From a virus, in the IMG/VR virus record IMGVR_UViG_3300031841_001101, positions 1 through 25,758 of that record: a DNA stretch of 25,758 nt. One strand, given 5' to 3'. The translations under genes were made by a program, and so were the position numbers. The notes under the pieces are model-generated. The model was given only the letters and a program-made list of their open reading frames with translations, was not told the DNA's origin and made no database searches. Positions 1-25,758 of this stretch are shown here, piece after piece (positions within the stretch are counted from its first letter, which is position 1; every line of letters begins with the position of its first letter).

Positions 1-552
1 GATGGCGATGGTAATCCTCGCGAAACCATCAACAGTAATGGTCAAGTGTGCTGGGGCAATGACCCAGATGGACACCTTGGTTTTCTCACATTGAAGTGGC
101 CCGCCCCAAGCTATATCGGATTTTCTATGCAAAATACTGATTCATCTGGTGGCGCAATTTTTCGCTTCTTTAATAATACAGCGGGAGTCGTAGGAGAGAT
201 TACAACAAATAACTCTACAACAACTTACACCACATCATCAGACTACAGATTAAAAGAAAATGTTACAGACCTTACTGGCGCAACTGAAAGGTTAAAGCAA
301 CTTAACCCCCTTAGATTTAACTTTACCCGCCTTCCCGATGAAACCGTAGATGGCTTTCTTGCTCATGAAGTGCAGACGATTGTACCAGAAGCTGTTGTCG
401 GGGAAAAAGATGCCGTAAATGAGGATGGCTCTATTCAATCGCAAGGCATCGACCAAAGCAAACTTGTACCACTGCTAACAGCAGCGTTGCAGGAAGCACT
501 AACTAAGATTGATGCGCTTGAAACACGCATAGCCGCGCTTGAGTCCAACTAA
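1..552 (+). CDS. Tail fibre/tailspike protein, C-terminal part with S74 intramolecular chaperone (5' end outside window)
   Basis: The frame is open from base 1, so this is the C-terminal end of a longer fibre or spike gene; a GTG at 46 is in frame but is probably internal. The first part is Gly/Asn/Thr-rich, like the end of a beta-rich fibre shaft. From about base 235 it matches the peptidase S74 family. The sequence S-D-Y-R-L-K (238-255) holds the Ser and Lys (five residues apart) expected for the self-cleaving dyad, followed by G-F-L-A-H-E-V and V-P-E-A-V motifs. The end (about 490-549) is a heptad-like coiled coil. In this family the domain trimerises the fibre and then cuts itself off, leaving a mature receptor-binding fibre. 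The family call is confident; the receptor is unknown. Confidence 0.88.
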   Translation, partial: DGDGNPRETINSNGQVCWGNDPDGHLGFLTLKWPAPSYIGFSMQNTDSSGGAIFRFFNNTAGVVGEITTNNSTTTYTTSSDYRLKENVTDLTGATERLKQLNPLRFNFTRLPDETVDGFLAHEVQTIVPEAVVGEKDAVNEDGSIQSQGIDQSKLVPLLTAALQEALTKIDALETRIAALESN

Positions 553-564
553 CAGGAGATTAAA

Positions 565-810
565 ATGGACGAAATCACAACAGAAGAAATCGCACAGCAC
601 TACACAGCGATGGGTCACAGCGTTGATCTTATCAATGCTATTATTGCTGGCACAGCTATGGCAGACGATGATGCCGCAGAAAAACAGGATTGCGTTGACC
701 GCAATGTTGAGCATTTGGAACTGATGGTTGCTAAAGACTTCTGGACAACAGAAGACATGACAGCAGTAAATGCCGCCATCACTGCTGGTCAGGGGTATAC
801 TGCATCATGA
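565..810 (+). CDS. Small acidic phage protein of unknown function
   Basis: An 81-residue acidic protein with a clear AGGAG ribosome site just before its ATG. It lies 12 bases after the fibre gene, and its TGA overlaps the ATG of the next gene (ATGA at 807-810), so the two are probably translationally coupled. The composition suggests a small helical protein: an N-terminal helix around residues 5-27 and a second one near 45-75. There are no cysteines, membrane segments or catalytic motifs. Its place between the fibre and hub genes suggests a virion-assembly or accessory role, but I do not recognise the family. Confidence 0.8.
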   Translation: MDEITTEEIAQHYTAMGHSVDLINAIIAGTAMADDDAAEKQDCVDRNVEHLELMVAKDFWTTEDMTAVNAAITAGQGYTAS

Positions 811-1034
811 GTGAGTCAAACGTAATTACCATTGCAGGCAAGGAATATGAAGAGTCCACCATGGACGCGCAGCAGATGTATCTGATCAATCAGATCCGTG
901 ATCTGCAAGCAAGGGCAGGTTCTCTTCGTTTTCAGCTTGACCAAGTGCAGGTGGCACAGGATGCTTTTACTACAGCTCTGATCCAGTCCGTTGAGGGCGA
1001 AGAAGAGTTGGACGAAGCAGCCGTAGCGAACTAA
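807..1034 (+). CDS. Small coiled-coil phage protein (DUF6447-like pattern)
   Basis: A 75-residue protein that starts with a short beta segment of the type I-T-I-x-G-K-E-Y, continues with a long amphipathic helix (about residues 20-57, rich in Gln and Leu) and ends in an acidic tail. This order resembles small phage proteins grouped as DUF6447, usually found near tail and baseplate genes; the match is from memory. Its ATG overlaps the stop of the preceding small gene by four bases, and the hub gene starts seven bases after its stop. The function is unknown. Confidence 0.75.
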   Translation: MSESNVITIAGKEYEESTMDAQQMYLINQIRDLQARAGSLRFQLDQVQVAQDAFTTALIQSVEGEEELDEAAVAN

Positions 1035-1040
1035 TGCCCC

Positions 1041-2966
1041 ATGCCACTTACCAAACTGCAATTTAGACCGGGGGTTAACAGAGAAACCACCTCATACACC
1101 AATGAGGGCGGCTGGTTCGACTGTGACAAGGTTCGGTTTCGGTTTGGTACGCCTGAAAAGATAGGCGGCTGGGAAAAGCAATCGTCAAACAGCTTTTTAG
1201 GCACTTCTCGAGCGCTTCACCCGTTTGTGGCACTGTCTGGGGAGTCCTATTTAGGTGTAGGTACACACTTGAAGTACTACATCAACGAGGGCGGCGCTTA
1301 TAATGACATTACGCCTTTGCGGCAAACCACGGCGGCAGGCGACGTTACGTTTGCCGCTACCAATGGGTCGTCTACTATTACAGTAACAGACACCAACCAC
1401 GGAGCGTTAGAAAACGACTTTGTGACTTTTAGCGGTGCTGCAACGCTTGGGGGTAATATAACCGCGGACGTACTCAACCAAGAGTATCAGATCGCCGCGA
1501 TTGTAAATTCCAGCACCTACGAAATTAAAGCTCGTGCAGTGGCTGATTTGGCGGACATCACCATTGATGGGCAGTATACGCCCACGCTTGTCGTGGCAAA
1601 TTCGTCAGATACCGGCAACGGTGGGTCGGCTGTAGTTGGGGCGTATCAAGAAAACACCGGCTTGGACACGACCGTGGCTGGCACCGGTTGGGGTGCGGGC
1701 ACGTGGGGTCGTGGCGGTTGGGGTTCGGCGGCTAGTTTGACTGCTACCGGTGATATTCTACGGATTTGGGGCCACGACAATTTTGGTGAAGACTTGGTCT
1801 TTAACATTCGTGACGGCGGCATTTATTATTGGGATAAGAGCACGAGTTCGGCCCCATTTACTCGTGCGGTAGATCTTTCTGACCTAGCTGGCGCGGACGC
1901 AACGACACCGACTATTGCAAAACAGGTTCTGGTTTCCGACAGGGACAGGCACGTTATAGTTTTTGGCTGTGATGCACAAGACAACATCGGGGTGCAGGAT
2001 CCACTACTTATACGGTTTTCCAGTCAAGCTGACCCCACTACGTGGGAGTCTTTGGCTACCAACACCGCCGGTGACTTGCGGATTGGTTCCGGTTCACAGA
2101 TTATAACGGCTGTTGAAACACGTCAGCAAGTGCTTGTGTTTACGGACGTGTCGCTTCATGCGATGCAGTTTTTGGGGCCTCCGTTTACCTTTGGTATCAA
2201 TGAAATATCCACAAACATCACAATTGCAGGGCCTCTTGCCTCTATTGCTGTGGAGGACACCGTTTTTTGGATGGGCCGCGAGGAGTTTTATGTTTACAGT
2301 GGGCAGGTACAAAAGTTGCCCTGTTCCGTGCGGTCTTTTGTTTTTGATGACTTTAACTCGGCGCAGGCTGAAAAAGTAACCGCGGGATTAAATAGTAGCT
2401 TTTCTGAGATTTGGTGGTTTTACCCATCGGCTAACTCGGACAATATCGACCGGTATGTAATTTACAATTACCAAGAACAGGTTTGGTATTTTGGCGCTCT
2501 GGCTCGTTCTGTGTGGCTTGACCGCGGGATCAACGAGTTTCCGATTGCAGCAAGTCAGGACGGTTATTTGTACCTGCACGAAAAAGGTCTGGATGACGGC
2601 AGCACAACTCCAGCAAGCGCAATTAGTTCGTTTATTGAAAGCAGTCAAATGGACATTGGAGATGGGGAAAACTTTGTGTTTATGCGCCGTCTGATACCCG
2701 ATTTGACGTTTGACTCCTCTACTGTGGCCGCGCCACAAGCTGATTTTGTTTTACAAACAAGAAATTTTCCGGGAGGACAGTATCTACAAACCAGCACAGA
2801 TGCCGTGACCCGGTCCGCCACCGTACCGGTAGAGCAGTTTACTAATCAAGTAAACGTGAGACTTCGTGGTCGCTCTTTTGCCTTAAAAATACAATCAAAT
2901 GAGGCTGGTGTAGCGTGGCGACTAGGATCGCCGCGAGTAGATATACGACCAGATGGTAGGCGCTAA
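1041..2966 (+). CDS. Tail hub / packaged-DNA stabilisation protein, P22 gp10-like
   Basis: A 641-residue, beta-rich protein that should sit at the portal-tail junction, closing the filled head and forming the tail hub. The N-terminus (residues 6-45, with G-V-N-R-E-T and W-x-D-C-D-K-V-R-F-R) and the repeated blade-like segments match the podovirus stabilisation family. Examples are the V-L-V-F-T-D-x-S-L-H-A-M-Q-F stretch near residue 365, the W-M-G-R-E-E-F-Y-V-Y-S-G stretch near 410, and a W-W-F-Y-P-S-A followed by Y-V-I-Y-N-Y-Q-E-Q-V-W-Y stretch near 455-490. These look like beta-propeller strands. The ATG has no strong Shine-Dalgarno site and probably relies on coupling to the gene that stops at 1034. 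The family call is by pattern; gp10 homologues diverge strongly. Confidence 0.72.
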   Translation: MPLTKLQFRPGVNRETTSYTNEGGWFDCDKVRFRFGTPEKIGGWEKQSSNSFLGTSRALHPFVALSGESYLGVGTHLKYYINEGGAYNDITPLRQTTAAGDVTFAATNGSSTITVTDTNHGALENDFVTFSGAATLGGNITADVLNQEYQIAAIVNSSTYEIKARAVADLADITIDGQYTPTLVVANSSDTGNGGSAVVGAYQENTGLDTTVAGTGWGAGTWGRGGWGSAASLTATGDILRIWGHDNFGEDLVFNIRDGGIYYWDKSTSSAPFTRAVDLSDLAGADATTPTIAKQVLVSDRDRHVIVFGCDAQDNIGVQDPLLIRFSSQADPTTWESLATNTAGDLRIGSGSQIITAVETRQQVLVFTDVSLHAMQFLGPPFTFGINEISTNITIAGPLASIAVEDTVFWMGREEFYVYSGQVQKLPCSVRSFVFDDFNSAQAEKVTAGLNSSFSEIWWFYPSANSDNIDRYVIYNYQEQVWYFGALARSVWLDRGINEFPIAASQDGYLYLHEKGLDDGSTTPASAISSFIESSQMDIGDGENFVFMRRLIPDLTFDSSTVAAPQADFVLQTRNFPGGQYLQTSTDAVTRSATVPVEQFTNQVNVRLRGRSFALKIQSNEAGVAWRLGSPRVDIRPDGRR

Positions 2967-3262
2967 TGTCGAGGGGTCTAGTACAACCGCTGTTTCCAAC
3001 CGCGCCGCAGGACTACGACCCGCGGTTTATGGCAGAAGTTGTGCGGGCGTTTTCGGTATTTTTGCAGCAGGTTAACAATCCGGGGCCGTGGCAGGCTTCT
3101 GCTTTGGCGTTGCCGGATTTGCAGCAAGACAACTTTGAGCTTCGCGTGGGAGATGTATTTCAACACGGGGACCAGTTGCGGATAACTGTGGCAAATATGC
3201 CATACCCGCGTGGCTCCACAGCAACAGGGGCCGTGGGCAGCGTCACGGTATCAACACCATGA
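2966..3262 (+). CDS. Small virion-associated protein of unknown function
   Basis: A 98-residue protein whose ATG overlaps the stop of the hub gene (TAATG at 2964-2968) and whose own stop overlaps the next ATG (ATGA at 3259-3262). The N-terminal half is Pro-rich and then helical (residues 18-37). The C-terminal half, from about residue 57, looks like beta strands ending in a Ser/Thr/Gly tail. The tight junctions place it in the virion operon, and a head-completion or tail-adaptor role would fit. No family is recognised. Confidence 0.72.
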   Translation: MSRGLVQPLFPTAPQDYDPRFMAEVVRAFSVFLQQVNNPGPWQASALALPDLQQDNFELRVGDVFQHGDQLRITVANMPYPRGSTATGAVGSVTVSTP

Positions 3263-3492
3263 GTGACGAGACTATCATTACTATGGCGGACGGCAGTGAG
3301 TGGCGTCCATCAACAAGTCGAGACGTTGTAAGTTGTGCTTCTTGCGACAACGAAGTGGATACTCCGGCTGAAATCCTGTCGTATCCAAGCGGGGACTGCC
3401 CGAGTTGCGGTAACCCGTGGACGGGAAGCGAAAAAAGAAGTACAATGATCACGGTAACTATGCCGGAATCTATGTCCGGTGGAGCAGGCTAA
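3259..3492 (+). CDS. Small zinc-ribbon protein in the structural operon
   Basis: A 77-residue protein with two CxxC knuckles: C-A-S-C near residues 26-29 and C-P-S-C near 47-50, about 17 residues apart. This is the layout of a zinc ribbon or rubredoxin-like fold. The N-terminus has a short beta segment (T-I-I-T-M-A-D-G-S-E-W). Four-base and one-base overlaps join it to both neighbours, so it is co-translated with virion genes. The function is unknown: it may be a minor virion component or an assembly factor. The zinc site is inferred from the cysteine spacing. Confidence 0.72.
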   Translation: MSDETIITMADGSEWRPSTSRDVVSCASCDNEVDTPAEILSYPSGDCPSCGNPWTGSEKRSTMITVTMPESMSGGAG

Positions 3493-5240
3493 TGGCAAAT
3501 GCAGCGTTAAAAGAAGAAGAGTTAGTCATCCCCGCGGGCGGTATTGCTGACTTTTATTTGGATGATGATGAATTTGAGGCGATGAACCGTGCTGACGCTA
3601 AACGTGAGTTTGGCGGCGCAGGCATTGCTAATTTTCAAGATGTTGCTTCTCGGATGGCTTCTTATGGCCGTTATGGTGACGATAAGCTGGTTCACGCTGA
3701 AACCGGTGAATTGATTGTTCCAAAGGCTTTGATTGAAGACAACCCTGAACTCAGGGATTCTATTTTTGACCATTTGCGCGACATGGGTATTGAAGACCCG
3801 GAGCGCTATGTTGTTGGTTCTGTCGCAAACTCAATTAACCCAGACACGGGTTTGCCTGAGTTTTTTCTTAAAAAGATTTTCAAAAAAGTAAAAAAGGCCG
3901 TTAAGTCGGTTGTTAAGTCGGTCAAGAAAGTCATCAAGAAGGTGGCCCCGGTTGTTTTGCCGGTTGTCGGGTCTATGTTTATGGGTCCTATTTACGGTGC
4001 CGCACTTGGTTCTGGTATCGCTACATTGATAAATGGCGGGGATTTAAAAGACGCGTTTAAGTCAGCGTTGATTTCCGGTGGTACGGGGGCCTTGTTCTCT
4101 GGCGTATCTGGCGCGATTTCTGGCGAAGGCTTTATGTCGGGCATTTCTAACGCAGCTAACCCAGCTAACTTGACCGAGGGCTTCTCAAACATCGGTAAGG
4201 CGTTTACCGGCGACTTCTCCGGTGCTTCTTTTGCTAACATGAAGGGTGGCCCTGCTTCAGAAGGTGGCACTTCATACAAGGCGTTGTCAGAAGGCACTCA
4301 GCTTTCTGATGTAGCGGGCGGGTCATCAGGGCTTCCAAGCACTGCCACACAGCCCGGTACGATTGTAACAAGTGACACGGGTCAGACCTTTACTTATAAC
4401 GCACAGGGTCAGTTGGTTCCAACCACAACGGCGGGGGCACAAGAAGCAGTTTTGGCTAACGTTAAGGCAAACACGGTCACACTAAACGGTCAAACCTATG
4501 CTCCGGTACAAGGTACAACGGGCTCTTTTGACATGAGCACCTTGAATATGCCGCCGGGGTACACGGAAACTCCGGGCGTTATGGACTCTCTAAAAGATGC
4601 CTTTAACTTTGGGGAGGGTCGTTCATTTACCGAATCTATGGGCGACATCTTTTTGCCTAGTGGTGCTCCTACTCCAACAGAACTTATGTCGGCTAATAAA
4701 GGCATGACTCTTGACGTGGCTAAGCAGGTCGCCGCAGATATGGCTCCGGGGCTTCTCCGCACATTTGGTCCAGCCGCAGCGGCAGGCACGGCGCTTGCAG
4801 CAGGTGCGGGCTTCTTCACTGCTCCAGAGCAGGAAGAGCTAGATATGTCTCAGTATACCGGCCCGACCGGCGAGGACCTGATTGCGGCGGACCCTGAGAA
4901 GTACCGCATTCAAAACCTTGACCCGCGGTATTCGACCGGTCCAACTGAGATTGAATCTCCGTATACGATTGTCCCCGGTCAGGGCACTTTTGTTAATCCG
5001 TTTGTGCGGCCACAATATGCGGCAGAGGGCGGCGAGATTTTCCCACGTCGTGTGGGCGGCATTATGCCAGACGAGGGTATTCCGGGTAAAGACAGCGTTC
5101 GCGCTATGCTGATGCCGGGTGAGTTTGTAATGACTACCGACGCGGTTCGTGGTCTGGGTAACGGGAGTATGAGGCAGGGCATCAATAATATGTATGACAT
5201 GATGCGCGGTCTTGAAGCTCGTGGAAAGGCGATGGCATAA
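3492..5240 (+). CDS. Putative internal virion/ejection protein with Lys-rich amphipathic segment
   Basis: 582 residues from the ATG at 3492, which overlaps the previous stop (TAATG). A start 75 bases upstream at 3417 is possible, but it lies inside the zinc-ribbon gene and has no ribosome site. Order of parts: a conserved-looking N-terminal domain (1-125); a very basic amphipathic helix (127-150, about ten lysines with Val/Ile); a hydrophobic, Gly-rich stretch (151-180) that could enter a membrane; a long low-complexity Gly/Ala/Thr/Ser region; and a C-terminal module (about 509-582) with E-G-G-E-I-F-P-R-R, P-G-K-D-S-V-R-A-M-L-M-P-G-E-F and G-L-G-N-G. I recall this C-terminal module from marine phage virion proteins. 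A role in membrane penetration during DNA ejection is inferred. Confidence 0.75.
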   Translation: MANAALKEEELVIPAGGIADFYLDDDEFEAMNRADAKREFGGAGIANFQDVASRMASYGRYGDDKLVHAETGELIVPKALIEDNPELRDSIFDHLRDMGIEDPERYVVGSVANSINPDTGLPEFFLKKIFKKVKKAVKSVVKSVKKVIKKVAPVVLPVVGSMFMGPIYGAALGSGIATLINGGDLKDAFKSALISGGTGALFSGVSGAISGEGFMSGISNAANPANLTEGFSNIGKAFTGDFSGASFANMKGGPASEGGTSYKALSEGTQLSDVAGGSSGLPSTATQPGTIVTSDTGQTFTYNAQGQLVPTTTAGAQEAVLANVKANTVTLNGQTYAPVQGTTGSFDMSTLNMPPGYTETPGVMDSLKDAFNFGEGRSFTESMGDIFLPSGAPTPTELMSANKGMTLDVAKQVAADMAPGLLRTFGPAAAAGTALAAGAGFFTAPEQEELDMSQYTGPTGEDLIAADPEKYRIQNLDPRYSTGPTEIESPYTIVPGQGTFVNPFVRPQYAAEGGEIFPRRVGGIMPDEGIPGKDSVRAMLMPGEFVMTTDAVRGLGNGSMRQGINNMYDMMRGLEARGKAMA

Positions 5241-7075
5241 TGGCTGAAGTTACCGAACAGATAGTCCGCGAAGCCCCGGAGATTGAAGCCTATAAATTAG
5301 GACTTCTTCAATCTGCAAAAGATCTTTCTGACAAGGCTATCACGCTTCCCACCCAGCAAGTAGCTGGGTTTACGGGTCTCCAAGACTTAGCCTTCCAAGC
5401 CGCTCAGCAACAGGGCGGCATTGGCGGTTATATGCCTTATCTTACCGAAGCGGGCTACACGATGGGCGATGCCCAGCGCCAGCTTGGTGGTGTATACGGC
5501 ACGGCTTCCCCGTTCATTACAGGTGCTATGCAGACCGCCGACCCGTACCGTCAGGCGGCAGAAGCAGGTCTTTTGTCCGCGATGCAGGGTGTTCCAACTC
5601 AGGTTGGTGCAGCACAGCAGGGGATTGAGGGCGCACTTCAATTTGGTCAGGGTGCAACTAGTGGCGCGTTGGGCGCGATGGACGCGGCATCTCTCGCGGC
5701 CCGCGGCCAATCGCAACGGGGTATTGGTAGTATTTTAGCGGCCGCGGGGTTAGTTCCGGGTCAACTTAGCACGGCGCAAACCGGTGCCCAGCAAGCTATT
5801 CAGGGCGCTCGTGGAATCACCGGTCAAGCCGGTCGGCAAATTCTAGGCGCAGCAGGGGCCGCGGCCCCCGGAACTCAGGCCGCTATTCGTCAGGCGCAGG
5901 CCGCCGGACGTATGGGCATGGGTGCAGCGCAAGCGGGCATAGCCGGTCTTGCGGGTGGCGCACAACAGTTTGACCCAAGCTCTGTGTCGCAATACATGAG
6001 CCCATATGAAGATGCAGCCGTGCAGCAGGCACTAGCGGACATCCGCCGTGAAGGGCAAATTGCGGCGCAGGGTCAAGCCGCGCAGGCGGTTGGTGCAGGG
6101 GCTTTTGGTGGTTCTCGTGGGGCCGTGGCACAGTCTGAGTTGGCGCGTAATGTCATGGAACAACAAGCGCGGACCGCGGCTCAAATGCGGGCGCAAGGCT
6201 TTGAAACGGCCGCTCAGCGGGCGCAGGCCGCTTTCGAGCAGGCTCGTGGTCGCCAGCTACAGGCGGCAGGTCTTACCGGCCAGCTTGGTCAGGCTGGAGC
6301 AGGCACCGCGCTTCAAGCGGCACAGCAGGCTGGTGCTCTTGGTCAGGCGCAGGCGCAACTTGGGGTTGGCGCGGGGCAGGCGGCAGGTCAGTTGGGTCTG
6401 TCCGCAGAACAACTTGCTGCACAAACTGGGCTACAGTCCGGTCAGTTGGGTCTGTCCGCCGCACAACAGCAGGCGGCTATGGCGGAGCAGGCGGCACGTC
6501 TGGGTATTTCTACAGAACAACTTGCTGCCCAGATCGCCCAGCAGGGCGGTCAGTTGGGTCAGGCGCAAGCACAGCTTGGTCTTTCCGGCGCACAAGCGGG
6601 CGGTCAGCTTGGCCTTCAGGGTCAGCAGGCGTTGGCTGGCATGGCTGGTCAGATGGGCGACATCGGGCTTCAGTACGGCCAGTTTGGTCTACAGGGCGGT
6701 CAGGCGTTGGGTCAGCTTGGGTTGCAAGCTGGTCAGGCGTTGGGTACATTGGGTCTTCAGCAGGCTAGCCTTGGTGAACTGGCTCAGCAGGCTGGGTTGC
6801 GTGACCTACAAACTCGGTACGAGCTTGGAAAACAGCAGCAGGCTCAGCAGCAGGCAACTCTGGAAGCCAAGCGTCAAAGCGATTTGGCGCAGCTTTACGA
6901 GCCATATCAGCGTCTGTCATTCTTGTCAGACATTTATAAAGGTGCTCCGTCATCACAGCAGACTATTGCTGCATCGACCGCACCAAGCGTATCACCCGCT
7001 CAGCAATTTTTGGGGCTGGGCGTAGCGGGTCTGTCAGCGGCAGCAGGGGCTCAGAAAGCAGGGTTATTCGGATGA
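5240..7075 (+). CDS. Ala/Gln/Gly-rich virion protein with 18-residue repeats
   Basis: 611 residues, starting at an ATG that overlaps the previous stop (TAATG). The N-terminal third is helical and Gly/Ala/Gln-rich. Around residues 245-300 is a conserved-looking module (S-P-Y-E-D-A-A-V-Q-Q-A-L-A-D-I-R-R followed by G-A-G-A-F-G-G-S-R-G-A-V) that I recall from other marine phage structural proteins. Residues 347-526 are ten tandem 18-residue repeats. The end has a Q-rich coiled coil (about 527-555) and a hydrophobic Gly/Ala tail. No enzyme motifs are seen. It sits among long virion proteins and is probably an internal core or ejection protein forming a long helical assembly. Its stop overlaps the next start (ATGA). 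Confidence 0.75.
   Translation: MAEVTEQIVREAPEIEAYKLGLLQSAKDLSDKAITLPTQQVAGFTGLQDLAFQAAQQQGGIGGYMPYLTEAGYTMGDAQRQLGGVYGTASPFITGAMQTADPYRQAAEAGLLSAMQGVPTQVGAAQQGIEGALQFGQGATSGALGAMDAASLAARGQSQRGIGSILAAAGLVPGQLSTAQTGAQQAIQGARGITGQAGRQILGAAGAAAPGTQAAIRQAQAAGRMGMGAAQAGIAGLAGGAQQFDPSSVSQYMSPYEDAAVQQALADIRREGQIAAQGQAAQAVGAGAFGGSRGAVAQSELARNVMEQQARTAAQMRAQGFETAAQRAQAAFEQARGRQLQAAGLTGQLGQAGAGTALQAAQQAGALGQAQAQLGVGAGQAAGQLGLSAEQLAAQTGLQSGQLGLSAAQQQAAMAEQAARLGISTEQLAAQIAQQGGQLGQAQAQLGLSGAQAGGQLGLQGQQALAGMAGQMGDIGLQYGQFGLQGGQALGQLGLQAGQALGTLGLQQASLGELAQQAGLRDLQTRYELGKQQQAQQQATLEAKRQSDLAQLYEPYQRLSFLSDIYKGAPSSQQTIAASTAPSVSPAQQFLGLGVAGLSAAAGAQKAGLFG
6278..6817 (+). repeat. Ten coding tandem repeats of 54 bp (18 residues)
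   Basis: The reading frame splits into ten consecutive 18-residue units, roughly (G/A)-x-L-G-L-x-x-x-Q-x-A-A-x-x-x-x-Q-x. The DNA also repeats: a 20-base word starting at 6386 recurs exactly at 6440 (54 bases on), and a 16-base word at 6405 recurs at 6513 (108 bases on). Later units are more diverged. Eighteen residues equal five alpha-helical turns, so the same face would recur in every unit. Confidence 0.85.
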
Positions 7076-10000
7076 TGAACAGAGGCGTAATGGACCGGCA
7101 GATGTTTGCTAAAGGCGGGGCGGCGTTCCCCGATCTTAGTGGCGACGGCAAGGTCACACAAAAAGACATCTTGATGGGTCGGGGGGTTATCCCGATGCAA
7201 GAGGGTGGCATGGCTCCGATGATGCCCCCACAAGGTGCGGCTCCGATGATGCCGCCTTCTGCCGCAATGATGGGAGAAGCCTCTGGTGTTCCTGAAGAGC
7301 AGGCAGAAGCGATGGGCGCACAGGTGATGGATACCGGCGCAATGCAGGGTATGCTTGCGCAGGTTGCAGATAACTTAGAAAACTTGGACGAAGTCGAAGA
7401 CTACGAACAAGTCATGAACGTAATGCGTGGTGACAATGCCACGCTAGAGGATCGTTATAACGAACTTTCTAGCGTTGTTGGGCCGGAAGATGCGCGTCAG
7501 ACCCCGGAGTCTGTTCTTGCGCTTGTTCAGCCGGTTATGATGATGGCAGCAGTTGACCAAGGTATTGGAGGCTTGGCGGCCGAAGAGATGACCGCGCCCG
7601 TTGAAGGCCCGATGGCTGGTGGTATTATGTCTACTGTGGCACCACCACTGCCACAAGAGGCTCCTCCGATGCCGCCCGCCGGGATGGGAGGGCCCCCTCC
7701 CGTAAATTTTAATCAAGGCGGGCTGGTCCGCCGCGGAGACAACCAGCCGGTTAAGTATTTTAGCAGCGGTGGCGTAGACTTTGAGGCACTTATGCCCTAT
7801 ATAGGGCCGCGTGTGGGGTCTTCTCCTGAAGAGCAGGTTGCGCTCCGCGCTCAAGTTGATGCGGCTATGGCTCCGCCTAATGCGAGTGTGCCTGCGCAGG
7901 ATGACGGCAGTCGTCTGCGTCAGTTGATGGACGCGCAAAAAGAAATTTACCGGGAATATGGATTAGGGGATGCCGCATCACGCACCGCGGACCTTGAAGA
8001 GCAGAAGCGTCTGACACAGGCGCAAATGCTGTTTGATATTGCTAATACCGCTTTGACTTTCGCCGCACCGATGGAAGGTGAACGGAGTGGGTTGAGCCCT
8101 GCCGAGCGTCTAGCTTTGGCGGCTACAAAAACTCAGTTGCCACAAACTATTGGCGCACGTGCTCAACAGCAGCTTGAAATGCAGAAAGCGGCTAAGAAGG
8201 AAGAGCGGGCTATTGATTTGGCGGCGTTGCAGTCGGCTGAAACTAAGTTGGCGACAGAGGTTGCGGCTAAAGAAGCTCGTGATTTGGCTAACATTAAGGC
8301 TTCAGTCAGAACCCCAAAAATTGAGAATCTCGTTGGGTCGGATGGCGCAGTTATTGGCACGTTTGATGTCAACAGCACTAGCGAATACGCTCAACTTAAA
8401 GCCGCTCAAAAAGACAACCCCGGCTCCTATATCGGCACTCCTCCGAAGCCTTCAACTAAAGGTCCAGAATACAAGACCGTTGTTTCTCCTGACGGCAAAG
8501 CTATTGCGTCCTTTAATGTTAACTCAGATGTTGGAAACAACTCTTTGGCTAAGGCGTTGAAAGATAACGAAGGCTCTTACGTCGGAACGCCTAAAGCTCC
8601 GTCTGATGAAAAGACTGATTTCCAAGTGGTCTATAACGGAACCGGTAAAGCGGTCGCGGGTATTCCTCCTTACGGTTATTCAAAGATGTTTAACATTGTG
8701 GACAAAGATCAGTTTGCTGCAATGAATACCTTACTTGAGGGAAATCCGGGCCTTCTCCCGACTAACATACCTACCGGACCAACACCTCCGGCACCTATTT
8801 CCGAGCGTGACTTCTTTATGAAGTTCGGCTTCAGCTATCAAGCCTTTGGCCAGCTTAGCCCCGAAGATCAAAATTTCGTTCGTGGCCTGCCGGTTGTAAC
8901 GGCGAAAGACTTCTTTATGAAGTTCAATATGATGCCGGAAGAATTTAAGGCGTTATCGGAGGAGGAGCAGCGGTTCAAGCTCGGCCTTCCGACGCTCACG
9001 GACAAGGATTACTTTGACAAGTTCAAGATGAGCAAGGCTGATTTCCTTGCTCAACCTCCGGATGTTCAAAACAGGTTGATGGGTATTACACCTAAAACAG
9101 AGATTAAGACGGATGCGCTGGGTCGCTTTGTGGATGTTACAGACCCATCTAACCCAGTTGTTATCTGGGGTGTAGAAAAGAAAAGCACTCCAAAATTGGT
9201 CAAGGTCACTATTGACGGGGTTGAGCAGTTTGTGGATACCAACAGTCCTACTTGGCCTGCGGTTCAAAAACGTATTAACGAAGCTGCTGAGAAAAAGCCG
9301 GGTAGTGCGACTATAACTAATATTGGCCAAGAAGTATCGCCGAAGGGCTACTGGGTCGGTGGCAAGATTGTGCTCAGCTACGATAAAGGCCGCACATACA
9401 CTGATGAAAAAGGTGAAATTCAACAAATTCCATCAGGTGCTTTCCCGGTCAGCGATACAACAACTTACGAAGTGCATAAGAACGAGGCGGCTAAAGTTAC
9501 TGCTGCCACACAACTGCGTGACTTGGATGCCCGCATCCTGAGTGACCTTACCGGGGCAGAGGGCGTCACTGCTGACGACCTGCTTGGTGTTAAGAACGCT
9601 CTGTCAATGGCTCGTAAGGGCACAGGCTTTTACTCCAACTTTACGGCCCTTTTGGATGGTGCTAGTTCCCTTATCCCGCCAGCTATCAAACCAGACTGGG
9701 TCACAGAGTTTGGCCGCGAAACGCAGGAAGCGCGACAGTATCTGCGCGGTGTGCGGGTGCTTGGTCGTTCTGCTCTGGTGGTTAACAACCGCTTCCCTGT
9801 TGCTGAGATGGCGACAGTGGCGGAGTTGTTCCCCAAGCCAGAAGCCTTCCTTGTTGACCCTGATACCGAAGCCAGAAAGTTTGTGCAGATTAAGCAGTTG
9901 GCTATGCAACAGTATCGCCACAACCTTAAACAGCTTGAGGGCAACCTTGCCCCGGCTGACCGGAATGCGATTACTGCTAACAACCTAGAAATCCAGCGGT

Positions 10001-10119
10001 TGCTGTCTTTGCTTCCGGGGGTCAATTTGTCTGGAGACGAGGCCTCCGGAGTGTCTCCGGAAGTGATGAGCGGGGCTCAAAACATTATGCAGGGCGCAGT
10101 AAACAGGAGTAAGCAGTAA
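7072..10119 (+). CDS. Large virion-associated protein with calcium-loop motif and internal repeats
   Basis: 1015 residues; the start overlaps the previous stop (ATGA), with a second in-frame ATG immediately after. Parts in order: F-A-K-G-G at 12-16; a dockerin/EF-hand-like loop at 21-32 (Asp21, Ser23, Asp25, Asp32); a Met/Pro/Gly-rich region; N-Q-G-G-L-V-R-R-G near 213; a helical, probably coiled-coil segment (about 365-412); two 50-residue repeats (417-516) with a weaker third copy; three 33-residue repeats (579-677); and a helical C-terminal domain. No catalytic motif is visible. Large size, repeats and position between two other giant genes point to an internal virion or ejection protein. 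The exact role is unknown. Confidence 0.74.
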   Translation: MMNRGVMDRQMFAKGGAAFPDLSGDGKVTQKDILMGRGVIPMQEGGMAPMMPPQGAAPMMPPSAAMMGEASGVPEEQAEAMGAQVMDTGAMQGMLAQVADNLENLDEVEDYEQVMNVMRGDNATLEDRYNELSSVVGPEDARQTPESVLALVQPVMMMAAVDQGIGGLAAEEMTAPVEGPMAGGIMSTVAPPLPQEAPPMPPAGMGGPPPVNFNQGGLVRRGDNQPVKYFSSGGVDFEALMPYIGPRVGSSPEEQVALRAQVDAAMAPPNASVPAQDDGSRLRQLMDAQKEIYREYGLGDAASRTADLEEQKRLTQAQMLFDIANTALTFAAPMEGERSGLSPAERLALAATKTQLPQTIGARAQQQLEMQKAAKKEERAIDLAALQSAETKLATEVAAKEARDLANIKASVRTPKIENLVGSDGAVIGTFDVNSTSEYAQLKAAQKDNPGSYIGTPPKPSTKGPEYKTVVSPDGKAIASFNVNSDVGNNSLAKALKDNEGSYVGTPKAPSDEKTDFQVVYNGTGKAVAGIPPYGYSKMFNIVDKDQFAAMNTLLEGNPGLLPTNIPTGPTPPAPISERDFFMKFGFSYQAFGQLSPEDQNFVRGLPVVTAKDFFMKFNMMPEEFKALSEEEQRFKLGLPTLTDKDYFDKFKMSKADFLAQPPDVQNRLMGITPKTEIKTDALGRFVDVTDPSNPVVIWGVEKKSTPKLVKVTIDGVEQFVDTNSPTWPAVQKRINEAAEKKPGSATITNIGQEVSPKGYWVGGKIVLSYDKGRTYTDEKGEIQQIPSGAFPVSDTTTYEVHKNEAAKVTAATQLRDLDARILSDLTGAEGVTADDLLGVKNALSMARKGTGFYSNFTALLDGASSLIPPAIKPDWVTEFGRETQEARQYLRGVRVLGRSALVVNNRFPVAEMATVAELFPKPEAFLVDPDTEARKFVQIKQLAMQQYRHNLKQLEGNLAPADRNAITANNLEIQRLLSLLPGVNLSGDEASGVSPEVMSGAQNIMQGAVNRSKQ
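8320..8619 (+). repeat. Two coding 50-residue repeats
   Basis: Residues 417-466 and 467-516 of the 1015-residue protein align over their whole length. Shared positions include S-x-D-G-x-x-I, the F-(D/N)-V-N-S segment, K-D-N-x-G-S-Y-(I/V)-G-T-P, and a Pro/Lys-rich linker. A diverged third copy follows up to about base 8770. The DNA has drifted more than the protein, so the duplication is old. Confidence 0.75.
8806..9102 (+). repeat. Three coding 33-residue repeats
   Basis: Residues 579-677 of the 1015-residue protein form three consecutive 33-residue units. Each begins (R/K)-D-(F/Y)-F-x-K-F, then has a helix ending in Phe, an S/P-rich acidic turn, a Q-containing helix, and ends G-(L/I)-(P/T). 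The spacing is exactly 99 bases each time. They look like helical-hairpin binding modules. Confidence 0.8.
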
Positions 10120-13100
10120 TGGCCGATCCAGCACCACAGATTGATGTTCCATACCCTTTCGCTCAGTTTGAAAAGGAAGAGGCGGAGCAACTTTTCGACA
10201 TTTTCCGCCGTGACGGCAAAGACCAAGAGCAGGGCTTTGCCCAGATGCTGTCCGGCACTCTTGCGCTGGAAAACCCTAGCGACCCCAACTATTTGAGCTA
10301 TCAGGGCTTAAAAGAGGGCACCGCAGGCGTATTTAGTCAGCTTCCGCAGTTCGCGGACCTTCCGCCAGAAGAAAGAAAGCTGACTGACGGGCAAATTTTG
10401 CAACTTTTTGCTTTTGACATGGAAGGCCGTCCGTTTCAGCCGGGGTCCTATATAGAAGGCGGTAAACGAGGCATCTTACCCGGTCTGTTTAGCGCAGGTG
10501 CTTTTTGGGCAGGCGCTACTGCGACTAACACGGCAATGCAAGCCAACCCGTTCACCGCAACCCCTGTAACGCCGTGGCAAGTAGGGGCTAGAGTAATCGC
10601 TCCCATAGCGGGGGGAACCGTTGCAGCTTATGGCGGTTCCGAGTTTGGTACTTACCTTACAGAGGAAATGCTTGGTCAGGAGCCCATTCTTCTGCCTAGC
10701 AGCGCGTACAAAAATATAGCTGGTCAGGTGACTACCGAAAACATCGGTCTAGCCCTGTTGCCGTTTACTTTGTCCGGCAAGACCAGCCTTGGCGCGTTGA
10801 CCGTGGTCGATAAGTTTACACCCGTAGTTTACAAGGGCCCCAAAAAAGGCTTTGTAGTCCCGCGCAGTTTTAAGATTACTCGCGGCACAGAGAACTTGCT
10901 ACAGAGGCTTTCGGAAGAGGCTTACAACAGACCGTTTCGATTTATCGGCGCGGAAGCTTTTGCTTCCGCAGGTAGCGGCTACTTACGGGGTGAAGCAGAA
11001 CGCATAGCTCCGGGCGAAATGTTGCCTGCTATTACCTCTGAAATGATCGGCGGGGTTACCGGCGGGGTTGCGGGCGATTTAATCTTAAAGAAAAGCGTTG
11101 ATGCGTTAAATGTTTTGAGAACGGCAAACCGCGTTCGTAAAGAATACGGTGTCATGGAGGGCCTAAAACAGCTTCGCGGTAAGAACGAGCAGGAGGTGGC
11201 TAATTTCCTGATCGACTTTATCGGCAAGTATAGCGGCGATGCTGTCCGTCAAACGGTCAAGCAGTTAGACGGCGAGAGCAATGCGGACTACATCCTTCGC
11301 ACAGACATGATGGCGGTCGATCAGGTAATCGAAAACTTGAGCGACGACAACCTAGCTAAAGCCTTGTCCGACTATGAAGCGGCCACTGGTAAAAAAGTAG
11401 AGCTAACTGCGGGTGTTAAGTCCAGAAGCGTGCCGATTATGGCTCTGGAAAAAGCATTGGAAACCACCTCTGCTGGTATCGGCTCCCAGCGCGGCACCGC
11501 TAACAAACAGGCCATTGATGCTATGCGCCTTATGATTGTTGGCCTGTGGGGTACGGCAGACCCAACTGCGGTCAACCAAGCGGCAAAACTGATGCAGGAC
11601 GGCTTTGAGGGCGAGTTAAGCTCACAGCTAGATGCTCGTATGGCTAACCTGACTGATGCCGTAGCCAAGCTTCAAACTGGAGAAGCCGGTGGTGATCCAG
11701 AACAGATGACGGCCCTCGGCACACGCATCTACGATATGGTTCGTATGACAATGGGCCAAAACCGTGCGCGTGAGCGGGCTTTGTGGTCTGCGGTCCCCGG
11801 TCGTATTGAAATCACATCTTTCAAAGGAGCGGATGGCAGCGATGTGGACCTGCCGAATACCATAACTGTTTGGGATACTATCTTCAGCCCTGACGCCGCT
11901 CCGGAATCTAACAAGCACATCCGCAATGAACTCAGCGATCTGATTGCTTTTTCTGAGCGCAAAGGCACCGAATTTGGTGTAGGTGGTCAGATTGGCGGGC
12001 AGGCAGGCGTTCCAAAAGCAGTTACTAAATTTAATGATGCCTTGGCAGAAGCTGAAGGCACTGACTCTTACAATATGTTTAACAAGATGGTCGATCAGTT
12101 TGGTTTGAACGAACCGACTGACGAAGCTATCCGGAAGCTGGCTGAACTCTCCCGTCAGTCTACCTACAAGGGCAAAAAGAGCGCGACTGCCAAGCTTTAT
12201 GACATGAAGCGTCAGGCTCTGATTGCACAGCGCGATGCAGGGGCAACCACGGCGGTTGCATCTACTGACGGCGGGATCATGACCGTTGGCGAGTTGACCT
12301 CAATGCGTAGCCGTGCTCTGGCTTTGGCCCGGAACGCAGAAATGCAAGGTAAGTCAGACGTAGCCAATGCGGCATATAAATATGTCACAGCGATTGATAA
12401 TGACCTGAACAGCTTGCCAGAAGGCACAAACCTTGAGTACGACATTGCCCGTTCCTTCTCTCGTGCCTTCAATGATGTCTACACACGCGGCTTCGCAGGT
12501 GACGTTGTGGCAAAAGATGCGACGGGAGCACTGCGTATCGCACCGGAACAGCTTGGCCGTATCATCTTCTCTGGCTCTGATGGCGGTTACCTCCGTGCCA
12601 AAGACTTGGACGGCATTGGCCGATTCCAACTAGAGCAGTCAATGACAACTCTGCTGATGTCTCAAGGGGAGGAAGGCGCTGCGCTGTTGAACAGTGCTAA
12701 AGCCGCAGCGGTGGATCCTGAAACAGGTATGTTTAATATTGAGAAACTGCGCGGTTGGGTACAAGAAAACAAAGACGCTCTTGAAGCCTTGCCCGGATAT
12801 AGCATCCGCGAAGTAGGTGAAGGCCAGCTTGAAGCCGTTGCCGGTGGAACTACTTTGTTAAACAACATCAACGACACCGTGCAAGCCACACAATCTATCC
12901 GTGGCACAATGGATAGCATCCTTCGGAACATCAAAGCAGAAGCGTTTGATCCGGCAGACCCGTCAAAAGTTAACCCTGCCGCGCTCCGTAAATGGATGTC
13001 AAAGTCTGAAAATGAGGTCATCCTTAAGGCCTTCCCCGATCTGGCTGACGACTTGAACCGCATCATCGACGGTGATGAGGGTGCTTTGGCCCTGTTTAAC

Positions 13101-14216
13101 GGGCAGGTAGCTCGTAATAAGCAGATTACTCAAGAGATGAAGGGTAAATACTCCTTCTACAGCTTGATTAACGATAAGTCAGAAACACCGGCAGGTACGA
13201 TTTCTAAAGCAATTAACCTGTCTAATGACCGGCCTATCCGCAACCTTGAGTCACTGTGGCTACCCGTCAAGAATGCACCGGATACGTGGGTTAGCCCTGC
13301 TACCGGCGAGACGTTTCTGAAAACAGACGCGGTAAACGGTTTCAAATCTTCTGTGCTTGATGCGGTCTTCCTCAACTCAGGCCTGCACACAAACAACTTT
13401 AGCCCGAACAAAGCTTATCAAATCTTGTTCATGCCTAACCAGAAGGCCGTCGGTAAGAAGCGTCTGGCCGACTGGCTGGTAGATAACGATGTCTTCACCT
13501 CAGATGAAATGAAAAATCTGGAAGACATGATGGGCATGATGATGGACTTTGAAAACACCATCTTCAATGGCAGTGCCGCTGATGTAGATGGGCTTATGGC
13601 AAAAATGGGGCCGTCCGCCGACCTCATTTTGTCTGTTCTGGGTTCAAGCGCAGGTATGCGGTTGCAGTCTATGCTTCCGGGAGATACCGGGGCGGGCTCA
13701 CTAATCGCCGCGGGCCGCGGTGCTTCGGCCTTCCGCTCTGCTTACAGCGAAGTGTTCGCCAAGATGCCTAACGTGTTAAAGATGGACCTGCTCCGTGAAA
13801 TTGTTAAAGACCCAGAAATGCTGGCTTTGACCCTGCGTAAAGGCAAAACTGAATCTGAAAGAAACCGTATCGGTTCACGCATGATGAACTGGATGATTGA
13901 CAACGGCTTTGCTATTCCACGCAGAACATTACCCGGCGCGGTCGTGCCTCTTGACGAACCGCCAGCAGAAATTGAGCCGGAAGTCATTGAAGAAAGCTCT
14001 GTGCAGATGCCTGTTGCACAGCCACCGTTACCGACGCCGCAAGCGGCACCTCCCACAACCGCGTTGGCGTCGGCTGCTCCTGTTCAACCACAGCCCGTCG
14101 CGCCTCCTCCCGTGGCCAGCGGACCTGTGGACAGGAGCCGTTTTGCAGCGATGTTCCCAACCGACATTGCATCTGGAATGATCCGTCAACAGGGCATAGG
14201 AAGTCTGATGGGATGA
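10119..14216 (+). CDS. Giant putative internal virion/DNA-ejection protein
   Basis: 1365 residues, the longest gene in the window, starting at a TAATG overlap. Residues about 110-185 are Gly/Ala-rich and hydrophobic, able to contact or cross a membrane; a second Gly-rich stretch lies near 305-330. The long middle is helical with no obvious enzyme motifs. Residues about 1274-1340 are a Pro/Ala/Gln-rich linker. The last 25 residues (R-F-A-A-M-F-P-T-D ... G-I-G-S-L-M-G) form a terminal motif partly shared with the protein ending at 15383. Length and position resemble the large ejected core proteins of T7-like phages, but I see no clear lytic transglycosylase motif. The role is inferred from context. 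Confidence 0.74.
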   Translation: MADPAPQIDVPYPFAQFEKEEAEQLFDIFRRDGKDQEQGFAQMLSGTLALENPSDPNYLSYQGLKEGTAGVFSQLPQFADLPPEERKLTDGQILQLFAFDMEGRPFQPGSYIEGGKRGILPGLFSAGAFWAGATATNTAMQANPFTATPVTPWQVGARVIAPIAGGTVAAYGGSEFGTYLTEEMLGQEPILLPSSAYKNIAGQVTTENIGLALLPFTLSGKTSLGALTVVDKFTPVVYKGPKKGFVVPRSFKITRGTENLLQRLSEEAYNRPFRFIGAEAFASAGSGYLRGEAERIAPGEMLPAITSEMIGGVTGGVAGDLILKKSVDALNVLRTANRVRKEYGVMEGLKQLRGKNEQEVANFLIDFIGKYSGDAVRQTVKQLDGESNADYILRTDMMAVDQVIENLSDDNLAKALSDYEAATGKKVELTAGVKSRSVPIMALEKALETTSAGIGSQRGTANKQAIDAMRLMIVGLWGTADPTAVNQAAKLMQDGFEGELSSQLDARMANLTDAVAKLQTGEAGGDPEQMTALGTRIYDMVRMTMGQNRARERALWSAVPGRIEITSFKGADGSDVDLPNTITVWDTIFSPDAAPESNKHIRNELSDLIAFSERKGTEFGVGGQIGGQAGVPKAVTKFNDALAEAEGTDSYNMFNKMVDQFGLNEPTDEAIRKLAELSRQSTYKGKKSATAKLYDMKRQALIAQRDAGATTAVASTDGGIMTVGELTSMRSRALALARNAEMQGKSDVANAAYKYVTAIDNDLNSLPEGTNLEYDIARSFSRAFNDVYTRGFAGDVVAKDATGALRIAPEQLGRIIFSGSDGGYLRAKDLDGIGRFQLEQSMTTLLMSQGEEGAALLNSAKAAAVDPETGMFNIEKLRGWVQENKDALEALPGYSIREVGEGQLEAVAGGTTLLNNINDTVQATQSIRGTMDSILRNIKAEAFDPADPSKVNPAALRKWMSKSENEVILKAFPDLADDLNRIIDGDEGALALFNGQVARNKQITQEMKGKYSFYSLINDKSETPAGTISKAINLSNDRPIRNLESLWLPVKNAPDTWVSPATGETFLKTDAVNGFKSSVLDAVFLNSGLHTNNFSPNKAYQILFMPNQKAVGKKRLADWLVDNDVFTSDEMKNLEDMMGMMMDFENTIFNGSAADVDGLMAKMGPSADLILSVLGSSAGMRLQSMLPGDTGAGSLIAAGRGASAFRSAYSEVFAKMPNVLKMDLLREIVKDPEMLALTLRKGKTESERNRIGSRMMNWMIDNGFAIPRRTLPGAVVPLDEPPAEIEPEVIEESSVQMPVAQPPLPTPQAAPPTTALASAAPVQPQPVAPPPVASGPVDRSRFAAMFPTDIASGMIRQQGIGSLMG

Positions 14217-14662
14217 TTGGTGACGCGCTGATACTCATGTTACAGTCAAAAATGCACCGTGAATGGTATTTGCACGATCTTGAGCGGTTAATAATCCCTG
14301 CGATGTTAAATGACAAGCTGGAGATCATGTATGAAGACTCGCGGCCCACGGGTCTTTTTACCTATGCGTTTTTGCCGAAAGATGTGCGCGAAAGCTACAA
14401 GTCCGGAAGCAAAAAATTACAAGCAAACATCTGGAGCAACGGCCCAAATGATGGTATTCTTCATGTGATAGATTTCATAGCGCCATACGGGAACGCTTTA
14501 AAATTAGGTAGATTTGTACAAAAGAGTCTGACAGAGCGCTATCTTGAAACCTATCCACACGACGGGGCTTATTTTATCCGCCAAGCGCAGGGTAAGCGTC
14601 AGGGGTATGCCACTGGCGTAAGAGAAGAGTTAGAACTGCGGAGATTTTGTTGTGCTGTATAA
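14213..14662 (+). CDS. HlyC/CyaC/RtxC-like toxin-activating lysine acyltransferase
   Basis: 149 residues, coupled to the giant virion gene by an ATGA overlap. It resembles HlyC-family acyltransferases, which move a fatty acyl group from acyl carrier protein to internal lysines of RTX toxins. Seen here: S-K-M-H-R-E-W (12-18), matching the S-x-x-H-R-x-W motif with catalytic His (here His15); a Pro-containing helix (L-I-I-P-A); an R-P-T-G-L-F-T-Y-A-F-L stretch matching the HlyC strand before its S-W-A motif; W-S-N-G; and V-I-D-F-I-A-P-Y-G (85-93), matching the I-D-W-I-A-P-F-G motif with catalytic Asp (here Asp87). At 149 residues it is slightly shorter than HlyC (170). No RTX toxin is nearby, so the substrate is probably a phage or host protein. 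Family assignment is fairly sure; substrate unknown. Confidence 0.8.
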   Translation: MIGDALILMLQSKMHREWYLHDLERLIIPAMLNDKLEIMYEDSRPTGLFTYAFLPKDVRESYKSGSKKLQANIWSNGPNDGILHVIDFIAPYGNALKLGRFVQKSLTERYLETYPHDGAYFIRQAQGKRQGYATGVREELELRRFCCAV

Positions 14663-15383
14663 AAAGCGTTGGTCAGACGGACTAAAAGATGATTTTGAAC
14701 ACCTTGACGAGTTTGAGTTCAAGTACGGCTGTTTTGGTGGCGACGGTGGGGGGTCATCTAGTGGAAGCACGCAGGAAAAAGAAGTAAAAGACGAAAGCAC
14801 CACTCAAGTACCTGATGATGGTTTTCGTGGGGAACAGAGCGCGGCAGCCGCAGCTAATGCCACAGCAGCCAGTCAAGCCGTGCAAGGCCTTCAAGATTTT
14901 GTCAGTTCCGGGTATCAAACAGATACGCCAACCGCCAGTAGTCAAAATCCCGGATATGGATATAGCTCCATTTCCGGAATAACCAATCCAACGTCTAATC
15001 TTTCAATATCCTCGCCAACTGCCGTTCAGGCCACAAGTTACGGTTCACCCGACACGAACTTGGGTATTGGTAGTTTATCCGGGTTTTCCATTGACCCGGT
15101 AACACCCGAACAAGCTTATTCAGAGGCAACCACCCCCACTACTTCCAATATTGCAAACGCTTTGGGCATAAACCCAGATGTCAACATTGGGGGTTACGAC
15201 GTAGGATTTGGCAGCGTTCCCGGAACATCTGGAATAGCTGGACCTACAATAGGTATTGGGCCCGGAACTTTAGGTATTGGTACCAACTTAGGTAGAGACC
15301 GGTTTGGGATCGGCTACAGCATGAATTTTGCCAAGGGCGGCGTTGTACAAAGGGGTATCGGCGGTCTGATGCGCCGTAACTAA
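14652..15383 (+). CDS. Gly/Ser-rich virion-like protein with C-terminal RGIGGLM motif
   Basis: 243 residues from a GTG at 14652 that overlaps the acyltransferase stop; GGAG about eight bases upstream supports this start. The N-terminal 30 residues are charged; then come an acidic Ser/Gly linker, an Ala/Gln helix (about 60-85) and a long Ser/Thr/Gly/Pro region with repeated G-I-G and N-x-G-I-G elements. The end reads F-A-K-G-G (226-230), then Q-R-G-I-G-G-L-M. The same two elements occur in the proteins at 7072 and 10119. It is probably a minor virion protein and is the last gene of the structural arm. It has no enzyme motif or membrane segment. It could be a substrate of the adjacent acyltransferase, but only position suggests this. 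Confidence 0.7.
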   Translation: MLYKKRWSDGLKDDFEHLDEFEFKYGCFGGDGGGSSSGSTQEKEVKDESTTQVPDDGFRGEQSAAAAANATAASQAVQGLQDFVSSGYQTDTPTASSQNPGYGYSSISGITNPTSNLSISSPTAVQATSYGSPDTNLGIGSLSGFSIDPVTPEQAYSEATTPTTSNIANALGINPDVNIGGYDVGFGSVPGTSGIAGPTIGIGPGTLGIGTNLGRDRFGIGYSMNFAKGGVVQRGIGGLMRRN

Positions 15384-15396
15384 AATAGCTATTTTA
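15381..15396. other. 16-base AT-rich perfect palindrome between convergent genes
   Basis: TAAAATAGCTATTTTA reads the same on both strands and fills nearly all of the 14-base gap between the last + strand structural gene and the end of the minus-strand helicase gene; its first bases are the TAA stop. It could act as a weak bidirectional terminator or a protein-binding site. The stem lacks GC, so intrinsic termination is uncertain. Confidence 0.5.
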
Positions 15397-15397
15397 A

Positions 15398-16846
15398 CTA
15401 AAGTAGCCACTCTTTAGCCGCCTCTCCCAGCACTTTTCCCGCTAAATCAATCTTGCTACGCAGGGCTTTTAGCACCTTCTCGTCAATAGTGTCTGGCGAC
15501 ACCAAGTCGATATAAGTCACTTTACGGCTCTGTCCGATGCGGTGTGCGCGGTCTTCGGACTGCAACCGTATCTCTAAGTCGTAACTGTTGCTGTAATAAA
15601 TGACCGTATTCGCCGCAGTCAGGGTGATGCCGTAGCCGCCTGTCTTAGGCTGACCGACAAAAAACCGTAGTGGGCCGTCCTTATCCTGAAAGCGCTCCAC
15701 GATCTCTTGCCGTTCATCTTGCGGCGTAGCACCATAATAAGTTGCGACCGCTTCGGGCCCAAAGCGGTCGCGCAGGGCATTGGCTACCTGTTGGATGTCG
15801 TGTGTATACGTCGCCCAAATGATAGCCTTACCCTGTAACTCGTCAGTAATCTCCAGCAACTCCCGCAAGCGGTTGTTGTCCAGAGCCTGAATTTCCCCTT
15901 CATCCGGTTGAAGGTGACCACAACATATCTGTTGTAGCCGCATAATCTGTGTCAGCACACTTGCTGTAGTAGCTAGCTCCCCATTTTCTAATTTAGCAAG
16001 CGCCAATTTCTTCATCTGCTTGTAGACGCGCTTCTGCTCATCGGTCAGTTCAACGTCGCGCCGTATATACATCTTATCAGGTAGATCCAAGCACTGCTCT
16101 TTCAGGATGCGGTTACTAAACCCATCTAGCCTCTGGTTGAGCTCATCCAGCCGCCGATAGCCCACGATCTCCTGAAATGCACGGGTGCCCATCTTGCGCT
16201 TTTGCACCAGCGCATAGCGGTTTTGGAACGCATAGTAGCTGTTAAACCCCAATGCTTCCGGGGACAGGAACATACATTGCGAAAACAAATCCATCGGAGA
16301 CTTAGTCACAGGGGAGCCTGTCAGGATGCGTTTGTATGTGGCATCTTTTGCCAACATCATTATGTTCTTAGTGCGCGTCGCTTTGCGGTTTTTGATCGTC
16401 GTGCTTTCGTCCACCACCATTATGTTGTCGGGGTTTTCTTTCAAAAAGAAATATGCCACCTTTGTGCCACGCGGCGTGGACAACGCCTCGACGTTCATTA
16501 CAAACACTTTGAGCCCTTCAAACTCACCATACACAAGTTCGTGCATTTCTTCTTGAAACTTTTTTGTGGCAGAGGGCGTCCAGCGCACAATCGTGCGCTC
16601 AATGTCATCGGGCAAGTGAGTAGGTATTTCACCTTTTACCCAGTTGTCATAAACACCTTTAGGCGCTAGAATTAAAGCAGCACTTATCTTTTTGTCTTTG
16701 TACAAAGCCCCGATAGTGTCAATCGCCACCTTGGACTTACCTGTTCCCATCTCCATGAACAGTGCGTAATAGTCCGCGGCCCACGAGTCTTCCCACGCTT
16801 TTTGCTGATGGTCGAACGGCTTCGTTTTAAATTTATAATCCCGCAT
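15398..16846 (-). CDS. SNF2-family (SF2) DNA helicase/translocase
   Basis: 482 residues from the ATG at 16846, chosen because AAGGAG (16854-16859) lies eight bases upstream; a GTG at 16864 would place that ribosome site inside the gene. It has the two-lobe SF2 core: Walker A M-G-T-G-K-S (33-38), a motif Ia A-P-K-G-V-Y-D-N-W region near 61-69, Walker B V-V-D-E-S-T (144-149), motif III L-T-G-S-P-V-T (175-181), motif V G-G-Y-G-I-T-L-T-A-A-N, and motif VI Q-S-E-D-R-A-H-R-I-G-Q (429-439), typical of SNF2 proteins. Such phage enzymes are ATP-driven duplex DNA translocases thought to aid replication, recombination or protein removal. It is the only complete minus-strand gene, transcribed away from the replication operon. 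Confidence 0.92.
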   Translation of the reverse strand: MRDYKFKTKPFDHQQKAWEDSWAADYYALFMEMGTGKSKVAIDTIGALYKDKKISAALILAPKGVYDNWVKGEIPTHLPDDIERTIVRWTPSATKKFQEEMHELVYGEFEGLKVFVMNVEALSTPRGTKVAYFFLKENPDNIMVVDESTTIKNRKATRTKNIMMLAKDATYKRILTGSPVTKSPMDLFSQCMFLSPEALGFNSYYAFQNRYALVQKRKMGTRAFQEIVGYRRLDELNQRLDGFSNRILKEQCLDLPDKMYIRRDVELTDEQKRVYKQMKKLALAKLENGELATTASVLTQIMRLQQICCGHLQPDEGEIQALDNNRLRELLEITDELQGKAIIWATYTHDIQQVANALRDRFGPEAVATYYGATPQDERQEIVERFQDKDGPLRFFVGQPKTGGYGITLTAANTVIYYSNSYDLEIRLQSEDRAHRIGQSRKVTYIDLVSPDTIDEKVLKALRSKIDLAGKVLGEAAKEWLL

Positions 16847-16853
16847 GATTTTT

Positions 16854-16859
16854 CTCCTT
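16854..16859 (-). promoter_or_regulatory. Ribosome binding site setting the helicase start
   Basis: The minus strand reads AAGGAG, eight bases before the ATG at 16846. This near-ideal Shine-Dalgarno site favours that ATG over the upstream in-frame GTG at 16864. Confidence 0.8.
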
Positions 16860-16886
16860 GACACTAAGATAATATAAGCATATATA
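16858..16886 (+). promoter_or_regulatory. Sigma-70 type promoter for the replication operon
   Basis: A consensus -35 TTGACA (16858-16863) is followed after exactly 17 bases by TATATA (16881-16886). The start of transcription would be near 16893, giving a leader of about 45 bases before the AGGAG (16926-16930) and ATG at 16938. It overlaps a leftward promoter. Confidence 0.75.
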
Positions 16887-16898
16887 TGACATTGTCAA
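16871..16898 (-). promoter_or_regulatory. Sigma-70 type promoter for the leftward helicase
   Basis: On the minus strand a -35 TTGACA (16898-16893) is followed after 16 bases by TATATT (16876-16871). The predicted start is near 16864, leaving an 18-base leader that carries the AAGGAG of the helicase gene. The two promoters overlap face to face, so RNA polymerase should not occupy both at once. Confidence 0.65.
16887..16897. promoter_or_regulatory. Palindromic possible operator in the divergent promoter
   Basis: TGACA-T-TGTCA is a perfect 5-1-5 palindrome. It covers the leftward -35 element and the region just downstream of the rightward -10, a good position for a repressor site controlling both directions. 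A third TGACA half-site lies in the rightward -35 box. The binding protein is unknown; the small ribbon-helix-helix protein at 24368 is one candidate. Confidence 0.45.
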
Positions 16899-16937
16899 GG
16901 CCCGAACGGTGCCTTTAACCACGATAGGAGAAACGCG

Positions 16938-17516
16938 ATGAGCGATATCTTTGAACAGATGGAAGAAGACTTTGAACAAAGTCTGGCTTCATCAGTCGAA
17001 AAACTGGACCAAGGCGACCTGACTACGGTTGCTGGGATGGCCAGAGCAATCCGTGATAAGGAGAAAGCGATCAACGATCTTGAGCAAAAGCTCAAAGACG
17101 AAAAGAAAGCTTTTCTCAAAATGACGGATGAAGACCTACCTACCATGCTTGCAGAAATTGGTCTGTCTAGCATGAAACTGGATGACGGCTCGGAAGTGAC
17201 CGTCAAACAAACCTACGGGGCAAGCATCCTTGTAGATAACCGGCCAGCCGCTTACGACTGGCTCAGAGAGCATGGGTACGATGACATCATCAAAAATACG
17301 GTTGCCTGTCAATTTGGTAGAGGGGAAGACGACCGAGCGTCGGCGTTCAAAGCCTTTGCCGAAAAAGAAGGCTACTTCGCCGAACAGAAGACTGAAATCC
17401 ACCCACAAACACTCCGTGCGTTCGTTAAAGAACGGGTGGAAAGTGGTGACGAGTTCCCGATGGAACTCTTCGGAGCCTTTATAGGCCAACGAGCCGTTGT
17501 CAAAGGGAGCAAATAA
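16938..17516 (+). CDS. Conserved early phage protein, coiled coil, unknown function
   Basis: 192 residues with a good AGGAG site seven bases upstream; first gene of the replication operon. It is acidic at the N-terminus, with a coiled coil over about residues 25-58 (alternating charged residues with Leu/Ile/Ala), then a compact alpha/beta region with L-P-T-M-L-A-E-I-G-L-S-S-M-K-L-D-D-G-S, D-W-L-R-E-H-G-Y and H-P-Q-T-L-R-A-F-V-K-E-R. I recall these last motifs from phage early-region proteins encoded beside ssDNA-binding proteins, but I cannot name a function. It has no catalytic site, zinc site or membrane segment. Being first in the operon beside a putative SSB suggests a DNA replication or recombination role. 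Confidence 0.75.
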   Translation: MSDIFEQMEEDFEQSLASSVEKLDQGDLTTVAGMARAIRDKEKAINDLEQKLKDEKKAFLKMTDEDLPTMLAEIGLSSMKLDDGSEVTVKQTYGASILVDNRPAAYDWLREHGYDDIIKNTVACQFGRGEDDRASAFKAFAEKEGYFAEQKTEIHPQTLRAFVKERVESGDEFPMELFGAFIGQRAVVKGSK

Positions 17517-17517
17517 A

Positions 17518-18306
17518 ATGGCTGATAAGAAAAATGCTGTAGCAGAGCAAAAAACTGCTGAAATCGTTCAGTTCGATCCATCAATGTTTGAAGCGGATGC
17601 CGGAACTGGTCTCGAAAATATGGGTCAAGAGGACCTTGCCCTGCCGTTCCTGAAAATTCTGGGCGGTATGAGCAGGGAACTTGACGACCTTGAAGACGCC
17701 AAGAAAGGGGACATCTACAATACGGTCTCTGGTGGCGTTTACAGGGGCAAGGACGGCATCCGTGTCATTCCGGTAGCCTACCAGCGTCGGTTCATCCAAT
17801 GGGCCCCCAGAGGCGAAGGAACGGGCGCACCGGTGGCAATCTATGCTCCGGGTGAGGCTATGCCAAAAACCGAGCGTTCAGCCGAAGATAACAAAGAATA
17901 TGTTACCGACGGTTCCGGTCAGTATATCGAAGAGACCCACCAGCACTTTGTAATCGTGCTGAACGAAGACGGGTCTGCTGAGACAGCATTGATCGCGATG
18001 AAATCAACCCAGCTTAAAAAATCCAGAAAATGGAATAGCATGATTTCATCACTCACCATGCAGGGCAAGAACGGGCCGTTTACACCGCCGCGTTTTAGCC
18101 ATGTGTATCTGCTCAAGACCAATCTTGAGGAAAACAGCAAAGGTAGCTGGCACGGCTGGGAAATGAGCCGCGTCGGTCCTGTCGAGGATATGAACCAGTA
18201 TAACCGTGCAAAAGAGTTCAACGCAAGTATCCAGTCGGGTGACGTTGTTGTAAAGCATCAGGACGAGAGCGCGGGCGGGGATGTCTCCGACGACGTTCCA
18301 TTCTAA
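17518..18306 (+). CDS. Putative single-stranded DNA-binding protein with SSB-like acidic tail
   Basis: 262 residues from the ATG at 17518, with GGGAG about 10 bases upstream and the previous stop just before it; an in-frame TTG at 17497 is less likely. The body (about 30-215) is a mixed beta-rich domain with several Trp/Tyr/Phe residues (for example Q-R-R-F-I-Q-W-A-P-R and K-S-R-K-W-N-S-M). The C-terminus becomes acidic and Gly-rich and ends S-D-D-V-P-F, closely like the D-D-D-I-P-F tip by which bacterial SSB recruits partners. Its place immediately before the primase supports a ssDNA-binding role. I cannot confirm an OB fold from sequence alone; another DNA-metabolism role is possible. Confidence 0.65.
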   Translation: MADKKNAVAEQKTAEIVQFDPSMFEADAGTGLENMGQEDLALPFLKILGGMSRELDDLEDAKKGDIYNTVSGGVYRGKDGIRVIPVAYQRRFIQWAPRGEGTGAPVAIYAPGEAMPKTERSAEDNKEYVTDGSGQYIEETHQHFVIVLNEDGSAETALIAMKSTQLKKSRKWNSMISSLTMQGKNGPFTPPRFSHVYLLKTNLEENSKGSWHGWEMSRVGPVEDMNQYNRAKEFNASIQSGDVVVKHQDESAGGDVSDDVPF

Positions 18307-18318
18307 GTAGTTGGGGTG

Positions 18319-18345
18319 GCGTTATAGCGTTATAGCGTTATAACG
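18319..18345 (+). repeat. Three 8-bp iterons upstream of the primase, possible replication origin
   Basis: GCGTTATA occurs three times head to tail (18319-18326, 18327-18334, 18335-18342), and the last copy runs into the palindrome CGTTATAACG (18336-18345). A pyrimidine tract follows (18350-18360). This is the only non-overlapping gap inside the replication operon (18307-18370). Iterons beside a primase gene often mark an initiator or primase binding site, but a transcription operator is also possible. Confidence 0.55.
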
Positions 18346-18370
18346 TCATCCTTTTTCTTTTGGGGACGTC

Positions 18371-19912
18371 ATGTCTGTAGAAAAGTTTTCCGCCGTATTT
18401 AATGGCCTACAGTTGGCCTACGGCACATATAAAATAGAAAAGCAGCAGGCTAACGGGAAGAACACCGGTAGAGCCGCCATCATACGCGAACCGCGCACCA
18501 CGGCACTTTGGGAAGGTCACCTGTCCGGTAAGGGGCGGGGTATTGGTATCATACCGATCAACGAAGACAATAATTGTGTTTGGGGTTGTATTGATGTTGA
18601 CCAGTATCCGCTAGACCACAAGCTACTGGTAGAAAAAATCCGCAAGCTAAAGCTTCCGCTTGTTGTTTGTCGCTCTAAGTCCGGCGGCGCACACTGCTTC
18701 CTGTTTACCACAGAGTGGGTGGAAGCCAAAGATATGCAGGCTACCCTGCAACAGATTTCCGCCGCATTGGGATATGGCGGCAGTGAGATATTTCCAAAGC
18801 AGGTGAAACTTCATCTCGACCGCGATGATGTAGGCAACTTCCTGAACCTACCTTATTACGACGCGGAAGACGGACTGCGATACGCGATTAAAGAAGACGG
18901 CACATCGGCCACACTAGAAGAATTTTTTGAACTATACGAAGCGCACAAGCAGACGCCAGAGCAGTTGTTGAAACTGCAAATCGGGGATGAAGCCGAAGCG
19001 GCATCAATGAAGGACGGACCGCCTTGTCTGCAATTTCTGCTGAAGAACAAAATCAGTGAGGGTGGGCGCAATAACGGCCTGTTCAACATCGGCGTGTATC
19101 TACGCAAGGCTTACCCAGATAGCTGGGAGTCAGAAATCTTGCAATATAATATGCAGTATCTGGTGCCACCTCTGCCGCTGAATGAAGTCAACATTGTGGC
19201 AAAGCAGTTAGAACGTAAAGACTACGCCTACAAATGCTCAGATGCCCCCATCAACGCGCATTGCAACAAGGAACTGTGCCAGACCAGAAAGCACGGCATC
19301 GGTGCCGCTATTCAAGGCGCGGCGATTGCTAACCTGCGTAAATATAATTCCAACCCGCCGGTCTGGTTTCTGGATGTAAACGGGGAACCGCTGGAACTGG
19401 ATACTGAAGGCCTGATGAGCCAGCCGACGTTTCAGAAGGCTTGTATGGAGCAGTTGAACTTTATGCCGCGCTCTGTAAGCAAGCAGGTCTGGGAAGGCCG
19501 CATCGGCGGTCTGCTGACAGAAATGAAAGACAACGAGAGCGCCATTATTGAGGTGGCAGAAGACGCCAGCATCAGTGGCCAGTTTTACGACTATCTGGAA
19601 GAGTTCTGCGTCCATCTACAGAAAGCCAACGACAAGGAAGAGATCCTACTTAAACGGCCTTGGACCGATGATGAAGCAGGGGTCACCCTGTTCCGTTTGA
19701 AAGATTTTGAGAATTTCCTCAAGCGTAACAAGTTTTTTGAATACAAGTCACACAAGATCGCCCAGCGTCTACGCGACAAGGGAGGGGAAAGCACTGTTCT
19801 AAAGATTAAAGGCAGGCCTGTCCGTGTGTGGCAAATCCCTTCTTTTGAAACAGCAGAGATTGAATTAAACACGCCAGACTTTGGCGGCAACCAAACGGAG
19901 GCACCTTTCTAA
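18371..19912 (+). CDS. Archaeo-eukaryotic-type (AEP) DNA primase/primase-polymerase
   Basis: 513 residues with GGGGA five bases before the ATG. The N-terminal half is an AEP catalytic core: C-I-D-V-D (73-77) gives the metal-binding Asp75/Asp77, K-S-G-G-A-H (103-108) is the nucleotide-binding s-x-H motif, and K-L-H-L-D-R-D-D ... G-N-F-L-N-L-P (146-161) the third motif. Then comes a PriCT-like region with E-G-G-R-N-N-G-L-F-N (230-239) and a probable zinc site (Cys219, Cys289, Cys298, Cys303). The last 130 residues are helical and unassigned. It should make primers on ssDNA for the polymerase encoded at 22273. No RecA-like helicase domain is fused, so unwinding must come from a separate helicase. 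It ends E-A-P-F, faintly like an SSB tip. Confidence 0.85.
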   Translation: MSVEKFSAVFNGLQLAYGTYKIEKQQANGKNTGRAAIIREPRTTALWEGHLSGKGRGIGIIPINEDNNCVWGCIDVDQYPLDHKLLVEKIRKLKLPLVVCRSKSGGAHCFLFTTEWVEAKDMQATLQQISAALGYGGSEIFPKQVKLHLDRDDVGNFLNLPYYDAEDGLRYAIKEDGTSATLEEFFELYEAHKQTPEQLLKLQIGDEAEAASMKDGPPCLQFLLKNKISEGGRNNGLFNIGVYLRKAYPDSWESEILQYNMQYLVPPLPLNEVNIVAKQLERKDYAYKCSDAPINAHCNKELCQTRKHGIGAAIQGAAIANLRKYNSNPPVWFLDVNGEPLELDTEGLMSQPTFQKACMEQLNFMPRSVSKQVWEGRIGGLLTEMKDNESAIIEVAEDASISGQFYDYLEEFCVHLQKANDKEEILLKRPWTDDEAGVTLFRLKDFENFLKRNKFFEYKSHKIAQRLRDKGGESTVLKIKGRPVRVWQIPSFETAEIELNTPDFGGNQTEAPF

Positions 19913-20160
19913 TGTTACTAGCGGACGGATTTGATAAGGCTTTTATAGGAGTGGGCTTACGAGCCGGACAGGAAGAGATAGTCGTGTACGACTTTGATAT
20001 ATGCGTGGCTATATTGTGTGAACGAGACAACATGGATCTGGATGATGCGATTGAGTTCATGTACTACAATGTTGTCGGGGCTTGGATGGGAGAAGGCACC
20101 CCTTTGTTTGTTCAACGAATGAATAACATAGGAGATCTTCACGATGTCGATGTCGATTAG
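19912..20160 (+). CDS. Small conserved phage protein of unknown function
   Basis: 82 residues, coupled to the primase by a TAATG overlap. It has the pattern L-L-A-D-G-F-D-x-A-F-I-G at the start, V-Y-D-F-D-I-C-V-A-I-L in the middle and N-V-V-G-A-W-M-G-E-G-T-P-L-F-V near residues 54-68. I recall this as a widespread family of small phage proteins without known function. No cysteine pairs or membrane segments are seen. Its end overlaps the next gene by 17 bases. It probably acts with the replication proteins, but only by position. Confidence 0.78.
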   Translation: MLLADGFDKAFIGVGLRAGQEEIVVYDFDICVAILCERDNMDLDDAIEFMYYNVVGAWMGEGTPLFVQRMNNIGDLHDVDVD

Positions 20161-20515
20161 AAATCAGGAAATCTACAGAGAACGGGTAGAAGAAAAGAGA
20201 ACGCTTCAAGCTATTGCCAATAAATATGCAATTAGTCGTGAGCGGGTACGCCAAATAGTAAGAAAAGTGGGCAAAGATAACGAGCTTGAGAAAAGCTTTC
20301 CAGAAACACCTGTTCGGGTTTTTGACATTCAATGGACTCGCCGGACATATAACTGCCTACGTAACGAAAACCTTACGCCAATGTTTCTATCAGAGTTTGT
20401 TGAGCATACCAAAACAAACGACCTGCGCAGAATACCAAACTTAGGCAAGATAAGTCTGCGTGAGATAAAAACAAAACTAGGCAATCATGGACACGTGTTA
20501 CCTTATGGATACTAA
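20144..20515 (+). CDS. Sigma-70 region 4-like HTH fused to an RNA polymerase alpha-CTD-like domain
   Basis: 123 residues with GGAG nine bases before the ATG. Residues 10-42 match sigma-70 region 4.2, the -35-recognition helix-turn-helix: T-L-Q-A-I-A-N-K-Y-A-I-S-R-E-R-V-R-Q-I compares with T-L-E-E-V-G-K-Q-F-D-V-T-R-E-R-I-R-Q-I of E. coli sigma-70. Residues 64-115 match the RNA polymerase alpha C-terminal domain: R-T-Y-N-C-L-R-N-E-N (67-76) and P-N-L-G-K-I-S-L-R-E-I-K (98-109). By this alignment E. coli R265, N268, C269, G296, S299 and E302 are kept (R67, N70, C71, G101, S104, E107), while K298 is Ile103. It is probably a promoter-directed transcription regulator acting with host RNA polymerase. 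Both halves are recognised by pattern. Confidence 0.8.
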   Translation: MSMSIRNQEIYRERVEEKRTLQAIANKYAISRERVRQIVRKVGKDNELEKSFPETPVRVFDIQWTRRTYNCLRNENLTPMFLSEFVEHTKTNDLRRIPNLGKISLREIKTKLGNHGHVLPYGY

Positions 20516-22022
20516 GATATTCCGTATATACGGCCCGCCCGGAACTGGTAAGACTACAGCCCTGCTCAACAAAGTGGACGAGGCCCTTTCATCCGGCGTG
20601 GATCCTGCCCACATCGGCTACTTTGCCTTCACTCGCCAAGCGGCTAACGAGGCTGTCGAACGCGCCTGCACCCGCTTTAACTTTGAACCTGCACAACTGC
20701 CGTGGTTCCGCACTCTGCACAGTTTTGCCTTAAAGCTGTCGGGTATTCGCCAAGAACAAGTTATGCAACCAGAGCATTACAAAGAACTAGGCCACGCCGT
20801 TGGGCACAACTTGGTAACAGGCACAAGCACAGAAGATGCTTTCGATTTAAAAAAAAATAACAACCCTATCATCGGCCTCATCAATCTAGCACGGCTACGC
20901 AAAGTTGATTTGCGGCAACAATATGACGAGAGCGAATTAGATATAGCGTGGACTACCATCAAGTATGTGGCAGACAGCCTAACTGAATACAAAAACAGGT
21001 TTAACCTCTACGACTTCACCGATATGTTGGAGGTGTTTGTGCGCGACGGCGCAGGGTTCTGTCCCCGCCTAGCCATAACCTTTATCGACGAAGCGCAGGA
21101 CTTGTCTCCTCTACAGTGGGACGTGGCTCATGTGCTGGAGCAACACTCAGACCGCATCTACTGCGCGGGGGATGATGACCAAGCCATCTATCGCTGGGCA
21201 GGTGCCGATGTCGAACACTTTATCGGCCTCAACGGTGGCTACGAAGTGCTTGAGCAGTCCTACCGCGTACCCGCTACCGTCCACCCGCTGGCGGAGCGCA
21301 TTGCAAAACGCATCGTGCGCCGCGTACCAAAGACCTATCTGCCACGGCAAGATAGGGGCAAAGTACAACGCATACCAAGCACCGGATACATAGGATTTGA
21401 GGAGGGTTCGTGGCTCGTGCTGGCTCAAGCCGGATACTTCCTAGATGCCGCTACCGATGACTTAAAAAGCCGCGGCTTCCTGTTTAGTCGTAATGGAAGA
21501 CGGTCTATCTCAGAAAGACTGAGCGAGGCCATCAACGGCTGGGAACAACTGAGAAAAGGCAAGAGAATTACGGGCGAGGCCGCACGAGCCATTTACAGTT
21601 ATATGTCTGTCGGGGACAGAGTCAAGCGCGGATTTAAGAAACTGCCCGCTTTAGACGATGATGAATTAGTTAACTTTGAAGAGTTGACAGTTAACCACGG
21701 CCTGCTAGCCACTATTGACATGATCTGGCATACGGCTATGGACAAAATGCCCAGCGGTGACCGTGCATACATCACGGCTCTTCTGCGGCGCGGCGAAAAG
21801 TTTAATGCCGTACCCCGTATAAACCTGTCCACGATCCACGGATCTAAAGGAGGCGAAGCCGACAATGTTGTGCTATATACAGACTTATCCCCTGCCGCGT
21901 CTAAGGCCGCTGAGACGGCACCAGATGACCTGCATAGAGTGTTTTATGTGGGTGTAACCAGAACCAAGCAGAACCTTTACTTGGTTGAACCCGAAGACAC
22001 GAACAGGAGTTATTGGATATGA
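20487..22022 (+). CDS. UvrD/PcrA-like SF1 DNA helicase
   Basis: 511 residues with the SF1A motif set: Walker A G-P-P-G-T-G-K-T (16-23), Ia F-T-R-Q-A-A-N-E-A (48-56), T-L-H-S-F (76-80), II D-E-A-Q-D (201-205), III G-D-D-D-Q-A-I-Y-R-W-A-G-A (228-240), IV Q-S-Y-R-V-P (257-262), V S-T-I-H-G-S-K-G-G-E (about 455) and VI V-F-Y-V-G-V-T-R-T-K (485-494). It is shorter than UvrD/Rep (about 670-720), closer to compact phage helicases such as T4 Dda. It probably unwinds DNA 3'-5' during replication or recombination and may serve as the fork helicase, as no DnaB-like protein is seen. The ATG at 20505 is an alternative start; neither has a strong ribosome site. It overlaps the upstream gene. Confidence 0.93.
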   Translation: MDTCYLMDTKIFRIYGPPGTGKTTALLNKVDEALSSGVDPAHIGYFAFTRQAANEAVERACTRFNFEPAQLPWFRTLHSFALKLSGIRQEQVMQPEHYKELGHAVGHNLVTGTSTEDAFDLKKNNNPIIGLINLARLRKVDLRQQYDESELDIAWTTIKYVADSLTEYKNRFNLYDFTDMLEVFVRDGAGFCPRLAITFIDEAQDLSPLQWDVAHVLEQHSDRIYCAGDDDQAIYRWAGADVEHFIGLNGGYEVLEQSYRVPATVHPLAERIAKRIVRRVPKTYLPRQDRGKVQRIPSTGYIGFEEGSWLVLAQAGYFLDAATDDLKSRGFLFSRNGRRSISERLSEAINGWEQLRKGKRITGEAARAIYSYMSVGDRVKRGFKKLPALDDDELVNFEELTVNHGLLATIDMIWHTAMDKMPSGDRAYITALLRRGEKFNAVPRINLSTIHGSKGGEADNVVLYTDLSPAASKAAETAPDDLHRVFYVGVTRTKQNLYLVEPEDTNRSYWI

Positions 22023-22273
22023 AGCGCGAAGAAATACTTAAAAAAGCAGGGAGCCTAGTCAACGGCCCACGGGCCAAAGCCTACGGCGATGCCCAAGAAA
22101 ACCACGAGCGCATAGCCAAGATGTGGTCAGTGCTTCTGGACAAAGAGGTTTCTGTCTCGCAAGTCTATCAATGTATGATAGCGGTCAAACTATCACGGCT
22201 CATTGTAACCCCAGAACATGAAGATAGCTGGGTGGATATCTGCGGCTACGGCGCACTTGGTGGAGAGGACTAA
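22019..22273 (+). CDS. DUF6378-like small phage protein
   Basis: 84 residues from the ATG at 22019, with AGGAG nine bases upstream; a TTG at 22013 is in frame but less likely. It has the pattern G-S-L-V-N-G-P-R-A-K-A-Y-G-D-A-Q-E-N-H-E-R-I-A (split over residues 10-32), then W-S-V-L-L, V-A-x-K-L-S-R-L and D-S-W-V-D-I-C-G-Y-G-A-L. This matches the DUF6378 pattern I remember from many phages. It is helical with several conserved acidic and His residues; the biochemical role is unknown. It overlaps the helicase end and abuts the polymerase start (TAATG at 22271), so it is co-translated with both. Confidence 0.8.
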   Translation: MKREEILKKAGSLVNGPRAKAYGDAQENHERIAKMWSVLLDKEVSVSQVYQCMIAVKLSRLIVTPEHEDSWVDICGYGALGGED

Positions 22274-24165
22274 TGGCACTACAAATGACTATGTTTGGCC
22301 CTAAGAGTGAATGGGTGCCACCCGCAGAGCTACCCGACATCTTTGATGCAAAGCAAATAGCTATAGATGTCGAGACCCGCGACCCGAACATCAAAACCAA
22401 CGGCCCCGGATGGCCTACAGGTGACGGTGAGGTAGTGGGCTACGCTATCGCGGTAGCGGATTGGGCAGGATATATCCCGATCCGTCACCTTGGTGGCGGC
22501 AACCTCGACGAGCGCATTGTCAATAAATGGCTCAAGAAGGTCTTCGCGTGTCCTGCCGACAAGATTATGCACAACGCACAATATGATGCGGGATGGATAC
22601 GCCAGATGGGATTCACGCTAAACGGTAAAATCATCGACACGATGCTAATCGCCGCGCTACTCGACGAGAACCGCTTTAGTTACAGTCTGAACAGCCTTTG
22701 TTACGACCTGTTGGGCAAAATTAAAACAGAAAAGACATTACAAGAAGCCGCTAGAGAATTTGGCCTCGACCCAAAAGCTGAGATGTGGAAAATGCCAGCC
22801 ATGTATGTCGGGCCATATGCACAAAATGATGCAGAAATCACGCTCGACTTGTGGAACTACTTGTCTACACAATTGACCAAAGAAGACCTTTGGCCTATCG
22901 CCGAACTGGAGTTAAAACTTCTGCCCTGCCTGATTGACATGACTTGGCGCGGCGTCCGCGTTGACCAAGACCGTGTCGAGCGCACCAGAAATTATTTAAT
23001 TAAGCAAGAAAAAGAGATTATCAAACGGATTAAATCCGTAGCTGGTTCTGATGTAGAGCTCTGGGCGGCGGCGTCAATAGCCAAGGCTTTCGATAAACTA
23101 AGCATTGCCTACCCGCGCACAGAAAAAGGCGCACCGTCTTTTACTAAGTCTTTTCTTTCCGATCACCCCCATGAACTGGCTCAGCTAATTGTTAAAGCCC
23201 GCAACCTGAACAAGACCAGCGGCACCTTTATCAACACCATTATGAAGCATTGCCGCAGTGACGGACGCATCCACGGGCATATCAACCAGATTCGCTCTGA
23301 CGATGGCGGCACGGTATCAGGACGCATATCCATGTCCAACCCCAATTTGCAGCAAATCCCTGCCCGCGACCCAGAACTTGGCCCGATGATCCGTAGCCTG
23401 TTCCTGCCGGAAGAAAATGAGCAGTGGGCGGCGATTGATTTCTCGCAACAGGAACCGCGAATCTTGGTGCACTACTCATATGTGTATGGCAAATCCCGCG
23501 GCAAGCAGATGGCTGGCGTTGAAGAATTTGTCGATGCCTACCGCAACGATCCTGATATGGACTTCCACACAATGGTGGCAGAAATGGCTAGCATCCCGCG
23601 TAAGCAGGCCAAGACAATAAATCTGGGTATGATGTATGGCATGGGCGTGAACAAACTGTCTGACCAGCTAGACATTGATGTAGATGAGGCCAAAGGCCTA
23701 GTCCGTCAGTATCATGAGCGTGTCCCATTCGTTAAGGGCTTGATGAATGGCGTTCAAAATCGGCTCAACGACCGCGGCTCAAGCGGCTCTGTCCGCTCCA
23801 TATTGGGCAGAAAGTGTCGTTTTGACCTCTGGGAGCCCGACACATTCGCTATGAACAAGGCTTTGCCCTACCAAGATGCCGTCAAAGAATATGGCGAAAC
23901 CACCCGTTTGAAGCGGGCATACACCTATAAAGCCCTGAACAGACTTATCCAAGCGTCCGCCGCGGACATGACAAAGCAGGCAATGGTGAATATTTATGAA
24001 CAGGGGCGTATCCCGCTCATTCAAATTCACGATGAGATAGCAATTTCTGTAAAAAATCGTGAAGATGCAAAAAGTATTGCCAAAGTCATGGAAAATGCTG
24101 TACCGTTAGAAATACCCAGTAAGTGCGATGTTGAGATCGGGCCAAGCTGGGGAGAGGCGCAGTGA
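22273..24165 (+). CDS. polA: Family A DNA polymerase with 3'-5' exonuclease
   Basis: 630 residues. The N-terminal DnaQ-like exonuclease keeps its metal ligands: I-D-V-E-T (Asp32, Glu34), N-A-Q-Y-D (Asp105) and Y-A-Q-N-D-A (Asp186). The polymerase domain has motif A A-I-D-F-S-Q-Q-E-P-R (Asp389), motif B R-K-Q-A-K-T-I-N-L-G-M-M-Y-G (Lys447, Leu451, Tyr455) and motif C I-H-D-E (His586, Asp587). No 5'-3' exonuclease domain is present, as usual for phage polymerases. It should replicate the phage genome from primers made by the AEP primase. Leu451 occupies the position of E. coli Phe762. The start overlaps the previous stop; the fold looks complete with no DnaJ-like insertion. Confidence 0.97.
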   Translation: MALQMTMFGPKSEWVPPAELPDIFDAKQIAIDVETRDPNIKTNGPGWPTGDGEVVGYAIAVADWAGYIPIRHLGGGNLDERIVNKWLKKVFACPADKIMHNAQYDAGWIRQMGFTLNGKIIDTMLIAALLDENRFSYSLNSLCYDLLGKIKTEKTLQEAAREFGLDPKAEMWKMPAMYVGPYAQNDAEITLDLWNYLSTQLTKEDLWPIAELELKLLPCLIDMTWRGVRVDQDRVERTRNYLIKQEKEIIKRIKSVAGSDVELWAAASIAKAFDKLSIAYPRTEKGAPSFTKSFLSDHPHELAQLIVKARNLNKTSGTFINTIMKHCRSDGRIHGHINQIRSDDGGTVSGRISMSNPNLQQIPARDPELGPMIRSLFLPEENEQWAAIDFSQQEPRILVHYSYVYGKSRGKQMAGVEEFVDAYRNDPDMDFHTMVAEMASIPRKQAKTINLGMMYGMGVNKLSDQLDIDVDEAKGLVRQYHERVPFVKGLMNGVQNRLNDRGSSGSVRSILGRKCRFDLWEPDTFAMNKALPYQDAVKEYGETTRLKRAYTYKALNRLIQASAADMTKQAMVNIYEQGRIPLIQIHDEIAISVKNREDAKSIAKVMENAVPLEIPSKCDVEIGPSWGEAQ

Positions 24166-24166
24166 T

Positions 24167-24253
24167 ATGACAACAGGTTTTGGGGTTCCTTGGATTGATG
24201 CTATTCAAATAGCCCTGATGCTTCTTGTTATTTACCAACTCAAGCAGAAGTGA
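24167..24253 (+). CDS. 28-residue single-pass membrane peptide
   Basis: A short gene one base after the polymerase stop, with GGAGAGG (24151-24157) about 10 bases before its ATG. Residues 6-24 (V-P-W-I-D-A-I-Q-I-A-L-M-L-L-V-I-Y-Q-L) form one hydrophobic helix, and the end is basic (K-Q-K), so the C-terminus would stay in the cytoplasm. It is the last gene of the operon before a strong terminator. The ribosome site and membrane-like composition support it as real, but its function (holin-like, membrane anchor or host modulator) is unknown. Confidence 0.55.
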   Translation: MTTGFGVPWIDAIQIALMLLVIYQLKQK

Positions 24254-24279
24254 TTTTTCTCATATTTCCTCCCAACTTA

Positions 24280-24303
24280 CCCCCGCTTCGGCGGGGGTTT
24301 TTT
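24280..24303 (+). terminator. Rho-independent terminator with UUCG loop
   Basis: CCCCCGC and GCGGGGG form a perfect 7-bp stem around a TTCG tetraloop, followed at once by six T. It ends the replication operon 27 bases after the membrane peptide gene. Confidence 0.95.
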
Positions 24304-24305
24304 GC

Positions 24306-24334
24306 TTGCAATAATACTATATATCTTATATATT
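24306..24334 (+). promoter_or_regulatory. Probable sigma-70 promoter for the RHH gene
   Basis: TTGCAA (24306-24311) and TATATT (24329-24334) are 17 bases apart, directly after the terminator. The transcript would begin near 24341, 27 bases before the ATG at 24368. Each box is one or two bases from consensus, within a very AT-rich stretch. Confidence 0.6.
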
Positions 24335-24367
24335 CGCTTATAGAAACACAAAATATAGGGTTTTTTC

Positions 24368-24505
24368 ATGGATATTACCAAATGGAAGTCTGTTCTTGTG
24401 CCGATTGAGGTATATGAGCAGATAAAAACGATTGCAAAAGCAGAAGGCCGCACAATCAGCGGTCAACTTCGCATTATGTGGGAAGTCTACAAAAAACATA
24501 AGTAG
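24368..24505 (+). CDS. Small ribbon-helix-helix (CopG/Arc-like) DNA-binding protein
   Basis: 45 residues. The layout W-K-S-V-L-V-P-I (6-13, strand), E-V-Y-E-Q-I-K-T-I-A-K-A-E-G (14-27, helix A), R-T-I-S-G-Q-L-R-I-M-W-E-V-Y-K-K (28-43, helix B) is that of a minimal ribbon-helix-helix dimer, with the G-R-T-I-S turn typical of the fold. Such proteins bind short inverted or direct operator repeats through the paired beta strands. It has its own promoter and is followed at once by a terminator, so it is expressed apart from its neighbours. It may be a phage repressor, and TGACA-type sites at 16858-16897 are a possible target. The ribosome site is weak (GGG only). Confidence 0.75.
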   Translation: MDITKWKSVLVPIEVYEQIKTIAKAEGRTISGQLRIMWEVYKKHK

Positions 24506-24537
24506 TCAGCTACTATATGTAGTTGACTCCTTTTTTT
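24504..24537 (+). terminator. Rho-independent terminator after the RHH gene
   Basis: AGTCAGCTAC (24504-24513) pairs with GTAGTTGACT (24519-24528) through one G-U pair, with a five-base TATAT loop; CC and seven T follow. The stem begins within the stop codon of the RHH gene. Confidence 0.8.
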
Positions 24538-24547
24538 ACCTATGGTA

Positions 24548-24556
24548 TGGGATAAT
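24548..24556 (+). promoter_or_regulatory. Possible extended -10 promoter for the zinc-protein cluster
   Basis: TGG-GATAAT has the TGn extension directly before a near-consensus -10 hexamer, 30 bases before the next ATG. A TTGACT at 24523-24528 is too far away for normal spacing, so the extended -10 would have to suffice. A promoter is expected here because a terminator lies just upstream. Confidence 0.45.
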
Positions 24557-24585
24557 TTCTATCAACTCTTATACGGGAGACCGAA

Positions 24586-24996
24586 ATGGAAAAACACAAT
24601 ACACTGTATGCAATCCAGTTTGCTCTGCACGAGTATGACGAAACAGGAGCCGTGAGCCGTCGCACGATGGAAATGCTGGGCGCACGGGCTATCCTGCTCC
24701 GTTATGAAATCGAAGGCGAGGTAGCCGAAGCCCTAGCCAGAGAAAAGGCTAAGAAAAAAGCCGCAGAACCTGACCCGCCTACGAATATCGTGCAGATGAA
24801 AGAACGCGAACCAATTAAAAAGCGCAAGAACGGCAGAATAAACTGCGCGAACTGCGGAACGCGGCTCACGGGCCAGCAACGCAAGTATTGCTCCAAGAGA
24901 TGCTCTAAACAGCATTGGCTCAAAAATAATCGTGAACGTGCAAAACAGCACAATCGTAATTGGTATCAACGCCAGAGGGATCTAGGACGTGCCTGA
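24586..24996 (+). CDS. Zinc-binding protein with C-terminal CxxC/CxxxC site, unknown function
   Basis: 136 residues with GGGAG upstream of the ATG. The N-terminal half (1-60) is helical, ending in a basic A-R-E-K-A-K-K-K segment; a basic linker leads to a zinc site: C-A-N-C-G (Cys87, Cys90) and Y-C-S-K-R-C (Cys102, Cys106), followed by a W-L-K-N-N-R-E-R helix and an Arg/Gln/Asn-rich tail. This resembles treble-clef or HNH-type zinc folds that bind nucleic acid, but no H-N-H catalytic residues are clear. It is the first of four small zinc proteins. A DNA- or RNA-binding role is likely, and its specific function is unknown. Confidence 0.78.
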   Translation: MEKHNTLYAIQFALHEYDETGAVSRRTMEMLGARAILLRYEIEGEVAEALAREKAKKKAAEPDPPTNIVQMKEREPIKKRKNGRINCANCGTRLTGQQRKYCSKRCSKQHWLKNNRERAKQHNRNWYQRQRDLGRA

Positions 24997-25156
24997 TTAT
25001 ATAACTTGCCCAGAATGTGGCGGAGAGGGACAATGCGAATATGAAGTCGCTGTCCCCGCCCCCATGGCGTGGCGTGGCGGCTGGCTAGAAGGCCGCATAA
25101 TGGAGTGCGAACTCTGCGGCGGGTCAGGGGAGATTGAAAATGAGGCCGAAGAATAG
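24989..25156 (+). CDS. Small DnaJ-type zinc-finger protein
   Basis: 55 residues starting at a GTG that overlaps the end of the upstream gene by eight bases. It holds two CxxCxGxG-like motifs: C-P-E-C-G-G-E-G (7-14) and C-E-L-C-G-G-S-G (40-47), which in DnaJ/Hsp40 central domains bind zinc. There is no J-domain, so it is a stand-alone zinc finger. Such short proteins are common in phages; a chaperone-like or redox role is possible but unproven. The start is the least certain part: AGGGA is the only ribosome-site-like sequence, about 10 bases before the GTG. Confidence 0.65.
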   Translation: MPDYITCPECGGEGQCEYEVAVPAPMAWRGGWLEGRIMECELCGGSGEIENEAEE

Positions 25157-25328
25157 GGAACCATTCGGGGATGCTGGTGTAATACAAAAGGCGTTAAACG
25201 AAGGCAGATGCCCAAAGTGCTTAGTTAACCTGCCAGAGCCCGCGGACAACGGGTCAGTGACCTGTCCGGTCTGCTTACTAACAGTTGGAGACTATCGTGA
25301 TATGTCCGAAATGCAAATCAAAGAGTAA
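25140..25328 (+). CDS. Small zinc-ribbon protein
   Basis: 62 residues from the ATG at 25140, with GGGGAG (25127-25132) seven bases upstream; an in-frame TTG at 25134 is unlikely. Two knuckles, C-P-K-C (24-27) and C-P-V-C (42-45), make a typical zinc ribbon. The N-terminus is basic (R-P-K-N-R) and the C-terminus acidic. It overlaps the DnaJ-type gene by 17 bases and the NrdR-like gene by 32 bases. The role is unknown. Confidence 0.75.
   Translation: MRPKNREPFGDAGVIQKALNEGRCPKCLVNLPEPADNGSVTCPVCLLTVGDYRDMSEMQIKE
25287..25290 (+). promoter_or_regulatory. Ribosome binding site setting the NrdR-like start
   Basis: GGAG lies six bases before the GTG at 25297, inside the upstream zinc-ribbon gene. 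It supports the GTG start over the in-frame TTG at 25285, which would overlap this site. Confidence 0.65.
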
Positions 25329-25587
25329 GGTCTACGACTCACGGCCCACAAAAGACGGCACAATACGCCGTAACCGTGAGTGCCTCAAATGTAGACACCG
25401 TTACGCCACAGTTGAAGTGTTGGCGGAGATAAAAAAAGAAACTGCAAAGCCGGTTCAAAAAAAGAAACTATCAAAAAAGGCTCAGTCCGCACGATCAATG
25501 GCGCGGCGGCTGGCTAGTCGAATGTCTGATGATGAACTGTTCGAAGCTTTGGAAAAAGGTTTTATATCTGCGGATGATCTAGATTAA
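25297..25587 (+). CDS. NrdR-like zinc-ribbon protein lacking the ATP cone
   Basis: 96 residues from a GTG. Residues 1-40 match the zinc ribbon of NrdR, the bacterial repressor of ribonucleotide reductase genes: M-I-C-P-K-C (Cys3, Cys6), V-Y-D-S-R (12-16), T-I-R-R-N-R-E-C-L-K-C (22-32, with Cys29, Cys32) and R-Y-A-T-V-E. NrdR is about 150 residues with an ATP-cone domain after this ribbon. Here the ribbon is followed by a Lys-rich linker (45-65) and a short helical acidic end (S-M-A-R-R-L-A-S-R-M-S-D-D-E-L-F-E-A-L). It could bind NrdR-box DNA without nucleotide control, or simply bind nucleic acid. No ribonucleotide reductase gene is in the window. Confidence 0.75.
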   Translation: MICPKCKSKSKVYDSRPTKDGTIRRNRECLKCRHRYATVEVLAEIKKETAKPVQKKKLSKKAQSARSMARRLASRMSDDELFEALEKGFISADDLD

Positions 25588-25756
25588 GAAAATCTATGCA
25601 GTATTCCCATGACCGGCTTTCTAGATCATCCCTATCAAATTTTCGGGGCAGGATACGCTTAGTAACCTGCCCCTTTAAATATTCTACGGGTTTGAACAGC
25701 ACCCGCTCACAATCAACAGCTACAAGAGCCACTATATCGCAATGATCTTTAGTGAG
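25562..25756 (-). CDS. C-terminal part of a possible PD-(D/E)XK endonuclease-like protein (5' end outside window)
   Basis: A minus-strand frame stays open from the window edge to a TAA at 25564-25562. The 64 visible residues look like real protein: D-I-V-A-L-V-A-V-D, V-L-F-K-P-V-E-Y, a basic T-K-R-I-L-P-R-K-F stretch and S-W-E-Y-C-I near the end. This resembles the C-terminal part of group I intron-associated/PD-(D/E)XK small phage endonucleases, as I remember them. The catalytic half would lie beyond the window. It runs convergent to, and overlaps by 26 bases, the NrdR-like gene. Without the rest the family is tentative. Confidence 0.5.
   Translation of the reverse strand, partial: LTKDHCDIVALVAVDCERVLFKPVEYLKGQVTKRILPRKFDRDDLESRSWEYCIDFLNLDHPQI
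25572..25631. repeat. 12-base perfect inverted repeat at the end of the NrdR-like gene
   Basis: GGATGATCTAGA (25572-25583) and TCTAGATCATCC (25620-25631) are exact inverted copies, separated by 36 bases. One arm lies in the end of the NrdR-like gene; both lie in the convergent partial gene. No T-run follows, so it is not a classical terminator. Confidence 0.6.
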
Positions 25757-25758
25757 CG

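Follow-up and report, generated by a model that had tools for sequence, protein, structure and literature searches.

A small phage protein pairing sigma region 4-like and alphaCTD-like domains, a candidate promoter-level regulator of host RNA polymerase

In phage T4, AsiA and MotA are separate proteins, and neither carries fused copies of sigma region 4 and of the C-terminal domain of the RNA polymerase alpha subunit (alphaCTD). Both are phage proteins that redirect the host RNA polymerase via sigma region 4 at the -35 element (PMC6755090). In E. coli, alphaCTD residues D259 and E261 contact R603 of sigma70, the two domains being adjacent on the promoter (PMC5511352), and joining the C-terminal end of sigma4 to the N-terminal end of an alphaCTD fits that geometry. 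The gene described here, from an uncultured aquatic phage, encodes such a chain. It occupies positions 20144..20515 on the plus strand of the window, by which we mean the whole stretch of 25,758 nucleotides that was analysed, and its 123-residue product has a sigma-70 region 4-like N half and an alphaCTD-like C half. Judged from its sequence, the fusion protein probably binds promoters and controls the timing with which phage genes are read; the best overall explanation, to which we assign a probability of about 0.5, is a small DNA-binding regulator of host RNA polymerase acting at promoters. No published description of this architecture was found in literature that takes in few subscription journals, in agreement with the sequence-only reading of this DNA, which knew of no such phage regulator.

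Domain content and predicted structure

The open reading frame is preceded by an AGGAG motif (20130-20134) 9 nt 5' of its ATG, and an in-frame ATG at 20150, which is the start in most relatives, gives a product of 121 residues. Exactly two Pfam families exceed their curated cut-offs in the 123-residue protein, Sigma70_r4 (PF04545; residues 6-41, 30.0 bits, E=3.6e-7, cut-off 24.1) and RNA_pol_A_CTD (PF03118; residues 57-113, 37.2 bits, E=2.4e-9, cut-off 23.8), which bears out the earlier proposal that a single protein combines sigma region 4 with an alphaCTD. The top NCBIfam matches were RpoA (E=6.5e-9) and RpoH (E=3.7e-6), both well under the whole-protein cut-offs because the fusion protein has one domain of each; the RpoA equivalog matches cover the C-terminal part of the models only. 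Among PDB sequences, alpha subunits match the C half (best 6e-6), whereas weak matches to region 4 of RpoH and SigA fall in the N half. PHROGs holds no good family for the protein, the best being a weak match to a late-activator helix-turn-helix (HTH) family (phrog_836, E=1.2e-4), and the weak similarities of the HTH to Mor and KorA stay under the Pfam cut-offs (Mor/C, PF08765, 18.1 bits against 24.9; KorA/TrfB, PF16509, 17.0 bits against 26.7). Pfam and NCBIfam recognise no sigma region 2, the part responsible for core binding and -10 recognition, in the 123 residues, and the alphaNTD, which serves dimerisation and core assembly, is absent; lacking these parts, the fusion protein is neither a sigma factor nor an alpha subunit.

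The sigma-70 region 4-like HTH (residues 6-41, positions 20159..20266, plus strand) carries the -35 recognition helix motif SRERVRQI at residues 31-38. Read on the sequence, S31-R-E-R-V-R-Q-I38 aligns with T583-R-E-R-I-R-Q-I590 of sigma70 (E. coli numbering). The motif, as SRERxRQI, is invariant across the family alignment, and conservation in the N half is highest at the residues that recognise -35 DNA. The match to the 50-position Sigma70_r4 profile sets in at position 8, and three helices precede the linker in the model; region 4 appears to lack its first helix, which belongs to the flap-binding surface.

A linker of about 15 residues (20267..20311, plus strand), variable in the alignment and of lower pLDDT at about residues 41-50 of the model, leads to the alphaCTD-like domain (residues 57-113, positions 20312..20482, plus strand), which exceeds the alphaCTDs of bacteria and of other viruses by about 3 residues. 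In a subclade, L023-L028, the linker is about 11 residues shorter. R67, N70, C71, G101, S104 and E107 align with R265, N268, C269, G296, S299 and E302 of E. coli alpha. A diverse set of 40 viral alphaCTD proteins, to which the window protein belongs and L023-L028 do not, keeps R67 without exception; in L023-L028 the family alignment has glycine in place of the R265-equivalent arginine. The suggestion that most DNA-contact residues are kept therefore holds for all six positions of the window sequence and fails at the R265 equivalent in that subclade. The position equivalent to E261 is Q, P or H, not acidic, and the linker shows no conserved equivalent of R603.

An AlphaFold2 model of the 121-residue form, calculated from an alignment of 48 rows that included L086, a homologue, and alphaCTDs taken from further viral proteins, reached a mean pLDDT of 90.4 and a pTM of 0.59; an earlier model from 14 close relatives (pLDDT 67, alphaCTD half poor) was set aside. 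Each domain is modelled with confidence, and their mutual placement is uncertain at that pTM. In VIA-align comparisons alphaCTDs head the structural matches of the C half, with Z 9.6 and an rmsd of 2.1 A over 65 residues for 1z3e_B and Z 8.7 for the alphaCTD (chain C) of 3n97, a complex of alphaCTD, sigma4 and UP/-35 DNA. The N half, with modelled helices at residues 3-14, 19-26 and 30-49, matches sigma domain 4 structures at Z 7.7-8.3, among them 3hug (Z 8.3), a Thermus thermophilus sigma (Z 7.8) and 6jhe, SigW domain 4 with -35 DNA (Z 7.9). Other HTH proteins match it about equally (DesR, Z 8.1; ArdK, Z 7.8), and the sigma identity of the N half thus rests on sequence rather than fold. A Foldseek search of the model against PDB and BFVD returned nothing at E<=0.001. 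The predicted structure agrees with a sigma domain 4-like N half and an alphaCTD-like C half; profile searches find both domains rather than one, and the C half lies nearer to alphaCTDs than to other HhH folds, as had been supposed from the letters of the gene.

Both halves being polymerase parts, the protein might also be a polymerase-bound adaptor that takes the place of host sigma4 or alphaCTD, or covers it, and does not itself bind DNA specifically, its sigma4-like half sitting on the beta flap or its alphaCTD half on host sigma4 or an activator. The appropriation of sigma by T4 AsiA and MotA is an established precedent for such an activity (PMC6755090), and one subclade has no R265 equivalent, which suggests that the DNA contact of the alphaCTD is dispensable there; but conservation in the N half is strongest precisely at the -35 DNA-recognition residues, and the first helix of region 4 appears to be missing, so that we regard an adaptor as improbable.

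Conservation, genomic slot and nearest phages

A profile scan found a relative of the gene in 25 other IMG/VR contigs, the products being 64-90% identical to the fusion protein, with one short fragment excepted. Against the window gene, the scorable relatives give dN/dS values of 0.13-0.22 for the gene as a whole and of 0.07-0.25 for either half taken separately, so that both halves are maintained under purifying selection, and the reading frame is, by its recurrence and its dN/dS, a real gene and not a chance one. Some relatives (L003-L006, L014 and L017; for instance L003:2736-3305) have an additional HTH-like stretch after the alphaCTD. Contig scans with the family profile and with a profile of L055/L064, by a short-pattern method that could miss diverged copies, found no relatives in bacterial genomes, and in INPHARED phages the only alphaCTD matches were to rpoA genes or to a record that carries no annotation.

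The gene sits in a replication block on the plus strand, and the protein is therefore probably made early in infection. It follows a primase gene (18371..19912; phrog_21866, AEP-TOTE domain) and an open reading frame for 80-82 residues (19912..20160; phrog_13182, with no Pfam match), whose stop overlaps its start, and its end is overlapped by a gene for a UvrD-like helicase (20487..22022). This order is kept in most of the relatives read, as in the window, L001 and L003; in L007 and G002 the primase is followed directly by the fusion gene, and a separate 80-residue frame is absent from the lists of open reading frames. Elsewhere in the window, an HlyC-type protein (RTX toxin acyltransferase family, PF02794, E=2e-18) is encoded amid structural genes at 14213-14662, with a similar frame in G001 (21312-21761), and an NrdR-like zinc-ribbon protein (PF22811, E=7.7e-13) at 25285-25587.

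The four closest named phages, DSL-LC04, HTVC023P, HTVC027P and 023Pt_psg01, do not have the fusion gene: profiles PF03118 and PF04545 found nothing in them, with controls and family members positive, and the A2 profile, run without a positive control, was likewise empty. The gene was thus gained in one branch or lost in others. In DSL-LC04 a homologue of the 80-residue frame occupies the same slot and the helicase follows directly. This DSL-LC04 product, annotated as 'RNA polymerase sigma-G factor' (WJZ48105.1; OR003939.1 31404-31661, L031:8252-8509), was considered as a homologue of the fusion protein and rejected, as it resembles the product of 19912-20160, which has no Pfam match; the label is probably a misannotation. 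HTVC027P gp05, a further candidate for a homologue filling the slot, was ruled out by its sequence.

No RNA polymerase was recognised with Pfam and PHROGs in a non-exhaustive look at the largest open reading frames of the relative G001 or at their homologues in the window, G001 being probably complete because of its exact 301-bp terminal repeat. A search of the relatives for the phage-type RNA polymerase profile PF00940 was empty, and its control gave no match either. The related phage HTVC027P has been stated to rely on the host RNA polymerase (PMC12753301). Another candidate DNA-binding regulator is encoded in G001 (5659-6975, minus strand), a protein of 438 residues to which PHROGs gives several HTH-like matches and Sigma70_r4 two weak ones.

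The position between primase and helicase would suit an accessory replication or repair protein with no link to transcription, built from a generic HTH of Mor/C, KorA or HNH-associated type and a generic HhH DNA-binding domain. The weak Mor, KorA and phrog_836 matches are compatible with this, as is the neighbourhood of two HTH/alphaCTD genes in other viral contigs, those of L055 and L064, both near RecT and the latter also near SSB. Sigma70_r4 and RNA_pol_A_CTD are, however, the best matches and the sole two above Pfam cut-offs, alphaCTDs lead the structural matches of the C half, and L086, a homologue, is encoded upstream of a terminase; taken together, we consider an accessory role of this sort quite unlikely.

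A candidate target and the proposed role

Upstream of the replication block, at 16858..16898, two overlapping divergent promoters are found, TTGACA-N17-TATATA on the plus strand and TTGACA with a spacing of N16/18 on the minus strand, whose -35 boxes form the dyad TTGACA-N29-TGTCAA. The TTGAC...GTCAA arms and their spacing are identical in every family locus in which this stretch is covered, and the sequence between them varies. Of the two sites proposed as binding targets from the sequence alone, 16847-16937 corresponds to this real and conserved divergent promoter region with its dyad, and 24304-24367 gives only a weak promoter-like match. In DSL-LC04, which is without the fusion gene, the dyad is not there at the corresponding region, a single case in a distant relative. 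We regard 16858..16898 as a candidate binding site for the fusion protein. The GTG listed as the start of the minus-strand SNF2-type helicase gene (16864) falls inside the promoter region, and an ATG at 16846 with AAGGAG is the likelier start.

A second, partly conserved region lies 5' of terL (G001:57098-57314; G002:22841-23100, minus strand) and includes GTTAACTGACTAAAAA...GCATATTTAT, possibly a weak late promoter. A 16-mer palindrome, TGTTTCACGTGAAACA, is also present upstream of terL (G001:57192-57207, equal to L114:17192-17207; G002:22932-22947, equal to L116:2932-2947) and in HTVC027P (MN698241.1, 16412-16427) with 1 mismatch; it resembles the chromosomal ParB site parS.

The fusion protein likely regulates host RNA polymerase at the level of promoters. 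The N half would use the major groove to read a -35 box resembling TTGACA, with the C half placed in the minor groove beside it or in contact with host sigma4, and one chain would thereby carry the sigma4/alphaCTD pair normally supplied by two polymerase subunits. By these contacts the protein would shift the host polymerase to middle or late phage promoters, the likelier outcome, and strong early promoters may possibly be damped. A role mainly as an activator has slightly less than an even chance, and a role mainly as a repressor is a weaker possibility; activation of later promoters seems somewhat more likely than repression. In favour of such a regulator count the two domains past their cut-offs, the conservation and purifying selection of the gene, its slot, the lack of a recognised RNA polymerase, and the conserved divergent promoters with consensus -35 boxes before the replication block in relatives; the invariant recognition motif and the recurrence of the pairing in other contigs point the same way. 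Against it weigh the apparent lack of the first helix of region 4, the glycine of L023-L028, the non-acidic E261 equivalent together with the lack of a conserved R603 equivalent, and the uncertain relative placement of the modelled domains; moreover, early divergent promoters so near to consensus should need no activator.

The same promoters could be the targets of a competitive repressor, which would occupy -35 boxes and the upstream minor groove and so block the host RNA polymerase holoenzyme. Early genes would be shut off if it acts on the strong early promoters of the phage itself, host genes if it acts on host promoters. A consensus TTGACA dyad of constant spacing before the replication block in all family loci covering the region would suit such an activity, as would a recognition motif close to that of sigma70 and an N-half fold also like the plasmid repressors KorA and ArdK, and blocking is what a small protein with no core-binding part would naturally do. 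Such a dyad is, however, also how any two divergent sigma70 promoters that overlap would look, and the alphaCTD half would be superfluous for simple blocking, which leaves competitive repression possible but rather doubtful.

Recurrence and comparison with known systems

A scan for viral alphaCTD-like proteins yielded the fusion family and 56 other loci. Many of these (L048-L103) are small IMG/VR proteins in which coiled coils, DUFs or HTH domains are joined to an alphaCTD-like domain. When 40 non-redundant alphaCTD proteins, the window protein among them, were scanned for Sigma70_r4 at E<=0.05, six gave a match, namely the window protein and five in unrelated contigs: L064 (1.1e-8) and L057 (9.7e-6), above the Pfam cut-off like the window protein, and, weakly, L096 (0.012), L086 (0.018) and L048 (0.02). 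The HTH of L096 is better fitted by another HTH family. The HTH precedes the alphaCTD in the window protein, L064, L086 and L096, and follows it in L048 and L057. L086 is collinear with the window protein over both domains (31% over 118 columns; profile comparison E=2.6e-12), and L055, 40% identical to L064 along its length, has a similar N-terminal stretch and no Sigma70_r4 match. By this count among 40 proteins, the sigma4/alphaCTD pairing appears as a recurrent design and is not unique to the window phage. It may be, and this is a tentative thought, that phages have repeatedly built one-chain sigma4-alphaCTD copies, in both orders, that reprogram host RNA polymerase as promoter readers re-creating the sigma4/alphaCTD/DNA arrangement of the holoenzyme; such readers would need neither a phage polymerase nor a complete sigma factor.

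The fusion, present also in unrelated viral contigs, is of interest because it copies two polymerase surfaces that meet at the -35/UP junction. If promoter binding is true, it would offer a compact natural handle on the cooperation of sigma4 and alphaCTD, and a candidate explanation of gene timing in HTVC023P-related phages, in which neither an RNA polymerase nor a complete sigma factor is evident.

Compared with described proteins, the fusion protein shares with the Mor/C late transcription activators (phrog_836, PF08765) the character of a small phage HTH regulator and a weak HTH similarity, but the match is under the Pfam cut-off and the partner domain is here an alphaCTD copy. The KorA and ArdK plasmid repressors have a similar HTH fold (ArdK, 47 residues at the Z given above); they differ in the sub-threshold KorA match and in the alphaCTD-like C-terminal partner of the fusion protein. 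With region 4 of bacterial sigma-70 of RpoD/RpoH type it has in common the (S/T)RER(V/I)RQI HTH, the PF04545 match and the sigma domain 4 fold, whereas it appears to have the last three helices only, and without region 2 or 3 it cannot be a sigma factor by itself. The alphaCTD of RNA polymerase has the same fold, the same NCL...PNLGK core and, in the window protein, equivalents of all six contact residues; in contrast to bacterial alpha, the fusion protein is without an alphaNTD, about 3 residues longer in this domain and joined to sigma4, and has lost the R265 equivalent in one subclade. By analogy, the closest functional precedent is the AsiA/MotA pair of T4, from which the present protein would differ in that AsiA and MotA act as separate proteins without fused sigma4 and alphaCTD copies (PMC6755090), whereas both are here carried by a single chain.

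Follow-up and report, generated by a model that had tools for sequence, protein, structure and literature searches.

Behind the DNA polymerase gene of a common aquatic phage group lies a fixed slot that holds an optional set of four small zinc-type genes, z1 to z4, and not an obligate quartet. The window, meaning the whole stretch of DNA analyzed, is the 25,758-base virus record IMGVR_UViG_3300031841_001101 (positions 1 to 25,758). Within it, z1 to z4 are predicted to be one transcription unit with a conserved promoter of its own, downstream of polA and its terminator and of a CopG-type gene. What might such a unit do? The reading favored here, with about as much trust as doubt, is that the unit is an accessory operon in which the phage keeps small regulators that bind nucleic acids or RNA polymerase, served by its own promoter behind a CopG-type repressor gene.

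The locus and its transcription signals

As a preliminary description of this DNA had reported, four consecutive zinc-type genes lie within 1 kb, and all four open reading frames were recovered in place (Table 1). They overlap by 8 nt (z1/z2), 17 nt (z2/z3), and 32 nt (z3/z4), the last of which presupposes that the GTG at 25297 is the z4 start codon; a GGAG stands six bases 5' of it. A convergent gene on the minus strand overlaps the end of z4 by 26 nt, and a full homologue in the same place in locus L084 scores 24.5 bits against PDDEXK_5, just below the cut-off of 26.1. The four are confirmed as real genes under purifying selection, with dN/dS between 0.00 and 0.39 wherever it could be computed between the window and seven relatives (saturated synonymous sites prevented this for one pair of z4 genes).

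Table 1. Features of the polymerase-side region of the window
Feature	Position	Strand	Description
DNA polymerase A gene (polA)	22273-24165	+	Upstream anchor outside the unit; Pfam DNA_pol_A 1.1e-62
Intrinsic terminator after polA	24279-24306	+	8-bp G+C stem (hairpin 24279-24298), then T-run
copG promoter-like site	24306-24334	+	TTGCAA, 17 nt, TATATT; region conserved in relatives
NrdR-box-like element in the copG 5' UTR	24346-24361	+	ACACAAAATATAGGGT; two mismatches to the NrdR-box consensus; shares bases with the ribosome-binding region
copG, CopG/RHH_5 DNA-binding protein	24368-24505	+	45 aa; PF07878 (RHH_5) 27.1 bits, cut-off 26
Inverted repeat and T-run	24504-24537	+	May terminate copG and/or act as an operator; overlaps the -35 of the following promoter
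Predicted cassette promoter	24523-24555	+	TTGAC - T-run - TATGGTATGGGATAA
z1	24586-24996	+	ATG start, 136 aa, C87-x2-C90-x11-C102-x3-C106
z2	24989-25156	+	GTG start, 55 aa, two CxxCxGxG (DnaJ-type) motifs, acidic tail
z3	25140-25328	+	ATG start, 62 aa, C24-x2-C27-x14-C42-x2-C45, zinc-ribbon-like
z4	25297-25587	+	GTG start, 96 aa, C3-x2-C6-x22-C29-x2-C32, NrdR-type ribbon
Convergent gene, truncated where the window ends	25562-25758	-	PD-(D/E)XK-like protein, 3' part only

A hairpin and T-run comparable to the polA terminator occur at the same place in many relatives. In the search that gave the copG promoter-like site, the number of promoter matches was not above that in shuffles. The interval from copG to z1 contains a conserved block, TTGAC - T-run - TATGGTATG(G/C)GATAA, and after it a ribosome-binding site. 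The core of the block, TATG(G/C)GATAA, was found downstream of the polymerase gene in 45 of 71 loci among the matches listed and is absent from the other 26, nearly all of which have a polymerase at about 80%. Of the 45 listed loci that bear the motif, 42 have as their first open reading frame after it a z1 family gene or one for a short AT-hook protein; for the remaining three no frame was picked, one being truncated and two having the motif more than 900 nt past the polymerase gene. The lead AT-hook-like proteins score below the Pfam AT_hook cut-off (17.0 and 13.7 versus 17.4 bits), and three loci (L009, L018, and L092) carry z1 and an AT-hook protein together. The inverted repeat at the cassette promoter is kept in close relatives only. 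A second motif resembling the cassette promoter, with three mismatches, was seen in the relatives G001 (about 50043) and G002 (about 26589, both in reverse-complement coordinates), about 2.3-2.6 kb farther downstream and with a similar ribosome-binding sequence after it. The earlier view of the four genes as one coupled unit is thus borne out by the predicted conserved promoter and by the gene order kept in relatives.

Optional members in a fixed order

To gather relatives, viral contigs were searched with the polymerase and the 80 best loci were taken from a larger set; searching with z1 and z4 contributed more. Once redundant loci were dropped, 81 were left, and these were scored with profile HMMs for copG and z1 to z4. 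The close set comprises 37 listed loci whose polymerase is 86% identical or more and which extend 1700 nt or farther past it, the window excluded; the distant set comprises 18 listed loci with a polymerase 70-86% identical.

Among the matches listed, all four families occur in 20 of the 37 close loci, and the gene order is violated in none of them. A stricter count, which discounts L014 and L015 because their z1 has no zinc site, finds four zinc-type genes in 18 of the 37, including one locus (L099) with a Cys-poor z1. The preliminary description had named genes scattered or missing in related phages as the sign of chance grouping, and the close clade, with 20 of 37 listed loci complete and the order never broken, does not show it. 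Chance grouping was rejected because the simulated probability of four consecutive zinc-type genes is about 3e-4 (75 genes assumed) and because the order is kept in relatives. The 57.5-kb relative G001 has five plausible zinc-type genes beyond nested and antisense frames, four of them being the cassette. A fifth small Cys4 zinc-ribbon-like frame in the window (3259-3492, 77 aa) lies among structural genes and is conserved in G001.

Membership is looser than order. Among the 37 close loci listed, z1 is absent in 9, z2 in 11, z3 in 2, and z4 in 9, while none of the 18 distant loci listed has all four genes and one of them (L065) breaks the order; these absences speak against a joint job needing all four genes, as had been suggested. 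The copG gene, by comparison, was found in all 37 close and all 18 distant loci (55 of 55 with at least 1700 nt past the polymerase gene, among the matches listed). The operon of some relatives also admits genes of other kinds: a PF07486 cell-wall hydrolase lies inside that of L018 (1e-25) and L116 (5e-25), and a frame resembling it by eye is present in L010 and L038. Since AT-hook genes and a cell-wall hydrolase are among its genes, the operon is no zinc set as such, and the idea of a joint zinc job loses ground accordingly. Synonymous divergence varies from gene to gene as well. For z4, the window and L005 differ by a dS of only 0.03, and the window and L084, L002, L004, and L008 by 1.3-1.5; for z1 and z2, dS to the same four loci is 0.27-0.66. 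This discrepancy indicates that single genes have been exchanged, which fits separable parts. A fixed order with optional members is also a warning that gene overlap is no proof of one complex.

How far does the cassette reach beyond these loci? The nearest named records by polymerase are phage DSL-LC04 and the pelagiphages HTVC023P and HTVC027P, with polymerases 49-55% identical. DSL-LC04 has a replication gene order similar to that of the window, HTVC023P and HTVC027P have a CopG-like small gene after polA as the window does, and HTVC023P and 023Pt_psg01 encode isolated DnaJ-type small proteins after polA. The z1 to z4 profiles had no match in the polA-side stretches examined in four named phage records, and a tblastn search of a phage collection gave only 4 weak matches for z1 and none for z2 or z3. 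Three contigs from metagenome-assembled genomes carry a related polymerase and are titled Verrucomicrobiales (copG, z2, and z3), Rhodobacteraceae (copG only), and Maricaulis (none of these genes), titles in which binning errors are possible.

What the four proteins resemble

Each of the four proteins has one four-Cys site. Conserved zinc ligands are shown for z2 to z4, in which every zinc cysteine is invariant (28 of 28 members of z2, 27 of 27 of z3, and 28 of 28 of z4); in z1, zinc would be dispensable. Do they represent four different folds, as was first proposed? That claim holds in part, since z3 and z4 both have ribbon-type spacing. When five of the six pairs (all but z1-z2) were compared by profile, no relation was detected (probability 1-28%). 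Because those five comparisons were not significant, z1 to z4 were rejected as duplicated copies of one finger. They and copG were also rejected as anti-phage defense genes, as PADLOC gave no match for any of them. Only z4 among the four scores above a Pfam cut-off, the labels of z1, z2, and z3 being sub-threshold matches.

z1 is predicted to begin with a hairpin of two helices, which a linker modeled at low confidence joins to a compact C-terminal module closed by a last helix (mean pLDDT 79.6, pTM 0.36), the C terminus forming a treble-clef-like CxxC/CxxxC module with a basic tail. None of the 111 matches in a fold search reached an E value of 0.001 or less. The C terminus is most like a MYND finger: the best Pfam match is zf-MYND (PF01753) at 4e-4, but with 20.8 bits against a cut-off of 22.7, and the top structural match is a MYND domain with an E value of 0.45. 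In contrast to MYND and treble-clef fingers, z1 has an N-terminal helical domain with no known match, and its zinc ligands are gone in 6 of 29 members. In these six (L033, L038, L039, L040, L044, and L099) C-S-A-Y stands for C-C-C-C in a flanking sequence that is still recognizable, and only the first Cys is invariant across the family. The proteins scored as z1 in L014 and L015 consist of a z1-like N-terminal domain (E values of 5e-4 and 6e-5) and an AT-hook-like tail with no zinc site. As AT-hook-like repeats take the place of the zinc module there, the exchanged parts would both be of DNA-binding types.

In z2, the Cys and Gly residues of both CxxCxGxG motifs are invariant in all 28 members. 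The DnaJ zinc domain has four such motifs, whereas z2 has two and no J-domain; its profile matches the DnaJ central domain (1exk) at 3.7e-6 with no single stretch passing alone, and PF00684 gives 16.2 bits against a cut-off of 32.7. Members also match PHROGs annotated as "anti-termination protein Q-like" (phrog_127 in 6 of 28 and phrog_6060 in 5 of 28 at E ≤ 0.01, best 3e-4, all weak matches). A test for anti-TRAP in z2 (PF15777, 12.3 bits, cut-off 32) and one for a TFIIB-type ribbon in z3 (PF08271, 17.2 bits, cut-off 29) were negative, and for both proteins the matches to PHROGs and Pfam are weak overall. In seven contigs (L160, L167, L168, L170, L176, L179, and L181) a z2-type match lies close upstream of a z4-type gene, an adjacency seen directly in L160, L168, L176, and L181; the stretches of these contigs that were searched contain no match to the window-type polymerase. 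By eye, L168 and L176 resemble one temperate group, while L167, L170, and L179 share their spacing.

The best-defined of the four is z4, whose residues 1-44 are the N-terminal ribbon of NrdR (PF22811, 48.6 bits, cut-off 27.2). Its profile matches five NrdR sequences in the PDB (E values of 6e-9 to 2e-8), and in a fold search with its predicted model only NrdR appeared at E ≤ 0.001, with 8 matches; the predicted models of z1 and z4 both have low pTM (0.36 and 0.37). NrdR consists of a zinc ribbon plus an ATP-cone, whereas z4 has a basic linker and an acidic tail instead of the latter: at only 96 aa it has no Pfam match to an ATP-cone, and it scores 44.4 bits against the 124.65 required for the NrdR equivalog TIGR00244. 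The tail carries a conserved (S/T)D(D/E)E, in which Asp78 and Glu80 are invariant in 28 of 28 members.

According to PMC12176259, the NrdR ribbon dimer is held by contacts of Arg27, Arg29, and Glu42, and DNA is recognized by Asp15, Arg17, Arg26, Arg28, and Arg37. In the alignment, the dimer residues correspond to R25, R27, and E40 of z4, each present in all 28 members. Within the recognition set, Arg17 (z4 position 16) is kept in 28 of 28, Arg26 (24) is Arg in 25 of 28, and Arg37 (35) is Arg in 18 and Lys in 10, whereas Asp15 (14) is Asp in only 4 and Arg28 (26) is Arg in only 3. With the dimer residues invariant and two of five recognition residues mostly replaced, it appears that the dimer scaffold was kept and the base-reading set partly rebuilt.

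Two of 28 z4 members match a PHROG annotated as "transcriptional regulator." Ogr/Delta proteins are short phage zinc-finger regulators that activate late genes, and z4 falls below their cut-off (PF04606, 19.6 versus 26.3 bits); gp96 of RcZahn, a distant z4-type protein, is annotated as an "Ogr/Delta-like Zn-finger protein." Proteins of this type are widespread, with 50 loci in one scan, 33 of them new. Roseobacter phage CRP-901 (OQ401623.1), an isolate with a known host, has an unannotated z4-type frame at 684-839 on the reverse strand, between gp02 and gp03, and MW202554.1 has another at about 2983-3111, between two annotated DNA polymerase pieces. In MW677529.1 (RcZahn, gp96) and L153, z4-type genes stand directly after a ThyX gene or a gene that by eye resembles one for an HD-domain protein, which hints at a tie to nucleotide supply.

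Weighing the explanations

Several observations lead to the regulator-operon reading. The order copG-z1-z2-z3-z4 is fixed in the 20 complete loci of the 37 close ones listed, all 37 of which have copG; the promoter core recurs in 45 of 71 listed loci, with the z1 family or an AT-hook protein next in 42 of the 45; z4 matches NrdR and retains its dimer-interface residues; z2 has Q-like PHROG matches and z4 "transcriptional regulator" matches; and z2-type genes lie beside z4-type genes even in contigs without a polymerase match. Counted against it are the PF07486 hydrolase, a nonregulator, within the operon of some relatives, the want of a significant fold match for z1, the weak matches of z2 and z3, the low pTM values, an inverted repeat not kept beyond close relatives, and the 26 of 71 listed loci without the promoter motif.

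How would such an operon work? CopG, judging by its family, would act as a local repressor, and z4 would dimerize through its ribbon on a palindromic DNA site. Having lost the ATP/dATP-sensing half of NrdR, it would no longer be tuned by nucleotides, and its acidic tail may touch RNA polymerase or another partner. For z1, or for the AT-hook protein found in the lead position elsewhere, DNA binding may be less specific and run through a basic C-terminal module in which zinc would be dispensable. z2 and z3 could serve as small zinc adaptors, the DnaJ-type motif of z2 being found also in phage Q-like antitermination families. While the phage infects, z1 to z4 would jointly adjust the transcription of phage or host, each of them a part that can be separated from the others.

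A search of 12 records for a T7-type (single-subunit) RNA polymerase gave no match, a weak result because the control also matched nowhere. The window encodes, at 20144-20515, a 123-aa protein with sigma-70 region 4 and an RNA polymerase alpha-CTD, both above Pfam cut-offs. The alpha-CTD domain (PF03118) was found in the window and G001 only, 2 of the 12 records, and the domain was rejected as a general partner for that reason. The literature listings searched on small phage zinc proteins, phage NrdR, AT-hooks with zinc fingers, and Q antiterminators contain no such cassette, and zinc, NrdR, CopG, and DnaJ go unmentioned in the passages searched of two papers on HTVC023P-type and CRP-901 phages.

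The main rival, which we consider somewhat unlikely, is that the slot holds a stack of unrelated small host-takeover or counterdefense genes behind one strong promoter, with no common biochemical theme and with zinc merely keeping tiny proteins folded. Every z gene is absent in some relatives, hydrolase and AT-hook genes are intermixed in the operon, and the z4 of the window was exchanged separately (dS as above), all of which a mere stack would accommodate. It explains less readily an order fixed over wide divergence, the z2-type/z4-type pairing in phage contigs without a match to the window-type polymerase, and the DNA-binding signatures in copG, z4, the AT-hook proteins, and probably z1. 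The overlaps, fixed order, and single promoter might suggest that the four zinc proteins are one complex with a single target. That arrangement is very improbable, however: of the loci listed, only 20 of the 37 close ones and none of the 18 distant ones have all four, and each is absent in some. Zinc buffering or storage, also proposed at the outset, draws on the four Cys4 sites within 1 kb and is the least credible idea of all: there is one site per protein, and it was rejected because in 6 of 29 members z1 has given up three of its four ligands, the flanking sequence being conserved.

Could z4 instead be a decoy of host NrdR, occupying NrdR boxes or pairing with host NrdR ribbons and so derepressing host ribonucleotide reductase (RNR) for phage DNA synthesis? 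An NrdR ribbon with an invariant dimer interface and no sensor domain would suit this role, as would the z4-type genes adjoining ThyX or an HD-domain protein in some phages. Genes for the large and small RNR subunits were found in 0 of 8 related viral records, which may be fragments (none is rated at least 90% complete) and one of which, G006, has no match to the window-type polymerase. According to PMC12753301, host nrdAB rises during infection by HTVC027P, a phage with no nrd genes, though the z4 profile has no match in the HTVC027P stretch examined.

The NrdR-box-like element preceding copG also favors a decoy. Scanning with the NrdR-box consensus gave a best match of at most three mismatches in 17 of 72 loci listed versus 0.4% of shuffled regions. 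Such elements lie close before copG in 16 loci including the window, none of which is known to lack z4 and two of which are cut off before it. A weaker sequence, with four mismatches, lies 32 bases upstream of the window's element, and the palindrome of the cassette promoter differs from an NrdR box by 5-6 mismatches. The element is a lead only, as its matches cluster in related loci, that in L014 is far from copG, and many z4 carriers are without it; it may be a coincidence. Two considerations make the decoy rather doubtful: two of the five recognition residues are mostly changed, and 21 z4-carrying loci have no box of three or fewer mismatches near the copG start.

Returning to the regulator operon, a bolder form of it is conceivable, though we rate it as distinctly speculative. 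z4 would belong to a widespread phage class of constitutive, sensor-free, dimeric NrdR-ribbon DNA binders with changed base-reading residues, which run a phage regulon (including their own copG-cassette locus) or jam the host's control of nucleotide supply; together with z1 to z3 it would make up a rack of exchangeable regulators whose DNA-binding tails, zinc or AT-hook, are freely swapped. As for the preliminary interpretation, it is partly supported overall. Among the targets it had guessed at, interference with transcription fits best, and no evidence was found for interference with chaperones or translation.

Overall, if the regulator reading holds, phages have taken over NrdR's DNA-binding half and dispensed with its nucleotide sensor. 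A common group of aquatic phages would then maintain, at one fixed place behind the polymerase gene, a set of small DNA-binding parts that can be swapped. These parts would be candidates, open to direct test, for how these phages steer host transcription.
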